Assembly: GCA_024648695.1 (NCBI GenBank)
Contig: JACAVV010000008.1
Span: 1-64,000 of the forward strand
Origin: Nitrospina sp.
GTDB taxonomy: Bacteria > Nitrospinota > Nitrospinia > Nitrospinales > JACRGP01
DNA: 64,000 nucleotides
Reading direction: 5' to 3'
A program made the translations under genes and the position numbers. Positions 1 to 64,000 of this stretch are shown in pieces. Below the pieces are notes generated by a model, which saw only the letters and a program-made list of their open reading frames with translations, did not search any database and was not told where the DNA came from. Numbering within the stretch: the stretch's first letter is position 1; each line of letters starts with the position of its first letter.

Positions 1-20
1 GCGTTATAAGGGAAACACTC

Positions 21-125
21 ATGGATAAGAAAGCTTTAATCGACATTTTGACTCTAAACCCACAACGATTGAGAAAAATCAACTTAGAACCTATACAATA
101 TCAGCTAAGTTTCCCCGGACACTAG
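21..125 (+). CDS. small ORF, 34 aa, doubtful
   Basis: An ATG-initiated 34-codon frame, basic and without cysteine, preceded by a GGGAAA stretch 8 nt upstream that could serve as a weak ribosome binding site. It matches no family I recognise and may be chance or the tail of a decayed gene cut by the window edge. Confidence 0.15.
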   Translation: MDKKALIDILTLNPQRLRKINLEPIQYQLSFPGH

Positions 126-357
126 TGATTTTAAAGCTTAAATAAGTCTTCTTGAAATAAAATTTCTGCGGTTTATATTGGTTCTAGAACCTGTCAATTT
201 TTCGGAAAAATCAATTTTATTGAAAAATTAAATTTAAATTCCGGATTAAATCATTATAAAATAATGTGAATCATTTTTGCTGAAAATGAATCCTATACAC
301 GTTACACCCCTACCTGAATTCGAGCAAATTATATCAATTTAACGGAAAGAATGAGCG
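126..357 (+). promoter_or_regulatory. AT-rich leader of the bolA-grx pair with a palindrome
   Basis: A non-coding AT-rich stretch before bolA. It holds an inverted repeat TCATTTT (271-277) / AAAATGA (283-289) with a 5-nt spacer, which could be an operator for an iron- or Fe-S-responsive regulator given the downstream genes, but no regulator is identifiable. No convincing -35/-10 pair is visible. The palindrome is seen directly; its role is inference. Confidence 0.25.
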
Positions 358-594
358 ATGATAAGTATTGAGGATTTGATTTCCCTGGTTCAGAAAGAAA
401 TTCCTGATGCCGAGGTGAATGTCATGGATAAGACGGGTATGAAGGACCATTTCATTGTGCATGTGGTGTCCAAGGAATTCGAAGGGAAAAATGTAATGGA
501 TCGGCACCGGCTTGTGCAAGGGAGTTTGACCGACGCCATGAAGGATGGTCGAATTCATGCCCTGGAAATTAAAACCCAAACACCGGATGAATAA
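358..594 (+). CDS. BolA/IbaG family protein
   Basis: A 78-aa protein that fits the single-domain BolA family in length and pattern: the central 'HFIVHVVSKEFEGKNVMDRHR' region contains the conserved beta-hairpin and the H-R-x-V motif (HRLVQ) used with a glutaredoxin to coordinate a [2Fe-2S] cluster. BolA proteins act in the cytoplasm as Fe-S cluster adaptors with monothiol glutaredoxins. The next gene, 47 nt downstream on the same strand, is such a glutaredoxin, so the two probably form one functional pair. The start ATG follows GGAAAG at 342-347. IbaG-type versus BolA-type cannot be separated by eye. Confidence 0.88.
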   Translation: MISIEDLISLVQKEIPDAEVNVMDKTGMKDHFIVHVVSKEFEGKNVMDRHRLVQGSLTDAMKDGRIHALEIKTQTPDE

Positions 595-641
595 ATTTTT
601 TTGGCACTTTTGTTAACAACATTTTTTGATGGAGACTTTAC

Positions 642-983
642 ATGTCTGGGGAAGATTTAAAAAACCAACTAAAAAGTGAAATTGAGGAAGAGATCAAGAA
701 CAATAAGGTATTAATCTATGGGAAAGGTACCCGAACTGCGCCACAATGCGGATTTACGATGGAAACCGTACAGTTTTTTGATAAGTACAACGTTCCTTTT
801 GAAGTGGTCAATGTCTTGAACAACATGCCCAAGCGGGAAACTTTGAATGAGATGACCAACTGGCCTACGCTTCCCAAGGTGTTCATCGACGGCAAGTTTT
901 ATGGCGATACGGACATTCTGGATGAGATGGAAGCTAAAGGGGAAATAGAACCTCTGCTTAAATCCGCTTTTGGACAGGAATAG
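642..983 (+). CDS. monothiol glutaredoxin (Grx4/GrxD family)
   Basis: A 113-aa cytoplasmic glutaredoxin. The active-site tetrapeptide is C36-G-F-T, close to the CGFS of Grx4-type Fe-S carriers; the following helix and the 'WPTLPKVFIDG' cis-Pro segment (around residues 73-83) that binds glutathione are clear. The usual G-G-x-D-I after the cis-Pro strand is GDTDI here. In the family, a homodimer or a BolA heterodimer holds a glutathione-ligated [2Fe-2S] cluster and hands it on. It lies directly after bolA, consistent with that role. GGAGA lies about 8 nt before the ATG. Thr in place of Ser in the active site is a mild departure. Confidence 0.88.
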   Translation: MSGEDLKNQLKSEIEEEIKNNKVLIYGKGTRTAPQCGFTMETVQFFDKYNVPFEVVNVLNNMPKRETLNEMTNWPTLPKVFIDGKFYGDTDILDEMEAKGEIEPLLKSAFGQE

Positions 984-1109
984 TATCACTGATTTCTAAA
1001 TCCAAAACCACTCAACCTTTCATTGCCAGCGGGGATTAAAGTAAGTACCTTCATCCCCGCAAGCATGAAAGAACCCCACTCAAGTGGACTAAACTAATTA
1101 GAGGATACT

Positions 1110-1634
1110 ATGGCTGATGAATTAGAGGTCGGGGACCGCGCTCCCAGTTTTGAATTGCCTGCCGTTTACGGATACAAAGCAGGCGCCACCAGTCCTTCTG
1201 CGGAAGAGAAGGTGAAGGTTAGCTTAAAGGATTTTCAGGATAAGAAGTGGGTGGTGCTTAGCTTTTACGTGTACGATAGCAGTCCCGACGACACCCGGTT
1301 GATGGTGGGGTTCAACGAATGGAACCGCAGGTTTCGCACCCGCGAAGTTGAATTGTTGGGGTGCAGTTGGAATGGAGTAAACTCTCATCAGCAGTTTATC
1401 GAAGTGTATCAATTGAGCTTCACCTTGCTTGCAGATGAGCATAAGGAAGTGACAGCCAAATATGGGGTCGTAAAGGAAGAGGATGATATGGGGCAGATGG
1501 TGAAAAAAATCGACCGCTCCACATTTGTAATTGATAAAACCGGGATGATCCGCGCGATCTGGAGAAACATCGAAGACCTTCGCGGTCATGCCAAGGATGT
1601 TTGGGATTTCATTAACGCTGAAAAGCGGGCGTGA
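1110..1634 (+). CDS. peroxiredoxin-fold protein lacking the peroxidatic cysteine
   Basis: A 174-aa AhpC/TSA-type thioredoxin-fold protein: N-terminal 'VGDRAPSFELP', the 'WVVLSFYVYDSSPDDT' segment, 'LLGCSWNGVNSHQQF' and 'DRSTFVIDKTGMIRAIW' follow the peroxiredoxin order. Where active members have T-P-x-C-T, this protein has S58-P-D-D61-T, so the peroxidatic Cys is Asp. Its only cysteine is C85, in the strand normally reading VLGVS. It should therefore not be a conventional peroxidase. A structural, sensing or chaperone role is possible but unknown. It stands alone, 126 nt after grx; RBS GAGGA precedes the ATG. The fold is well supported; the function is open. Confidence 0.8.
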   Translation: MADELEVGDRAPSFELPAVYGYKAGATSPSAEEKVKVSLKDFQDKKWVVLSFYVYDSSPDDTRLMVGFNEWNRRFRTREVELLGCSWNGVNSHQQFIEVYQLSFTLLADEHKEVTAKYGVVKEEDDMGQMVKKIDRSTFVIDKTGMIRAIWRNIEDLRGHAKDVWDFINAEKRA

Positions 1635-1652
1635 GGTTTGCGAGTAGATTGT

Positions 1653-2387
1653 TTACAAGGTTTGGGTTTTATTCTGGTAGGTATTACAAATCGTTTCCCG
1701 AATGGATTGTAATACTTGTTCCCCCTCCTTTGCGTTTTCCTTCATGATTTCCACTTCCGGTGAAATGTAAATATCTACTTTGCCTGGATGAACTACACCG
1801 CTTCCCTTTTTGATGATGGTCCCTGTTCCGGTTAAAGTGACGGGGACCATGGGGACTCCCGAACGCAAAGAAAGCAAGTGGCTTCCCTTTTTAAACTCCT
1901 TGATGTTACCGTCCGGTGACCGCGTGCCTTCGGGAAAGATCACCACAGAACATCCTGCCTTCAGTTTTTCTACCGTTGCCATGAAAGCTAAATAGGCTTT
2001 CTTTTTGTTATCACGATCCACAGGAATGTAACCAGCGGCCCACATGGACCAACCTACAAACGGTAACTTGAATAAGCTTTCCTTAGCTACCCAGCGTAAT
2101 TGCACGGGGACGAATCCCGACAACGCAAATATGTCAAAATAGCTTTGGTGATTGGCTACAAAGATTCGGGCCTTTTTTTCTTTGATTAAATTCAGGCCGT
2201 GTACCCTCACGTCAATGCCGTTAAATTGGCACAGCCATCGGCCCCAGAGACTTGCAATTTTATGTGAGAGATTACCTGAAGGGTCCGCAAGCCTCCCAAT
2301 GACTGCCGCGGTGCCGAGAACGATTGAAAGAATCACTATCCAGAACCAGAACCTGCTGGAATAAAATATTGAGACAAAGAAGTTCAT
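1653..2387 (-). CDS. plsC: 1-acyl-sn-glycerol-3-phosphate acyltransferase
   Basis: A 244-aa inner-membrane acyltransferase that converts lysophosphatidic acid to phosphatidic acid in phospholipid synthesis. Motif I is NHQSYFD (H-x4-D) near residue 79, motif III is FPEGTRS near residue 149, and VPMVPVTLTG forms the fourth block. An N-terminal hydrophobic segment (residues 9-31) anchors it. Length is normal for the family. It is convergent with the preceding gene (18 nt between stops) and divergent from the nuclease gene, so it appears to be monocistronic. Paralogues that act on other lyso-lipids share these motifs, so substrate specificity is by family. Confidence 0.9.
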   Translation of the reverse strand: MNFFVSIFYSSRFWFWIVILSIVLGTAAVIGRLADPSGNLSHKIASLWGRWLCQFNGIDVRVHGLNLIKEKKARIFVANHQSYFDIFALSGFVPVQLRWVAKESLFKLPFVGWSMWAAGYIPVDRDNKKKAYLAFMATVEKLKAGCSVVIFPEGTRSPDGNIKEFKKGSHLLSLRSGVPMVPVTLTGTGTIIKKGSGVVHPGKVDIYISPEVEIMKENAKEGEQVLQSIRETICNTYQNKTQTL

Positions 2388-2447
2388 GAAAATATTTTGG
2401 AATTGGGTTATCTTGTTTTTTTATCCCAACCTTTTTCGTAAGATTGG

Positions 2448-3248
2448 ATGAATTTGAACAAGTTGAGTATCAATAAACTGATTGGAATATTTATTTTTGC
2501 TCTGCTTGGCCCTTTGCCGACAGCTGAAGCCTGGGGGCCTTTGGGGCACCGGATTGCGGGCTACATTGCGCAAGAACGTCTGGACCCTGATGTTCGCCAG
2601 TTGATTCAGGACGAATACAAAATCAGCAATCTGGCAGATGTAGCCAATTGGGCCGATCGGGTCAAAAAAAAACGCAATCAAAAGCCCTGGCATTATACCA
2701 ATATCCCACGGGGACAAAGCAATTATTTAAAACGCCGTGATTGCCCGGATGGGAATTGTGTAACGGAGGTCATTCCGAAATTCATTCGGGAAATGACGGG
2801 ACCTGAGGTTTCCAAAAGGAAACGTAAGGAAGCGTTGATGTACCTCGTGCATTTCGTTGCGGATGCACATCAGCCTTTTCATTTGGGGTACGAGGATGAT
2901 AAAGGCGGCAACGAGATAAAGGTTCGGTATAAAAGAAAGTGGACGAATTTGCATGCTTTGTGGGATTCTAAATTGATTCCGCGAAGCGCCAAGCGTCCTT
3001 TAAGATATGCGCAAAAATTAAACCGCAAAATCACCCGGGCAGAAGAAAGGGACTGGCTGAAAACGACGCCGCTGGACTGGTGTTTGGAGTCTAGGAGCCT
3101 GTTTCTGAAGTTTGGTTATCCGGAAGGTGGAAACCGGCGGAAGTTGAGCCGCCGCTATATTCGAAAGGGTCAAGAGATTATTGAGGAACGGCTGGTCCAG
3201 GCAGGCGTGCGGTTAGCCGATGTGCTCAATCGTTCCCTGGGCAATTAA
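2448..3248 (+). CDS. secreted S1/P1-type nuclease
   Basis: A 266-aa exported zinc nuclease. A signal peptide (residues 1-28, ending in AEA) leaves the mature N-terminus as W29-G, and in this family the amino group and side chain of that Trp ligate zinc. 'GHRIAGYIA', the 'YLVHFVADAHQPFHLGY' helix with H-x(3)-D-x-H-Q-P, and 'TNLHALWDSKLI' supply the remaining zinc ligands. Family members cut single-stranded DNA and RNA and remove 3'-phosphates. The mature part is unusually basic. A role in scavenging phosphate or nucleosides outside the cytoplasmic membrane is inferred. The next gene starts 29 nt downstream. Confidence 0.88.
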   Translation: MNLNKLSINKLIGIFIFALLGPLPTAEAWGPLGHRIAGYIAQERLDPDVRQLIQDEYKISNLADVANWADRVKKKRNQKPWHYTNIPRGQSNYLKRRDCPDGNCVTEVIPKFIREMTGPEVSKRKRKEALMYLVHFVADAHQPFHLGYEDDKGGNEIKVRYKRKWTNLHALWDSKLIPRSAKRPLRYAQKLNRKITRAEERDWLKTTPLDWCLESRSLFLKFGYPEGGNRRKLSRRYIRKGQEIIEERLVQAGVRLADVLNRSLGN

Positions 3249-3277
3249 TATCGATATCAAGAAGGAGGGTATCTGTT

Positions 3278-4006
3278 TTGGTAGAAAGCAATTCGTTTTA
3301 TTTTAGACAACTGTTGTCAGGAGTCGATTTCGCCACCACCGATTCCTCGGCTCGCCAAATGGGAAACTACGTTTATTTGATGGGCGATACGAACACACGT
3401 GAGTGTGTTGTGGTCGACCCGGCTTACGATATTGACGGTATTCTGAAAATTGTCGAACAGGATGAGATGAAACTGGTCGGGGCACTGGCCACGCACTACC
3501 ATCCGGATCATGTTGGCGGAACCATTTTTGGTATGAACATTATGGGATTGCCTGCTTTGCTGGAAAAAAACTCTGTTCCCATTTATGTAAACAAGCTTGA
3601 AGCCGACGGTGTTCAGCAGGTGACCGGTATCTCTGCAACGGATATGAAAAAGCTCGAAAGCGAAGATAAGGTCAAGGTAGGCGATTTTGAAATCACCTGT
3701 CTGCACACCCCTGGCCATACGCCCGGATCGCAATGTTTTCGAATCGAGGATTGCCTGATAGCGGGTGATACTCTATTCCTTCAGGGATGTGGTCGAGTGG
3801 ATTTGCCCGGTGGAAATAGCGAAGATCTATACTACACCCTGACCCAAAGGCTGGCGAAGATTCAGGATGAGATTGTTTTGTATCCCGGTCACCGTTACGG
3901 TCCCGGGGGATCGGCGTCTATGGGCGAAGTACGCCAGACCAATCACTATCTACAAATTTCAAGTGTAGAAGACTGGTTCTCCGTCATGGGTCGGCCCGGT
4001 CAATGA
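3278..4006 (+). CDS. MBL-fold hydrolase, glyoxalase II / persulfide dioxygenase-like
   Basis: A 242-aa metallo-beta-lactamase fold enzyme. Metal ligands are visible as T-H-Y-H-P-D-H (near residue 70), 'TPGHTPGS', 'AGDTLF' and 'YPGHRYG'. In the family these bind two Zn/Fe ions and hydrolyse S-lactoylglutathione-type thioesters or oxidise glutathione persulfide; the sequence alone does not decide which. It begins with TTG, chosen because a strong GAAGGAGGG (3261-3269) lies 8 nt upstream and no in-frame ATG is near. It follows the nuclease gene by 29 nt and may be co-transcribed. Confidence 0.82.
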   Translation: MVESNSFYFRQLLSGVDFATTDSSARQMGNYVYLMGDTNTRECVVVDPAYDIDGILKIVEQDEMKLVGALATHYHPDHVGGTIFGMNIMGLPALLEKNSVPIYVNKLEADGVQQVTGISATDMKKLESEDKVKVGDFEITCLHTPGHTPGSQCFRIEDCLIAGDTLFLQGCGRVDLPGGNSEDLYYTLTQRLAKIQDEIVLYPGHRYGPGGSASMGEVRQTNHYLQISSVEDWFSVMGRPGQ

Positions 4007-4055
4007 TCGGGGAAAGCTCTGGCCCATGATGTGTGTATTTGTACAGTGAGCTACC

Positions 4056-4198
4056 GGCCGGGGAATGACAGAGGCTTCTATTTATAGCGGTGCGGTTGGG
4101 GTCACACTTCGTTTTCTTGCCGCGGTTCTCTAACCTTCAAAAACTCTCTGTTAAACATCCCCTCTTCCCACCGCGGGAGAGGGCCGGGATGAGAGGGG
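4056..4198. repeat. compound dispersed repeat, copy A
   Basis: Two modules. The left one (4056-4103) begins GGCCGGGGAATG and has GGTGCGGTTGGGGTC exactly 33 nt after its start. The right one (about 4158-4198) is an imperfect palindrome, CCCCTCTTCCC then GGGAGAGGGCCGGG and GAGAGGGG. The same two modules in the same order occur at 19429-19592. The 248-nt gap that holds it contains no other feature until 4255. Confidence 0.7.
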
Positions 4199-4254
4199 TT
4201 TAAGATTAATCCTTATAATGGAAGGGAGATTGCCAAGAGCGATTTTTAAATGTT

Positions 4255-4419
4255 ATGACACCCCAATCTTCCCAGCTTCTTAGAATTATTGGTTTTATTC
4301 TTCTGTTTTGTTGCGGCTTGCTGGTGTTCGATTTGACAAGCCTGCTATTGGGTGTTGGGTTTGCATGGTTTTCCCTTTACTTTTTTTTCAACCAAAAAGA
4401 AAAAAAGGACTATTTCTAA
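4255..4419 (+). CDS. small two-helix membrane protein
   Basis: A 54-aa frame starting ATG, with two hydrophobic stretches (about residues 11-25 and 28-45) separated by V-F-D-L-T, and a basic tail NQKEKKDYF. This is the layout of a small hairpin membrane protein with a cytoplasmic C-terminus. It lies 37 nt before the DUF2797 gene on the same strand, so may share its transcript. No family is recognised. Its composition and tail make it likelier real than chance, but the ribosome binding site is weak. Confidence 0.5.
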   Translation: MTPQSSQLLRIIGFILLFCCGLLVFDLTSLLLGVGFAWFSLYFFFNQKEKKDYF

Positions 4420-4456
4420 ACACGCCTTTTCAGGCCATATTGAACATCAGTGAAAA

Positions 4457-5254
4457 ATGAAAGTATCCGGTCAAATATTAAAAATGACACATGAGGCGGA
4501 AGATCCCATCCGCTACTTTTTAAGCCTCGACGAAAAACCCACCCTCATCAGTGACAAGCTCGGCGTCACAGTCACTCTATCCTTCGATGGCAAAATCACT
4601 TGCGTCGAATGCGGTCGAAAAATTAAGAAGACCTATAATGAAGGCTATTGTTTCCCTTGCGCACGCGATTTGCCCGAAAACGATATGTGCGGGGTCCGAC
4701 CCGAAACCTGCGAGCACGAATTCGGCGACGAAAAAGACAAAGCATTCTTCGAGCAGTATTGTAATGTGGACCACTTCGTTTATCTGTCTCTGACTTCAGG
4801 AGTTAAAGTGGGAGTGACCCGCCATTATAATATTCCTTCAAGGTGGATCGATCAGGGAGCCGTGCAGGCAGTGATCGTCGCCAAAACCCCCGAAAGAAAA
4901 CTGGCCGGCCAGATAGAAATAGCCGTGGCCAAACATATCTCCGACAAAACCAATTGGCGCAAAATGTTAAAAGGAGAAGTCGATCAAGTCGATTTGCTGG
5001 AACTTCGCAAACAAGTGATCACCTGGTTTCCTGACGAATTAAAAAAATATGCGCTGAAAAACGAACATGTGCAGACTCTCAATTATCCAGTCCAATCCAC
5101 TCCCGCCAAAATATCCAGCCATAACCTCGATAAAATTCCGGAGTTCACCGACACCCTCACCGGCATCAAAGGCCAATACCTGATTTTTGAAAGCCGGGTG
5201 ATCAACCTGAGAAAATATTCCGGCTATCACGTGGCGTTTGAATTTGCAGATTGA
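4457..5254 (+). CDS. DUF2797 family protein
   Basis: A 265-aa cytoplasmic protein. A zinc-ribbon-like Cys set is visible in the first third: C-x2-C-G-R (near residues 49-53), then G-Y-C-x2-C (near 64-68), with further cysteines at C-G-V-R-P and E-T-C. The central block 'YLSLTSGVKVGVTR ... RWIDQGA' resembles the GIY-YIG nuclease core, and I infer a distant relation. The pattern matches DUF2797, a family without an established role. It lies downstream of the small membrane protein and convergent with the sucrose operon. Function is unknown. Confidence 0.75.
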   Translation: MKVSGQILKMTHEAEDPIRYFLSLDEKPTLISDKLGVTVTLSFDGKITCVECGRKIKKTYNEGYCFPCARDLPENDMCGVRPETCEHEFGDEKDKAFFEQYCNVDHFVYLSLTSGVKVGVTRHYNIPSRWIDQGAVQAVIVAKTPERKLAGQIEIAVAKHISDKTNWRKMLKGEVDQVDLLELRKQVITWFPDELKKYALKNEHVQTLNYPVQSTPAKISSHNLDKIPEFTDTLTGIKGQYLIFESRVINLRKYSGYHVAFEFAD

Positions 5255-5405
5255 GGATTTCTAAAGAAGTGTTGGGAAAGGTTGTTGGTCAAATTTAACC
5301 GGAAAAGACATTATTGTTTCTTAACGCGACCCTCTTTTAAAGCCTGCGGTATAAAATGAAACAGGGTGCTCAGGGAGTCTATGGAAATATGAAACCAGCG
5401 ATATT

Positions 5406-7802
5406 TTACCGGGATTGCATCGCGCGGGCCTTATAGATCAGGTGAAATATAAGGTCGCAATAATGATCGATTTCTTTTTTCTCGTTTGCCTCTCCTGAAT
5501 AATTCCAGAACCCGTAAAGTTTGGCGGACTTAATCATCTTTTCCGAGTAAAGTTTCCAGGTGTAGGAACTGCGCACCCGGGTGATGGCCTGTTTCGAAAT
5601 TTTGTCCCACATCTCCGGTTGCTTTTCCAGGGAATTGAAAAACTGCAGAATAGGTCCGGTCATCAACTCGGTATGGGTGGGGTTGATCAGATAGCCGTTC
5701 TTTCCGTTTTGAATAATTTCTAGCGGACCGCCAAACTGAGTGGCGAATGTTGGAAGGCCTGTTGCCATCGCTTCCAGCACAGTCAGTCCAAAGGCCTCGA
5801 ATAGGGCCGGTTGCACGAACACCCCTTTACGGTCCGCGATGATTCGGTAAATCTCCCCACTTTCAGCCTTGGAAACCCGGATGCCCAGCCATCGAATTTT
5901 TCCATGAAGGTTGAATTTGTCAATCAACTGGTACATTCTAGAAAGTTCCTGCCGTTCCTCTCCTTCGCTGGTCTGGCTTTCATGAATACTTCCTGCGATC
6001 ACGATGAGGTTGGCCTTTTCCTGAAGCTCTTTATTCAATCCATACCCTTGCACCAGGCCCGTGATGTTCTTGATCTTGTCCAATCGGGCCATAGTGAAGA
6101 TCGGTGGTTTATCGGGCTCATCAAGTTGCCCGTAGGTATTCTCTCCTTCGCCTGTAAACAGCAAATCTTCGAGCTCTTCTATCCGGTTCTGGATACGGTG
6201 TTCACTCGCGTTGAACGGGAAATAGACGTTTTCGTTGACACCTGGAGAAACCACGTTGAACTTGGGATGAAACAGGTTGATGCCTCTGGATACCTTGAAC
6301 AGGTCCGGCATGGAAAACAGATAGTAGGATTCGTACTGGCCCAGGACCGTGTCAGTTCCCGCGATTTCCTGGTAGGTGCTGGCGATGACGATGTCGGCCC
6401 GGTTCATCGATAACAGATCCGCAGTGAATTGCAATGAAAATTTGTAATCGTTTTCAAGATCCCGCCAATACAGATCGGAAAAAAGGTATTTCGATTTTTC
6501 CAGCGCATGGGCAATGTTGCACTGGATCACCTGAAGCCACGAGGATAAAAGAGAGGCCACCAGATTGCCGTCCGAATAATTACCTACTATCATGTCCGGT
6601 TTTCCACCCAGTTCTGCCAAAAGTTCGGACTTGCAATCCAATGCGTATTGTTCCAGGTAGGACCAAATATGAAATCGTGAAATCCAGTCTTGGATCACGT
6701 TCATTTCGGAATCCCGGAAGGGTACCCGCAGGATCCAGCTGTTCTCGGTACCATGAATCTTTTCCCGCCGTTCGTTGCTCCGCGTCCCGTCGTTATTGGG
6801 AATCAGACGGGTCAAGACGATGATTTTCGGGGTGACTTTCACACCTGCCGATTTCAGGTTTTCGGCCAGATACTTTTCCAGCGCACGCACCTGATCCAGA
6901 ATGTATACGATCTGCCCGCCGGTGTCCGGTCGGCCCAAAACATTTTCCTGCCCGAACCATCCGTGTGGAGAGATGATGGCGACTTTGGAGATCATCGGAA
7001 TTCGGGCGATGAAAGCTTCCAGTATATCCGCCTTGGGTTCTTCCAGCAGGTCGGCAAGAAGGCGCATCGTTTCCAGGATGCGGCCTGCGTTGTTGCCGAA
7101 ACCGCGGTAAAAGCCAAGGGTTTTTAAATGGTTGTCGATCGCTTTTTTGGATGTGTTTCTCGTAATATTTTCAAGATACTGGATGGCGGATTGCAGGGCG
7201 TCGTACAGTTGATCGGAATCCTGGACCATACTGCCATCAACCAGCACCTGTTCTCCATTGATCGAATGGATCTTTAAAAAATTACAGAGAAACTGGCTCC
7301 AGTTCTCGGATTGATCATGCAGTTTTCCGGCCATGAAATTTGTCAGCAACCTTTGTCCGAAACCAATTTTCTTGGGATCGCGAATCTTGGGTCCCGTACT
7401 GTAAAAAGGTTCGAAATCGATGAGTAGTTTTTTTTCCGGAGAAACGTTGGACACGCCGGTGACTTTTTCGCGAATATCCAGGAACTCCTCAGGTGTCAGA
7501 ACATCCAGGACATCGTCTTCCCCTCGGATGCCGTAAAAATGATAGCGCGTTACTTTTTCTCGAAAGAATATCACCGAATAATCATCATCCAGAAGGATCT
7601 CCTGGGTTTTCGAAAAAAAGGTGGTGAGCGAATTTTGTTTTTCCAGGTCGACCTTGTCTGAAGAACGGCGTTCGCAGAATTCCTTGAAATGCAACACAAT
7701 GTCGTTACGCAACAGGTGTTTGGTATCCATTTGATGGAGGTCGAATAAAAACTCCCTGAATAACCCTGACTCGTTCGGATGTATTATTCTTGAAATTTCC
7801 AT
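5406..7802 (-). CDS. sucrose synthase
   Basis: A 798-aa GT4-type glycosyltransferase that reversibly interconverts sucrose plus NDP with NDP-glucose plus fructose. The N-terminal regulatory region (about residues 1-270) is followed by 'SPHGWFGQ' and 'GRPDTGGQIVYILDQ', diagnostic of sucrose synthases, then the GT-B core with E-A-F-G-L-T-V-L-E near the C-terminus. Length matches plant and bacterial enzymes. It is the last gene of a minus-strand operon, starting 5 nt after the sucrose-phosphate synthase stop. In this setting it probably cleaves stored sucrose to release nucleotide sugar, the fructose being phosphorylated by the kinase encoded first in the operon. UDP versus ADP preference cannot be read by eye. 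Confidence 0.95.
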   Translation of the reverse strand: MEISRIIHPNESGLFREFLFDLHQMDTKHLLRNDIVLHFKEFCERRSSDKVDLEKQNSLTTFFSKTQEILLDDDYSVIFFREKVTRYHFYGIRGEDDVLDVLTPEEFLDIREKVTGVSNVSPEKKLLIDFEPFYSTGPKIRDPKKIGFGQRLLTNFMAGKLHDQSENWSQFLCNFLKIHSINGEQVLVDGSMVQDSDQLYDALQSAIQYLENITRNTSKKAIDNHLKTLGFYRGFGNNAGRILETMRLLADLLEEPKADILEAFIARIPMISKVAIISPHGWFGQENVLGRPDTGGQIVYILDQVRALEKYLAENLKSAGVKVTPKIIVLTRLIPNNDGTRSNERREKIHGTENSWILRVPFRDSEMNVIQDWISRFHIWSYLEQYALDCKSELLAELGGKPDMIVGNYSDGNLVASLLSSWLQVIQCNIAHALEKSKYLFSDLYWRDLENDYKFSLQFTADLLSMNRADIVIASTYQEIAGTDTVLGQYESYYLFSMPDLFKVSRGINLFHPKFNVVSPGVNENVYFPFNASEHRIQNRIEELEDLLFTGEGENTYGQLDEPDKPPIFTMARLDKIKNITGLVQGYGLNKELQEKANLIVIAGSIHESQTSEGEERQELSRMYQLIDKFNLHGKIRWLGIRVSKAESGEIYRIIADRKGVFVQPALFEAFGLTVLEAMATGLPTFATQFGGPLEIIQNGKNGYLINPTHTELMTGPILQFFNSLEKQPEMWDKISKQAITRVRSSYTWKLYSEKMIKSAKLYGFWNYSGEANEKKEIDHYCDLIFHLIYKARAMQSR

Positions 7803-7807
7803 ATAAA

Positions 7808-10003
7808 TTACTTTGATGATTGTAAAAATTGATAATGGCGGATCCCTTCCAGGATACCCGCGGCGTAGTTCATCTTAGCGAAATAGACTCCGCGTTTACC
7901 TTTGAGTTTTTCGAGTTCGGGACTGTAGTTGCCGACCACCACTCCCCTGGGATCGCCTTTCATCATCTCCTCGTCATTGCCCGAATCTCCACAAACGAGG
8001 AAATTTTCCATCGGAATGTTCCACTTGTATCCTATATATCGAATGGCCTTTCCTTTGGATGCCCGTTGGGGCAAAATATCCAGATAGGCCTCATGGGAAT
8101 AAATCAGGGTGTACTGGCAACGGTTTTCCGTCAGCAACTGATGAATTTGCGTAAGATAACGATCCTTGTTTTCCATCAGGTAACTGATCTTGAACTCTCT
8201 CTCAAAATCATCCTTCTGGGGACGGAGGAAATCCAGCCCCGCCAACAGTTGTTTGATCTTTGATTTCTGCCATTTCTGCCTGATATGAGCCGCCCATCCG
8301 GTGTCTGGGTATTTGACGCCCTCATAATAAATTTCGGTACCGACGGATGAAATGATGATGTCCGGTGGATCCACATTCTGCTTTCCGAGATAGTCGAGTG
8401 CGGAATCGATGGTGCGCCCCGTGGCGACTCCGAACCCCACATTTGGACGATGCTGGCGCAGGTTTTCCATCAGTTCATTCAGTGCCTTTGTGTCGCCTGT
8501 CAGCGTATTATCAATATCGCTGATGACTAACCGGTTCAGGTGCATCAAACGTTTTGCCACCCGGGAAGATTCGCGGGGACTGACCACTTTGTGTGCTTTT
8601 TTTCCGGTCAGTTGGGTGACCTTTTCCAGATAACGGTCGACATGTGCGTCCCAGGAATAATGTTTTCTAACGTTGTTGATTCCGTTTGAAGAATACTTCC
8701 GCCATAATTCGGGGTCGATGATAATACTCTTGATCGCCTGGCAGATTTTAGCGGGGTCCGATACATCGACCAGTACTCCGTTTTCACAGTTACCGATGAT
8801 GTCGATAGGTCCCCCGTCGTTGGTGGCTACAATCGGAGTCCCGCAGGCTCCCGCTTCGAGGAGGGTCAGGCCGAATGGCTCGACCAGGGCCGGGTTAACG
8901 AACACTCCTTGGCTTTCCGCGGCGATCCGGTACAGTTCCGGAACCTCGAAAGTGAAATCGTGTTTCTTTGGGATGGCCATCTTGCCGTAAAGGTCGAACT
9001 TGTCCATCAGGAGCAATGTGTCCGTCAACACCGTTCGTTCGTTTTCCTCCAGTTGCGCAATGTCTTTGCGAATGCCGAGGAAGATGGCGAGATTCGCAAG
9101 CGCCCGGAGCTCCTGATTCTCTCCGTAAGCCTGGATCAGGGCGCCCACGTTCTTGCGTTTTTCGGGTCGGCTTAGGGCCAAAATCAGCGGCTTATCCGGT
9201 TGCATAAAAAACCGGTTCAGTTCGTTAAGTATGGCCACCTTGGCCTGACGATATGACTCCTCCCGGATTTCTCCTATCTGCTCATCGTAATAAGGAAAGA
9301 ACCGCTCTATCTCCAGTCCCGGCGGATTGATAATGTACTGGGGATAATTCTTGTTGTCGTAAAGGCCGTATTGATGCTTGATTTCCTGACCGGTGCTGGT
9401 GATTACAAACTGAGCGGCGGTCAGGATCTTTTCCTCGACTTCCAGACGGTGTTTCATACGAAACTTTTTGTCGATTTCAGCTTCGGTCATTCCCCCTTCA
9501 AGCAATTTTTGAAGTTTGTTCCTTCCTAATGAATGCCCGGTGAAAACGAAAGGGGCGCCGAAAAGAGAAGCGAGCATCTTCGCCACGTAACCGCCATCCG
9601 CATAATGACCGTGAAACAGGTCGGGTTCCATTCCCTCCCTTTTGATGAACTTAAGCGTTTTGTCCACATATTCGTCGAGGTGCGGCCATATCAATTCTTT
9701 GCGGATATATTTTCCGCCGCCGCAGGGTATCCGTACGATTCGAACCTTTTCTGAGATCTCTTCCTTTTCCACCGCATAATCGGAGGAAACCGTGCGGTCG
9801 CGGATCATTCGCGTGAACAGATCGACCCGGGCTACATTTTCCCTTTTCCCCAAGGCACGAGCCAGTTCCAGAACGTACTTGACCTGTCCGCCGGTATCCG
9901 CATCGCGGCCCATTTCGATGTTTTCGGAACGGATCAACCCATGAACGCTGAACATTAACAGGTTTAGACCTTTTTTCGTAGATTTCATAATCGGTACAGT
10001 CAA
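7808..10003 (-). CDS. sucrose-phosphate synthase with sucrose-phosphatase domain
   Basis: A 731-aa two-domain enzyme. The N-terminal GT4 domain (about 1-470) has 'SVHGLIRSENIEMGRDADTGG', HGHYADGG, TGHSLG and the donor motif E-P-F-G-L-T-L-L-E; it joins UDP-glucose to fructose-6-phosphate. The C-terminal HAD domain (about 490-731) keeps both catalytic aspartates in D-I-D-N-T, 'ATGRT' and the G-D-S-G-N-D loop, so it may also remove the phosphate to give sucrose. This makes the protein potentially self-sufficient for sucrose synthesis, unlike enzymes with a degenerate phosphatase domain. It overlaps the fructokinase gene by 4 nt and is followed 5 nt later by sucrose synthase. Confidence 0.94.
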   Translation of the reverse strand: MTVPIMKSTKKGLNLLMFSVHGLIRSENIEMGRDADTGGQVKYVLELARALGKRENVARVDLFTRMIRDRTVSSDYAVEKEEISEKVRIVRIPCGGGKYIRKELIWPHLDEYVDKTLKFIKREGMEPDLFHGHYADGGYVAKMLASLFGAPFVFTGHSLGRNKLQKLLEGGMTEAEIDKKFRMKHRLEVEEKILTAAQFVITSTGQEIKHQYGLYDNKNYPQYIINPPGLEIERFFPYYDEQIGEIREESYRQAKVAILNELNRFFMQPDKPLILALSRPEKRKNVGALIQAYGENQELRALANLAIFLGIRKDIAQLEENERTVLTDTLLLMDKFDLYGKMAIPKKHDFTFEVPELYRIAAESQGVFVNPALVEPFGLTLLEAGACGTPIVATNDGGPIDIIGNCENGVLVDVSDPAKICQAIKSIIIDPELWRKYSSNGINNVRKHYSWDAHVDRYLEKVTQLTGKKAHKVVSPRESSRVAKRLMHLNRLVISDIDNTLTGDTKALNELMENLRQHRPNVGFGVATGRTIDSALDYLGKQNVDPPDIIISSVGTEIYYEGVKYPDTGWAAHIRQKWQKSKIKQLLAGLDFLRPQKDDFEREFKISYLMENKDRYLTQIHQLLTENRCQYTLIYSHEAYLDILPQRASKGKAIRYIGYKWNIPMENFLVCGDSGNDEEMMKGDPRGVVVGNYSPELEKLKGKRGVYFAKMNYAAGILEGIRHYQFLQSSK

Positions 10004-10896
10004 CTATAGAATTCGAGTCCCTCCGGTATTGCCCCGGAGACGGTGCAGATTTTTGAAGCGAAAGCGGAGGCCTCGCGCAACACTTTTTGGTTCTCCCATC
10101 CTTTGAGGAAACCCAGGACAAAACAGGCCGAGAAGGCATCGCCGGCCCCGACACTGTCTTTAAAACCCTCTGGAGTCGGCGCAGGTGCCCGGGCCACAAG
10201 GCCCTTTTCATTATAGAGTTCGCTTCCGTTTTCCCCGCGAGTGACGCATACCTGGGGGATGCCATATCGGGATTGGATAGTTTCAGCGATGGATGGAATA
10301 TCCGCCGGGGCTGGTTTACCGAGAAAGTTTTTCAGTTGCAAAACTTCCTCCTCGCTTGCCTTGAGAATGTCGCACAATTCAAGTGATTGCTCAACGATGT
10401 CCTTGTCGACAAAAGGCGGGCGCAGATTCAGATCCAGAAACAAGGGGGCCCGGCCTGCGATCTTTTTCAGGATCGCGCGGATCGTTTTGCGAGATTTCGC
10501 CTCTCTCTGCGCCAATGTGCCAAAATAAACGAGAGCGATATCTTCCTCTGGAATCGACTCGATGTCCTCGGTCCATTCTATGAAATCCCATGCGCGATGG
10601 GGAAGAATTTCGAATCGGTGTCCACCTTCCGGTTGCATATCCACGCGGACTTCGCCTGTTTTGTGTTCCGGATCCATTTGGATCGCATCTTCGGGCAGTG
10701 CGGCAGACCGGACAAACTCGAGAACCTCGCGTCCCAGAGTGTCATCACCCACCCGGCTGATAAACGTAACCGGCAGGTTGAACCTGTGCAAATGGATGGC
10801 AAAGTTAAACGGGGCTCCGCCCAGGCGCTTCCCGTCGGGAAACATATCGAACAAAACTTCACCGCAAACAACTACCTTTGCATTATTAGAACTCAT
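10000..10896 (-). CDS. PfkB-family fructokinase
   Basis: A 298-aa ribokinase-fold sugar kinase. It has the N-terminal G-G-A-P-F-N sugar-binding motif, and the C-terminal 'SVGAGDAFSACF' with the catalytic Asp of G-A-G-D. Fructokinase is the likeliest substrate class because the gene heads an operon with sucrose-phosphate synthase (4-nt overlap) and sucrose synthase: the kinase would recycle fructose released from sucrose into fructose-6-phosphate. Length is typical. No clear promoter was identified in the 228-nt gap to the arylsulfotransferase relic. Confidence 0.88.
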   Translation of the reverse strand: MSSNNAKVVVCGEVLFDMFPDGKRLGGAPFNFAIHLHRFNLPVTFISRVGDDTLGREVLEFVRSAALPEDAIQMDPEHKTGEVRVDMQPEGGHRFEILPHRAWDFIEWTEDIESIPEEDIALVYFGTLAQREAKSRKTIRAILKKIAGRAPLFLDLNLRPPFVDKDIVEQSLELCDILKASEEEVLQLKNFLGKPAPADIPSIAETIQSRYGIPQVCVTRGENGSELYNEKGLVARAPAPTPEGFKDSVGAGDAFSACFVLGFLKGWENQKVLREASAFASKICTVSGAIPEGLEFYS

Positions 10897-11124
10897 TAAA
10901 TCTTGAAGGTTTTTTTCGGATTCAGGTGGAATTCTTCTTCAGATAACATTGGGCTCACAGTAGCATAGCTAAATTCAGTGGATTTTCATCCAGAGCGGAG
11001 ATTTGAAAAATTACCTGTAAGTCTTCCATAAGACAACGAATATGTAATGTTTTTCAGGATATCAAATGGAAGTATCAAAAGCAAAAAACCATTTTTTGAA
11101 AAAAGTGTATTTCGGCAAGGCTGA

Positions 11125-11978
11125 TTGGAAACCTCCTATATTCGTGCTATCACTCCCACTCATTTCAGAATCACTCATCCGTTTCTGATGAAAGATGGTG
11201 GCTTGCTTTTTAAAAATTCGGGCCCACTTTATAAAGTTGATTGTTGTTCAAATCTGGAATGGGCGTTAAACGACGTTTATCACCATTCAACAGAACAGGA
11301 TGCTGATGGCTCGTTTTGGGTGCCTTCGGTTATGGCCACTTCTCTTTACGACGGTACGCCTTTAACTCATCGCGAGGATGCGATTACAAAAATATCGACT
11401 GATGGAGGAGTGCTTTATAAAAGGTCTGTGACTGAAATGTTTAAAGAGAACGATCTCGTATGGATATTGGGAATAGGGTTCAGCCGCGATCCCATTCACC
11501 TCAACGACATTCAACCGGCGTTGCAGGATTCCGAATTCTGGGAGCGGGGGGACGTCCTCCTCAGTTTAAAAAACAGGCACATGGTTTTTCTGTATCGACC
11601 CGATACAGGCAAGATAATCTGGTACCGGGTGGGTCCCTGGCTCAATCAGCACGATGCCGATTTTGTCGATGATTCGCAGGTCATGGTTTTTGGGAATAAC
11701 TATGCCGAAGTGCCCGTTGGCCCTCAACCTTTTTAAACGGCCACAGTGATATTTACCTTTTTGATTTCAAGACAGATGAAATCACTAAACCTTACGGTCA
11801 AGCGATGAAAGATTTGAATGTGGGGACCCCGACCGAAGGACTCTCGGAACGACTCGATAACGGAGATGTGTTTGTTGAAGAAACCAATCGAGGCCGGATT
11901 CTAAGGATAGGACCCAACCAGGTAAAATGGGAATTGGTGTCTCGAGTGGATTCAAAGCAAACCTTCTTGGAGACCTGA
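11125..11978 (+). pseudogene. arylsulfotransferase (ASST)-like gene, decayed
   Basis: The first frame (11125-11736, 203 aa) contains motifs typical of the ASST/aryl-sulfate sulfotransferase-like family: 'HHSTEQDADGSFWVP', 'HLNDIQPALQDSEFW', 'FLYRPDTGKIIWY' and 'GPWLNQHDADF'. It ends at TAA, but coding continues in another frame from about 11739 to the TGA at 11976-11978, with 'HSDIYLFDFKTDEI' and 'VFVEETNRGRILRIG'. An in-frame TGA lies just before 11125 and the family's N-terminal third, including any membrane anchor, is missing. The gene is therefore truncated at both ends and frameshifted. A sequencing error could explain the frameshift but not the lost start. Confidence 0.75.
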
Positions 11979-11998
11979 AGCGGTTACATGACCGCTTC
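11977..11998 (+). terminator. hairpin after the ASST relic
   Basis: A perfect 8-bp stem, GAAGCGGT (11977-11984) and ACCGCTTC (11991-11998), with a 6-nt loop. There is no run of T after it, so intrinsic termination would be weak. Confidence 0.35.
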
Positions 11999-12158
11999 CG
12001 AAATTTAACCCATGTCAACCCAATTTCAGAATACAACACGACCGAATTGATAGTGCTATTAAAAGGGCGATTCCCCATTCCTCTAAAGCGTATTCATGTC
12101 TGGTTCCTTACTTTTTTAGGTTTCAAGATCATAATTAGGCTTGATTTTAATGGGCATC

Positions 12159-12281
12159 TAGTGTGAATTGGTTTTATTTTGACACTATATGCTATTGTTA
12201 TTAAATGAGTTTATTTGGGTTGTATGATTAGTGTCAAATGATAGATGTTTTTTTGACAGAGTGGGTCGGTTTGAGTATGTT
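12159..12281 (+). promoter_or_regulatory. promoter candidate with three TAGTGTCAAA-type arms
   Basis: TTGACA (12253-12258), a 17-nt spacer and TATGTT (12276-12281) form a plausible sigma-70 promoter for the DUF2784 gene about 125 nt downstream. Upstream lie three related half-sites: TAGTGTGAA (12159-12167), TTTTGACACTA (12177-12187, inverted) and TAGTGTCAAAT (12229-12239). The last two are a perfect 10-bp inverted pair. They could be regulator sites or ends of a small decayed element. The rest of the 11999-12404 gap is AT-rich and featureless. Confidence 0.35.
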
Positions 12282-12404
12282 TGAAATTTGACAACAAAGT
12301 ATTTTACAAAGCCTTGAGCGAGACAATCCCTCTTTGATTTCAAAAATAGCAAAATACGGACCCGCAGACTTTGTAATATCCTGGACCCTTCATCTCTTTA
12401 GGTT

Positions 12405-12785
12405 ATGGTCGAACTGGTTCTGATCGTTCATTTTTTGGTCATTTTGTTTTTTTTGCTGGGATTTGTGCTGGGTTTGATCTGGAATGTTCGATGGTTTCGC
12501 CTGGCTCATTTCTGGATCTTGGCGGCGGTTTCATTATTGATGGTTCTGGGGATTCCCTGTCCCTTGACGGTCCTCGAAGAAATGTTGCGGGGCGATTCTT
12601 ATCAGGGGTCATTCATTGCGACCTGGTTGAATCGGATTATATATATGGTCTGGTTCGAGCCGACGGATGTCCTTATCGCCGACCTCATTTATTTTTTGCT
12701 GGTAGGGACTTCATTCTATTGGCTTCCCTTAAAACCAAAGGAAAATGACAAAAAAAACCCCCCACCCAAAAGGGCAGGGGTTTGA
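12405..12785 (+). CDS. DUF2784 family membrane protein
   Basis: A 126-aa integral membrane protein with about three to four hydrophobic helices (residues 4-26, 34-52, 95-108). The 'GIPCPLTVLEE' motif after the second helix and the overall spacing match DUF2784, a widespread family without an assigned function. The tail is hydrophilic (KENDKKNPPPKR). Its last codons overlap a terminator hairpin that serves the convergent desaturase gene. Confidence 0.78.
   Translation: MVELVLIVHFLVILFFLLGFVLGLIWNVRWFRLAHFWILAAVSLLMVLGIPCPLTVLEEMLRGDSYQGSFIATWLNRIIYMVWFEPTDVLIADLIYFLLVGTSFYWLPLKPKENDKKNPPPKRAGV
12751..12783 (-). terminator. intrinsic terminator of the desaturase gene
   Basis: Read on the minus strand: AAACCCCTGCCC, a TTTT loop, GGGTGGGGGGTTT and then a run of T. 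This is a classic rho-independent terminator 20 nt after the desaturase stop, embedded in the 3' end of the convergent DUF2784 gene. Confidence 0.75.
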
Positions 12786-12801
12786 ATAGCTTCTAAAAAA
12801 C

Positions 12802-13701
12802 TTATGCGGCTTTTTTAACCATTTCGCCTTTGAACCATACTTTTGAAGAGTTGCTTTCTTTGGGCAGACGTTCCATTTCAACGACTTTAACATTGGTGGC
12901 CAGGCCCAATTTCTTCAAGATGCAAATGGAAACCCAGGTGATGTCGAATTCCCAGGGACGCAATCCATGACGTGCGGACCGTGGGAACGCATGATGGTTG
13001 TTGTGCCAGCCTTCACCCATTGCCAGTAACCCGACCCACCAGCAGTTGGTGGAAAGGTCTTGTTCTAATTCGAAGTTGCAGTATCCCCATTTGTGTGCGG
13101 CGCTATTGACCAGCCAGGTGACGTGGTATACCAGAACGAGTCGGGCGAACACACCCCAGATCACCCAGGGAAGTCCACCGATAGCTAACAGCGTTAAACC
13201 AAAGGCCACCTGAATGAGCATGAAATTTTTTTCCAGAAACTGGTAAAATTTGTCGTGTGAAATGTCTGCTGTGATGTTGCGAATTTTTTCTTGATCGTCC
13301 ACATCCGGATGAATGTAAACGAGCCATCCAAAATGCGACCACCAGAATCCGCGGCGGGCATTGTGAGGATCTTTATCCGTATCAGAAGAAGCATGATGCA
13401 TACGGTGATGACCCACCCAGGTAATTGGTCCGTTTTCACAGGCCAGTGTGCCGAAAAATACCATGGGGTACGCTACCCAGCGGGGCAGGTCAAAACTTTT
13501 ATGAGTGAGGTATCTATGAAACCCGAGACAAATTCCTAAGGAAGCTGTCAGCCAATACAGGAAGAGCATCAGGAAGACACCGCTCCAGGAAAAAAGTGAT
13601 GGAACTAAAGTCAAAAGTGCCCCAACATGTAGAAGCGTAAAGAAAACAACATTTTCCTTAGAGAGCGTGTATTTTTTATTGATTTGTGTAACAGTTCCCA
13701 T
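12802..13701 (-). CDS. acyl-CoA / fatty acid delta-9-type desaturase
   Basis: A 299-aa membrane di-iron desaturase. The three histidine boxes are H62-R-Y-L-T-H, H99-R-M-H-H and H-N-N-H-H (near residue 230), in the spacing of stearoyl-CoA/acyl-lipid delta-9 desaturases. Hydrophobic segments flank them. It inserts a cis double bond into saturated acyl chains, using O2 and an electron donor, and so adjusts membrane fluidity. It is transcribed alone, divergent from a histidine kinase/response-regulator pair 205 nt away. Whether that pair controls it is speculation. Confidence 0.92.
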   Translation of the reverse strand: MGTVTQINKKYTLSKENVVFFTLLHVGALLTLVPSLFSWSGVFLMLFLYWLTASLGICLGFHRYLTHKSFDLPRWVAYPMVFFGTLACENGPITWVGHHRMHHASSDTDKDPHNARRGFWWSHFGWLVYIHPDVDDQEKIRNITADISHDKFYQFLEKNFMLIQVAFGLTLLAIGGLPWVIWGVFARLVLVYHVTWLVNSAAHKWGYCNFELEQDLSTNCWWVGLLAMGEGWHNNHHAFPRSARHGLRPWEFDITWVSICILKKLGLATNVKVVEMERLPKESNSSKVWFKGEMVKKAA

Positions 13702-13906
13702 GAAATTACTTCTCCATTAGTAGTCAATTAGAACAATGTACTTCGATTATAGTAACGCCTTGGCCCTGGTTTTAGTGTAAAACTTATGTAAAATTAGCCA
13801 TACTTGGGGTCTGTTCAGGCAATTCGGGGAAGAATTTCCTTAGCGCTTGCCATTACAATGGATTTATAATTAAGAGTCGCTTTCGAAAACTGTTTAACGT
13901 GTGGAA

Positions 13907-14869
13907 ATGAGTAAACTAAGAACCATATTTCATCCCATATTCATCTTCATTGGCATCCAGATCGCGTGGATTATTTTAATGGCGACCTGGATCAATTGGT
14001 ATTTGAAGAACAGTGAAAATCTCTCTGCTTTGGCTAAACAATTGAATCCAAAGCTGTTCTCTCCCGAAGTGAACTGGGTGGCTTTGGTGGAAGGTTGTTT
14101 CCTGATGCTTGCCATTCTTGCGGGGGTGTATATTATTTTTGTTTACTGGAACAAGCAGGCTCGGTTGAACCAGATGCAAAGTAATTTTGTCTCCAGTGTG
14201 TCCCATGAGTTGAAATCGCCTCTGGCTTCTATTCAATTGTATCTGGAAACATTGAAATATCAGGAAGTCTCTCCGCAGGAAACCCGGGATTTCGTAGAAA
14301 CGATGCTTTCGGACACAGACCGTTTATCGGGCTTGATTGAGAATATACTGGAATCGAGCAAGTCGGATCCCAGGAGTCTGCAATACCAGTTTCAACCTGT
14401 TGAGTTGGAACCCTTTCTGCGTGAATCGGTGGCTGGTTTCGAACGCCAGTTTCAAGAAAAGAAATGCCGCATTGAAATGGAGTTTCATGAGTCACCTACT
14501 TTATGGATAGACAACCGGACTCTCAGAATGGTCTTTAGCAATTTGATTGGTAATGCCTTGAGATATTCTCCCTCAGGTTCTTGCTTGAAAATAGTGGTTC
14601 GAAAAAATGGATCCAAGTTTTACGATATTGAGTTTCATGATGAGGGAATCGGTTTGGATCCGAAAGATTTAAAGCGGATTTTTAAAAAGTTCTACCGGGT
14701 GCAAAACCGCGACACGCAAAATATTGAAGGAGCTGGCTTGGGCCTGTTCATTGCTTATGAAATTGTAAAGAATCATAAGGGAAAGATTGAAGCGTTTAGT
14801 GAGGGGAAGGAAAAAGGGTCAAAGTTTGTTGTTTCTTTACCTGTCAAAGGCCGGTCTCACGGCCGATAG
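13907..14869 (+). CDS. sensor histidine kinase
   Basis: A 320-aa membrane kinase with two transmembrane helices (about 10-30 and 58-80) enclosing a short, roughly 28-residue extracytoplasmic loop. There is no obvious HAMP or PAS domain. The phospho-acceptor is H100 in 'SSVSHELKSPLAS'; the N box (NLIGNAL), D-E-G-I-G and G-A-G-L-G-L motifs of the ATPase domain are intact. The tiny sensor region suggests it senses membrane state or works through a partner. A GTG six bases earlier (13901) is an alternative start. The partner response regulator follows 71 nt downstream. Confidence 0.9.
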   Translation: MSKLRTIFHPIFIFIGIQIAWIILMATWINWYLKNSENLSALAKQLNPKLFSPEVNWVALVEGCFLMLAILAGVYIIFVYWNKQARLNQMQSNFVSSVSHELKSPLASIQLYLETLKYQEVSPQETRDFVETMLSDTDRLSGLIENILESSKSDPRSLQYQFQPVELEPFLRESVAGFERQFQEKKCRIEMEFHESPTLWIDNRTLRMVFSNLIGNALRYSPSGSCLKIVVRKNGSKFYDIEFHDEGIGLDPKDLKRIFKKFYRVQNRDTQNIEGAGLGLFIAYEIVKNHKGKIEAFSEGKEKGSKFVVSLPVKGRSHGR

Positions 14870-14940
14870 AAATTTGCGGCTAGTCTCGTCGGGCTCGTGC
14901 GCCGCGGATTGTTAAACCAGAGTTATGTTTGGAGTGATAG

Positions 14941-15645
14941 ATGCAGAAGAAGATCCTGCTCGTTGAGGATGAGATTCATCTCGCCAAAGGTCTCAAGTTC
15001 AATCTTGAAAAAGAGGGTTATGAGGTCACCATTGCAGACAATGGTGAGTCGGCTTTGGAGTTTCTGGAACAAAAAGATTTCGACTTGATCATCCTCGACC
15101 GGATGCTCCCGAAAATGGGAGGAATGGAAATTGCCAAAACCATTCGAGACACGAACATGCGCTTTCCCATCCTGATGCTCACCGCAAAAGCCAGCGACGA
15201 TGACCGTGCGCAAGGTCTGGAAGCGGGAGCCGACGATTATTTGGCGAAGCCGTTCCACCTGCCGGAATTGTTACTGCGCGTGAAAGGTATGTTACGGCGC
15301 TGGGAGTGGTACAAGTTTCCGATCGAAGAAAAGGAGACTTTTAATTTCGGCGATATGTGGATCAATTTTACCAACGGTAAAGCCAAAGGGGTGAGTGGGG
15401 AGTTTACCTTGACCACGAAGGAGGCGCAAATCATGAAATTACTGGTTTCGAAAAAAGGCCAGGTGGTCAGCCGCGACGAGCTTCTTGAAAAGGTGTGGGG
15501 TTACAGTCCAGGAACCGAAACGCGAACCGTGGACAACTTCATTGCGCGACTGAGAAAATACTTTGAAAAGAAACCGCAAAATCCACAGTACATTCTCACC
15601 CTGAGGGAAAAGGGATACCAGTTTCAAATGCCGCAGGGCGAATAG
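14941..15645 (+). CDS. OmpR/PhoB-family response regulator
   Basis: A 234-aa two-domain regulator. The receiver has the acidic pair E9-D10, phospho-acceptor D53 in 'LIILDRMLP', T81 and K103. The C-terminal winged helix ('FTLTTKEAQIMKLLVSKKG ... TVDNFIARLRKYFE ... ILTLREKGYQF') is typical for DNA binding. It is cognate to the histidine kinase just upstream by position. Its targets cannot be deduced, though the divergent desaturase gene is a neighbour. Confidence 0.93.
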   Translation: MQKKILLVEDEIHLAKGLKFNLEKEGYEVTIADNGESALEFLEQKDFDLIILDRMLPKMGGMEIAKTIRDTNMRFPILMLTAKASDDDRAQGLEAGADDYLAKPFHLPELLLRVKGMLRRWEWYKFPIEEKETFNFGDMWINFTNGKAKGVSGEFTLTTKEAQIMKLLVSKKGQVVSRDELLEKVWGYSPGTETRTVDNFIARLRKYFEKKPQNPQYILTLREKGYQFQMPQGE

Positions 15646-15646
15646 A

Positions 15647-16339
15647 CTATACTAACTTTTCTATCAGCCGGGAATAAGTCGTATCGTCCAGTTTAACTGG
15701 TCCAAATGGACTTTTCCTGAATGGAAGCGTTCCCAAAATATCGACCCCAGATAGTTCCTTTATGATTTCCGGGCAACCTGCTTCGACCTTGCTGATCTCT
15801 CCCGCCTGGGATTGATTGAAAATAATTCCTTTAATACTGAGACCCAACTGGTTTGCAATTCTGACAGTCATGAGAGTGTGATTCAACGTTCCGAGAGACA
15901 ATCGGCTCACAAGAATTAATGGCAGGTTCAATTCTTTAATAAGGTCGGTCAACATTTGAGTTCGGGTTAGTGGCACCACCAGACCACCAACGCCTTCAAC
16001 CAGAGTCAAGGAATGACGGTTCGAAATTTTCAGAAAATTTTCTGAAATGACAGAGAGGTCCAGGTCAACACCTTCCAACAGGCAGGCCTGATAGGGAGAC
16101 GCGGGTGTTTGCAATCGTATTGGAGAAACCTCTTCAAGGGGTTCCGGGACCTCTGCGGCGGCAATCAATCTTTCTGCATCGGATTGATTGTCGGGTATCA
16201 GGGGAACGCCGGTTTCCATAGGTTTCATGATCCCTACATCGATGCCTTTCAAAACCAGTAAACGTGCGAGGGTGGTCGTAACCACTGTTTTGCCCACACC
16301 GGTATCGGTGCCTGTTATGAAAAATCCTTTGTGCGTCAT
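15647..16339 (-). CDS. bioD: dethiobiotin synthetase
   Basis: A 230-aa ATP-dependent cyclo-ligase that closes the ureido ring of dethiobiotin from 7,8-diaminopelargonate and CO2. The P-loop is G10-T-D-T-G-V-G-K-T at the N-terminus, and 'VEGVGGLVVPLT' is the conserved substrate/Mg motif near residue 114. Length is normal. No other biotin gene is in the window, so the pathway genes are dispersed. It is convergent with the response regulator, the stops almost abutting. Confidence 0.92.
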   Translation of the reverse strand: MTHKGFFITGTDTGVGKTVVTTTLARLLVLKGIDVGIMKPMETGVPLIPDNQSDAERLIAAAEVPEPLEEVSPIRLQTPASPYQACLLEGVDLDLSVISENFLKISNRHSLTLVEGVGGLVVPLTRTQMLTDLIKELNLPLILVSRLSLGTLNHTLMTVRIANQLGLSIKGIIFNQSQAGEISKVEAGCPEIIKELSGVDILGTLPFRKSPFGPVKLDDTTYSRLIEKLV

Positions 16340-16444
16340 TGCAAATCAGTTCGAATGTACCTGGGAGGCCTCTCCCAATTGGCTTCGGGTTTTGGTATAA
16401 TCAACCAACACTATTATCGGGTTTTGTAAGGGGTAATCAGAATC

Positions 16445-16735
16445 ATGGCATCGGAAAAATTGCAAATCACCTGTCCCTGTTGCGACTCCAAGTTACAAGT
16501 TGATGTGAAAACCGGCGCTATCATTTGGGAAGAGCGTAAGGAAAAGGCCATGCCTTCCTTGACAGATATGGTCAAGGACCTTGAAGGCCAGCGCAAGGAA
16601 CAGGAATCGTTGTTTAAAAAACAAAGCGAGCTTCAAAAAGAACGGTCCCGCCTGCTTGACGAAAAGTTTAAGGAGTCGCAGAAAAAGGTCGACCCAGCGG
16701 ACGATAAACCTTTGCGCGATTTCGATCTGGATTGA
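16445..16735 (+). CDS. zinc-ribbon / coiled-coil small protein, function unknown
   Basis: A 96-aa protein with an N-terminal C-P-C-C-x2-K-L motif (residues 10-16) that looks like half a zinc ribbon, a short beta segment, then a charged helical region rich in K/E/Q from about residue 40 to 80 and an acidic end (DFDLD). I do not recognise a named family. It starts with ATG after GGGGTAATCAGAATC and is flanked by minus-strand genes on both sides, so it is monocistronic. Confidence 0.65.
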   Translation: MASEKLQITCPCCDSKLQVDVKTGAIIWEERKEKAMPSLTDMVKDLEGQRKEQESLFKKQSELQKERSRLLDEKFKESQKKVDPADDKPLRDFDLD

Positions 16736-16736
16736 T

Positions 16737-17501
16737 TCATAGCTCTATTCGCAATCCGTCATAGGCGAGTGAAACGTTCTCCGGCAAATCTTTTCCCACT
16801 GCTTCGTGATCAAACTGGTGGTTGATATGGGTCAATATAGCCCGTCCAGGCCGAATCATTTCGATGGCTTCCAGGGCTTGGCTCAGGCAGAAATGGGTGG
16901 GATGGGGTTTGAATCCCAGCGCATTCAGAATAAGCAAATCCAGTCCCTGAATTTTTTCCAGCGTCGATTCGGGGATTCCGTTGCAGTCGGTTATGTACGC
17001 CGCTTTTCCCACCTTGTAACCGGTAATAGTTAAAGAGCCGTGAATAATATCCAGCGGTGTTATACACATCCCGCCCAAAAACAAATCGTCCCCGTTCAAT
17101 TCATTGAGTGTCAATTGTGGAATCCCCCCGCCTTCGGGTTTGACCCCATTAAATATATAACTGAAATTTTTCTGAATCTGTTCGAGTGTACTTTTATTCC
17201 CGTAACAGGGGATATCCATCTTATTAAAATAATTGAAACACCGTAATTCGTCGATGCCATGCACGTGGTCGGCATGGTGATGAGTGTACAGGACGTGGTC
17301 GATACTTCGTATTTGGTGGGTCAGGCACTGTTGACGAAGGTCGGTTGAAGTGTCTATAAGGATATTAGTTCCCTCGTTTTGCAACAGGACCGAGGACCGC
17401 AAGCGTTTGTTTTTGGGATGGGAGGATTGGCACACGCTACAGGTACAGCATAGCGATGGGACTCCGGTAGATGTTCCGGTTCCCAGAAACAGGATGTTCA
17501 C
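16737..17501 (-). CDS. PhnP-like MBL-fold phosphodiesterase
   Basis: A 254-aa metallo-beta-lactamase fold protein that begins 'LGTGTSTGVPSLCC' followed by a C-x2-C structural zinc set (CCTCSVC) and has the H-H-H-A-D-H metal motif near residue 75. These are features of PhnP and related cyclic phosphodiesterases. In phosphonate degraders PhnP opens ribosyl cyclic phosphate, but here no C-P lyase genes are present, so the substrate is unknown. It starts 13 nt after the metal-exporter stop and is probably co-transcribed with it. Confidence 0.82.
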   Translation of the reverse strand: MNILFLGTGTSTGVPSLCCTCSVCQSSHPKNKRLRSSVLLQNEGTNILIDTSTDLRQQCLTHQIRSIDHVLYTHHHADHVHGIDELRCFNYFNKMDIPCYGNKSTLEQIQKNFSYIFNGVKPEGGGIPQLTLNELNGDDLFLGGMCITPLDIIHGSLTITGYKVGKAAYITDCNGIPESTLEKIQGLDLLILNALGFKPHPTHFCLSQALEAIEMIRPGRAILTHINHQFDHEAVGKDLPENVSLAYDGLRIEL

Positions 17502-17514
17502 CAGGTATCTCTCA

Positions 17515-18438
17515 TTAATGTTTTATGTCGCAAAGGGCTGTCGCCTGATCACAAGGGTTTGATTCGAACTGAATGGTGGAATGCGTGATATTGAACTTTT
17601 CTTTCAGCAGGGAGTTGGCCTCGTCCAGGACACTGTTCATCTGATTGACTTTTTGGTCGTTTACCAGGGCATGAGTGCTCAATGCATAAATATTGGAGCA
17701 AATGCACCAGATGTGCAACTCGTGAATGCCTTTGATATCTGGAATTGATGTGAGTTCATCTTCCACTTCTTTTAAGGAAATTCCTTTGGGCACCCCTTCC
17801 AGCAATATATGCAGGGATTCGGACAGTATGGTCTTAGCACCCCAAAATAACAGTCCCGCGATTCCTATGCTGATGATGGAATCTATTGCATACCATTGCG
17901 TGAAATAAATTACGATGCCGCTCACGATCACCCCAACCGAAGCCAGGGAATCGCCGATCACGTGGTAAAAAGCGCTTTTCAGGTTCAGGTCGTGCGAGTG
18001 GGCCATAGGGGGCTTGAGGATATATAGAATCCATAAATTGGTCGCCAGGCCCAGAGCCGCTACAATGGATACAATCAAAGCATCCACCTCTCTTGGTGTG
18101 TGAATCCGGTCATACGCCTCCAGCAAAATAAACAATCCCATAACGACGATGAGCAATCCGTTGCAAAAGGATGCAAAGATTTCGACGCGATGGTAGCCAT
18201 AAGTTTTGGTTGATGTGGAGGGTCGCGAGGAGATGTATAATGCAAATGCGCTGAGGCTCAAGGCAAACATGTCGGAAAACATATGGGCCGCATCGCTCAG
18301 CAGGGCCAAGCTGTGGGAAATCCAGCCGCCGATGATTTCAAGCAAGCAAATCGATCCGGTAATGAGGATCGCGATTTTCAAGCGCTTCTGGACTTCAAAT
18401 GACATAAATTTTTTGAATCTTTCTGCTATATTTGACAA
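17515..18438 (-). CDS. cation diffusion facilitator, CzcD/ZitB-like
   Basis: A 307-aa inner-membrane proton antiporter that exports Zn2+ or related divalent metals. Six transmembrane helices are evident in the first 220 residues. The metal site appears twice as H/D-x3-D: 'DAAHMFSD' in helix 2 and 'HVIGDSLAS' in helix 5. The C-terminal cytoplasmic ferredoxin-like domain ends with a cysteine-containing tail. No His-rich loop is seen between helices 4 and 5 beyond 'MAHSHD'. It is followed by the PhnP-like gene on the same strand. Confidence 0.9.
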   Translation of the reverse strand: MSNIAERFKKFMSFEVQKRLKIAILITGSICLLEIIGGWISHSLALLSDAAHMFSDMFALSLSAFALYISSRPSTSTKTYGYHRVEIFASFCNGLLIVVMGLFILLEAYDRIHTPREVDALIVSIVAALGLATNLWILYILKPPMAHSHDLNLKSAFYHVIGDSLASVGVIVSGIVIYFTQWYAIDSIISIGIAGLLFWGAKTILSESLHILLEGVPKGISLKEVEDELTSIPDIKGIHELHIWCICSNIYALSTHALVNDQKVNQMNSVLDEANSLLKEKFNITHSTIQFESNPCDQATALCDIKH

Positions 18439-18782
18439 CTAATTACTTGGATCCCCGGGATCACCGATCCGCATCCTCAGAAATGGTTTTTCCCTAGCCC
18501 TTTCAGTATTTTAGAAATTGCTTACAGCTGTGTCAAGGAACACCGGATAGAATCGTGATTTTAATTGACTATAGTTGAAATTGCATTATGCCCCGCACAA
18601 TGGCGATGTTTGATCATGACCGGAACTTTGTGGTAAATTAAAGGCACTTCTAAAAGCACTAGGGGTTGCGACCGCCTCCTGGCATTTGGGGGAGGGGATT
18701 GTTTCCTTCGGTTTCATACATTTTTAGTGATTCTCTAAAAAATTTCTCTCAGTTTAAATTTTCTATCATAAGGAGCAAAAAT
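18439..18782. other. intergenic region between divergent CDF and peroxiredoxin genes
   Basis: No gene is visible in these 344 nt. A weak promoter-like TTGACT (18565-18570) with TATGCC 16 nt further lies on the plus strand. The ribosome binding site AAGGAGC (18770-18776) sits just before the peroxiredoxin ATG and fixes its start. Confidence 0.4.
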
Positions 18783-19370
18783 ATGCCCACTTTAGTTTCA
18801 AAAGAAGCACCTAATTTTAAAGCCAATTCGGTGATGCCCGATGGCAGTTTTCAGGAACTTGAGTTGTCTTCTTTTCGGGGAAAATATGTGGTTTTGTTTT
18901 TCTACCCCCTCGACTTTACCTTTGTTTGTCCTACCGAAATTATTGCGTTTAGTGACAAGATTGAAGAATTCAAAAAGCGAAATACCGAGGTTCTGGGAGT
19001 TTCCATCGACAGTCATTTTTCTCATTTGGCCTGGAGAAACACGGATAGGAAAAAGGGCGGATTGGGTGAAATCGGGTATCCCCTGGTCGCCGACCTTAAT
19101 AAAAATATCAGCCGGGATTACGATGTGTTGTTCAACGATGCCATTGCTTTCCGAGGATTGTTCCTGATTGATAAAGAGGGTATTGTTCAGCATCAATTGA
19201 TCAACAATCTTCCTCTGGGACGTAATATCGATGAGGCGCTTAGAATTATCGATGCTCTTCAACACCATGAACAGCATGGGGAAGTGTGTCCTGCCAACTG
19301 GGAAAAGGGCAAAGACGGCATGAAACCGGGTCCCCAGGAGTCCCAGGAATACTTCGAAAAGCACAACTAG
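18783..19370 (+). CDS. typical 2-Cys peroxiredoxin (AhpC/Prx1 type)
   Basis: A 195-aa thiol peroxidase. The peroxidatic Cys lies in 'DFTFVCPTE' near residue 50 and the resolving Cys in 'HGEVCPANW' near residue 168, so it is a typical two-Cys enzyme reducing H2O2 and organic peroxides with thioredoxin or AhpF as donor. The C-terminal YF-type tail (QEYFEKHN) is the kind linked to over-oxidation sensitivity. The ATG at 18783 was chosen over an in-frame upstream extension because AAGGAGC is 6-8 nt before it and the family begins here. It complements the Cys-less homologue at 1110. Confidence 0.94.
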
Positions 19371-19386
19371 CGGCCCATCGGCCGCT
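19369..19386 (+). terminator. hairpin at the peroxiredoxin stop codon
   Basis: Perfect 7-bp stem AGCGGCC / GGCCGCT with loop CATC, beginning in the stop codon. No T run follows, so it may stabilise or weakly terminate the transcript. Confidence 0.4.
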
Positions 19387-19428
19387 GGAAGCTCCAGCCG
19401 AGGGTGATAGTGCTTATGTGGTTTGCCA

Positions 19429-19592
19429 GGCCGGGGAATGCAGGGGTTTACCTTGTAAAGGGGTGCGGCTGGGCTCGATTTGCTCACGCGTCGCGGGTAT
19501 TCTTTATATTTTGCTCAATGCTAAATTATACCCAATACGTTTCTTGTGAATTTTCCCTCTCCCCCTGGTGAAAGAGGGCCGGGGCGAGAGGG
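19429..19592. repeat. compound dispersed repeat, copy B
   Basis: The left module starts GGCCGGGGAATG (19429-19440), with GGTGCGGCTGGGCTC at 19462-19476; the 33-nt offset between them is the same as in copy A (4056/4089). The right module (19555-19592) is the palindrome CCCTCTCCCCC / GAAAGAGGGCCGGGG / GAGAGGG. Confidence 0.7.
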
Positions 19593-19653
19593 TAGTTGGA
19601 TAGTTCTTTTCCACTGAATTTTTTAACAAATCTTGAAACCATTTTTTTTAAGC

Positions 19654-19685
19654 AGGCGGGAGCCTTAGGGAATCCGCCTTTTTTT
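19654..19685 (+). terminator. terminator-like hairpin abutting the surE start
   Basis: Stem AGGCGGG (19654-19660) with TCCGCCT (19673-19679), a 12-nt loop, then T7 running to 19685; the surE ATG is the next base. It looks like a rho-independent terminator and would also occlude a GGGAG sequence that could bind the ribosome. A leader attenuator is possible; a read-through block from upstream is the simpler reading. Confidence 0.45.
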
Positions 19686-20447
19686 ATGCCCATGATTGTA
19701 CTCACAAATGACGATGGTTTTGACGCTCCGGGAATCCGGGCCTTGCACCGGGAGATTTCTAAAATTGCCGAGGTGATCATAATCGCTCCGGAAACGGAAC
19801 AAAGTGCAATGGGTCACGCCATCACATTGAGCAATCCCCTGAAAGCTCGCAAGGTCGTCGAAAATGGCGAGTTTCTCGGTTATGCTATCAAAGGCACTCC
19901 CGCCGACTCAGTAAAGCTTGCGATCACTGTTTTGCTGGATGAACCACCGGAACTGGTGATTTCCGGAATTAATCTAGGGGGTAATTTTGGTACCTGCGTG
20001 ATTTACTCCGGGACCGTTTCTGCCGCCACAGAAGCCACAATCATGGGGGTACCCGCAGTCGCTATTTCGTTAAACACATTTGTGGAACCGGACTTCGATC
20101 CTGCCGCTGATTTTATTCGAAAGTTTACTCCCCTGGTTCTGGAGAATGGTTTGCCCGAAGGAGTGGCTCTTAATATCAATGTCCCGCCGGTCCCTGCGGA
20201 TCAAATACAGGGAGCCGTGTTTACTCGCCAGGGAAAATCCAGGGTGATTGAGGAGTTTGAGGAAAGAAAAGATCCCAGAAACAACACTTATTACTGGCTA
20301 GCCGGTGAATTGCGGTTTGATGAAAGTGAACCGGGAACCGATTCTGAAATGCTGGCAGAAAATTATATTGCTATCACGCCCATCCATTACGATCTCACCA
20401 ACTTCACGGCTCTGGAATCCCTAAAACAGTGGAAACTGGATTTTTAA
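19686..20447 (+). CDS. surE: 5'/3'-nucleotidase SurE
   Basis: A 253-aa nucleoside monophosphate phosphatase of the survival protein E family. The N-terminus has the metal-binding 'LTNDDGFDAPGI', followed by 'APETEQSAMGHAIT', 'KGTPADSVKLAI' and 'SGINLGGNFG', all core SurE motifs. The start is ATG at 19686 or, two codons later, 19692; a TTG-started extension back to 19596 would run through the repeat and terminator hairpin and is rejected. No good ribosome binding site is visible, odd for a conserved gene. A strong terminator lies 159 nt after the stop. Confidence 0.93.
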   Translation: MPMIVLTNDDGFDAPGIRALHREISKIAEVIIIAPETEQSAMGHAITLSNPLKARKVVENGEFLGYAIKGTPADSVKLAITVLLDEPPELVISGINLGGNFGTCVIYSGTVSAATEATIMGVPAVAISLNTFVEPDFDPAADFIRKFTPLVLENGLPEGVALNINVPPVPADQIQGAVFTRQGKSRVIEEFEERKDPRNNTYYWLAGELRFDESEPGTDSEMLAENYIAITPIHYDLTNFTALESLKQWKLDF

Positions 20448-20555
20448 TTCTCGAAGTTTTTTCCGCTATTTTTTATAAGCGATTTTGTTTGCCTTCCAAT
20501 TTCTTATGGTATATAAGAAATAATCCTACCCGCATTTAATATTTCCTTGGAAGCG

Positions 20556-20635
20556 ACCTGGATATAACCTTCCAGGTTGTCTGGAGATTTTCACTTGTCT
20601 TTATCCCCGTTTAAATAGTTTGAGCGGGTTTTTTT
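20556..20635 (+). terminator. hairpin plus intrinsic terminator ahead of the haem-protein gene
   Basis: Two elements. A hairpin ACCTGGA (20556-20562) / TCCAGGT (20571-20577) is followed by a strong terminator: CCCGTTTAAA (20606-20615), a TAG loop and TTTGAGCGGG (20619-20628), ten pairs with two G-U, then T7. It ends 38 nt before the haem-protein ATG and 159 nt after the surE stop, so it either ends surE transcripts or forms the second gene's leader attenuator. Confidence 0.65.
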
Positions 20636-20673
20636 GGAGTTACACAATACTTCTTATAATGGGAGGGTGTGCT

Positions 20674-21396
20674 ATGAGATACAGGGTCGTTGGAATTGCT
20701 GTTTTAGGAATATTTTTTTCGAGCTTAACCGTATTGCCTGTAGGGGCCAATGATGAATTGATCGCAAAAGAAATGACGATTTTGTTGAAATCCTCAAGGG
20801 CTGTATTGGTTCAGCATAAACCATTGATAAAAAATCCCATGGGTGCAGGAATCGATGTGGATAAGTTTATGGGGTATACCATGACCAATTACGAAAAAGC
20901 CACGGGTCATAAGTTTGAAGTTGCGGATGGGGATATGGGAAATGCTCAGGAGATGTTGACACAGGCTATCCGTGAAACTGTTCATGCCGTGGTCACTGGA
21001 AAAGATAAAGACCTGGATCCCAAAGGGCGGTTTTTACCGGCGATTTTTGCGCGCAAGGCCGCCGCTCGTTTTGGAGAAGTCTCGGGGGGGCAAATGTATC
21101 TCAAGCTCACGACCAGGGATGGAAACCTGGTCAATCCTGCAAACAAATCGGATGCCTGGGAAAAAGGTGTGATCGACGGCAAGTTTTCATCTGCGGATTG
21201 GGAAAAAGGGAAAACGTTTTCCGAGGTTGCTACCCATAATGGGAAAAAAGCGTTTCGATTGATTTTGCCGGAGTATTATAAAAAAGGCTGTATGGGTTGC
21301 CACGGAAATGGATATGGTGCGAAGATCCACCCGTCGGGAAAAGATGGCAAAGTCGGGGAATTGGGTGGCGCCATCAGCGTCGCTATCTACAAATAA
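20674..21396 (+). CDS. Tll0287-like (DUF3365) c-type haem protein
   Basis: A 240-aa exported protein. The signal peptide spans residues 1-25 (MRYRVVG... ending PVGA). The body has the Tll0287-like sensor/cytochrome pattern: an N-terminal helical region, then 'RKAAARFGEVSGGQMYLKL' and 'KAFRLILPEYYKKGCMGCH', where C206-M-G-C209-H210 is a covalent haem-c site. The family is found as a free periplasmic protein or sensor domain; its reaction is unsettled. The ATG at 20674 follows GGGAGGGTG and gives a clean signal peptide; an upstream in-frame start would place hydrophobic residues inside the terminator region. Confidence 0.85.
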   Translation: MRYRVVGIAVLGIFFSSLTVLPVGANDELIAKEMTILLKSSRAVLVQHKPLIKNPMGAGIDVDKFMGYTMTNYEKATGHKFEVADGDMGNAQEMLTQAIRETVHAVVTGKDKDLDPKGRFLPAIFARKAAARFGEVSGGQMYLKLTTRDGNLVNPANKSDAWEKGVIDGKFSSADWEKGKTFSEVATHNGKKAFRLILPEYYKKGCMGCHGNGYGAKIHPSGKDGKVGELGGAISVAIYK

Positions 21397-21489
21397 CCAG
21401 GTGATGCCCGAAAAAGTTCCTGTCGAAACGAGTTGATTTTCAATACGCCCGCCTGGGCTTGTATGCTCGCGTTTAGCTTGTTTCAGGAA

Positions 21490-21529
21490 AAATAAAAAAG
21501 CGGATTCCACCTTTGCGATGGAATCCGCT
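21490..21529 (-). terminator. intrinsic terminator of the rimP-pnp operon
   Basis: On the minus strand, AGCGGATTCCA and TGGAATCCGCT form an 11-bp perfect stem with a 9-nt loop, followed by TTTTTTATTTTT. It lies 15 nt after the pnp stop and closes the operon. Confidence 0.88.
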
Positions 21530-21543
21530 GATTTATTCTTTGC

Positions 21544-23640
21544 TTATTGAACGACAGCGCTATCTTTAAGAGCTTCCTTGCGGCTTAACTTAACCTTGCC
21601 TTGCCGGTCGATGTCGATAACTTTTACCTTGATCTCGTCATCTTCCTGGATTTCATCGCTCACCTTACTAATCCGACGATCACAAATTTGCGAAATGTGG
21701 ACCAGTCCATCGGTTCCCGGAAAGATCTCTACAAAGGCACCGAAATCGACGATCTTTTTAACGCGCCCTAAATAGATTTTTCCGACTTCCACTTCCTGAA
21801 CCAGTCCTTCGATAATGTTGATAGCCGATTGCGCCTGTTCTTCATTTGAAGAGCCGATGGCCACTTTACCGTTATCATTAATATCGATTGTCACACCCGT
21901 TTTGTCGATAATTTCTCGAATCACTTTGCCGCCCGGACCAATGATATCCTTGATTTTTTCAGGATTGATCTGGATGGTAACGATTCGAGGGGCGTATTTG
22001 GAAAGGTTTTCGCGCGGTTGCTCGATAGCCTTTTTCATTTCGGAAAGAATATGCAATCGCCCTTCCTTAGCCTGTTGCAGTGCTTTGGACATCAGTTCTT
22101 TATCGAGACCAGTGATTTTGATGTCCATTTGCAATGCGGTGATGCCGTTTTCCGTTCCGGCGACTTTGAAATCCATGTCGCCCAGGTGGTCTTCGGAGCC
22201 CAGGATATCTGATAAAACTGCGGTGTCATCATTATCTTTGATCAGGCCCATAGCAATTCCTGCCACCGGAGCTTTAATTGGAACGCCCGCATCCATCAAG
22301 GACAGGGTACCGCCGCAAACTGAAGCCATGGAAGAGGACCCGTTGGATTCCAGGATTTCTGATACCACTCTAATCGTGTAAGGAAACTCTTCCTTGCTTG
22401 GAAGAATAGGAATCAGGGATCGCTCGGCCAACATACCGTGCCCCACTTCGCGTCTGCCCGGGTTTCCTAGAAACTTGACTTCACCGGTACAAAAGGGCGG
22501 GAAGTTGTAATGCAACATGAAGGCTTTGGTACCGCGAAACGCCAATGTGTCCATACGTTGCTCATCCATACCTGTACCCAGGGTCGTCGTTACCAGTGCC
22601 TGCGTTTCTCCCCGAGTAAACACTGCGGATCCATGCGTGCGGTTGAGGTAGTTGACGGAACAGGTGATGGGCCGGACTTCGTCAAGATTCCTGCCATCGA
22701 TACGTTTACGTGTATTCAGAATTAATTTTCGGACGACATCTTTTTCGGTTTTGTCGAAGAGAGTTTTCAAGGTGTCTTTTAACTCTTCATCATCGTCCGG
22801 GTTGAAATGCGCCTTGTATTCGTCTTTAACCTGATCCATCGCATTTTGCCTGTCCTTTTTGCCGAGGATCTGAATCGCGTTATGCAGTTTTTCTCTCAGA
22901 AAATCGTCGACTTTTTGAACCAGGGTTTCATCAGCTTCCTCAACCTCAACCTGGATTTTCTCTTTTCCAAGAAGTTCCTTCAACTGGTGTTGAATTTTGA
23001 TAATTTCTTTAATCCGTTCATGACCGAATTCCAGAGCCTCCATCATGGTTTCTTCAGAGACTTCTTCCGATCCCGCTTCCACCATTGAAATTCCTTCTTC
23101 GGTTCCAGCCATCACCAGATTGATATCGCTTTGTTGGATTTCTTCTTTATTGGGATTGAAAACAAAGTTTCCTTCAATACGCCCGACTCGAACACCTGCA
23201 AGAGGATTGTGATAAGGAATATCCGAAATTGTCAAGGCGGCTGAAGCGCCAACCAAGGCCAGAGTGTCGGCAGGAGTTTCTTCATCGTAGGAAACAACGT
23301 AACAAATCACCTGGGTTTCATTCTTGAAACCTTTTTCAAACATGGGACGTATGGAACGGTCGGTCAAACGGGACACTAGCACTTCTGAATCAGTGGGCCG
23401 GGCTTCCCTTCTGAAAAACCCTCCCGGGATGCGTCCCGCCGCGTAAAATTTTTCTCGGAAATCCACTGTCAGAGGAAAAAAATCAATTCCCTCTCTTGGT
23501 TCGCCGGCGGCTGTCGCTGATACGAAGACTTGTGTTTCTCCTTGCTGGATAATGACCGCGCCACCCGCCTGTTTGGCAAGTTCGCCGGACTCAATCGAGA
23601 TTTTTTTCCCGTCCAGCTCAATTTCTACCTTTTGTCGCAT
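21544..23640 (-). CDS. pnp: polyribonucleotide nucleotidyltransferase (PNPase)
   Basis: A 698-aa phosphorolytic 3'-5' exoribonuclease and polymerase. Two RNase PH domains are present ('RPGFFRREARPTDSE'-type motif near residue 75 and 'FPPFCTGEVKFLGNPGRREVGHG' near 385), joined by the helical domain, then KH ('IIGPGGKVIREI', near 560) and S1 ('GKIYLGRVKKIVDFGAFVEI', near 620). Full family length. It acts in mRNA decay, probably with a degradosome. It follows rpsO by 20 nt and is the last gene of the translation operon. Confidence 0.97.
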   Translation of the reverse strand: MRQKVEIELDGKKISIESGELAKQAGGAVIIQQGETQVFVSATAAGEPREGIDFFPLTVDFREKFYAAGRIPGGFFRREARPTDSEVLVSRLTDRSIRPMFEKGFKNETQVICYVVSYDEETPADTLALVGASAALTISDIPYHNPLAGVRVGRIEGNFVFNPNKEEIQQSDINLVMAGTEEGISMVEAGSEEVSEETMMEALEFGHERIKEIIKIQHQLKELLGKEKIQVEVEEADETLVQKVDDFLREKLHNAIQILGKKDRQNAMDQVKDEYKAHFNPDDDEELKDTLKTLFDKTEKDVVRKLILNTRKRIDGRNLDEVRPITCSVNYLNRTHGSAVFTRGETQALVTTTLGTGMDEQRMDTLAFRGTKAFMLHYNFPPFCTGEVKFLGNPGRREVGHGMLAERSLIPILPSKEEFPYTIRVVSEILESNGSSSMASVCGGTLSLMDAGVPIKAPVAGIAMGLIKDNDDTAVLSDILGSEDHLGDMDFKVAGTENGITALQMDIKITGLDKELMSKALQQAKEGRLHILSEMKKAIEQPRENLSKYAPRIVTIQINPEKIKDIIGPGGKVIREIIDKTGVTIDINDNGKVAIGSSNEEQAQSAINIIEGLVQEVEVGKIYLGRVKKIVDFGAFVEIFPGTDGLVHISQICDRRISKVSDEIQEDDEIKVKVIDIDRQGKVKLSRKEALKDSAVVQ

Positions 23641-23660
23641 TAAGGTTTCTCCTGTTTGTT

Positions 23661-23930
23661 TTATCGTCTGATACCAAGACGTGTTATGAGGGTTTGATAT
23701 CGGTCCACGTTTTCCTTTTTGAGATGGTCCAGAAGTTTACGCCTTCGGCTGACAAGTTTCAGCAAGCCTTTGCGGGAATGGTGGTCCTTCTTATGCATCA
23801 AAAAATGTGTTTTAAGTTCGTTCAATCGTTGTGTCAACAAGGCGATTTGTACTTCGGACGAACCGGTATCATTTTCATGGGTTTGATAATCAGTAATGAT
23901 CGTCGTTTTTTCTTCTTTTACTAAAGCCAT
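23661..23930 (-). CDS. rpsO: 30S ribosomal protein S15
   Basis: An 89-aa primary 16S rRNA-binding protein. '[18 protein letters not shown]' and '[21 protein letters not shown]' are the conserved S15 blocks and the C-terminus [13 protein letters not shown] is typical. The ATG at 23930 follows a strong GGGAGGAAAGG and is preferred over an 18-codon upstream extension. The rpsO-pnp pair is classic; in E. coli S15 autoregulates its mRNA, but no such pseudoknot was checked here. Confidence 0.97.
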
Positions 23931-24113
23931 AACCTTTCCTCCCTTAGGGATCCGGACTGCTGGCAGGTTGGCAAATGTTTCCACAAAGAAACCATTTTCA
24001 ACCTGTTAGCGAGGATTCTGACTGGAAACACTCCAACCTCCCCAGCAAGTCTTAAAAATGTGTGTTTAAGAAGCGTTGATTATTCAACAGTTCCATTCAT
24101 ATAAAAACTTTTT

Positions 24114-25055
24114 CTAATTAAAAACTCGTTTTAATTTGAAAATAATGTCATTTTGTTCAGATACTTCTAATAGATCCTTGGGAATCGTGGGCTCCACAAG
24201 GGCTACCAGGTGTTGATTTTCGTCGCACACCCTGAAGTTCATTCCCGGTTGAAACCGGTCAGGAAACCGGACCACGGAAGATTTGGAAAGCGGCACTCCA
24301 TGCATCAGGGCTTTCAAATCACGGGTTTTAATTTCCAGATTGGGAATAAAGCTCAGAGCTTGCTCTTTACTACTAATATTTTTCGCCACAGACCCCTGAG
24401 ACTTGGCGTCTTCCAAATGTTCTAAAGTGATAGCGTTTTCCAGGTCAAAATGCTCCACCCGGTTGCGGATCAATTGTGTCATATGAGCCCCACACCCCAG
24501 CTTTTGCCCGAAGTCGTGTATGAGCGTTCGCAAATAGGTCCCCGCTGAACATTCCACTTCAATGGTAATGTCATGTCCTTCGAACCTTTTCATTTCGATT
24601 CGATAAATATAAATGGAAGCCGGTTTGCGATCAACCACAATGCCCTTTCGGGCCAATTTATACAATGGCACGCCATTCCTCTTTTTCGCAGAATACATGG
24701 GAGGCACTTGTTCCTGGGCACCGAGAAACGAGTCGAGTGTTTCTTCAATACGGCCCTTGTCCAGCTTGGGAACCTCGTGGGTTTCGATCACGTTTCCGGT
24801 GGAATCCTGAGTGTCCGTCACCACGCCGAGCCGAAGCGTCCCGGTGTATTTTTTAGGCAAACCATTCAGATAGGGGATGATTTTGGTGGATTGGTTCAGG
24901 CAAATGGGGAGCACCCCGCAGGCCAGTGGATCCAAAGTACCGATGTGGCCCGCTTTCTTGATCCGCAGGATGCGTTTGACGGCCTGAACGACCTGAAAGG
25001 AGGTCGGGCCGACGGCTTTATTGATATTAATGACCCCGTCCATGATGTATTTCAT
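24114..25055 (-). CDS. truB: tRNA pseudouridine-55 synthase
   Basis: A 313-aa enzyme that makes pseudouridine 55 in the T loop of tRNAs. The catalytic Asp is in 'GTLDPLACGVLPICLN' near residue 42; 'KKYTGTLRLG' and 'CSAGTYLRTLIHD' are further family motifs, and the last 70 residues look like a PUA-type RNA-binding domain. The start could be the ATG at 25055 or 25043 (MDGVININK); the first overlaps the end of rbfA by 29 nt. Part of the rimP-to-pnp operon. Confidence 0.95.
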   Translation of the reverse strand: MKYIMDGVININKAVGPTSFQVVQAVKRILRIKKAGHIGTLDPLACGVLPICLNQSTKIIPYLNGLPKKYTGTLRLGVVTDTQDSTGNVIETHEVPKLDKGRIEETLDSFLGAQEQVPPMYSAKKRNGVPLYKLARKGIVVDRKPASIYIYRIEMKRFEGHDITIEVECSAGTYLRTLIHDFGQKLGCGAHMTQLIRNRVEHFDLENAITLEHLEDAKSQGSVAKNISSKEQALSFIPNLEIKTRDLKALMHGVPLSKSSVVRFPDRFQPGMNFRVCDENQHLVALVEPTIPKDLLEVSEQNDIIFKLKRVFN

Positions 25056-25392
25056 TGAGGAGCTTGTTAATTTTATCAGCGTGTTCTGCGGAATGGTCCT
25101 CGATAAATATCAATTCCGGAACATATTTTACGTACAGGTTTTTGCCCAACTGGGACCGGATAAACCCTTTTGCACTGGATAAGCCTTCAAGGGTGTCCTT
25201 TTTTTCTGCTTCCGAACCCATGATGCTGACAAATATTTTGGCATTCTTTAGATTGTCGGTCAGTTCCAGCCGGGTCACAGTCGCAAAACCGATACGGGGA
25301 TCCTTCAGTCCGTGATGCAGGATTTGAGAGATCTCTTCCTGCAGGAGTTCCTGCAGGCGAACCGATCTTTTGAATGAAAAATTTTTGGACAT
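25027..25392 (-). CDS. rbfA: ribosome-binding factor A
   Basis: A 121-aa KH-like 30S maturation factor. 'SVRLQELLQEEISQILHHGLKDPRIGFATVTRLELTDNLKNAKIFVS' carries the conserved A-x-G kinked-helix region and D-P-R motif, and 'VPELIFIEDHSAEHADKI' is the C-terminal signature. It overlaps truB at its 3' end and follows the DUF503 gene by 6 nt, indicating translational coupling in the operon. Confidence 0.94.
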   Translation of the reverse strand: MSKNFSFKRSVRLQELLQEEISQILHHGLKDPRIGFATVTRLELTDNLKNAKIFVSIMGSEAEKKDTLEGLSSAKGFIRSQLGKNLYVKYVPELIFIEDHSAEHADKINKLLNEIHHGRGH

Positions 25393-25398
25393 GAAACC

Positions 25399-25701
25399 CT
25401 ACAATTCATCATCGCCGAAACGAATGATTTTTGATTCTTGATGTGACATTTCCGCAAGATGCAGGTTGTCGATAAAATGGACCACCTGTGCCATCAAACC
25501 TTCCATATAGCGGAAATCCGAACTGACTGCGGCGATGCCCAAATGAAGCACCTGCCAAACATCCTGATCTCCCACTTCGGATACGGAAATATTAAATTTG
25601 TTTTTCATCCGGTCTTTAATCGTTCTCAATACACTGCGTTTACCCTTCAGGGACCGGTTTCCATGAAGGACCAACTTAATCGAACAACAACCTACTACCA
25701 T
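25399..25701 (-). CDS. DUF503 / YlxP-like protein
   Basis: A 100-aa protein with the DUF503 pattern: 'HGNRSLKGKRSVLRTIKDRMKNKFNISVSEVGDQDVWQ', where the basic K-G-K-R-S-V-L motif is diagnostic. The family sits in nusA-infB operons of many bacteria, as here between infB and rbfA, and is thought to act in ribosome biogenesis. Its exact role is not settled. Confidence 0.88.
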   Translation of the reverse strand: MVVGCCSIKLVLHGNRSLKGKRSVLRTIKDRMKNKFNISVSEVGDQDVWQVLHLGIAAVSSDFRYMEGLMAQVVHFIDNLHLAEMSHQESKIIRFGDDEL

Positions 25702-25800
25702 AATTTGAAAAAATACGACCCCACAAAGATCATGAGGTAACTGAAAAAATTTCTAATCCGCGGACCAGCCACGGGTTTTACATCCGAAAGATACAACCCA

Positions 25801-28320
25801 TCAGGGGTTGACCTTTTCCAGAACAAAGGGCTCGACAATATCGCCTTGTTTCAAGTCCTGGTATTTTTCCAGGGCCAAACCACATTCGTATCCGGAAGGC
25901 ACCTCTTTTACATCATCTTTAAAACGTCTCAGAGAATGGATTTTACCCTCGTAAACCACCACGCTATCACGAATCAACCGCGCGCTGAAGTTTCTTTCCA
26001 GGTTGCCAGAAAGCACCATGCACCCGGCAATGACCCCGATTTTGGGGATCGAAAAAACTTCCCGTACCTCTGCACGCCCCGTGATGCGTTCCTTGAACTT
26101 GGGTTCCAGCATTCCGTCCATAGCTTTTTTCATATCGTTGATGGCATCGTAAATGACGCCATACAAACGAACGTCTACATTTTCCCTTGCGGCCAAAGTG
26201 GAAGCTTGCTCAGTGGGCCGTACATTGAATCCGATGACGATAGCGTTTGAAGCAGTTGAAAGCAATATGTCAGACTCGGTGATTCCGCCCACCGCGCCGT
26301 GAATGACCTTTATACGGATTTCATCGGAATCCAGTTTGGCGAAGGCTTCCTTGACCGCCTGAATGGACCCTTGAACATCGGCCTTAATGATCAAATTAAG
26401 CTCCTGAATTTTACCTTCCAGGATCTGCCGGTGCAGGTCGTCCATGGTGATACGGGATGTGTTGGCCAAATTGGCTTCCCTTTGCCTTTGCATTCGGGAC
26501 TGACTGATTTGCCGGGCTTTCCGCTCGTCGCGAACCGCAAAGAACCGTTCACCGGGTTGGGGAACTTCCGGAAGCCCCAAAATTTCAACAGGCACAGAAG
26601 GGCCTGCCGACTGGGTTTTCCGGCCATGATCATTAATTAGAGCCCGGACCTTTCCAAAATAAGCGCCAGCGATGAAAGGGTCTCCAATACTCAATGTGCC
26701 CTTTTCGACAATAACCGTAGCCACAGGTCCGCGGCCCTTGTCGAGTTTGGACTCTATCACGATCCCTTGCGCCATGAGTTTCGGATTGGATTTGAGTTCC
26801 ATGATTTCCGCTTGCAAATGGAGCATTTCCAGAAGTGTGTCGATACCCGTTTTCTGAATAGCCGACACCTCGGTGAAAATGGTTTGTCCACCCCAATCTT
26901 CGGGTAACAGCCCCAGATCGGCTAACTGCTTTTTCACCTCATCCGGCTTGGCATCCGGTTTGTCGATTTTGTTGATAGCAACGACGATAGGTACCTTTGC
27001 GGCGTTTGCGTGATCGATAGCTTCTTCCGTTTGCGGTTTTATGCCGTCGTCGGCCGCCACCACCAGAACCACGATATCCGTAACCTGCGCCCCGCGAGCC
27101 CGCATGGCTGTAAAAGCTTCGTGACCGGGGGTGTCCAGGAAAGTAATGGAATAGTTTTTGTATTTAACTTCGTAGGCACCGATATGCTGGGTGATTCCCC
27201 CTTTTTCGGATTGAGTCAGGTTGGTTTCCCGAATAGCATCAAGGAGAGACGTTTTACCGTGATCGACGTGTCCCATGATAGTGACAATGGGAGGCCGTGG
27301 TTTGTGGTCTTCCGGTTTATCCACCTCGGTTTCCTCCATTTCCAACTCGGACTCGGGAGAAACGATCTCAACCTCAAACCCACGCTTATCAGCAATTTTG
27401 CTTGCGGTTTCAACATCCAGACTTTGGTTGATGGTGGCCAGGATACCAAAGCTCATGAGGTCTTTAATGATCTCGTTCGGACTGCATTTCAAGGTGTCAC
27501 CAAGATCCCGGATGGACATGTTTTCAGAGAGTTGGGCTTTTTCAAAACCCATATCATCATGGGTCTCAGCCGGTTTGGAATCTGATTCCTGTTTTTCCGG
27601 TTTGCTTTTGGAGGTTTTGGAGGTTTCCGGGGGAGACTCTGCTTTACCTGGGTGTTTTGCTTTATCTCCCTCAGCTTTTGTAGGAGGCTTCCCTTTATTT
27701 TCTTCTTCCGCCTTTTCCTCTTTTTTAGTTATTTTAAGTCCGTGTTTTTTGGAGGCTTTTAATTTAGCCTCTTCCGACTCAGAAAGGACTTCTTGCTTAG
27801 AGGTTGGTTTTTCCGTTCCTTTGGGGGCATCGGTTTTTTTCCTGTGACCTTCTTCACCCGGTTTGGCTTCGGCTTTTACTTTTCGTTTCGCTTTGGATTT
27901 AGCCGCGGCATCCCTGGAATCTTTTGCCTTGGGAGCGGCGATTTTCGCTTTCGTGGTGGATTTGGCCTTTGTGGATTTTTTATGGTCTCCGGCAGAGGCT
28001 TCATCGTTTTCAGATTCGGCCTTTTTCGTTTTGGCTTCGGTTTTGGGAGCGGCTTTCTTTTTGGCAGACGATTTGGGCGCAGATTTAGGCGACGCTTTGG
28101 CTTTTGCTTTGGTCGATGATTTTGATTTGGTTTTTGCAGTGGCCTTTTTTTGGGTCGCTTTATTGTCGCCAAAGACGTCCCTGATCAGATTAGCCACATC
28201 TTCATCAATCGAACTCATATAATTTTTGACACTGATATCGTTCTTTTTGAGTTCGTCAATGATTTGGTCGTTTTGAACCTTCAGCTCCAAAGCCAATTTA
28301 TTTATTCGGATTTTTGCCAA
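25801..28320 (-). CDS. infB: translation initiation factor IF-2
   Basis: An 839-aa GTPase that places initiator tRNA on the 30S subunit. The N-terminal IF2-N domain (residues 1-50) is followed by a long Lys/Ala/Glu-rich low-complexity linker to about residue 270, a second IF2-N-like segment ('[26 protein letters not shown]'), and the GTPase with G1 GHVDHGKT near residue 348 and the 'NKIDKPDA' G4. Domains II-IV are complete. The linker is biased in composition, as in other IF-2 proteins, and produces long meaningless antisense frames. It lies between nusA (48 nt upstream) and DUF503. Confidence 0.97.
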
Positions 28321-28368
28321 ATGTATAGTCTCCTGTTTGTTCGCGAAAAAAAGAACCCATAAACCGTC

Positions 28369-30093
28369 CTATTGCGCACTTTCATATTTTTCCATGTGTT
28401 GTTTGGCCTGCTCAAGAATCGATTCAGCAATTTCCTGATCCATTCCATCCAAAGCTACCAACTCCTCCAATGGGGTTACGGACAATTCCGCTATATCTTG
28501 AAATCCATTTTGTTTTAAAATGCTTATTGTTTCCGGATCAATATGTTCCAACTCGTCCAAAGGCATTTCAGCCTCCTCTTGCTCATCCTCTTCCGATGAT
28601 GCAACCGTTTCCTCAACAGTGTCTCCCAGATTGTCGGCCAGTTCTGGCCCTGATTCCTCGTCCGGGTTTTCATCCTCTTCAAAAATCTCTTCGGTTTCCT
28701 CAACCGATTCATCTGAAGTGGTGCCTGTATCCTCTAAGTCGTCTTCTAAAACGGGTACGCCTTCAGATACCAGTTCGTTGATTTCTTCATCTCCGGCATC
28801 ACTTTCAGTGACCGCAGGAGAACAATTTTCCTCCGCCAGGTTAAAAATAGCTTCCGCTTTTTTAGGCCCGATTCCCGAAAGCTTGGTCAAACCTTCCGTG
28901 CCAATTTCAAGGACATCTTTAATAGTGGTGACCTCGTTGGAAAACAAGATGGCAACGATTTTCTCTCCCAAGCCCTTGGCGACCTTGACCAACTCCAGCA
29001 AATCCTCTTCGCTATCCGGCGCACGTTTGGTTAAGGACAGCGGATGCTTTTCCAGCAGGTCTCCTGCTTCGGACTCACCTTTAATATCTATTTTCCATTT
29101 AACCAGTTTGGCCGCGAGCCGCACATTCTGGCCCTTTTTTCCAATGGCTAAAGACATCTGGTCATCAGCGACGATAAGGGTCATTTGCTTTTCCTTCTCG
29201 TCCATGAGAATTCGGGAAATTTTTGCTGGGCTGAGAGCGTTCCTAATGAAAACCTGAGGGTCTTCGGAATACTCAACGATGTCAATTTTTTCCCCGCGCA
29301 ATTCCTGAACAATCGATTGCACGCGCATGCCGCGCATTCCCACACAAGCGCCCACGGCGTCGATATCGCGGTCATTGGTTTTGACAGTAATTTTAGTGCG
29401 GCCATTCGGTTCGCGGGCGATAGCCATGATCTCTACCATGCCTTCGCTGATTTCGGGTACCTCCATCTCGAACAAGCGTTTGATCAAACCCGTGTGGGTT
29501 CGAGACAGGATTACGGAAGCATGTTTGGAGGTCTTTTTAACATCCAGAACGTAAGCTCGTACCCGTTCTCCCCGATTGAATGTTTCCCGAAACACCTGTT
29601 CACGGCGCGGCAGTACCCCTTCGATTTTTCCGAGGTCTATAATCATATCACCATGTTCGAACCTTTGAAACATCCCGCTGATCAAGTCATTTTTCTTCTT
29701 GATGAATTCATTATAAACCAACTCGATTTCCGCTTCGCGGACCTTTTGCAGAATAACCTGCTTGGCCAGTTGGGCGGCAATTCTCCCATAGTTTTCAAGG
29801 ATTTCCTTAATCAAAACCGTTTCACCCAATTCGGCATCCGGGATCAACTCCTGGGCAGATTTGAGATCGATTTGGTTATCGGGATCTTCCACCGATTCTA
29901 CCACAGTTTTTTCGGCGAAGATTTCCACTTCGCCGGTCGATTCACTAAAGGACGATTGCATATTTTCCACATCCGGCAAGAGTTTGCGGGCGGCGGCTTC
30001 TACGGCGCTTTTCAGGGCATCAATGAGCACATCTTTATCGATGCCTTTTTCGCGGCTTATTTGCTCCAGGATATGGATGGTTTCAAAGCTCAT
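28369..30093 (-). CDS. nusA: transcription factor NusA with acidic C-terminal extension
   Basis: A 574-aa elongation/termination factor. N-terminal RNA-polymerase-binding domain (1-125), S1 ('GDMIIDLGKIEGVLPRREQ'), KH1/KH2 ('GMRGMRVQSIVQELRGEKIDIVEY' and 'SLAIGKKGQNVRLAAKL'), then helix-hairpin-helix repeats ('LTKLSGIGPKKAEAIF' near 400) and a Glu/Asp-rich linker (about 420-515) leading to a second helix-hairpin-helix-like end. The acidic linker between two HhH-type repeats makes it longer than the ~500 aa common form. It follows rimP by 7 nt. Confidence 0.96.
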   Translation of the reverse strand: MSFETIHILEQISREKGIDKDVLIDALKSAVEAAARKLLPDVENMQSSFSESTGEVEIFAEKTVVESVEDPDNQIDLKSAQELIPDAELGETVLIKEILENYGRIAAQLAKQVILQKVREAEIELVYNEFIKKKNDLISGMFQRFEHGDMIIDLGKIEGVLPRREQVFRETFNRGERVRAYVLDVKKTSKHASVILSRTHTGLIKRLFEMEVPEISEGMVEIMAIAREPNGRTKITVKTNDRDIDAVGACVGMRGMRVQSIVQELRGEKIDIVEYSEDPQVFIRNALSPAKISRILMDEKEKQMTLIVADDQMSLAIGKKGQNVRLAAKLVKWKIDIKGESEAGDLLEKHPLSLTKRAPDSEEDLLELVKVAKGLGEKIVAILFSNEVTTIKDVLEIGTEGLTKLSGIGPKKAEAIFNLAEENCSPAVTESDAGDEEINELVSEGVPVLEDDLEDTGTTSDESVEETEEIFEEDENPDEESGPELADNLGDTVEETVASSEEDEQEEAEMPLDELEHIDPETISILKQNGFQDIAELSVTPLEELVALDGMDQEIAESILEQAKQHMEKYESAQ

Positions 30094-30100
30094 GGCTTGG

Positions 30101-30562
30101 TTAAATCTCTATAATTAAATGGGCTTTTGAAATGCTTTCCAGTGGAATTTCAATAATCTTCCCTTGGCATTCCATTAAAACAGTATCGTTAATAAAATCT
30201 TTTAAGGTTCCGTTAAAATTTTTCTGATTATTGATGGAAGAAAAGGTTGTGACCTTCACGCGATGATTCTTGAACCTTAGAAAGTCTTTTTCCTTTTTTA
30301 AGGGCCGGTCCAACCCGGGTGAGGAAACTTCCAATATATAAGAGGTGTGAATGACTTGATCGATTTCAATTATGTCTTCAATGAGGTGGCTCACCTTTTG
30401 GCAATCGTTTACCGTAACCCCTCCTTCCTTATCTATATATACCCTTAAGAACCAGTTTTTTCCTTCCTTTTTATATTCAACGTCTACAAGCTCCAGGTGT
30501 TCCTGGCTGATCACCGGTTCGATTATTCCCGTGACAGCTTGAGAAATAGAGGCTTTTCCCAT
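30101..30562 (-). CDS. rimP: ribosome maturation factor RimP
   Basis: A 153-aa 30S maturation factor. 'LELVDVEYKKEGKNWFLRVYIDKEGGVTVNDCQKVS' and 'YILEVSSPGLDRPLKKEKDF' are the two family signatures, in the N-terminal and linker regions, with an SH3-like C-terminus. It is the first gene of the operon rimP-nusA-infB-DUF503-rbfA-truB-rpsO-pnp. Confidence 0.95.
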   Translation of the reverse strand: MGKASISQAVTGIIEPVISQEHLELVDVEYKKEGKNWFLRVYIDKEGGVTVNDCQKVSHLIEDIIEIDQVIHTSYILEVSSPGLDRPLKKEKDFLRFKNHRVKVTTFSSINNQKNFNGTLKDFINDTVLMECQGKIIEIPLESISKAHLIIEI

Positions 30563-30655
30563 TGGTATTTTCGAACCGCGATCTTGATACTACTCAAAAT
30601 TGTTTGAGTCCCGACTTCCAAAAGGAATTCGCTGACGGGACCCAGAAATTCAACT

Positions 30656-30681
30656 CAAAAAAAAACGGGCTCCAAAGCCCG
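30656..30681 (-). terminator. intrinsic terminator upstream of rimP
   Basis: On the minus strand CGGGCT, loop TTGG and AGCCCG are followed by a run of nine to ten T. It lies 94 nt before the rimP start, and the nearest upstream minus-strand gene ends 340 nt away. It therefore either ends a long 3' untranslated region, ends a small RNA, or attenuates the operon's leader. Confidence 0.7.
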
Positions 30682-31020
30682 CATTTGCAGACATTCAAAT
30701 GTTGCCTAATTTTACAAGATCGGATTTAGGGTTTCAAGCAAAATTCAAGGAATTACATACGAAAGAAATTAAAAAGTGTCGGAAGGATTGCTTTAAAAGC
30801 GATATTTTTTCTAAATTGTCGGGAATTTTTAAAAAAAATTCCTTTAAGTCAATTTTATGAAGCCAGGAATGAAAAGGCAAGTTGACCTGAAAAATCCGGA
30901 ATGGGTTGTCATACAAGGAGATTATTTCTTAACTTAACTCCATTCAATTATGCATAAGAGCACATGCCCTCTCCCGCGGTGGGGAGAGGGTAGAGTGTTC
31001 TTATTAAAATTTGGGTTTAT
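30682..31020. other. intergenic region with a repeat relic
   Basis: No convincing gene. The short minus-strand frame at 30734-30916 has no ribosome binding site and biased composition. At 30967-30990 lies CCCTCTCCC / GGGGAGAGGG, a half-copy of the dispersed palindromic repeat. I checked for the tRNA often found before rimP in other bacteria and saw none. Confidence 0.5.
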
Positions 31021-31614
31021 CTAGTCATTAATCTGAACCTGTATTCGGAGATCTATATTTCCATCATTATCAAAATCATATCCATTAGTTTCTGGCACAT
31101 AATTGAATTGCATATTCCAGTCTTCGGCTTTGCAGTCTTTACCTTCTTTTTCAAGATCAAGTAAATGTTGGCGAAATTTTCCAATTGGATGATAATTTCC
31201 TCTGATGAAAAGCAAATTACCTGAGGCGATATCAAGCCAACTTACCGGGTCGAACCAAAAGTTCATTTCAGTACCTAATTCCAGAGCTGGACAGGGTCCA
31301 GGTAGGATAAAATTGGCATCATAAATAAAAGTAATACTTCCACCTCCTGTGGCCGTTTGGTCGATATCGTCACAAAGTAAGGCGGAATTGGTGCCACGTT
31401 TTACAAAATCCAAACTATTTTCCGGAACAAATTGTATGGTGGCTTGACCATACACTCCATCCTGACCGCAACCATTGGCTTCGGCGAATGTGGGTCCTAA
31501 TCCTGATACGGCCAGAACGGCACCAAGAATCAGAAAAAAATTGAAATATGCTTTTGCAGACTTAGTTTTGAAATTTGAGCGTACTTCGACGTTCGAATTT
31601 TTGAAAGCTTTCAT
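31021..31614 (-). CDS. secreted protein of unknown function
   Basis: A 197-aa protein with a hydrophobic export segment (residues 25-45, ending FAEA), giving a mature start N-G-C-G-Q-D-G. Cysteines at 'GCGQD', 'LLCDD', 'PGPCPAL' and 'DCKAED' could pair as disulfides. The last part has D-F-D-N-D-G-N-I-D-L, a calcium-binding loop of the dockerin/EF-hand type. No family is recognised. It is alone on its strand, separated from proS by a gene remnant. The N-terminus before the hydrophobic segment is unusually long and basic, so a later start is possible. Confidence 0.7.
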   Translation of the reverse strand: MKAFKNSNVEVRSNFKTKSAKAYFNFFLILGAVLAVSGLGPTFAEANGCGQDGVYGQATIQFVPENSLDFVKRGTNSALLCDDIDQTATGGGSITFIYDANFILPGPCPALELGTEMNFWFDPVSWLDIASGNLLFIRGNYHPIGKFRQHLLDLEKEGKDCKAEDWNMQFNYVPETNGYDFDNDGNIDLRIQVQIND

Positions 31615-31650
31615 CTATTTTGTTTTCCTTATCTTTCAGATAATTGAGTA

Positions 31651-31785
31651 TCAGTTGAAGCTAACGCAGGTCTTCCAGACGATCTGGCTGTCTCCAACTC
31701 TTAACAGAAAATCTGAAATCAGTTCCCCATCGGTTTTCAAAGTTCTTGGGTCGATTTCGGTCACTGTACCCCCCCCTGCAATGGA
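31651..31785 (-). pseudogene. possible gene remnant downstream of a G8 tract
   Basis: On the minus strand a 44-codon open stretch reads like real protein (contains 'TVTEIDPRTLKTDGEL' and 'LLRVGDSQIVWKTCVSF'), but has no ATG and is preceded by an in-frame stop. It begins just before a run of eight G (31769-31776). Upstream, in another frame, an ATG at 31858 opens a hydrophobic leader that runs into the same G run, so a change in run length could join the two. It may be a relic or a slippage-controlled gene. Confidence 0.3.
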
Positions 31786-31868
31786 TTACCCTGATTATGG
31801 TAAGTTGGCAGGTGGATATTAAGCAGTATCCGGCAAAAAGCTGTAAAAGGAAACACAAAAATGCAGCA

Positions 31869-33581
31869 TTAGATATTTTTTAACATCTCTGGGAATTTTT
31901 CCAGAATGGAGGGATAATCGTATAGGTCGGATTGGTGCGTTTTTCTGATTTTTATCTCAATCTGGCCATTTTTCAGATTTTTCGGGCCCAAAATGATCTT
32001 CATAGGTGTACCAATGAGGTCCGCGTCGTTCAATTTAACGCCAAGACGGTCGGATCGGTCGTCCAGCAGGACTTCAATTCCCATTTCAGTCAGGGTTTGG
32101 TAACAGTTATCACTGGCTTCCCGGGTTATTTCATCAGAATAATTGACCGGTATGATTTGTACTTGAAAAGGAGCGAGCGCGGTGGGCCAGACGATTCCCT
32201 TGTCATCATGGTTTTGTTCAATAGCCGCGGCGGCGGTGCGTCCCACACCGACACCATAACATCCCATGACCATCACTTGTTCCTTGCCATTGGGGTCCAG
32301 GAAATGGGCCTTGAGAGCTTCACTGTATTTGGTTCCCAGGATGAAAATATGACCCACTTCAATTCCTCTGCGGATTCCATAGGTACCCGTTTCACATTTC
32401 GGGCAAGGCGAATTTTCTTCAATTAAAGTAATATCTCCGGATTGCTCGATTGGAAAATCCCGTGACGGATTGACGCCTTTATAATGGAAATCGACCTTGT
32501 TGGCTCCGCAAAAGGCGTTTTCCATGTGGAGGACTTCGCGATCAGCAAAAATTTTAACGTTTTTCAAACTTACAGGTCCCACAAATCCGACAGGTACGCC
32601 GGTTTTTTCTTTTATGAGGCTTTCGTTGGCAGGGTGCGCCCAGGCACTTCCTGCCAGATTTTTCAATTTGACCGGATTCACTTGCCGGTCGCCACGGACG
32701 ATTCCCGCGATGAGTCCATCCTCGGTTTCGAATACGATGGTCTTGATGATGTGGTCCGGGCTGGTGCTTAAAAATTGTGTGACCTCCTCCACCGTTTTTT
32801 GACTGGGGGTAGACACCTCTTCCAAATCCTGTAAGTTTCCCGAGTCTTTGGGTTCACCAGGATCCGGTGCCTCCGCTTTTTCGATGTTTGACGCATAATT
32901 ACAGTTTGAGCAAAAAGCGATGGCATCTTCTCCAGAATCGGCCAACACGGCAAATTCATGCGAGAAACTGCCCCCTATGGTTCCTGAGTCGGCTTCCACG
33001 CGTTTGAATTCCAATCCGCATCGCTCAAAGATATTACAGTAAGCTTGGCTGACTCGCTGATACGTTTCTTGAGTGCATTGTTCATCGGCGTGAAAACTGT
33101 AGGCATCTTTCATCATGAATTCACGTCCACGCATGATCCCGAATCGGGGTCGAATTTCATCACGAAACTTGGTTTGGATCTGATACATCAGCATGGGCAG
33201 TTGGCGATAGGATTTCACTTCTTTGCGAATGATGTCGGTGATGACTTCCTCGTGTGTCGGACCGTAACAGAATTCGCGGTCATGGCGATCTTTGATTCTC
33301 AGTAATTCTTTACCGTAAAAGGACCAGCGCTTGCTTTCTTTCCAAAGTTCAGCCGGTTGAATGCTGGGGAGGAACACTTCCTGTCCGCCAATCTTGTTCA
33401 TTTCCTCACGAATGATGGCCTCTACTTTTCTGAGTACCCGGAGTCCCAGGGGCAGGATCGAGTAAATGCCAGTAGCCAGTTGGCGGACCATCCCCGAACG
33501 TACCATGAGTTTGTGGCTGATCACTTCAGCATCGGTTGGGGATTCTTTAAGGGTCGGAATAAAAAGATTGGAGTATTTCAT
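31869..33581 (-). CDS. proS: prolyl-tRNA synthetase (bacterial type)
   Basis: A 570-aa class II synthetase. Motif 1 lies in the N-terminal 'GIYSILPLGLRVLRKVEAIIREEM', motif 2 in 'KFRDEIRPRFGIMRGREFMMKDAYSF', and the editing insertion occupies about residues 225-390. Motif 3 ('GCYGVGVGRTAAA') and the anticodon-binding domain complete it. Length and insertion place it in the bacterial ProS type that deacylates Ala-tRNA(Pro). Transcribed alone, 133 nt from the phosphonate-type gene. Confidence 0.97.
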   Translation of the reverse strand: MKYSNLFIPTLKESPTDAEVISHKLMVRSGMVRQLATGIYSILPLGLRVLRKVEAIIREEMNKIGGQEVFLPSIQPAELWKESKRWSFYGKELLRIKDRHDREFCYGPTHEEVITDIIRKEVKSYRQLPMLMYQIQTKFRDEIRPRFGIMRGREFMMKDAYSFHADEQCTQETYQRVSQAYCNIFERCGLEFKRVEADSGTIGGSFSHEFAVLADSGEDAIAFCSNCNYASNIEKAEAPDPGEPKDSGNLQDLEEVSTPSQKTVEEVTQFLSTSPDHIIKTIVFETEDGLIAGIVRGDRQVNPVKLKNLAGSAWAHPANESLIKEKTGVPVGFVGPVSLKNVKIFADREVLHMENAFCGANKVDFHYKGVNPSRDFPIEQSGDITLIEENSPCPKCETGTYGIRRGIEVGHIFILGTKYSEALKAHFLDPNGKEQVMVMGCYGVGVGRTAAAAIEQNHDDKGIVWPTALAPFQVQIIPVNYSDEITREASDNCYQTLTEMGIEVLLDDRSDRLGVKLNDADLIGTPMKIILGPKNLKNGQIEIKIRKTHQSDLYDYPSILEKFPEMLKNI

Positions 33582-33713
33582 CGATTTCTATAGTTGATAT
33601 TTAATAGAGCAAAGCCAGCCTAAAACAGTTAGGCGCAATGGCTCCGTAATTGAAAATTGAATAGTCAGGATTTCTTCAGAAAAACGGATTGTGCATTTAA
33701 AGCAGAGCTGGAA

Positions 33714-35471
33714 TCAAGGCAAAAATAAAGTGTTCGCCAATTCGATATCTTCACGGTTGTGAATTTCCAGCCAGCCTTTGTGGATTTCTAGAAAGTTGAT
33801 GTTGAATCCGCGATCAATCATTTCCTGAATGAGGTCGGTGAATGAAATCTTCGAAACGTCCTCAGCTTCCTGAAACGGGCCTTTATAATTTTTCAGACAA
33901 TCCTCATAAGTTTCGAGAAAATTCTCCGCTCCCGTTTTTGTGAACTTTGCGAGGCCAATGAATTCGTGAGTGGCGGTTTCGGGATTGATGCTTTTCCCGA
34001 TTTTGGAAATGATGTTTTCGTAGACAAAACTGATCCGACGCCGTGACGGTACGTGTTTGTTACGGCTGATTACGAAATCCACCTTTTTGCCGGTGTTATC
34101 CTTGGGAGGATGTCCGTTGGCGTCTTTATGATATTGAAAGGAATTGTCCACAACCAGAACGATGTCTTCCTTGCAAACCATCAATTTCGAGATGGTATGG
34201 TGTTCCAAAAGGATATCCGAGAACAGCATGACAAAACCGTTCGCCATTTTTTCCCTGGCCATGTATAAGCTCGATAAGACGGAGCCTTCCTTATAATTTT
34301 TGTTTTCAATAATAGTGGCGCCTCTGGCTTCCAACTGGTCTTTTCCGTACCCGGCAATCACCGTCACGTCGGTCAATTTGTTGATTTGTAACGCTTTCAA
34401 TTGGCGGGTCAATAGGGGAATGCCGCCAATTTCCACCATGGCTTTGGGTTTGGTGCCAATATAAGGCTTCAAAACCTTTTCTTCGCCCGCGGCTGGGATG
34501 ATAGCGGCTGGCCCCTTTGAAACCTGTTCTTCCTGGTCTTTTTGTTTGACGTCCAGAAAGCCCACCGACCCGAAAATATCCTTCAGGGGAGCGCAGTTGG
34601 GGTCCGCTTCATAAGACCGCTGGTTGATGAGAATGGTTTTGGCCGTTTCTTCCATTGCTTTGTAAGCCGACCGCAACAAGTGGTTGGCATGGATGACGAT
34701 ATTAAAACCGTGAGTTTTCAATTCGGCTTCGGTGATCTGGTTGTAAGTAGTGGGTACACAAACAAGAGGTTTGGTGACGCCCAACTCTTTGCATAAATCC
34801 TTGTAAGAAGCGGCAAACTCCAGAACTTCATCCGGAGACTTGGATTTGGAATGAATCATGATCCCATCAGCGCCACCCTCCAGATAACATTTAGCGCGTT
34901 TTAAGGCATTTTTTACCGATTTTCCGGCAATGAGACTTTCCAGACGGGCAATGATCATAAAATCGTCGGTAGCCTGCACACTTTTTCCGCGCCGGATTTT
35001 GTTGGCGAACAGGTGGCGGTTCTCCAGGGTTTGCTGGGTTCCGTCCTCAAGACTGTTGCGCTTGGGAAACACTTTGTCTTCGATAATAACCGCGGAGACG
35101 CCGAGCCTTTCCAGTTTGGTGACCAGGTATTCAAAATTATTGGGATCGCCACCGGTGTCGCCGTCAACAATCATGGGTTTGTTTGTGACGGATAATATTT
35201 CCTGAATCGTTTGAAGCCTGGAATCGAAACTGACGATTTCGATATCGGGCATTCCTTTCGAAGACGAATCGGTGAGACTGCTTTCCCAGAGAGCGTCGAA
35301 TTCGAGAGTCACTGGTTTGCCGTCTTTTTGGCCCTGAATGGTTACGTTGTTTACGATGATGCCGCTAAGTCCATTATGAGCTTCCATTACTCGGACGAGT
35401 TTGCCCTCTTGAAGAAGTTCTTTCAGTTTTTTTCGTCTCGCTTCGGGAAGGATGTTTTGTTTTAATGTCAT
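33714..35471 (-). CDS. phosphoenolpyruvate mutase fused to a nucleotidyltransferase
   Basis: A 585-aa fusion. Residues 1-305 are a PEP mutase of the isocitrate-lyase superfamily: D103-G-D-T-G-G binds Mg, and E131-D-K-x-F-P-K-x-N-S140 is the loop that separates true PEP mutases from other family members. It would convert PEP to phosphonopyruvate, making a C-P bond. Residues 320-585 look like a sugar/cholinephosphate-type nucleotidyltransferase ('KPKAMVEIGGIPLLTRQLKAL'), as in fusions that load aminoethylphosphonate onto CMP. The usual G-x-G-x-R before that is A-A-G-E-E-K. No phosphonopyruvate decarboxylase or transaminase is adjacent. It overlaps the upstream small gene by 4 nt. Confidence 0.85.
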   Translation of the reverse strand: MTLKQNILPEARRKKLKELLQEGKLVRVMEAHNGLSGIIVNNVTIQGQKDGKPVTLEFDALWESSLTDSSSKGMPDIEIVSFDSRLQTIQEILSVTNKPMIVDGDTGGDPNNFEYLVTKLERLGVSAVIIEDKVFPKRNSLEDGTQQTLENRHLFANKIRRGKSVQATDDFMIIARLESLIAGKSVKNALKRAKCYLEGGADGIMIHSKSKSPDEVLEFAASYKDLCKELGVTKPLVCVPTTYNQITEAELKTHGFNIVIHANHLLRSAYKAMEETAKTILINQRSYEADPNCAPLKDIFGSVGFLDVKQKDQEEQVSKGPAAIIPAAGEEKVLKPYIGTKPKAMVEIGGIPLLTRQLKALQINKLTDVTVIAGYGKDQLEARGATIIENKNYKEGSVLSSLYMAREKMANGFVMLFSDILLEHHTISKLMVCKEDIVLVVDNSFQYHKDANGHPPKDNTGKKVDFVISRNKHVPSRRRISFVYENIISKIGKSINPETATHEFIGLAKFTKTGAENFLETYEDCLKNYKGPFQEAEDVSKISFTDLIQEMIDRGFNINFLEIHKGWLEIHNREDIELANTLFLP

Positions 35472-35743
35472 GAATTTTGCTTGGGATAGGGTTCCAGGGA
35501 TTCTCGAATCCAGGGAGGCAAATAGATCGATTCCAAATCGAATCGCTTCAGTGACTCCAAAATGATGCCGACTTGCTGTTCAGCGGGCAGATTTTGATCT
35601 AATATGATATATGGCTTTTTGTTGACTAGGCAATAGCCGCTCTGAATGGTCACGTTGTCGTCGGTTAATTTGTAATACTCAATATTTATAGAAAGTTTGC
35701 CTGCAATTTCTTTTAAGGCTGTTAACCGTGACTGGGAGTCCAT
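35468..35743 (-). CDS. small conserved-looking protein coupled to the PEP mutase fusion
   Basis: A 91-aa protein starting at ATG 35743 ('MDSQSRLTALKEIAGKL'); a 42-codon upstream extension is possible but has a basic, unstructured look. It has an N-terminal helix, a beta-rich middle ('GYCLVNKKPYIILDQNLP') and a C-terminal 'RFDLESIYLPPWIRESLE'. I recognise no named family, though the architecture is typical of small conserved proteins in related phyla. The 4-nt ATGA overlap with the downstream fusion gene indicates translational coupling. Confidence 0.65.
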   Translation of the reverse strand: MDSQSRLTALKEIAGKLSINIEYYKLTDDNVTIQSGYCLVNKKPYIILDQNLPAEQQVGIILESLKRFDLESIYLPPWIRESLEPYPKQNS

Positions 35744-35920
35744 GTCCTGGAATGCTAAAGGTTTCCACCCATGAAGGGCAGAGCGCTGGACAACGAAATG
35801 GGCGAACGTAGCTTGATTCTGCGTCCTAGTTGCAATGAATCTAACATAAATCCGGCAAGGGTAAAACATAAAAGCGGCCCCCTTGGATGGGCTTGCTAAT
35901 GGTTGTTTTCTGAAAAAGTA

Positions 35921-36970
35921 ATGGTGTTTGAATTGCTTATGAATCTATGGATTAAATTACCCTCTGTTTTTGATAAGAAAACATCCTTCCCTCTTGCGGG
36001 AGATGAAGAGGTAAGGGGACATAATGAGGCTGAAGGCCTGCCGCAGATCTTGTCCATTACGGGAATAAAGTTTTATGACCGTTGGCATTTAAACAAGCCG
36101 TCCTTCCCTATTCGGACATTCCTTGCCGCCCTTCTTTTTAATTTACTGCCTGGGGTTGTGTCTGTTGTCGATGCGGGGAAAATATTCCATTGGGTGGATA
36201 ATAATGGAAAAAAACATTTTACCGACGATCCTTCCAAAATTCCCAATAAACAACCGGCTTTAAAGAACAAACCCAGACAAAAACAGGGAGTCGAAAAAGA
36301 GATTCCCAAAGAAAAAAAACCGGTGACGTCCCCCTCACTATCATCAACGCTATCCATTTTTCATGAACCTGAAGAGGACGAAAAAACTTCAACTCCTCAA
36401 ACTCCTGGAGCAGGTCCCCCTGTTCAATACCCGTTGTCTGAGGAATCTGCAGGGAATATGGAGAATTCCCCTGAAAGTAAACCTACGGTTCATACCACAC
36501 CGGCCAATAAAAAGTGGCAGAAATATATTGGAAAAGATGATGCGGAACAGAACAAATCATTTTTTAAACGTGACAATTACAAGACGTTGGAAACCGTTTG
36601 GGATCCTCTTCAAATTGCGGGAAAATGGCATGGCTGGGGCCGAATTGTTTTGCAGGAAGGCGGTCGTTCTCATTTCTATGAGGGCACTTTTGATCAATCC
36701 CTATCGGGTGCCCTGGGGCAGCTTGAAATTCGTTTGACCTCAAGGCAAAACAGGGAATACAAAGGCACCTGGAGTGTTCCGGGAGCGCAGAAAGGGCACT
36801 TGCAATTCAGGGTGAATGATCGCGGCAACGAAATAAATGGTACCTGGTGTGGCATTACCTCTGAAGTGGATCTGGACCTTCCTTCCTGTATCAACCCATC
36901 GCCCTTTCAATGGAAACGGTTGGAGGCTATTATGACACCCTTTGGTTATTCAAAAGTGGAGGGGAAATGA
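35921..36970 (+). CDS. DUF4124 domain-containing exported protein
   Basis: A 349-aa protein as called from ATG 35921. A hydrophobic export segment ('FLAALLFNLLPGVVSVVDA', near residue 67-85) is followed directly by a DUF4124 domain ('KIFHWVDNNGKKHFTDDPSKIP'), a Pro/Glu-rich linker, and a C-terminal beta-rich domain ('GKWHGWGRIVLQEGGRSHFYEG' onward). DUF4124 occurs in periplasmic proteins of unknown role. The first 45 codons cross a copy of the dispersed repeat, so the real start may be the TTG at 36050, which would give a normal signal peptide. Convergent with the next gene by 5 nt. Confidence 0.65.
   Translation: MVFELLMNLWIKLPSVFDKKTSFPLAGDEEVRGHNEAEGLPQILSITGIKFYDRWHLNKPSFPIRTFLAALLFNLLPGVVSVVDAGKIFHWVDNNGKKHFTDDPSKIPNKQPALKNKPRQKQGVEKEIPKEKKPVTSPSLSSTLSIFHEPEEDEKTSTPQTPGAGPPVQYPLSEESAGNMENSPESKPTVHTTPANKKWQKYIGKDDAEQNKSFFKRDNYKTLETVWDPLQIAGKWHGWGRIVLQEGGRSHFYEGTFDQSLSGALGQLEIRLTSRQNREYKGTWSVPGAQKGHLQFRVNDRGNEINGTWCGITSEVDLDLPSCINPSPFQWKRLEAIMTPFGYSKVEGK
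35989..36018. repeat. dispersed palindromic repeat, degenerate copy
   Basis: CCCTCTTGCGGGAG followed by GAAGAGG and AAGGGG resembles the repeat at 4158-4198. It lies inside the first codons of the open frame of the DUF4124 gene, which argues that this part is untranslated leader. Confidence 0.45.
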
Positions 36971-36975
36971 TGCCT

Positions 36976-37431
36976 TTAAGCGGGGAGTTGTTTTAGCAGT
37001 TCATGAGTGGTTCGAATGCGTTCGCACAAAAGCCTCCCCACGTTGCAAAGCAAGGTTCTTTCAATTTCTGGGATTCGCTGAAAGATTTCCATCAGGTCGG
37101 CTTTGTGAAATTCTATCAGTTTTGAGGGTTCCAGTGTGACCACCGATGCCGATCGGGAGGTTTCCTCGAAGAGAGTCAATTCTCCGAAAACGTCTTTGGG
37201 GCCCAAGGTCGCAAGTTTTATTTGCTGGTCCATTCGAATCGGATCTTGCATGTTCACTTCAACTTTGCCTTCAATGATGACATAAAGCTGAAAGCCCAGG
37301 CTACCCTCTTCGACAATTGTTTCTTGAGGACCAAAGGAGAGCTCGAAGCCGGTTTGGTAAACAATGTTCAGGTAGCTTTCGCTCAAGCCTTCAAATATAT
37401 TGACATCTTTGAACTCAGGAGGAAAAGGCAT
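36976..37431 (-). CDS. stand-alone cyclic-nucleotide-binding domain protein
   Basis: A 151-aa protein that is essentially one cNMP-binding (CAP_ED) domain: 'EEGSLGFQLYVIIEGKVEV', then the phosphate-binding cassette 'FGELTLFEETSRSASV' with its conserved G-E and R-S-A, and a C-terminal helix. There is no helix-turn-helix, kinase or channel domain. A paralogue lies at 56890. ATG 37431 is preferred to the TTG at 37464. It may be a cytoplasmic cyclic-nucleotide-responsive partner protein; the partner is unknown. Confidence 0.8.
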   Translation of the reverse strand: MPFPPEFKDVNIFEGLSESYLNIVYQTGFELSFGPQETIVEEGSLGFQLYVIIEGKVEVNMQDPIRMDQQIKLATLGPKDVFGELTLFEETSRSASVVTLEPSKLIEFHKADLMEIFQRIPEIERTLLCNVGRLLCERIRTTHELLKQLPA

Positions 37432-37560
37432 GAAGGTATTCCGGGTTTTTGGTTTAGAAAGCAATTCGTTTACTTAAATTGATTGTAGAAAAATTTCTCC
37501 GTTTGGGCAATGATAAGTTTTTAATCTTACAAGATTGCCAATGGTAAGAGGGAAGGATTT

Positions 37561-38655
37561 ATGGATACACCAGGTTACGCCGATATCCAGGGGACGGAAC
37601 ATTTTAAGGAAAGGTTTAATGACAAGGTTTCTGAAAAGCATTTTAAAATGGCTCAGGGCTTATGGTGGTCCTCTCTTGGAATGGGAACCTATTTAGGTGC
37701 GGCAGATGAAGCAACTGACGATTTAATTCAATCCGCGGTAAAAAGCTGTATCGCTTCGGGAGTCAATGTCATTGATACCGCTATCAACTACCGGAGAGAG
37801 CGATCCGAACGGGCAGTGGGTCATGCACTTCAGGAATTATTTGCTGAGAGGAAGTTGAGCCGAAATGAAATTCTGGTTTGTACCAAAGGAGGTTTTGTAC
37901 CTCAATCCCTTGGACCGGATTGGTTCCGTTCAAAATTTGGTCCCGGTTCCTACAACCCTCTGGATCGTACGGAATTCGTTGCGGAATGCCATTGTATGCA
38001 CCCGGATTACCTGGCGGACCAGTTAGACCGAAGCCGGACCAATTTGGGTTTGGAAACAATTGACCTCTATTACCTGCACAATCCAGAAACCCAGTTGGGA
38101 AAGGTTGATGAGGATGTGTTTTTTGAGAGATTGTTCAGTGCTTTCGCCTGTTTGGAAGAAGCGGTGTCTCAGGGGAAAATACGCTACTATGGTTTGGCTA
38201 CCTGGACAGCGTTTCGTGTTGAGGAAGCGCATCCCCAGTATATTTCCCTGGAAAAGGTGAAAGGTCTGGCAAAATCAGCGGCTCAGGGAGAGGATCATTT
38301 CAAATTCATTCAATTGCCTTTAAATCTTGCGATGAAGGAAGCAGTAAAAAACGAAAATCAATTGCATAACAATCGTATGAAGTCCATGTTGGATGCCGCG
38401 GACGGATTGGGAATAAAAATCCTCGCCAGCGGATCCATTTGCCAGGGCAGACTGGCTCCTGCAGATGAACAATGGAACACGCGATTTAATCCGTCATTTT
38501 CAAGTTTCAAACAATTGGCGCTCCATTGGACACGTAGTGCCCCTAGACTACTCTCGGCTTTGGTGGGTATGAAATCACCCGGACATGTCCAGGAAAACCT
38601 GGCGCTTTGCCAGCGTCCTTTGTTCCCGCCGGAAAGGTTTGCCAAGTATTTATGA
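37561..38655 (+). CDS. aldo/keto reductase
   Basis: A 364-aa (alpha/beta)8 NAD(P)H-dependent oxidoreductase. The tetrad residues appear as D and Y in 'VIDTAINYRRERSERAVG', K in 'ILVCTKGG' and H in 'IDLYYLHNPE'. The cofactor end includes 'ILASGSICQGRL'. Substrate is not predictable. It overlaps the glycosyltransferase gene by ATGA (start inside its stop), so the two are translated together, and an ACT-domain gene follows on the same strand. Confidence 0.88.
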   Translation: MDTPGYADIQGTEHFKERFNDKVSEKHFKMAQGLWWSSLGMGTYLGAADEATDDLIQSAVKSCIASGVNVIDTAINYRRERSERAVGHALQELFAERKLSRNEILVCTKGGFVPQSLGPDWFRSKFGPGSYNPLDRTEFVAECHCMHPDYLADQLDRSRTNLGLETIDLYYLHNPETQLGKVDEDVFFERLFSAFACLEEAVSQGKIRYYGLATWTAFRVEEAHPQYISLEKVKGLAKSAAQGEDHFKFIQLPLNLAMKEAVKNENQLHNNRMKSMLDAADGLGIKILASGSICQGRLAPADEQWNTRFNPSFSSFKQLALHWTRSAPRLLSALVGMKSPGHVQENLALCQRPLFPPERFAKYL

Positions 38656-39410
38656 TAAATGGTAAATACGTCACAGTGATCATGCCTGCCTACAATGCGG
38701 CGCGTACGTTGGAGGCCACCTATAAAGATATCCCTAAAGATGTTGTGGATGAAATCATTCTCACTGATGACGCAAGTGCAGACAATACGCTGGAAGTGGC
38801 TCATCAGTTGGATATCAAGACTTACAAACATACACACAATCTGGGGTATGGCGCAAACCAGAAAACATGTTATGAGAAAGCACTTTTGGGAAAAGCCGAT
38901 ATCATAGTGATGTTGCACCCGGATTACCAATACAATCCGAAACTCATCCTGCCAATGGTGTCGATGATCGCGGAAGGTATATTCGATGCAGTGATTGGTT
39001 CTCGCATATTAGGTAACCGGGCCATTGCGGGAGGAATGCCGGTTTATAAATATTTTGCCAATCGTGTGTTAACTTTTCTGGAAAACTTGATCATTGATCA
39101 GAAACTTTCTGAATACCATACCGGGTACAGGGCTTTCAGCCGGGAAGTCTTGAAAACATTGCCGCTCCTTGAAAATTCGGATGATTTCGTTTTCGATAAC
39201 CAGATGCTATTGCAAACTTTTTACTTTGGATTTCAGGTGGGAGAGGTGTCTTGTCCGGCTAAATATTTTAAGGAAGCGTCTTCTATCAATTTTTCCAAAA
39301 GTGTGCAATACGGCCTAGGGGTATTGCGAACGGCCTGCCAGTATTTTTTATCCAAAAAAGGGTGGATAAACTATAGAATATTTGATCCAGAGGGGAAAAA
39401 GTTGTTTTGA
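38652..39410 (+). CDS. family 2 glycosyltransferase
   Basis: A 252-aa GT-A fold transferase. 'VIMPAYNAARTLEATYKDIP' is the nucleotide-sugar N-terminus, 'LTDDASADNT' holds the first Asp pair, and 'VMLHPDYQYNP' the D-x-D-like metal site; 'YHTGYRAFSREVL' is the acceptor-side motif of DPM1/polyprenyl-phosphate-type enzymes. The start at 38652 sits in the stop of the aldo/keto reductase gene, an ATGA overlap, and is preferred over an extension at 38607. No transmembrane helix. Likely adds a sugar to a lipid or cell-surface acceptor. Confidence 0.88.
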   Translation: MINGKYVTVIMPAYNAARTLEATYKDIPKDVVDEIILTDDASADNTLEVAHQLDIKTYKHTHNLGYGANQKTCYEKALLGKADIIVMLHPDYQYNPKLILPMVSMIAEGIFDAVIGSRILGNRAIAGGMPVYKYFANRVLTFLENLIIDQKLSEYHTGYRAFSREVLKTLPLLENSDDFVFDNQMLLQTFYFGFQVGEVSCPAKYFKEASSINFSKSVQYGLGVLRTACQYFLSKKGWINYRIFDPEGKKLF

Positions 39411-39468
39411 AAACTTTAGACCCACTCTAAGCCGATGACTTTTGGGATTTTTATTTGAAGGAGAATCT

Positions 39469-39984
39469 ATGGAAAGCTGGTTTATGTTGACGCTGGTTGG
39501 AAAAGATCGGGCGGGAATTGTAGCCAAGGTGAGCACCGCCCTTTGCCAAAAGGGCTGTTACCTGGGCGAAGCCAATATGTCCCGTCTTGGTAAAAACTTT
39601 ACCATGATGCTGATGGTCCATTTTAAAGGACCTTTAGATCAATTTACTGACCTGGTGGATCCGGTCGCCAAGCGCCTGGAACTGAATTATCACGTGGATC
39701 TTGTGGAAGGGGGTTGGCACAATCACATTCAACCCAATGTGCGGATCAGTGTGAAGGGATTGGATCGCAAAGGTATTGTGGAAGAAGTGACCACGGTTCT
39801 GGCGGAACGGGGACTCAATATTCTTAATCTGGATTCCACTGTGACGGGAACAGAGGAGTCTCCTACCTACAACATTTTTATTGAGGGGGTTGCTTCGAAG
39901 GGTTTCGATCCTTTGTATGAAGCCCTGCAGGTTTTGTCGAAAGAAAAAGACTTGGAAACGCAATTGATTCCGATTGTGAACTGA
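39469..39984 (+). CDS. two-ACT-domain protein, GcvR-like
   Basis: A 171-aa protein with two ACT domains: 'WFMLTLVGKDRAGIVAKVSTAL' (residues 3-24) and 'VRISVKGLDRKGIVEEVTTVLAERG' (near 90-115). The layout matches the glycine cleavage system regulator GcvR and related ACT proteins that bind amino acids. The ATG at 39469 has a GAAGGAG 6 nt before it, which decides the start. It follows the glycosyltransferase by 58 nt. Direct evidence of what it regulates is absent. Confidence 0.82.
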   Translation: MESWFMLTLVGKDRAGIVAKVSTALCQKGCYLGEANMSRLGKNFTMMLMVHFKGPLDQFTDLVDPVAKRLELNYHVDLVEGGWHNHIQPNVRISVKGLDRKGIVEEVTTVLAERGLNILNLDSTVTGTEESPTYNIFIEGVASKGFDPLYEALQVLSKEKDLETQLIPIVN

Positions 39985-40058
39985 TCGGAATTATTGAAAA
40001 AGACTGGAGGATATCAGGTGGATTGAGGCCCATTGTTAATTTGGGATGGATTATTCCA

Positions 40059-40244
40059 TCAATGGATCTCATCTTCCCAGTAATCCCCTTCTTCTTCCAG
40101 GCGTTCAATCTCGTCTAATAGTTCGTCTTTAGTGATCAATCCTTTGCGTTCCAAGATATTGATCAATGCGCCTATTCCATAACTGTTGGAGATAACAATA
40201 TCTTCCAGTTCCAGTTCTTCATCATCCCTTTCATTGTCATTCAT
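40059..40244 (-). CDS. small acidic protein of unknown function
   Basis: A 61-aa, strongly acidic protein (runs of D/E at both ends) with a central 'SNSYGIGALINILERKGLITKDELLDEIERLEEE', which looks like a helical hairpin with a K-G-L-I-T-K-x-E-L motif. That motif occurs in many small partner or regulator proteins. A GAAAGGAAA sequence 8 nt before the ATG supports translation. No family name is known to me. Confidence 0.6.
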   Translation of the reverse strand: MNDNERDDEELELEDIVISNSYGIGALINILERKGLITKDELLDEIERLEEEGDYWEDEIH

Positions 40245-40457
40245 AAATGATTTCCTTTCTTCCGTTCTTGCCCGAGCGTTTGTGGACTGATTTTAAATTT
40301 CTTTTTTTCGTGGTTAGGCGAGGCCTTGTCTTTCTGCTTATATTTTGTAATGATACGGATTAATTGGTACCAGTAAAAATTTTAAGAAGCCTATTCTAAC
40401 GCGTATTCCTCTCCTTAGGGAAAAAAATTCCTTCCGGATCCAGACAGGATTTATTAA

Positions 40458-40988
40458 ATGAGCTCGAACAAACCCAATTTGAAAACATTTGAAGATTCGG
40501 TTCGTGAACAATTCGGGCAAACTCTCAATCAGAGGGCCCAGGTAGCGATTCGCGATCTACACAGAAATTGGGAGGAAATCTATACTCGGGTTAAAAGCGA
40601 TGAAGTCAAATTCGAAGTGAACGCAACGATTTTGAACCATAAATTTCCACATCTGGGTCGTGCCGGTTTGTGGGCGAAGCTTCGCAATTTATGCTTTTTG
40701 CTTGGAGGGGGACTGCTTTTTGTATCTGCCTGGGTGGGTGTCTTATTAATTGGCCTGGGTCTGGCATCATTTGCATTTCAAAAGCAAATTTTTCTAAGGG
40801 ATAGTGTCCGCTTTGGCGAAAGTATGACGCAGAAGGTATTATCCGAACCGTTTTCCAGTGGAATGGCTGAGGTTGCGGTGCACTACATTTCCGGAACTGT
40901 TGCTATGATGTCAGCTAAAGGGTCGTCCCGCTGGCCCCAATACCCGTCTTGCGTATTGACGGGCCAGGAACGTATGATCGCTTACTGA
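40458..40988 (+). CDS. hypothetical membrane protein
   Basis: A 176-aa protein with a hydrophilic N-terminal half (about residues 1-75, 'VAIRDLHRNWEEIYTRVKSDEVKFEVN'), two adjacent hydrophobic helices (about 78-110) and a soluble end of about 60 residues ('SVRFGESMTQKVLSEPFSSGMAEVAVHYISGT'). It abuts the convergent rseP gene by 10 nt. I recognise no family. Confidence 0.6.
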   Translation: MSSNKPNLKTFEDSVREQFGQTLNQRAQVAIRDLHRNWEEIYTRVKSDEVKFEVNATILNHKFPHLGRAGLWAKLRNLCFLLGGGLLFVSAWVGVLLIGLGLASFAFQKQIFLRDSVRFGESMTQKVLSEPFSSGMAEVAVHYISGTVAMMSAKGSSRWPQYPSCVLTGQERMIAY

Positions 40989-40998
40989 CGATTTCGCC

Positions 40999-42369
40999 TT
41001 AACTGATGATACGCATTATGTCGTTATAAAATGCAAACACCATAAGGGACAAGAGCATGAACAATCCCACCTGCTGGGCGCGTTCACGGTTTCTTTCGCT
41101 GACCGGTGATCCTTTGATAGCTTCTATCAGGAAAAAGAAAATATGGCCCCCATCCAGCATGGGTATCGGTAGCAGGTTCAGTAAGCCGAGGTTGATGCTT
41201 AAAATTGCGGTGAGTGTGATGATCTCCAAAAATCCCTGTTTGGCTTGCTCTCCATAAATCTGGAAGATCAAAATAGGTCCGCCAATCTGGTCGGCTGGAA
41301 CGGTCCCTATGATCAACTTCTTGATGCTTAGGGCAATCAGGTTGATGAGTTTGACCGTTTCCTGTATCCCTCTTCTTACAGAACCGAACACCCCGTACTG
41401 TTCCAGAATCATTTCACCGCTCATACCAAGCCCTAGAACTCCATACTCTATCTTGTTGCCTTTTTCGTCCTCGCGAATTGCAGATTCCGGAGTTAAAGAA
41501 AGTTCCATGGGCGAACCATCGCGTTCAATTTTGAAGGTCAACTTTTTTCCCGGTTTATCGATGGCCGCGGTTCTTAATTCTGACCAGCCTAGAACCTTTG
41601 TTTCATCGATAGCAATCAGTTTGTCTCCAACCATTAACCCGGCCTTCTCGGCAGGAGAATCGTCCTTGATGTAGGTGATGTTGCGGACGAGAGGGGTCAC
41701 GCCGATCAAACCGACACTTTCCTTTTCACCAAACATATTGGTGACTTGTTCTACCACGGGCGTGATGGAAAAATGGATGACCTGGGTTTCATCGCGCTCA
41801 ATGACAAATTCCATTTCTTTCCCTGGGCTGTTGTGAACGATTTTTAACAATTCGTCCCAAAACCGAACCTTCTGGCCGCCCACCGAAACGATGCGGTCTC
41901 CGGTTTGAATACCGGCCATTTGCGCCGGCGACTGGTCGCGGACCATGCCCACCTGGGTGCCCAGGGTGTCCACGCCAGACATGTAGATTCCCATATAAAT
42001 GAACAACGCGAATATGAAGTTGAACAATGGCCCGGCAAAGGCAATCGCTATCCGGCCCCAGACGGGTGCGGCGGAAAAGGAACCCTCGGGATCGACATTT
42101 TCTTCTCCGGGTTCTTCCCCTTTCATTTTCACGTAACCCCCCAGGGGAATGGCGCAGATCAGGTATTCCGTGTCGCCGGATTTTTTACCTATAATTTTGG
42201 GACCGAAGCCCAGGGAAAACTTTTCGACGACCACACCCACTTTGCGCGCTACAAGAAAGTGGCCCAATTCATGGACGAAGATCAGCGCCGCCAAACCACC
42301 TAAAAATACTATGAATTTCCAGCCAAAAGTAAGAATTGCTTCCATTGGCAGGATTGAAAGTTCCGACAT
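40999..42369 (-). CDS. rseP: RIP metalloprotease RseP (site-2 protease)
   Basis: A 456-aa inner-membrane zinc protease that cuts transmembrane anti-sigma factors and signal-peptide remnants. The active site is H33-E-L-G-H37, with 'LLPIPMLDGGHIFF' as the second metal motif near residue 395. Two PDZ domains lie between (around 120-200 and 205-290, each with a clear G-L-x-x-G-D-x-I). In this order it would act after a periplasmic cut by an HtrA/DegS-type protease, and two HtrA genes exist at 57.7-60.6 kb. No sigma-E/rseA genes are in the window. Confidence 0.94.
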   Translation of the reverse strand: MSELSILPMEAILTFGWKFIVFLGGLAALIFVHELGHFLVARKVGVVVEKFSLGFGPKIIGKKSGDTEYLICAIPLGGYVKMKGEEPGEENVDPEGSFSAAPVWGRIAIAFAGPLFNFIFALFIYMGIYMSGVDTLGTQVGMVRDQSPAQMAGIQTGDRIVSVGGQKVRFWDELLKIVHNSPGKEMEFVIERDETQVIHFSITPVVEQVTNMFGEKESVGLIGVTPLVRNITYIKDDSPAEKAGLMVGDKLIAIDETKVLGWSELRTAAIDKPGKKLTFKIERDGSPMELSLTPESAIREDEKGNKIEYGVLGLGMSGEMILEQYGVFGSVRRGIQETVKLINLIALSIKKLIIGTVPADQIGGPILIFQIYGEQAKQGFLEIITLTAILSINLGLLNLLPIPMLDGGHIFFFLIEAIKGSPVSERNRERAQQVGLFMLLSLMVFAFYNDIMRIIS

Positions 42370-42404
42370 GTTTCTTTTTCCTTAAAATGTTTTAAGCCTT
42401 TGTT

Positions 42405-43067
42405 TCAAGGCGAAGAGCTTTCTGAAAAATCCAGTAATTCCACCCCTTTAGGGACTTTGAACTTGAACAGTTTTTTTGAAAGTTTCAAGTTTTCCTTAAT
42501 GTCGTTAAAATAAATTTCTGTTTTATTCCCTAAATTATCATACACACTTGATCCCACGATTTGGAAATTTTTCTTGTTCGCCAACAGGGTGAGTTCGACG
42601 ATATTAAAATCTTTGTCTTTCGGTTGCAGAACCACTTTCAGCCATCGATCTTCATCCATAATTTGCACCACCTCGAAGCTTTCTCCCAACTTCCCTTTAC
42701 CTGCGAGAAACAGGGCCGGGGTGTTATTGGAATAAACACTTTCAATGGGCATCTTGTTCACCTGCTGGTCTTCAGGGACGTACAACCAAAGTACCTTGTT
42801 ATCGCTTACCAGAATTTGCGGATCGGGAGACTTGTATTCCCATCTCATTCTTCCCGGTTTTTTTATGTACACCTTGCCTTTAGTCGTTTGAATCTCATCC
42901 AGCATTTTGATGTAAGCGTTTTGCACGAAATTGGCTTTGAAGGTACGGGTTTGTTCATATCGCTTTTGAATGGCATTCAGGACTTTGTCTTCCTTGCTGG
43001 CGCCAAAGGCCGCAGGGGAAAAAGCGAAAATAAAAAATAGAAAAACGGGAAGGATACGATTATTCAT
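42405..43067 (-). CDS. lolA: outer-membrane lipoprotein carrier LolA
   Basis: A 220-aa periplasmic chaperone that ferries lipoproteins to the outer membrane. The signal peptide ends near residue 22 (AAFGA). 'IQKRYEQTRTFKANFVQNAY' and 'KGKVYIKKPGRMRWEYKSPDPQILVSDNKVLWLYVPEDQQV' are the conserved LolA core. Length typical. It starts 35 nt before the rseP ORF's end direction on the same strand and is 79 nt after the purN gene's region. It implies a Gram-negative envelope. Confidence 0.93.
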   Translation of the reverse strand: MNNRILPVFLFFIFAFSPAAFGASKEDKVLNAIQKRYEQTRTFKANFVQNAYIKMLDEIQTTKGKVYIKKPGRMRWEYKSPDPQILVSDNKVLWLYVPEDQQVNKMPIESVYSNNTPALFLAGKGKLGESFEVVQIMDEDRWLKVVLQPKDKDFNIVELTLLANKKNFQIVGSSVYDNLGNKTEIYFNDIKENLKLSKKLFKFKVPKGVELLDFSESSSP

Positions 43068-43110
43068 GGTTTTTGTTTTTAAAGTTTAAAAAAGAACCTA
43101 TCATTAATAG

Positions 43111-43137
43111 AAAAAGCCTGGCTAGGGTTTTGTCAGG
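43111..43137 (-). terminator. weak terminator after purN
   Basis: On the minus strand CCTGAC and GCCAGG form a 6-pair stem with one mismatch, followed by TTTTT. It lies just after the purN stop and before lolA. The stem is short, so read-through is likely. Confidence 0.4.
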
Positions 43138-43146
43138 TTTTTTGTT

Positions 43147-43764
43147 TTATTGAGTCTCCACGGTTTTGGCTTTCATTGAATTGCCAACTCGACCTTCGAT
43201 AAACATTTGGATCGCTTGCGGATAAATAATGTGCTCCTGTTGCAGAATCCTCGCAGACAGGGAATCTTCATTATCCTCATTCAAAACCGGTACTGCCGCT
43301 TGTAAAATGATGGGGCCTGCATCGACCTCCTCTTCCACAAGGTGAACCGTGCACCCGGCGATTTTGACACCATGATCCAGCGCCTGCTTTTGCGCATGCA
43401 GTCCGGGAAACGATGGAAGCAGGGAAGGGTGGATATTGATAATCCTTCCCGCGAAAGCCTGAATGAATTCTGTCCGCAAAATTCTCATATAACCCGCAAG
43501 ACAAATCAGGTCGGGGGCATACGACTGCAGTTTTTCGACCAGCGCCAGATCGTAATCCTTTTTGGATCCGTAAAGTTTCGGGTCCAGAAAAAGTGCAGGA
43601 ATCCCATACCGATCCCCCTTTTCCAGTGCAAGCGCTTTTTTTTTGTTGCTTATTATGACTGCGATTTCCGCATTCACTTCGCCCTTCTGGATTGCGTCGA
43701 TGATGGCTTGAAGGTTGGATCCGCGCCCGGATACCAAAATTCCCAATTTATACTTTTTTTCCAT
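43147..43764 (-). CDS. purN: phosphoribosylglycinamide formyltransferase
   Basis: A 205-aa folate-dependent enzyme that formylates glycinamide ribonucleotide in purine synthesis. 'ILVSGRGSNLQAIID' binds the phosphate of the substrate; the catalytic triad N110, H112 and D148 lies in 'INIHPSLLPSFPG' and 'EEVDAGPII'. Length normal. No other purine gene is near. Transcribed toward lolA and rseP. Confidence 0.95.
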   Translation of the reverse strand: MEKKYKLGILVSGRGSNLQAIIDAIQKGEVNAEIAVIISNKKKALALEKGDRYGIPALFLDPKLYGSKKDYDLALVEKLQSYAPDLICLAGYMRILRTEFIQAFAGRIINIHPSLLPSFPGLHAQKQALDHGVKIAGCTVHLVEEEVDAGPIILQAAVPVLNEDNEDSLSARILQQEHIIYPQAIQMFIEGRVGNSMKAKTVETQ

Positions 43765-44008
43765 ATGATATCGGCTTGCCTTAAATGTAGGGATTGTTCC
43801 AGATTCGGTCAGGCAAGTTTTGGTTCAAGGGGATGGATTAATAACGGATTCAATAGTAATGCGCACTTAATAAAGAGTATCATTAAACTTGACAGGGATC
43901 AATAATTCCTCGGCGAAACCCGGGGGCAGGTTTTTGGGGAAACAGGGTTTTTTTGAGGTTCAAGGTGGCCTATAATATTTAAAATAAACCAAGTGGGGGA
44001 GACACTCA

Positions 44009-44407
44009 ATGGAAGTTAAAGGCGCAGGTGGGACTGAAGGGGGGGTGGGCCGGTTCTTTATTGGATTGGTGATGATCATCGCAGGTGGTTATTTGTTTCT
44101 GAACGCCATAAAAGTCACACATAATTTTCACTTTGGAATGGGAATTTTTCGTGTAGGCGGATTCAGTATCACCAGTGGAATGGTCATGGTGCCCTTTATA
44201 TTTGGTGTGGGGATTATATTCTATAATTCCAAAAACTACCTGGGTTGGTTGTTAGCGTTGGGATCCTTAATCATGCTCAGTTTTGGAGTGATCGCCGCCA
44301 TCAACTTTCGTTTCAGCCACATGTCCGCTTTTGATTTGATCACCATTTTAACGTTACTCGTTGGCGGAATCGGTTTGTTTCTCAGTTCACTCAAAAAAAT
44401 TGGATGA
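44009..44407 (+). CDS. four-helix membrane protein of unknown function
   Basis: A 132-aa protein with a glycine-rich N-terminus and four hydrophobic segments (about 14-33, 50-70, 78-95, 108-128), connected by short loops ('RVGGFSITSGM', 'SKNYLGW', 'RFSHMSAFD'). It has no recognisable domain. A GGGGGAGA ribosome binding site is clear before the ATG. It is the first of three plus-strand envelope genes. Confidence 0.65.
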   Translation: MEVKGAGGTEGGVGRFFIGLVMIIAGGYLFLNAIKVTHNFHFGMGIFRVGGFSITSGMVMVPFIFGVGIIFYNSKNYLGWLLALGSLIMLSFGVIAAINFRFSHMSAFDLITILTLLVGGIGLFLSSLKKIG

Positions 44408-44447
44408 AGGTCGGACCTTACATTTTCTAAACGGAAATCACTAGAAT

Positions 44448-45989
44448 ATGAATATCAAACATTATCTTAAGTCATTCTTACTTTTGTTTTTATTTTTGGT
44501 CACGTCCCCTGCAGTTTCCCCTGCAGGCGATTGGGAAACCATAGGAACCGCTCCTGATGGTGCCAAACTGACCAGGATGAATGATTACCTGATTCTCCTC
44601 ACCCGCTCCGGCCAGTTGAAGCAATGGAATCCCTTATCCGGAAAGACAGATTGGGCGGACCTTGGTTCGGCTGATAACACCAAAGCCATTACAGCCTACT
44701 CAGGCAAGTTGTTTCGAATTGACTCAAGCAACACTCTTTGGTTAGGAGACCCGCAGACTCCTAATCTCGGATGGAAGCGGATCGGAGTAGCAGGTTCGAT
44801 GATCGATATGGCCGCCACTCAGGGGAAAATATTTGGTGTAACCGTGAACAACAAACTTTGGGCACGCGCCGCGGCTTCACGGCAAATGAACTGGCAATCG
44901 GTAGGCCGCGTCTCCAATGTGTTGGCACTTACAGCTTCAGATACGCAACTGTTCATTGCCACCACAGACCAAAGGTTGTGGGCAAAAGATTTGAATAATT
45001 TAGGAGGCGCTCCTGCAGATATGGGAACCGTTCAGGATATGGTTTCCATTGCCGCCCTGGGGAACTATATGTATGGATTGACTGGCGGGGGGCAGGTGAT
45101 GAAAAAATCGATTAGCACGATGTCATTAACTGCACCCGCGCCGCCACCAGTCGTTGCACAAAGAACTCCTTCACGCCACCGCACCCAACCGCAAGTTAGT
45201 GGCGACAGGCCGGGAGTTAGTGGTGATCGAAGAAATGATGACGTGTTGTCCGAATTGCCCTGGTTGTTTCCGAGTGAGCAAAAAAGTAGATCCAGAAGGC
45301 GGTCGAGACCATCCTCCTCCACGCCCCCTACGGCTCCAACACCTGCACCCACCCCGGTTCCCGCTCCGGCACCGTCTTCATCGCCAGAGGTGTCTTTTCC
45401 GGAACCTGGAGACTTTAATAATGATGATGATTTGTTCGGAGGAATTGACTCAGGTCAAAATATTCAAGTTGCAGAAGCCACCACCGGACATAGTATTCGA
45501 GGCGACAAGCGTCCGGACAACCTTCAAAAGAAAAGCCCTGCTGGAAGCACCACTCCGCCACCGGCTACCACAACCCCCGCGGCAAATGATAAGATGATGG
45601 TGTTTACAAGTCATCCCAGTTTTCAAACCGCCAACCGGGCTCTGAAGGATATCGGTGCCCGATTAGTGGCTTTGGAAAAACAGGATAAGGCCGCCAACAA
45701 GACGCTTCAAACTACATGGGCGCCGCACGCCAACGAACTAAAAACCAGTTTGTTCCCCATTTCACAGCAAGCGGTGATGCTGTTGCAATCGATTCCACCG
45801 GGTGACCCTGCCGTTCAGCAAGTCCATAGCCTGTATTTACAATCGGCGTTTTATCTGGAGCAAGCTCTTAAAGACTGGGTTCAGGCTCTCGCCGAAAATA
45901 ACACCCAATTGTTCCAGCAAGGCGTTGCCAAGTTAACCGTCTACCAGCAAAAATACCAGGCCGCCAAAAGAGCCACGCCTGGCGGGTGA
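44448..45989 (+). CDS. exported tectonin-like beta-propeller protein
   Basis: A 513-aa protein in three parts. After a signal peptide (residues 1-26), residues 27-220 hold about five propeller blades of 40-45 aa, each ending in a Leu-Trp or equivalent: 'GKLFRIDSSNTLWLG', 'GKIFGVTVNNKLWAR', 'TQLFIATTDQRLWAK', and so on, the pattern of tectonin domains. Residues 225-385 are low complexity, rich in Pro, Ser and Thr, with a basic patch. The last 125 residues are helical ('RALKDIGARLVALEKQDKA'). A function in surface binding is possible but not shown. It follows the four-helix protein by 40 nt. Confidence 0.7.
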   Translation: MNIKHYLKSFLLLFLFLVTSPAVSPAGDWETIGTAPDGAKLTRMNDYLILLTRSGQLKQWNPLSGKTDWADLGSADNTKAITAYSGKLFRIDSSNTLWLGDPQTPNLGWKRIGVAGSMIDMAATQGKIFGVTVNNKLWARAAASRQMNWQSVGRVSNVLALTASDTQLFIATTDQRLWAKDLNNLGGAPADMGTVQDMVSIAALGNYMYGLTGGGQVMKKSISTMSLTAPAPPPVVAQRTPSRHRTQPQVSGDRPGVSGDRRNDDVLSELPWLFPSEQKSRSRRRSRPSSSTPPTAPTPAPTPVPAPAPSSSPEVSFPEPGDFNNDDDLFGGIDSGQNIQVAEATTGHSIRGDKRPDNLQKKSPAGSTTPPPATTTPAANDKMMVFTSHPSFQTANRALKDIGARLVALEKQDKAANKTLQTTWAPHANELKTSLFPISQQAVMLLQSIPPGDPAVQQVHSLYLQSAFYLEQALKDWVQALAENNTQLFQQGVAKLTVYQQKYQAAKRATPGG

Positions 45990-46032
45990 ATGTCGTAATT
46001 CATTTTGTCCTTATAGTTTATTGAAAAGAATT

Positions 46033-46070
46033 CCCTCTCGTCCGGCCCTTTCCCGCAAGAGACGAGGGGG
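46033..46070. repeat. dispersed palindromic repeat, inverted copy
   Basis: CCCTCTCGTCCGGCCCTTTCCC followed by GACGAGGGGG: the same consensus as at 19555-19592, in the opposite orientation. It lies in the 229-nt gap between the propeller gene and the lipoprotein gene. Confidence 0.55.
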
Positions 46071-46218
46071 TACCTTCTCCCTTCCGACAAGAAACTACTG
46101 GGTGTAAAAATGAGAGGTAAATGAGGCCACAGGCGCTCCTTATTTCTTTTTCCTGTAGAAAAAAGTAAAATACCCACACAACTGAATATTCATCCTGAAA
46201 TCTGAAAAAAAGAAAACC

Positions 46219-47298
46219 ATGCAAATTGCTAAAATTGTTATTCTGCTGACTCTCACCTGCTCATTTACAGCCTGCGGTTCCCTGGGACCTAAACGCGTCG
46301 AGGGCAATCGCTTCGACTATAACACCGCGCTTCAAAAGTCCAGCGACCAGCAATTGCTGTTGAATCTGGTACGCCTGAAATACCGTGACACCCCCTATTT
46401 TCTGGAAGTGAGTAGCGTCACCTCACAATTAAAATACAGCGCGTCGGTAGCAGTGGATGCCGAGGTTCCCGACCGCGGATTCAACATCTTCGGTTTCGGT
46501 GGAAATGCCCGCGTCGAAGAGAATCCGACCATCGTGTATTCGCCCTTGCAAGGGGATAAATTCATCACCCAGTTCTTGTCGCCCGTTTCCCTGGAAACAT
46601 TACTATTGTTGTATCGTTCCGGCTGGAGCATTAAACGTATTTTCTTTACCTGTCTGCAACAGATCAACGGCATTTATAACGCTCCCAATGCCGCCAGCCC
46701 AACCCCAGCGAGCGTTCCTGTTTACAAAGAGTTCCAGGACGTGATCCGGCTGTTTCGTTATTTTCAATCGAATAATATGTTGCGGATGGACTTTAAAAAT
46801 AATGGCAAAGGATTTGAAATTTTCCTTTCCATCGATCCAAAAGCCTGGAAATCTGAAGAGTACCTTCAATTTACCAAAATCTTAAACATTCAACCCGGGC
46901 AAGAGCAATACCTGCTCACCACCAACTTGATGTCGACTGATCCCAATGTCATCAAACTCGAAACCCGGTCCATAATGGGAGTTCTTTTTTATCTATCCCA
47001 GGGAGTTGCGGTCCCTGAAAGCGATCTTGCCAGTGGCAAAGTCACCAACACACTTTATCCTGATGGAAGCCCCTTTGATTGGAACGACGTGACCGGTAAA
47101 GTCTTGATCGTAAAAAATAAAAGCTATAAGCCTTCCGATGCTTCCACTGTCGTCAAATACCAGGGCAAATGGTTTTACATCGACAACACCGATCTAAACT
47201 CCAAGTCCACATTCGCCCTTTTAGGCCAACTCTTTGCCCTCCAGTCCGGCGGTGCCAAAGGCACCTCGCCTCTGCTAACCTTGTCGGTGGGGAATTGA
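46219..47298 (+). CDS. lipoprotein of unknown function
   Basis: A 359-aa protein with a lipoprotein signal peptide: hydrophobic residues 5-17 and lipobox F-T-A-C19. The mature part begins 'GSLGPKRVEGNRFDYNTALQKSSDQQLLLNLVRLKYRDTPYFLEVSS', a strongly conserved-looking start for an envelope lipoprotein. The rest has helix-rich and beta-rich parts with no cysteine after position 145. I do not recognise a family. It shares strand and orientation with the two preceding envelope genes. Confidence 0.7.
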   Translation: MQIAKIVILLTLTCSFTACGSLGPKRVEGNRFDYNTALQKSSDQQLLLNLVRLKYRDTPYFLEVSSVTSQLKYSASVAVDAEVPDRGFNIFGFGGNARVEENPTIVYSPLQGDKFITQFLSPVSLETLLLLYRSGWSIKRIFFTCLQQINGIYNAPNAASPTPASVPVYKEFQDVIRLFRYFQSNNMLRMDFKNNGKGFEIFLSIDPKAWKSEEYLQFTKILNIQPGQEQYLLTTNLMSTDPNVIKLETRSIMGVLFYLSQGVAVPESDLASGKVTNTLYPDGSPFDWNDVTGKVLIVKNKSYKPSDASTVVKYQGKWFYIDNTDLNSKSTFALLGQLFALQSGGAKGTSPLLTLSVGN

Positions 47299-47614
47299 TT
47301 TTTTAAGAGAAGGGGCTTTGGCCTTGTAATTCCGCTCATTCCGGTCTTCTCTCCAGCATGCTGAGGATAAATTGGTGATTGAATTTTCAATTTGTCCATT
47401 TTGGTATGAGGTTTATTGGAATAGACCAGTGGGACCTTTAAATGGAAAACTATTGTTTCGGTTAACTCGTCTTAAGGATATTAGCCATTGGTTAAGTACC
47501 TGACGTATTGAAATGTTAAAACCTACTGAAAGTTTCAAGCAATTAGAACAAAGGAAAAGTCATTCCAGGCGAGAGGGTGAATGTTATCCATACCTGCAGT
47601 AAGGCAATAGGTCA
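47299..47614. other. intergenic region with repeat relic
   Basis: No gene visible. A short GGCGAGAGGGTG near 47568-47579 resembles the end of the dispersed palindromic repeat. The lipoprotein gene and DASS transporter gene converge here with no clear terminator. Confidence 0.4.
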
Positions 47615-49162
47615 TCAGTACATCAGTATTACAATTAGCAGGCTTATCAACCCGGCTCCCAGGATGTTCAAGGCCAGTCCGGCTTTGGACATTTGGGGGA
47701 TGGTGACCCAGCCGCTTCCGAAGACGATGGCGTTGGGCGGGGTTGCCACGGGTAGCATGAATGCAAATGAGGCAGACATGGCCGCTGGGACCATTAGCAT
47801 AAGGGGTTCAATATTGGCGCTGTGGGCTACGGCTCCCAGTATGGGTAGGATCATGGTTGCTGTGGCGGTGTTGGAGGTGAGTTCGGTCAGGAACGTGATT
47901 CCCAGGCAGGTGATCAGTATCATCAGAAGTAAGGGCATGTCGGCGATGCTGGAAAGGTGGAGTCCGATCCAATGATCAAGGCCTGTTTTTTTGAATCCGG
48001 AGGCCAGGGCGAATCCGCCTCCGAATAATAACAGGATGCCCCAGGGGGTTTTTGACTCAACAGTGTTCCAGTCGAGGACGAAGTGTTCGCGTTTGCCATT
48101 CAGGATCACTCCTTCCTTAAGGTCGAGTGGAATGATCATCAGTAATAAGCCGATAGTCATGGCAACAGTGGAGTCCTGAAAGTACCCCGGGTTTTCAAAA
48201 AGTGTGGACCAGCCGGGTACTTTTGCGAATCCCAGATCGAGCGGTTTGCGAAAGATCCATAAGAACGCCGCTCCGGCGAAGGCAATGGCGACGTATTTTT
48301 CTGCCCTGCTCATTACGCCCATCGATTTCAATTCCTCATTTATTATTTCTGTATTTCCTTCCATTCCTATCTTGTGCAGAGGAACTTTTGAGATGAATCG
48401 GCACAGGTACAACCAGGTCACAGGCAGAAACACGATCACCAGCGGCAAGGCCATTAACATCCATTGCACAAAAGAGATTTCGGGTTTGTCGGGAAACAGT
48501 TCGCGGTAGAATCCAGCGAATACGATGTTGGGCGGTGTACCGATGAGGGTTCCCACCCCGCCGATGCTGGCGGAATAGGCAAGGCCCAGCATGAGGACCA
48601 GTCCCAGATTACGTTGTATGCTTTCTTCGGTGTCTGCGTTTTGTTTGCCGTTCAAGGTGGCCCTGTTTGCGATTTGCCGGACCACGGCCATTGCCACTGG
48701 TAGCATCATCATCGTGGTGGCTGTGTTGGAAATCCACATGGACAAAAATGCGGTGGCGATCATGAATCCAAGTACAAGCCTTGGTACACTCCTGCCGGTT
48801 TTGGAAATGATATTTAAAGCCAGACGCTTGTGAAAATTCCATTTCTCCATCGCGAGCGCGATCATGAATCCGCCGAGGAACAGGAAAACGAGGTGATTGC
48901 TGTAATTAGGGGCAACTTTGCCTGCGCTCATGATTCCCAACGATGGGAAGAGAAGGAGTGGAAACAGGGCGGTTACTGAAATGGGTACGGCTTCGCTGAT
49001 CCAGAAGACTGCCATTAACAGGGCCACCGCCATCATTCGCTGGGCTGATGACTCCATGCCTTCGGGTGCGGGTAGAAAAAGTATGAGAGCGAACAGAAGG
49101 ATCCCGGTGAGGGCCGTGATTTTTTTTATGGGGGACAGAGTCGAGGAGGGCATGGGGGCCAA
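47615..49162 (-). CDS. DASS-family sodium-coupled carboxylate transporter
   Basis: A 515-aa inner-membrane protein with about 11-12 hydrophobic segments. The two family signatures are S-N-T-A-T-T near residue 145 and S-N-T-A-T-A near residue 435, each at the tip of a re-entrant helix and used for sodium and substrate binding. The family imports dicarboxylates, citrate or sulfate. Next to succinate dehydrogenase genes, a C4-dicarboxylate is the attractive guess, but not proven. A gap of 124 nt with a repeat copy separates it from sdhE. Confidence 0.88.
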   Translation of the reverse strand: MAPMPSSTLSPIKKITALTGILLFALILFLPAPEGMESSAQRMMAVALLMAVFWISEAVPISVTALFPLLLFPSLGIMSAGKVAPNYSNHLVFLFLGGFMIALAMEKWNFHKRLALNIISKTGRSVPRLVLGFMIATAFLSMWISNTATTMMMLPVAMAVVRQIANRATLNGKQNADTEESIQRNLGLVLMLGLAYSASIGGVGTLIGTPPNIVFAGFYRELFPDKPEISFVQWMLMALPLVIVFLPVTWLYLCRFISKVPLHKIGMEGNTEIINEELKSMGVMSRAEKYVAIAFAGAAFLWIFRKPLDLGFAKVPGWSTLFENPGYFQDSTVAMTIGLLLMIIPLDLKEGVILNGKREHFVLDWNTVESKTPWGILLLFGGGFALASGFKKTGLDHWIGLHLSSIADMPLLLMILITCLGITFLTELTSNTATATMILPILGAVAHSANIEPLMLMVPAAMSASFAFMLPVATPPNAIVFGSGWVTIPQMSKAGLALNILGAGLISLLIVILMY

Positions 49163-49245
49163 TCAAGAAAAGACCTGGTTGAATTTTGCCCGTAGTTGGC
49201 TAGCGAACATTTTAGATGAGGGATCATTTTCCCCCTAGCCTTAAT

Positions 49246-49265
49246 CCTCTCCCGCCAGGGGAGAG
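49246..49265. repeat. dispersed palindromic repeat, short copy
   Basis: CCTCTCCCGCCAGGGGAGAG is the core palindrome of the repeat family, placed between the transporter gene and sdhE. Confidence 0.5.
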
Positions 49266-49286
49266 TTTGTTTTCGTTTCCAGCCGG

Positions 49287-50177
49287 TTAGGCCGCGCCTA
49301 GTTTTGCCAGTTTGTTTTCGAAGTTGGGAGTAGAGACGATGTGTTTGTGAATTTCCAGTTCTTTGGAATCGATTCCCAAGGCCAGGGCGACCAGTTGGGG
49401 TAGGTGCAGGATCGGAACCGAATAGCCCAATTGTTTCAATTTGTCGATTTCCGGCTGATAGGAATCCAGACTCAAATGGCACAAAGGGCATCCTGTAACC
49501 ACCACATCGGCGCCGCTTTGAATAGCATCGGCGAGAGCGTTGCCCGCCATGTCGTGCGAGGCTTTTTTGTTCATCATGACAATAGGGAAGCCGCAACACT
49601 TGACCCGGCTTTCATAGTAAACCGGCGTCGCGCCCAGCGCTTCAAAAATATCTTCCATGCCGGTGGGATTGTCCGGATCGTCGTACTCCGACTGTTCCGA
49701 AGGGCGCAGAACGTAGCACCCGTAAAAGGCCGCGACCTTGAGGCCTTCAAGAGGCCGGACCACTTTGCTTTTCAGCATTTCGAGTCCTTCGGGCGTCGCC
49801 AGGATATTGGCGAAGTGTTTCAACTTGATTTTGCCGCCGGTGTACTGGTGACCACCTTCCTTGAGTACATAGTTGACCTTTTCTTTATATTCCTCGTCGG
49901 AGTCCAGTTTGCATTCGGATTTTTTCAGGATACCCTGGCAGGTAGAGCAGATGGTGACCATGTCCAGGTTTTGCTCCTCAGCGATGGCGAGGGATCGAGC
50001 ATTGAGAGCATCTGCAAGTATGGGACTTTGTTCGGAGACCACACCTGCGCCACAGCAGGCGGCGCTTTTCATCTCCACGAAATCGATTCCCAAGGCCTCG
50101 GCGGTTTTCATTGTGGAGACCATTAATTCGCGTGTGGCTCCCTTGGAAACACAGCCGGTGAACAGGGCAAACTTCAT
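49287..50177 (-). CDS. CCG-domain subunit of SdhABE-type succinate dehydrogenase
   Basis: A 296-aa protein related to heterodisulfide reductase subunit B. Two cysteine-rich CCG blocks are complete: C9, C41-C42, C77 and C80; then C154, C194-C195, C230 and C233. In HdrB each set binds a non-cubane iron-sulfur cluster. It follows sdhB with a 4-nt overlap, so it is the E subunit that replaces the usual SdhC/SdhD haem anchors. Electrons would go to or from quinone or another carrier through it. No transmembrane helix is visible. Confidence 0.87.
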   Translation of the reverse strand: MKFALFTGCVSKGATRELMVSTMKTAEALGIDFVEMKSAACCGAGVVSEQSPILADALNARSLAIAEEQNLDMVTICSTCQGILKKSECKLDSDEEYKEKVNYVLKEGGHQYTGGKIKLKHFANILATPEGLEMLKSKVVRPLEGLKVAAFYGCYVLRPSEQSEYDDPDNPTGMEDIFEALGATPVYYESRVKCCGFPIVMMNKKASHDMAGNALADAIQSGADVVVTGCPLCHLSLDSYQPEIDKLKQLGYSVPILHLPQLVALALGIDSKELEIHKHIVSTPNFENKLAKLGAA

Positions 50178-51184
50178 TGCTTCAACTCCTTGAATATTCT
50201 CTTGACGTCGTCCACATCGTCCACGGAATGGTGAATAATGGGAGGAATTTTTCCTTTTTTCAGCATTCTAAGCCCGACTGGAATCAGGCCAAATACATCT
50301 TTTATGACCGTCGGAACTTTTCCTTGCATAAGCATTTTTAAATTGTCCTGGACCAAATTGACGATGCCCTTGACTCCTAAAAAGCCGATCGACTCAACGG
50401 GCAAAACATTTTCGTTCAGGCGGCCGCTATGCTTGATTGATTTGGTGAAAGACAGAGCATGCCGCGCCCCGTTGTTATTATGCACCCCTTCTTCCAAGGC
50501 AACGGTCATGATTTCCTTGATGCGATGGAAAGGTTCTGCCGGTTTTGGACACCGCTCAACACATTCGCCACAGTGAGTGCAATCCCAGATGCCGCCCGGT
50601 TCACTCAACTGTTCCACTCGCGCTTTTCGGTCCTTGTCGCGCGAGTCACCAACGAAGCGCTGGGCTTTGGCAAGTGCGGCAGGCCCTAAAAAGTTATCAT
50701 CCACTTCAAGGACATTACAATCCGAGTAACACGCTCCACACATGATGCAGGTGCTGGAATCATCAATGATGCTAAATTGTGCCTGCGATTGATGTCGTTC
50801 TTTTTCGGGTTTCGTTTCTTCAGGTTTTAAATAGGGAGTGACTTTATTGATCTTTTCCCAAAACGGATCGAAGTCCACCACAAGGTCTTTGATCGGTTTC
50901 ATATTGCCGAGCGGTTCCAGAACCACCGTGTCATTTTTGATCACATGCTCAGCCTGGCGTTGACAGGCAAGGATGGCGTGTCCGTTGGCTTTGACCGCGC
51001 AGGACCCACAAATTGCACTTCGGCAAGACATCCTGTAGGACAAGGTGCCATCTTGAGTCCACTTGATCTCATTGAGCGAGTCCAGCAGAGTCGTGCCCTC
51101 GGGAGGGTCGTATTGGAACTCCTCGTAATAGGGCTCTCTTTGAATTTCCGGATTGTATCGTTTGATTTTAAAGGTGGCCATCAA
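50174..51184 (-). CDS. sdhB: succinate dehydrogenase / fumarate reductase iron-sulfur subunit
   Basis: A 336-aa subunit, longer than the ~240 aa usual form. The N-terminal [2Fe-2S] domain has '[11 protein letters not shown]' and a distal Cys ('ILAC', near residue 76). The C-terminal domain has two four-Cys sets, '[11 protein letters not shown]' and '[12 protein letters not shown]', the second giving a [4Fe-4S] pattern where classical enzymes bind [3Fe-4S]. About 80 extra residues follow. It overlaps both neighbours by 4 nt. Confidence 0.93.
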
Positions 51185-52896
51185 TATTCTCTTTTAGCGG
51201 GTTTGTAACGGGTAATAGTTACGTCCTTGTAATTTATCTGGATTCCCTCGCCGTCATCAGCCTCGGAAAGTAAGGAGTGCTTGAGAAAATTTGTATCATC
51301 ACGTTCAGGAAAATCCTTGCGAAAGTGGCCCCCTCGGCTTTCTTTCCTGTTCAAAGCGCCTGTCGCGATGATCTCCCCCATTTTCAACATATTGCCTAAT
51401 TCGATGATCTCATACAATTCAGTGTTGAACAAGTTGCCTTTGTCGGTAATTTTTCCTTTTTTATATCGTGTTTGAAGCGACTTGATTTTCGAGATGCAAT
51501 CTTTCAAGCGCTTTTCATCGCGGAAGACACCGCATTGGGACATCATCACTTCTTTCATTTCATTGCGGATATCATTATAGCTTTCGGTGCCATCCCGTTG
51601 GTATATTTCTTCAAAAAGGTTGAGGGTTTTCGTCTTTTGGTGTTTTTCATTGAGCGGTTGCAATTCGGCTTCACGAGCAAATTCCAAAGCAGACCTGCCC
51701 GAGCGTTCGCCGAAAACAACGGCCTCTAATAAGGAATTGGTTCCTAACCGATTGGCTCCATGGACGGAAACGCAGGCGCATTCACCGGCGGCAAAAAAAC
51801 CTGTGAGCGGCGTTCCCTTATCATCAATAACCACCTGGCCGAACATGTCTGTGGGGATACCTCCCATAGAATAATGGGCGGTTGGCTGAATGGGCAATTT
51901 TTCATTGACGCAATCAACGCCAATGAAGTCGATTCCCAACTGTCGGATCTGAGGCAGGCGCTCCATGATTCGAGCTTCGCCCAGATGGGTGAGGTCGAGA
52001 TGAATATAATCTTTACCGTCAATACCGCGTCCTTCGTCAATTTCACTTTGTTCAGCACGGGCAACAATATCTCTGGGTGCAAGTTCCATCCGCGAAGGAG
52101 CATATTGTTCCATAAACCTTTCGCCCTTGCTGTTCAGTAAGGTGCCTCCTTCTCCACGGGCGGCTTCCGAAAAAAGGATGCCCTGCCGCCAAAGGCCAGA
52201 GGGATGAAATTGAACAAACTCAGTATCCTGCAAAGGAATCCCCGCACGATAAGCCGCAATCACACCGTCTGCAGTTCCCGCGAAGGCATTGGAGGTGATT
52301 TTGAAAACCCGTCCATAACCTCCTGTACAGAAGATAACCGCTTTGGCCTGCATCACTTCAACTTCCCCGGTGCGAATATCGCTGACCACAACACCTTTGC
52401 ATCGTCCCTCTTCGACGATGAGCGAATGCATGTACCATTCATTATATATTTTTATGGACTTGGCATTTTTGAGAAGCTGTTCATGAAGCGCATGCAAAAT
52501 GGCGTGACCGGTCCGGTCCGCGGAGTAACAGGCTCTGGGTTTGGAATGGCCGCCAAAAGCCCGTTGCGCGATTTTGCCATCTTTGTCGCGACTGAAAACA
52601 CAACCCATATGTTCGAGTTCGTAAATCACTCTGGACGCAGATTTGACATACTCTTCCACCGCGTCCTGGTCATTTAAATAATCCCCGCCTTTGCAGGTAT
52701 CGAACATATGTTCTTCCCAACTGTCGTCCTCGGAGTTGGCAAGTGAGGCGGCGATACCACCTTGAGCCGCTCCCGAATGGGAGCGGGAAGGATATACTTT
52801 GGTCAGAATAGCGACATCCAGTTCTTTGGAGACTTCAAGAGCCGCACGCATTCCCGCTAAACCTGAGCCGACAATTATGACATCTTGTTTAATCAA
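51181..52896 (-). CDS. sdhA: succinate dehydrogenase / fumarate reductase flavoprotein
   Basis: A 571-aa FAD enzyme that interconverts succinate and fumarate in the TCA or reverse TCA cycle. The dinucleotide fold G-S-G-L-A-G is at the N-terminus; '[16 protein letters not shown]' includes the His that covalently binds FAD, and '[18 protein letters not shown]' and 'RSALEF' follow. Full length. It is the first gene of sdhABE on the minus strand. Direction in vivo cannot be read from sequence. Confidence 0.95.
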
Positions 52897-53290
52897 AGGT
52901 CACCTTAAAAACGGAAAAAAATTACCATCCTAGCATGAATAATTTGGAAACACCAGATAGGCTCTACCTGATTGGTTGCTTGTTTGGAAGGCTTAAAACT
53001 CCGTCAGGAAAGCAAAAAATAACTCAAATTAAGAAAGTGCTTCCTTCGAATTTTTCGAAGGCGATTATGTTAAACAAATACGAGTAGGCTTGTCAAGAGC
53101 TTAGCTCTAATAAAAGTGGATGGGGTATAGGGACAGGGGGATTAAAACCAGAATCCTCTTGAAAACCAGTGACGGCAATCCTATAATGACCCGACCAAAC
53201 AAATTAACTTTTTGTTTTTAAAAGAATTTTTATGCAGTCCCATCGATTCTGAATTAGCCTTCCGTTTTTTTGGGTCCATTGGAGTCCCTC
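52897..53290. other. intergenic region between divergent sdhA and DEAD-box helicase genes
   Basis: No gene and no clear promoter. A short palindrome GAGCTTAGCTC lies near 53098-53108. At the right end GGAG (53281-53284) is placed 6 nt before the TTG at 53291 and decides that start. Confidence 0.4.
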
Positions 53291-54613
53291 TTGACACAAG
53301 TTAGATTTGATTCGCTAGATATCAATCCCCTGGTTCTTAAAGGAATCCAGGAAGCCGGGTTTGAATTTTGTACACCCATTCAAGCCAAAACCCTACCACT
53401 GGCTTTGAAGGGAAAAGACGTTGCGGGTCAGGCCCAGACGGGTACCGGTAAAACGGCCGCATTTTTAATCAACCTGTTTCATCAACTATTGGAAAAACCT
53501 GGCAAGGAGGGGAAACGGTCCGATTGGGTAGCACCGCGCGGATTGATCATAGCTCCTACTCGGGAACTGGCGCGGCAGATTGAAAAAGATGCTTCCGTTT
53601 TAGGCCAGTTTTGCGGGTTTAAAAGTGTGACCGTTTATGGCGGTGTCGATTACGAACGGCAAAAGACGCAGATCAAAAAAGGCGCCGATATATTGATCGT
53701 GACGCCAGGTCGTTTCATTGATTATTACAAACAAAAATTCTTCAGTTTGAAATCGGTTGAAGTTTTGGTGATCGATGAAGCGGACCGTATGTTTGATATG
53801 GGTTTCATTCAGGATTTAAGGTTTATACTCCGGAACACCTCCCCTTATTTTAAAAGACAGTCGATGTTGTTTTCGGCCACCCTGAATTTCCGCGTCATGG
53901 AGTTGTGTTACGAGCATATGAACAATCCGGAGAAGATAGCCATTGAGCCGGAAAAGGTTACTGTCGATCTGGTGGAACAGGTGTTATATCATGTGGGTTC
54001 CGACGAGAAAATGAGCCTGCTTTTAGGGTTGTTGAAAAAAGCCCAGGGCAGTAAAGTTATCATCTTTTGCAATACCAAGGACATTGTCGATCAGGTAGAG
54101 GCATTTTTAAAATACAACCACCTGAATGCCGACCAGATCAGTGGTGATTTGCATCAGCGAAAACGTATCCGGGTGTTGGAACAATTCTCCGCAGGCGAAC
54201 TGGATATATTGATCGCTACTGATGTGGCTTCACGCGGTCTCCATATCGACGACATCACACACGTTGTCAATTTTGATTTGCCCCAGGATCCAGAAGACTA
54301 TATTCATCGCATCGGCCGTACTGCAAGGGCGGGAGCCAAGGGAACAGCGCTTTCATTTTGCTGTGAAGATTATGCGCTCCATCTGGAACGGATCGAAGAG
54401 ATGTTGAAATTCAAAATTCCGGTAGATTGGCCAGAAGACGATATGTTCGCAGAAATCCGTGAGGGTCAACCCAAACTGAAAAAAGATCCCCGCAAAATTT
54501 ACCCCAAAAAAGATTCCGGAAACCGCAGACGTTCCGGGGGAGACAGCCGTCCCCGCAACCGCAAACCGGTCAGAAAGAAAAACGCCACTCCCGGTGCTCG
54601 CCGGGGGAGTTAA
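53291..54613 (+). CDS. DEAD-box ATP-dependent RNA helicase
   Basis: A 440-aa superfamily 2 helicase. Q motif F-x13-PIQA, motif I 'AQTGTGKTA', Ia 'PTRELARQ', Ib 'TPGRF', II D-E-A-D, III S-A-T, V 'ATDVASRGLHI' and VI 'HRIGRTARAG' are all present. The C-terminal 70 residues are basic and Arg/Lys/Gly-rich, as in RhlE/RhlB types, for RNA contact. TTG at 53291 is chosen because GGAG is 6 nt before it; TTG 53270 or 53279 would be alternatives. Likely acts in ribosome assembly or mRNA decay. Confidence 0.93.
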   Translation: MTQVRFDSLDINPLVLKGIQEAGFEFCTPIQAKTLPLALKGKDVAGQAQTGTGKTAAFLINLFHQLLEKPGKEGKRSDWVAPRGLIIAPTRELARQIEKDASVLGQFCGFKSVTVYGGVDYERQKTQIKKGADILIVTPGRFIDYYKQKFFSLKSVEVLVIDEADRMFDMGFIQDLRFILRNTSPYFKRQSMLFSATLNFRVMELCYEHMNNPEKIAIEPEKVTVDLVEQVLYHVGSDEKMSLLLGLLKKAQGSKVIIFCNTKDIVDQVEAFLKYNHLNADQISGDLHQRKRIRVLEQFSAGELDILIATDVASRGLHIDDITHVVNFDLPQDPEDYIHRIGRTARAGAKGTALSFCCEDYALHLERIEEMLKFKIPVDWPEDDMFAEIREGQPKLKKDPRKIYPKKDSGNRRRSGGDSRPRNRKPVRKKNATPGARRGS

Positions 54614-54657
54614 GGTTTGGGTCTTTCAGGTTGGCCTTCGGCCTCATATCACTTAAA

Positions 54658-54675
54658 CCTTTCCAGGGGAGAGGG
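54658..54675. repeat. dispersed palindromic repeat, partial copy
   Basis: CCTTTCCAGGGGAGAGGG in the gap after the helicase gene is a half-copy of the repeat. A GGCC-TTC-GGCC mini-hairpin lies about 25 nt before it. Confidence 0.4.
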
Positions 54676-54757
54676 TGTTTTTGTGCTCTTGGAAACTCAA
54701 TGATTTACTCTCTGTTCGCAACGAGTTTCCATCAATTCAAATAAATCGAACCTGATT

Positions 54758-56785
<2,028 letters not shown>

Positions 56786-56889
56786 CTAACAAATGTTTTT
56801 AAGGAAGAACGTCAAATCCTCATTGAGGTTAATCTATCTTCTATCTATAATAAAGCTTTCTGGCCAACTTTAGGGCAAAGGGAATTTTA

Positions 56890-57339
56890 ATGCACGTATT
56901 AAGTCAAATAAAGCTGTTTCATGGGTTGCGGGAAAATGATTTGACCGAACTTTACAGTTTGGCTTTCCCCCTGAACCTCAATGCCAATGAATTTGTTTTC
57001 GAAGAGGGAAGCCTGGGGCATCAGTTGTATGTGCTTTTAAACGGTCAGGTCCAGATGATTGTGAACAATCCGAATACCGAAGGGGAAACGCTGGTCTTGA
57101 CGAATGTCGGCGAAAACGAATGTTTTGGCGAAATGTCTATATTTGATGATTTGCCACGGTCTGCCTCTGCGATTTGCCGCGCACCTTCCACCATTCTTGA
57201 ATTTCATAAAGCGGACTTATTTGACTATTTCGAAAAAGATAATTTTGTGGGCATGGTGATTATGAAGAACCTGGGGGCCATCCTCAGTTTTCGCTTACGT
57301 ATGTCCGACGAAGAACTGCTCCGAAACCCGTACATTTGA
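56890..57339 (+). CDS. stand-alone cyclic-nucleotide-binding domain protein, paralogue
   Basis: A 149-aa single-domain cNMP-binding protein very like the one at 36976: 'EEGSLGHQLYVLLNGQVQM' and 'FGEMSIFDDLPRSASA' match its beta-barrel and phosphate-binding cassette, and both end the domain with 'EFHKADL'. It has no DNA-binding or catalytic domain. It is divergent from ligA and alone on its transcript. Ligand binding is inferred from the intact cassette. Confidence 0.82.
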   Translation: MHVLSQIKLFHGLRENDLTELYSLAFPLNLNANEFVFEEGSLGHQLYVLLNGQVQMIVNNPNTEGETLVLTNVGENECFGEMSIFDDLPRSASAICRAPSTILEFHKADLFDYFEKDNFVGMVIMKNLGAILSFRLRMSDEELLRNPYI

Positions 57340-57382
57340 ATTCCGGATATCCACCAAGGTTACCCGCCACCTGAGGGTCTCA

Positions 57383-57550
57383 TCAGCCAAGAAAAATGGA
57401 AACGGTTTTTTTTAAGTCCTTTAAAATTTCCTCATAATCTTCCGACATGATTTCTGGTGAAAGACCCGGGAATCTCAAAATTTCCTCCTCAAGCTCAGGT
57501 GGATGCAGATCTCCCGCGCTACCCAGGTTTCCGGGATGGATCGGGGCCAT
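57383..57550 (-). CDS. small acidic protein candidate, 55 aa
   Basis: A minus-strand ATG frame that reads like coding sequence: an N-terminal 'MAPIHPGNLGSAG' then 'PPELEEEILRFPGLSPEIMSED' and 'YEEILKDLKKTVSIFLG'. It fills a 354-nt gap with no other gene. No ribosome binding site is evident and no family is recognised, so it could be a small gene with an unusual start or a relic. The rest of the gap (57551-57693) shows nothing. Confidence 0.35.
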   Translation of the reverse strand: MAPIHPGNLGSAGDLHPPELEEEILRFPGLSPEIMSEDYEEILKDLKKTVSIFLG

Positions 57551-57693
57551 TGTCTGCAATTTACGCGATAGGAAGCTTTATTTAACTTGTAATTCAAAAA
57601 AGCCGGAAGTGGTATTTGATTTTTTTTACCGAAACGGTAGCTCTAGTGTTTAAAGATTCTCGTGTCAACAGAGGTTTCAAAAAGGAGAGGGGG

Positions 57694-59070
57694 TCAGGGT
57701 TCCAGAGTGATGTAGTATCCGTAATTTCCACGCTGAACCATTAAAACCACGGAATTGCGTTTCCCTGCTTCCATGATAGCTTCCTCGAAGTCCTTCTTAC
57801 TGCTGACCACCTTTTGATTGACTTGCAGGATAATATCTCCAGGGCGAATCCCTGTGGTGCCGCTTGCGCTTTGAGGGTCAACATCGACCACAATAACACC
57901 GTTTTTTGAGGACAGGCGGTATTTTCGCATCATGGAACGCGAGATATCGGCAATATCAAGACCAAGCCAGCTACGAGTGAATTCGGAGATGACCTTTTCG
58001 GGAATTGAGGATAAACGCAGGCGTATGGATTGGGGAACCCCGTCCCGAATCAGGCCAAAATTCAGGTCGTTGTCAATGGTGTATGAAGAGACGCGTTCCC
58101 AGTATTCCGACGTGTTTTTTATTGGGTTGTGGTCGAGAGTTAAAATGATGTCCCCGGACCGCAGACCGGATATTTTTGCAGGGCTTTTGTCGAACACTTT
58201 TCTCACCAGAACGCCGTCCAAACTTTCCAGGTTAAAATAACTGGCTATATTGCTGTCAATATCTTGTACCGAAGCGCCAATCCAGCCGCGCCGGACCTTG
58301 CCAAACTGGATTAAATCGTTGACGATCCGCTTGGCCTTTTCAATAGGGATTGCAAAACCAATGCCTTGCCCTTCCTGGTAAATGGCGGTGTTGATGCCTA
58401 TTAACTCACCATTAATATTGAGTAAGGGACCCCCACTGTTTCCTGGGTTGATGGAAGCATCCACCTGAATAAAATCATGCAATTTCCGTTTCTTGTTTCC
58501 CTGAATGCTTCTGTTCAAGGCGCTGATGATACCTGAAGTGACTGTGTGTTGCAGTCCGAAAGGGTTCCCGATAGCAATCACCGTTTCCCCGATCATGAGA
58601 TCTTTGGATACGCCCATTCGGACGTGAGGCAGGTCTTCTGAATCGATTTTAATAATTGCCAGATCGGTCGCAATATCCGCACCAATCAAACGGGCAGGGA
58701 ATTCCCTTTTATCAATCAGGGTGACTTTTATTTCGGTGGCTTTGGCGATGACGTGTTCGTTGGTCAAAATGTATCCCTGCGGATTGATGATGACGCCGGA
58801 ACCCAGGCTTCGCCGGTTGGGACGGGAGGATTGGAACAGATCGGAAAAAAAGGAATCAAAAAAGGGATCGCCAAAACTGCGAAAGGGGTTTCGGGACGCC
58901 CTGCGTTTTTCCTGGGTGTAAATATTGACAACGGCAGGTCCTACCTTTTCAATGGCAACAACCATTGGGGTCCTGCGCTCAAAAGCCTCTGAACTTATAG
59001 CAAAGAGGAGCAAACAACCCAGGAAGAGTCCTAAGAAACGAAACCTGTAAATAGATTTGATACTGCTCAT
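57694..59070 (-). CDS. HtrA/Do-family periplasmic serine protease, second copy
   Basis: A 458-aa exported protease. The signal segment spans about residues 10-30. The trypsin-like domain has the triad His in 'TNEHVIAKA', Asp in 'ATDLAIIKI' and Ser in 'GNSGGPLLN', then two PDZ domains ('GLRSGDIILTLD' and 'GIRPGDIILQVN'). It degrades or refolds misfolded envelope proteins. ATG 59070 is preferred over a longer start at 59118, since the latter would run through an intergenic hairpin. It lies downstream of another HtrA gene on the same strand. Confidence 0.9.
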   Translation of the reverse strand: MSSIKSIYRFRFLGLFLGCLLLFAISSEAFERRTPMVVAIEKVGPAVVNIYTQEKRRASRNPFRSFGDPFFDSFFSDLFQSSRPNRRSLGSGVIINPQGYILTNEHVIAKATEIKVTLIDKREFPARLIGADIATDLAIIKIDSEDLPHVRMGVSKDLMIGETVIAIGNPFGLQHTVTSGIISALNRSIQGNKKRKLHDFIQVDASINPGNSGGPLLNINGELIGINTAIYQEGQGIGFAIPIEKAKRIVNDLIQFGKVRRGWIGASVQDIDSNIASYFNLESLDGVLVRKVFDKSPAKISGLRSGDIILTLDHNPIKNTSEYWERVSSYTIDNDLNFGLIRDGVPQSIRLRLSSIPEKVISEFTRSWLGLDIADISRSMMRKYRLSSKNGVIVVDVDPQSASGTTGIRPGDIILQVNQKVVSSKKDFEEAIMEAGKRNSVVLMVQRGNYGYYITLEP

Positions 59071-59081
59071 TATAAACACAA

Positions 59082-59110
59082 ACAGGAACGAGTGAACCAC
59101 CCGTTCCTGT
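59082..59110 (-). terminator. hairpin between the two htrA genes
   Basis: A perfect 9-bp stem, ACAGGAACG (59082-59090) / CGTTCCTGT (59102-59110), with an 11-nt loop and, on the minus strand, TTTGTGTTT after it. It could partially end or process the transcript between the first and second protease genes. Confidence 0.5.
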
Positions 59111-59134
59111 ATAAACAATCTAAAAGGATCAACC

Positions 59135-60604
59135 TCATTTTATTTTTACGGCGACGTAAATAGTGCTTCCGCCACGTTTAATCAAAAATAAAACCGTTTT
59201 TCCGGACTCCACGTTTTTTGCAAGAGCCTGGTAACTGGCCAAATTATTCACCGGTTTGCGGTTCATCTCCGTTATCACATCGCCTCGACGAATACCCGCT
59301 TCCCCGGATGGTCCACCGGGAGTTACCTCGGAAACAAGCACGCCGGATTTTTCTTCCAATTGCAGAGTTTCCGCCAATTCCGGAGTGATGTCTTGCACCT
59401 GCAATCCCAGCAAGTCCACTTCCTTCTTGGCTTTTGCCATGTCATCTTTGAGAACCGCGATGGTCACCGGAATGGTTTTCTTTTTGCCATCCCGAATCAC
59501 AACCACATCCACCTCGGAACCAGGAGTAACGGCAGCCACCATTTTGGGCAGGGTCTCCATCTCTTTAACGGGATTTCCATCAAATGAAACGATGACATCA
59601 CCTCGCTTGATTCCCGCCGCAGAAGAGGGACTGTTCGGAATTACATCTCCCACCAACGCGCCTTCGCTTTGACTCAGATTGAACGATTGCGCCAATTCCG
59701 GAGTGATTTTTTGAATCATGACACCCAGCCAACCGCGTGTGACGGACCCTTTTTCTTTCAGGTCGGCCAAAATCGATTTAGCCATGTTTATAGGAATGGC
59801 AAACCCGATTCCCACATTGCCCCCGGTGTTGCCGGCAATGATTGCGGTATTGATTCCAATTACCTCTCCCTTAATGTTCAGGAGAGGGCCTCCGCTGTTG
59901 CCCGGGTTAATGGAAGCGTCCGTTTGAATGTATTCGTCATAAGGACCGGACCCGATACTTCTGCCTTTTGCGCTCACCACGCCTACCGTAACCGTGTGGC
60001 TTAGGCCAAAGGGATTACCGATAGCGACCACCCACTCACCTACTTCTAGGTTGTCTGAATTTCCCAGATTTAAGGAAGTGAAGGTCCTGGGAGCATCCTG
60101 ATCGGGTATGATTTTAATAAGAGCAATGTCAGTTTTGGGGTCGGTGCCGACTATTTCGGCGGTGTATTCTTTTTCGGTACCGTTTTCTTCCAGGGTGACC
60201 AGAATTTCGTCTGCACCTTCGATAACATGATTATTGGTTAAAATGTGACCATCCGGTTCAATGATGAATCCGGACCCCATTCCCCGTTTAGGCCTTTGAG
60301 GCTGGTTTTCCCGTTCTCCGAAAAAACGGTCATAAAAATCCCGAAAGGGATCAGGCACGTTTTCTGGTGAGCGAAAATTATTGGGACTTTGTCTTTTGGC
60401 CTTGGTGCTTACATTCACCACGGCGGGATTTTTGGTTTTGGCGATCTGCACAAAGATATCCGTGCCCAGGGTTCCGTTGCCTGTGCTCAATCCCCAGGCA
60501 TTCGAAATCAAACTTGGATATCGGTCCGGTTCCCAGGAAACAGGAGTGCTAAGTAATAGGGTAAGGGTAACGACCAAACCGATTTTGACAGAGTTGCCTT
60601 TCAT
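59135..60604 (-). CDS. DegP/HtrA-type periplasmic serine endoprotease
   Basis: A 489-aa exported protease with an N-terminal signal segment (about 7-22). Triad: His in 'TNNHVIEG', Asp in 'KTDIALIKI', Ser in 'GNSGGPLLN'. A long loop precedes the domain ('DFYDRFFGERENQPQRPKRG'), which includes the LA-loop region of DegP-type enzymes, and two PDZ domains follow ('GIKRGDVIVSFD', 'GIRRGDVITEMN'). It is the upstream member of a tandem pair. Together with RseP it suggests envelope-stress proteolysis. Confidence 0.93.
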   Translation of the reverse strand: MKGNSVKIGLVVTLTLLLSTPVSWEPDRYPSLISNAWGLSTGNGTLGTDIFVQIAKTKNPAVVNVSTKAKRQSPNNFRSPENVPDPFRDFYDRFFGERENQPQRPKRGMGSGFIIEPDGHILTNNHVIEGADEILVTLEENGTEKEYTAEIVGTDPKTDIALIKIIPDQDAPRTFTSLNLGNSDNLEVGEWVVAIGNPFGLSHTVTVGVVSAKGRSIGSGPYDEYIQTDASINPGNSGGPLLNIKGEVIGINTAIIAGNTGGNVGIGFAIPINMAKSILADLKEKGSVTRGWLGVMIQKITPELAQSFNLSQSEGALVGDVIPNSPSSAAGIKRGDVIVSFDGNPVKEMETLPKMVAAVTPGSEVDVVVIRDGKKKTIPVTIAVLKDDMAKAKKEVDLLGLQVQDITPELAETLQLEEKSGVLVSEVTPGGPSGEAGIRRGDVITEMNRKPVNNLASYQALAKNVESGKTVLFLIKRGGSTIYVAVKIK

Positions 60605-60888
60605 GAGAAAACCTCTTTTAATTTTTATTGTTTTTAGAAACCGCGCCGGGGCAATGGGGCAATATGATTCCTGGCTGATTCCATAATTCTGTTTTTCAGG
60701 TTCTGAAACCAGGAAAATTATTCAGAAAATTGACCTCGCCAATTTGGGCAGACCCAATATACTCCCGAAATCCCGGTAAATCAAATTTGGGTTGCATGCT
60801 GAAATTCCTGTAAACATTCGATTGTTTTATCCAATGGATTACCGCCAATTTTGTATTGTAAAACAGAAAGGCGAGTGAATTTACCCAT

Positions 60889-61002
60889 ATGAAGGATGAG
60901 GAAAAGCAGGAGGCCAAAGAGCTGATAAAGCTTCAAACATCCAATTTTAAAACATTATATAATGCAAAAAGTGAGGTTTACAACCTCAAATCGCCGGTTT
61001 AA
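60889..61002 (+). CDS. short ORF, 37 aa, weak candidate
   Basis: A charged 37-codon frame ('MKDEEKQEAKELIKLQ') in a 592-nt gap, without a clear ribosome binding site. It contains the stem TGAGGTT (60972-60978) / AACCTCA (60982-60988). It may be chance. The rest of 60605-61196 holds the htrA upstream region and the palindrome at 61160-61179. Confidence 0.2.
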   Translation: MKDEEKQEAKELIKLQTSNFKTLYNAKSEVYNLKSPV

Positions 61003-61159
61003 ATATTTATTGACTCTATCCGGCAGATACCAGATAATCAACAAGGCTTTCGGCCCTTTCTGGTTTATTGGGAGGGGCAGTAAAGTTCATAGTTTTACAT
61101 TGCGAACTGGTTTCGCTCAATCTTTCCTCACGGGATTGCAAAATCAAGCGGTCCTTTTT

Positions 61160-61179
61160 CAAAAACGAAAACGTTTTTG
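61160..61179 (+). promoter_or_regulatory. perfect inverted repeat before the DUF2065 gene
   Basis: CAAAAACG (61160-61167) and CGTTTTTG (61172-61179) with an AAAA spacer, 17 nt before the DUF2065 start. It could be an operator or translational hairpin; no regulator is known. Confidence 0.35.
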
Positions 61180-61196
61180 AGCTTCTATCCCTTACA

Positions 61197-61403
61197 ATGA
61201 GCCTCTTCCTTTCTGCCTTGGGTCTAATGATGATATTTGAAGGGATTCCTTATTTCTGCTTTCCTGCCAAAGTCAAGGAATTTGCCCAAAAATTGCCGGA
61301 ACTTCCTGATGGTTTTTTGCGGTTTTTGGGGTTGGTTCTCCTGATATTGGGTTTATCCATCGTTTATATTGGAAGGGTGGTGCTTGCAAATGCTGAATTC
61401 TGA
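61197..61403 (+). CDS. DUF2065 family membrane protein
   Basis: A 68-aa protein with two transmembrane helices (about 1-24 and 40-62). 'ALGLMMIFEGIPYFCFPAKVKEFAQKLPELPDGFLRFLGLVLLILGL' matches DUF2065/YjeT, a family of small inner-membrane proteins often near hflC or htrA-type genes. Role unknown. The ATG at 61197 gives the family's usual N-terminus and is preferred to an in-frame extension to 61068. It ends 1 nt before the next gene's start. Confidence 0.75.
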   Translation: MSLFLSALGLMMIFEGIPYFCFPAKVKEFAQKLPELPDGFLRFLGLVLLILGLSIVYIGRVVLANAEF

Positions 61404-61404
61404 A

Positions 61405-61836
61405 ATGAAACACTTTATGCTATTGGGGATCGCCTTAATGGGCCTGGGAGGCTTGGCTTGTACCACAACGTCCCTGAGTGGGGATGTGGAATCCCAACGC
61501 ATGTCCCGGTTGCAGGAAAAAAAATCCTCGCATTTCCGTATTACCAGTGTTCCTGTTCCGGGCAATTTCAAGTTTGACCGGGATAATTCATTTGTTTATG
61601 AAACCGGGGATAGAAAGATCACTGTTGGTCATTTGTTTTATTCAGGCTCGGGTAAACTGGAAGACCTGGTTGCTTTTTACCAGAACGAAATGATCAACAA
61701 TCAATGGGTCCTCGTGCGAACCATCGAACAAGAAGGGACCACGATGATGTTTGAAAAAGAAGGCGAAGTGTGTGATGTCTTTTTGAAATCTTCTTTTGCC
61801 AGTTCTACTATTGAGATTCAGTATGGGCCCCGATAA
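61405..61836 (+). CDS. small lipoprotein of unknown function
   Basis: A 143-aa protein with a lipoprotein signal (residues 1-18, lipobox L-G-G-L-A-C) followed by T-T-T-S-L. The mature part has 'HFRITSVPVPGNFKFDRDNSFVYETGDRKITVGHLFYSG' and 'LEDLVAFYQNEMINNQWVLV', resembling the N-terminal part of small envelope proteins seen in related phyla, but I cannot name a family. ATG at 61405 follows the DUF2065 stop by 1 nt; 61390 is an alternative. Confidence 0.65.
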   Translation: MKHFMLLGIALMGLGGLACTTTSLSGDVESQRMSRLQEKKSSHFRITSVPVPGNFKFDRDNSFVYETGDRKITVGHLFYSGSGKLEDLVAFYQNEMINNQWVLVRTIEQEGTTMMFEKEGEVCDVFLKSSFASSTIEIQYGPR

Positions 61837-61885
61837 GCTTTTCTATTAATTAAATCTTTCCACCTTCCGGTCCAATTACGCCCTC

Positions 61886-62641
61886 ATGATGATGGTTGCA
61901 AATCCCTTTAAAAACCAGTTGATCATAGAGTTCCCCGGCAGTCCGGAATATTCTTTCGATAATTTTGTCCTATCCAGGGGCTCGGAGTTTGCCTTCAACG
62001 CAATCCGGTCGATGGCCTCATCGGAGCCTGTTCCCTATCATTCCCTTTTTATTGCCGGACAAACCGGATTGGGAAAAACTCATTTGCTGATGGCACTGGG
62101 AAACCATATTACTAAACACCAACCCGAAAAATATATTTTGTTCGTATCCGGTCCGGAACTGGTTGAACGAGTCAATCGGGATGGAGATACGTCGATTGCG
62201 AATTTGATGGATTCGATCAAAGCAGTCGATTTCTTTTTAATGGATGAGGTCGATGTGCTTGTAAATTGTTCCAAAGCGCAGGAGGCCGTGTATTCCATCT
62301 ATAATTCCTTAAAGGATGACGATAAAAGAATTATTTTCGCCGGCCGTGCAACACCTCAGGCTTTGAAGGGGGCCGAAGACTTTTTAACTTCCCGGTTCAA
62401 ATGGGGCATGACTGCCGAAATACAGTCTATTGATGATGCGTCCATGATGAAAATCATGAAAAAACTGGGAAAGGATTTGGGTCTGTCTTTGCCCGATGCG
62501 GTCCTCAACTTTTTGATCGTGAGAATTGATCGTGACTTTCCATCGATCAGGAAGGCCGTGGATACGATCAATCGTGAATCTTTCCAGCAAAAAAGAAAAG
62601 TCACCATTCCTCTTGTAAAATCCTGCCTGAATATGGAGTGA
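61886..62641 (+). CDS. Hda-like DnaA-family AAA+ protein
   Basis: A 251-aa ATPase resembling DnaA domain III without the DNA-binding domain IV. Walker A is 'GQTGLGKTH', Walker B 'FFLMDEVD', and the end has 'FPSIRKAVDTINRES' as the sensor 2 region. Near the start, Q11-L-I-I-E-F16 looks like the beta-clamp-binding motif that Hda uses. Hda stimulates hydrolysis of DnaA-ATP to stop re-initiation. An Arg finger was not identified with certainty. It sits between a lipoprotein gene and OleC, an unexpected place. Confidence 0.82.
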   Translation: MMMVANPFKNQLIIEFPGSPEYSFDNFVLSRGSEFAFNAIRSMASSEPVPYHSLFIAGQTGLGKTHLLMALGNHITKHQPEKYILFVSGPELVERVNRDGDTSIANLMDSIKAVDFFLMDEVDVLVNCSKAQEAVYSIYNSLKDDDKRIIFAGRATPQALKGAEDFLTSRFKWGMTAEIQSIDDASMMKIMKKLGKDLGLSLPDAVLNFLIVRIDRDFPSIRKAVDTINRESFQQKRKVTIPLVKSCLNME

Positions 62642-62656
62642 GGTTTGAATTATTAA

Positions 62657-64000
62657 ATGGACCAAACCCGCAACATTTCTTGCACCCTGGAAATGCAGGC
62701 CGGAGACCTGATGGATCGTCCGGCAATCTACTACCCCGTTAAAGGAACTTATTTTCAAATCACATTTGAAGAACTGAATCGGGAATGCAACCGCCTGGCT
62801 TCGGGTTTGACGGGTTATGGACTGAAACGTGGCATGCGGACTTTGGTGATGGTTCCGCCGGGAAAAGATTTCATCGCCCTTACATTTGCTTTGTTTAAAA
62901 TCGGAGCCGTTCCCGTCCTGATTGACCCAGGATTGGGAAAGCGAAACTTGCTCAAAGGAATAGCAGAAGCAGAACCGGCGGCAATGATTGGTATCGGCCT
63001 TGCGCATTTGTTCCGCTCTTTGTTCCCTGGGCCATTTAAATCTGTCGAAGTCAAGGTTGCGGCGGGTTCGACCGGCTTTGGGGGGATTCCTTTGCCCCGA
63101 ATTTTAGGGAAAGGGGAAGACACCTTTCAAACTGTAGACACCGAAGAAAACGATCCTGCGGCAATTTTATTCACGAGTGGCAGTACAGGACCGGCCAAAG
63201 GAGTGTTGTATACACATGGCATGTTTCTGAGGCAGGTGGAAATTCTGCGAAAACATTTCAATATCCGACCCGGCGAAGTGGAGATGCCGACCTTCCCGCT
63301 TTTTGCTTTGTTTGGAACCGGAATGGGGATGACGTGTGTGATTCCTGAAATGGATCCCACGTGTCCGGCGAAGGTCGATCCACAAACCATTATTCGTACG
63401 GTCGAGCGATTTCATGTTACTAGCAGTTTTGGTTCGCCCGCCTTGTGGGATACGGTCAGCCGCTACTGCGTTGAGAATGGAGTACGCCTGAATGGACTCA
63501 AAAGAATTTTAATGGCAGGAGCTCCAGTTCCGGGTAGCTTGTTGAAACGGTTCGACAATATCCTGGATGCTGATGCGAACATTTTTACACCCTATGGTGC
63601 TACGGAATCATTGCCCACCTGTTCCATTGGTCATAAGGAGATCGTGCGAGAAACCTGGGATCAAACCGTTCAGGGTAAAGGGACATGTGTTGGTAAACCG
63701 GTGCCGGGAGTCAATTTAAAAATCATTCGCATCTGTGATGACCCGATTCTTGAATGGAACTCTGGTCTTGAATTGCCTGCACAAGAGATAGGTGAAATTA
63801 TAGTCAGCAGTCCCTGGGTGACACACGAGTACTTTCGGCGTGAAGAAGCCACGCTCCTTGCCAAAATCCGGGATGGTTCTACTCTCTGGCATCGTATGGG
63901 GGATGTGGGTTATCTGGACGAGTCGGGGCGCGTCTGGTTTTGCGGTCGAAAGAGTCACCGGGTGGTGACGCCTGAAAGTACCTTGTTTACCATTCCTTGC
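62657..64000 (+). CDS. OleC-like AMP-forming ligase (olefin pathway), 3' end missing
   Basis: The first 448 aa of an adenylate-forming enzyme cut by the window end. 'ILFTSGSTGPAKGVLYTHG' (near residues 170-188) is the phosphate-binding A3 motif, 'FTPYGATESLP' the A5 motif, and 'RMGDVGYLDESGRVWFCGR' the A7/A8 region. 'IGIGLAHLFRSLFPG' and the spacing of the later motifs match OleC, which closes beta-hydroxy acids to beta-lactones on the way to long-chain olefins. Start ATG 62657 lies 15 nt after the Hda-like stop. OleA, OleB and OleD would be expected beyond the window edge. Confidence 0.78.
   Translation, partial: MDQTRNISCTLEMQAGDLMDRPAIYYPVKGTYFQITFEELNRECNRLASGLTGYGLKRGMRTLVMVPPGKDFIALTFALFKIGAVPVLIDPGLGKRNLLKGIAEAEPAAMIGIGLAHLFRSLFPGPFKSVEVKVAAGSTGFGGIPLPRILGKGEDTFQTVDTEENDPAAILFTSGSTGPAKGVLYTHGMFLRQVEILRKHFNIRPGEVEMPTFPLFALFGTGMGMTCVIPEMDPTCPAKVDPQTIIRTVERFHVTSSFGSPALWDTVSRYCVENGVRLNGLKRILMAGAPVPGSLLKRFDNILDADANIFTPYGATESLPTCSIGHKEIVRETWDQTVQGKGTCVGKPVPGVNLKIIRICDDPILEWNSGLELPAQEIGEIIVSSPWVTHEYFRREEATLLAKIRDGSTLWHRMGDVGYLDESGRVWFCGRKSHRVVTPESTLFTIPC

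Follow-up and report, generated by a model that had tools for sequence, protein, structure and literature searches.

A probable dispersed pathway for phosphonate synthesis

The Nitrospina sp. genome (4.2 Mb, 56 contigs, 97% complete) encodes a PEP mutase fused to a nucleotidyltransferase (NTase), and its phosphonate pathway, as judged from the gene complement of the order, appears complete on paper, dispersed over the genome and near-fixed among the relatives. The reading that we favour, and hold to be somewhat better than an even bet, is that of a genome-dispersed 2-aminoethylphosphonate (AEP) pathway, in which the fusion protein would perform the committed step and its NTase domain would produce a CMP conjugate for a surface lipid or glycan. 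It draws on a PEP mutase with an equivalog-level score and the catalytic motif, a transaminase above its family cut-off, and partners found across the order. The preliminary description had proposed that lipids or glycans are decorated with a phosphonate, and decoration with AEP remains the best reading, with partners now found elsewhere in the genome.

The N-terminal domain would convert PEP to phosphonopyruvate, which would be decarboxylated by a two-subunit TPP enzyme encoded on another contig and then converted to AEP by an AEP transaminase encoded on a third contig. The fused C-terminal domain would use AEP, or a derivative of it, to form a CMP conjugate, catalysis by this domain being the least certain point, and the conjugate would finally be transferred to a presumed acceptor, a surface lipid or glycan. 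The genes, the conserved PEP mutase loop and the partners across the order are observed directly; from them we infer what the enzymes do, that CTP is the nucleotide used, and the nature of the acceptor.

The fusion gene and its locus

The fusion gene (33714..35471, minus strand) lies in the window, which is the whole 64,000-nt stretch of DNA analysed, and codes for a protein of 585 aa. It is not a chance ORF, since the fusion is present in 53 of the 61 genomes searched. A small gene of an unnamed family (35468..35743, minus strand; 91 aa) shares a 4-base ATGA overlap with it, and the ORF coordinates thus bear out the coupling described earlier. A longer start of the small ORF is possible (to 35869, 133 aa); homologues align from the 91-aa start. 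The overlap is preserved in 29 of 38 aligned loci, and these 38 rows include three duplicates, leaving the 35 distinct homologues to which the residue counts given below refer. The downstream neighbour is proS (31869..33581, minus strand; Pfam tRNA-synt_2b, tRNA_edit and HGTP_anticodon), and rseP (40999..42369, minus strand; TIGR00054, 352 bits, cut-off 147.55) belongs to the wider context. No decarboxylase or transaminase match was found within the window, and both are located on other contigs; the fusion is therefore solitary in its neighbourhood, as had been stated, but not in its genome.

The PEP mutase domain (residues 16-301; 34569..35426, minus strand) passes the equivalog cut-off of TIGR02320 (355.9 versus 319.55 bits). 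The EDKxxxxxNS motif is present as the catalytic loop EDKVFPKRNS (residues 131-140; 35052..35081, minus strand), exactly as read in the preliminary description, and is identical in all 35 distinct homologues. A PEP mutase fused to a PF12804-family NTase is an already known type, and according to Rice et al. (2019; PMC6697681) such fusions account for about 33% of PEP mutases. The Nitrospina sp. fusion has in common with these fusions and with PntC the EDKxxxxxNS PEP mutase joined to a MobA-like NTP transferase, the lysine of the PK motif and the proposed tailoring of the surface via a CMP-phosphonate. It differs from them in that all homologues lack GxG(T/S)R, the partner genes are dispersed rather than clustered, and the decarboxylase is represented by two ORFs.

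Partner enzymes

The genome contains both types of partner outside the window, in agreement with the earlier expectation that they would be encoded elsewhere: a transaminase on contig C17 and a two-ORF decarboxylase on contig C26. The AEP transaminase (C17:69345-70403) scores 382.8 bits with TIGR03301 against a cut-off of 360.8, which was exceeded in none of the 14 control genomes. On C26, two adjacent TPP half-proteins jointly span the phosphonopyruvate decarboxylase model TIGR03297, with 193.6 and 128.5 bits, each below the cut-off of 312.5. They also resemble the alpha and beta subunits of sulfopyruvate decarboxylase (TIGR03845/TIGR03846; 129.4 and 186 bits), and neither reaches the cut-off of any of these models; this sub-threshold, twofold resemblance counts against the favoured reading, so that the assignment of the two ORFs stays putative. 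Upstream of them, on the same strand, are an epimerase-family gene and a gene for pyruvate,phosphate dikinase (TIGR01828, 1384 bits), which is a source of PEP. The gene order of this region is matched in genome G022.

The gene order around the AEP transaminase is seemingly equal in the C17 locus (L094) and in a locus of another genome (L170, G017:C16). In both, a gene for a DUF4159 protein adjoins it, the domain scan having covered the Nitrospina sp. genome only.

Distribution in the order

Distribution was assessed in 61 genomes, namely that of Nitrospina sp. and 60 relatives, and many of the genomes that deviate from the pattern are incomplete. Within the order the fusion is close to fixation, and the decarboxylase (matches in 54/61 genomes) and the transaminase (51/61 at E<=1e-60) largely track it. 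Three genomes (G002, G004 and G008) have no match to the fusion, the decarboxylase or the transaminase; four (G030, G032, G054 and G059) have the fusion and no decarboxylase match; and five (G009, G038, G039, G040 and G047) have the fusion and no transaminase match at E<=1e-60. Two observations on the partners count against the favoured assignment and make it conditional: no more than 30 of the 61 genomes have a transaminase scoring above the family cut-off, and two genomes, G022 and G028, match the decarboxylase and the transaminase but not the fusion.

G010, G014, G043 and G038 have one canonical decarboxylase each (484-485 bits) and no two-ORF form, a replacement suggesting that both forms serve one function. 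In one of these genomes, a stretch (L162, G010:C1, 3809-12473) contains genes for the canonical decarboxylase, a B12-binding radical SAM protein, methyltransferases, a CDP-alcohol phosphotransferase and AEP transaminase, the last two of which overlap; no PEP mutase gene occurs within the stretch read.

The named relatives found in the scan are assigned to Nitrospinaceae, Nitrospinae or Nitrospinota (L038-L043). Nitrospinaceae and Nitrospinae are known for nitrite oxidation in the sea. In the bacterioplankton of the surface ocean, 6% of Prochlorococcus and 10% of SAR11 cells are reported to carry the PEP mutase gene, which becomes more frequent with depth (PMC8931226). PEP mutase is thus a minority trait at the surface, whereas it is near-fixed in this order, which has named members in Nitrospinaceae or Nitrospinae; provided that they do make the phosphonate, bacteria of this kind could be a constant source of it beneath the sunlit layer. 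Among the titles and abstracts listed by searches of an open-access library, none concerns phosphonate synthesis in Nitrospina or in Nitrospinae/Nitrospinota. In the retrieved text of PMC8931226 ‘Nitrospina’ occurs only in a reference, and that of PMC9381506 has no mention of ‘Nitrospin’.

Origin of the fusion

Outside the phylum, the closest PEP mutases come from 14 loci (L044-L057), for example in Lysobacter and Marinospirillum, and all 14 lie in pepM-ppd-iron alcohol dehydrogenase operons. Their PEP mutase domains are 51-56% identical to that of the fusion protein, unlike which they are both unfused and clustered with pathway genes. An unrooted tree built from 49 PEP mutase domains is divided into fused and unfused rows by a single branch (support 100/100), which is consistent with a single fusion event; several families of the order stay unresolved in the tree.

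The operons of these nearest relatives indicate a hydroxyethyl- rather than an aminoethyl-phosphonate ancestry, which counts against the favoured reading as a possible sign that the product is not based on AEP. Phosphonoacetaldehyde might instead be reduced to 2-hydroxyethylphosphonate, which would then be activated, the transaminase serving another aldehyde; in line with such a route, G007 has an iron alcohol dehydrogenase gene in the vicinity of genes for a standalone NTase and for a CDP-alcohol phosphotransferase. We consider it unlikely, given that the Nitrospina sp. transaminase exceeds the cut-off of the AEP family, that most of the genomes have a match to it, and that decarboxylase and transaminase are encoded in one neighbourhood in G010.

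The NTase domain and its altered loop

The LicC/PntC-like NTase domain (residues 322-583; 33723..34508, minus strand) exceeds the Pfam gathering score of PF12804 (33 versus 27 bits). Its best match among solved structures is LicC, a CTP:phosphocholine cytidylyltransferase (1jyk, E=1.6e-9), while the match to the Tde-PntC structure 6pd1 is weaker (E=0.031). LicC (1jyk/1jyl) aligns without gaps over the loop region, in which its AAGLGTR is replaced by AAGEEKV in the fusion protein. The altered phosphate-binding loop AAGEEK (residues 327-332; 34476..34493, minus strand) had been read correctly from the outset as part of PAAGEEK (residues 326-332). PntC enzymes cytidylylate AEP and carry the signature GXG(T/S)RX4-8PK, and replacement of Arg15, Lys25 or Lys153 of Tde-PntC by alanine leaves less than 10% activity in each case (PMC6697681). 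None of the 35 distinct homologues conforms to this consensus, and AAGxGxR occurs in none of them (0/35). This lineage-wide loss of GxG(T/S)R is a departure from the known PEP mutase fusions and, in view of the arginine replacement in Tde-PntC, counts against the proposed formation of a CMP conjugate.

Several other columns of the site are preserved. The PK lysine (K343) is conserved in 34 of the 35 homologues, and D419, D442, E503, T545, W567 and E569 in all 35; D419, D442 and E569 are putative metal- or substrate-binding residues. The standalone NTases of G007, G065 and G061, which have canonical-type loops, align over the whole fused domain and share D419, D442, W567 and E569 with it. Because several active-site columns are invariant in the 35 homologues, we do not favour the view that the domain is a decayed relic. 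It had been recognised beforehand that the proposal would fall if the genome held no pathway partners and the C-terminal domain no NTase active-site residues; the partners exist, and the domain retains several such columns.

The altered loop is compatible either with a remodelled active site or with a non-catalytic domain. In the latter case PEP mutase would still make phosphonates, and the fused domain would be a pseudo-nucleotidyltransferase: it would not transfer cytidylyl groups, but by binding a nucleotide or a phosphonate it would stabilise or regulate PEP mutase. We regard this as possible without being likely. Consistent with it are the loss of GxG(T/S)R in every homologue, the low activity of the Tde-PntC R15A variant (same source) and the faster divergence of the NTase domain (mean pairwise identity 65%) than of the PEP mutase domain (76%), a difference that counts against catalysis by the fused domain and keeps the favoured reading conditional. 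Opposed to it are the seven residues preserved in 34-35 of the 35 homologues, several of which occur also in standalone canonical NTases, and the content of the Nitrospina sp. genome, where no further match to the fusion protein exceeds 25 bits, which leaves no evident LicC-like alternative for the formation of CMP-AEP. The fusion is likewise the sole match to the fusion protein in G010. The predicted model of the NTase domain has a pLDDT below 50 from residue 295 on, the alignment being too shallow, which may also be set against the favoured reading. The loop also provides a natural test of how much change in the PntC signature is tolerated before cytidylyl transfer is lost.

Candidate acceptors

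A possible ceramide-lipid cluster on contig C45 (C45:43649-50360; L256:3650-10361) is a candidate acceptor route that is correlated with the fusion and not universal. It comprises, in a row, genes for a serine palmitoyltransferase-like protein, a GNAT protein, an NAD-dependent epimerase/reductase, a CDP-alcohol phosphotransferase and an MMPL transporter. The best solved matches of the first protein are the bacterial serine palmitoyltransferases 8guh and 3a2b (360 bits), and it scores 462.8 bits with NF047600, below the cut-off of 640. The GNAT protein, which has no useful match among solved structures and no NCBIfam match, is a putative ceramide synthase on the grounds of gene order. The GNAT and epimerase genes adjoin the CDP-alcohol phosphotransferase gene in 29 of the 30 loci examined.

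Strong matches to the C45-type phosphotransferase are present in 40 of 64 genomes of the order, 39 of which have the fusion (Fisher p=0.00036, kinship ignored). Restricting the comparison to high-quality genomes gives the fusion in 20/20 genomes with and 5/8 without the phosphotransferase (p=0.017, kinship ignored). As 15 of the 24 genomes that have no strong match still carry the fusion, a ceramide-type phosphotransferase is ruled out as an obligate acceptor. The best score of the C45 enzyme, 57.4 bits, is with archaetidylinositol phosphate synthase and below the cut-off, so another head group is possible. Taken together, a scheme in which the fused domain, with its remodelled loop, makes CMP-AEP and the C45 phosphotransferase uses it to form ceramide aminoethylphosphonate, in a pathway near-fixed in the order, seems to us rather unlikely. 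A term search of the available text of a Black Sea sphingolipid survey (PMC11334938) found no occurrence of ‘phosphonate’ or ‘Nitrospin-’.

The CDP-alcohol phosphotransferase of G010 was considered as a general acceptor enzyme and set aside, as only the G010 match is strong and the others score 24-42 bits. At another locus (L102, G007:C16, 6228-10555), genes for a canonical-type standalone NTase, an iron alcohol dehydrogenase and a CDP-alcohol phosphotransferase lie close together; this may be another cluster, for a phosphonate lipid or an alcohol-phosphate lipid.

The small gene

Neither Pfam nor NCBIfam has a model that matches the 91-aa protein, and in this respect ‘undescribed’, as it was first called, is apt. 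Its gene is present in 52 of the 61 genomes and occurs together with the fusion in 50, in 49 of these on the same contig and at most 250 bases apart. This co-occurrence, with translational coupling in most loci read, would fit a phosphonate-pathway accessory, as suggested in the preliminary description. Against this, the gene persists in G002 and G004, in which searches for the fusion, the decarboxylase and the transaminase gave no match. It also occurs in 8 of the 13 relatives that belong to the class but not to the order (G061, G063 and G071-G076), and none of these 13 has the fusion. Across the phylum, a family-alignment search detected it in 62 of 77 genomes.

The gene follows rseP (named by eye) directly in six of nine outer loci (L228 and L230-L234), and not in L229, L235 and L236. 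Outside the phylum it was found in one of 13 genomes searched, a Desulfobacteraceae (L295), where the adjacent ORF, as named by eye, is exonuclease VII-like and not a PEP mutase gene. An accessory role is thus very unlikely, and we reject it, since the gene survives without pathway genes and stands mostly beside rseP in the outer relatives.

A structure model of the small protein (mean pLDDT 83.6) most resembles ImmA/IrrE-like and minigluzincin chains (best Z 8.6, rmsd 7.2 over 82 residues, 6cz6), and Foldseek returned mostly metallopeptidase-like rows, none strong (best E 0.13). Toxin structures, too, were among the rows of both structure comparisons, Foldseek and VIA. The HExxH zinc motif is absent from the protein and from the homologues read; with this and the high rmsd, the model's resemblance to a metallopeptidase-like fold is a weak lead.

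The small gene is probably an older neighbour that is now translated with the fusion gene and not a part of the pathway. Its surroundings vary within the order: in G004 the next gene is proS, the fusion gene being absent from the gap; in G002 the contig ends just past it; and in G009 the small ORF overlaps rseP, the fusion gene also being present in the genome. The parsimonious account is that the small gene came first, that the order's ancestor acquired the fusion gene between it and proS, and that genus g3 later lost the fusion gene.
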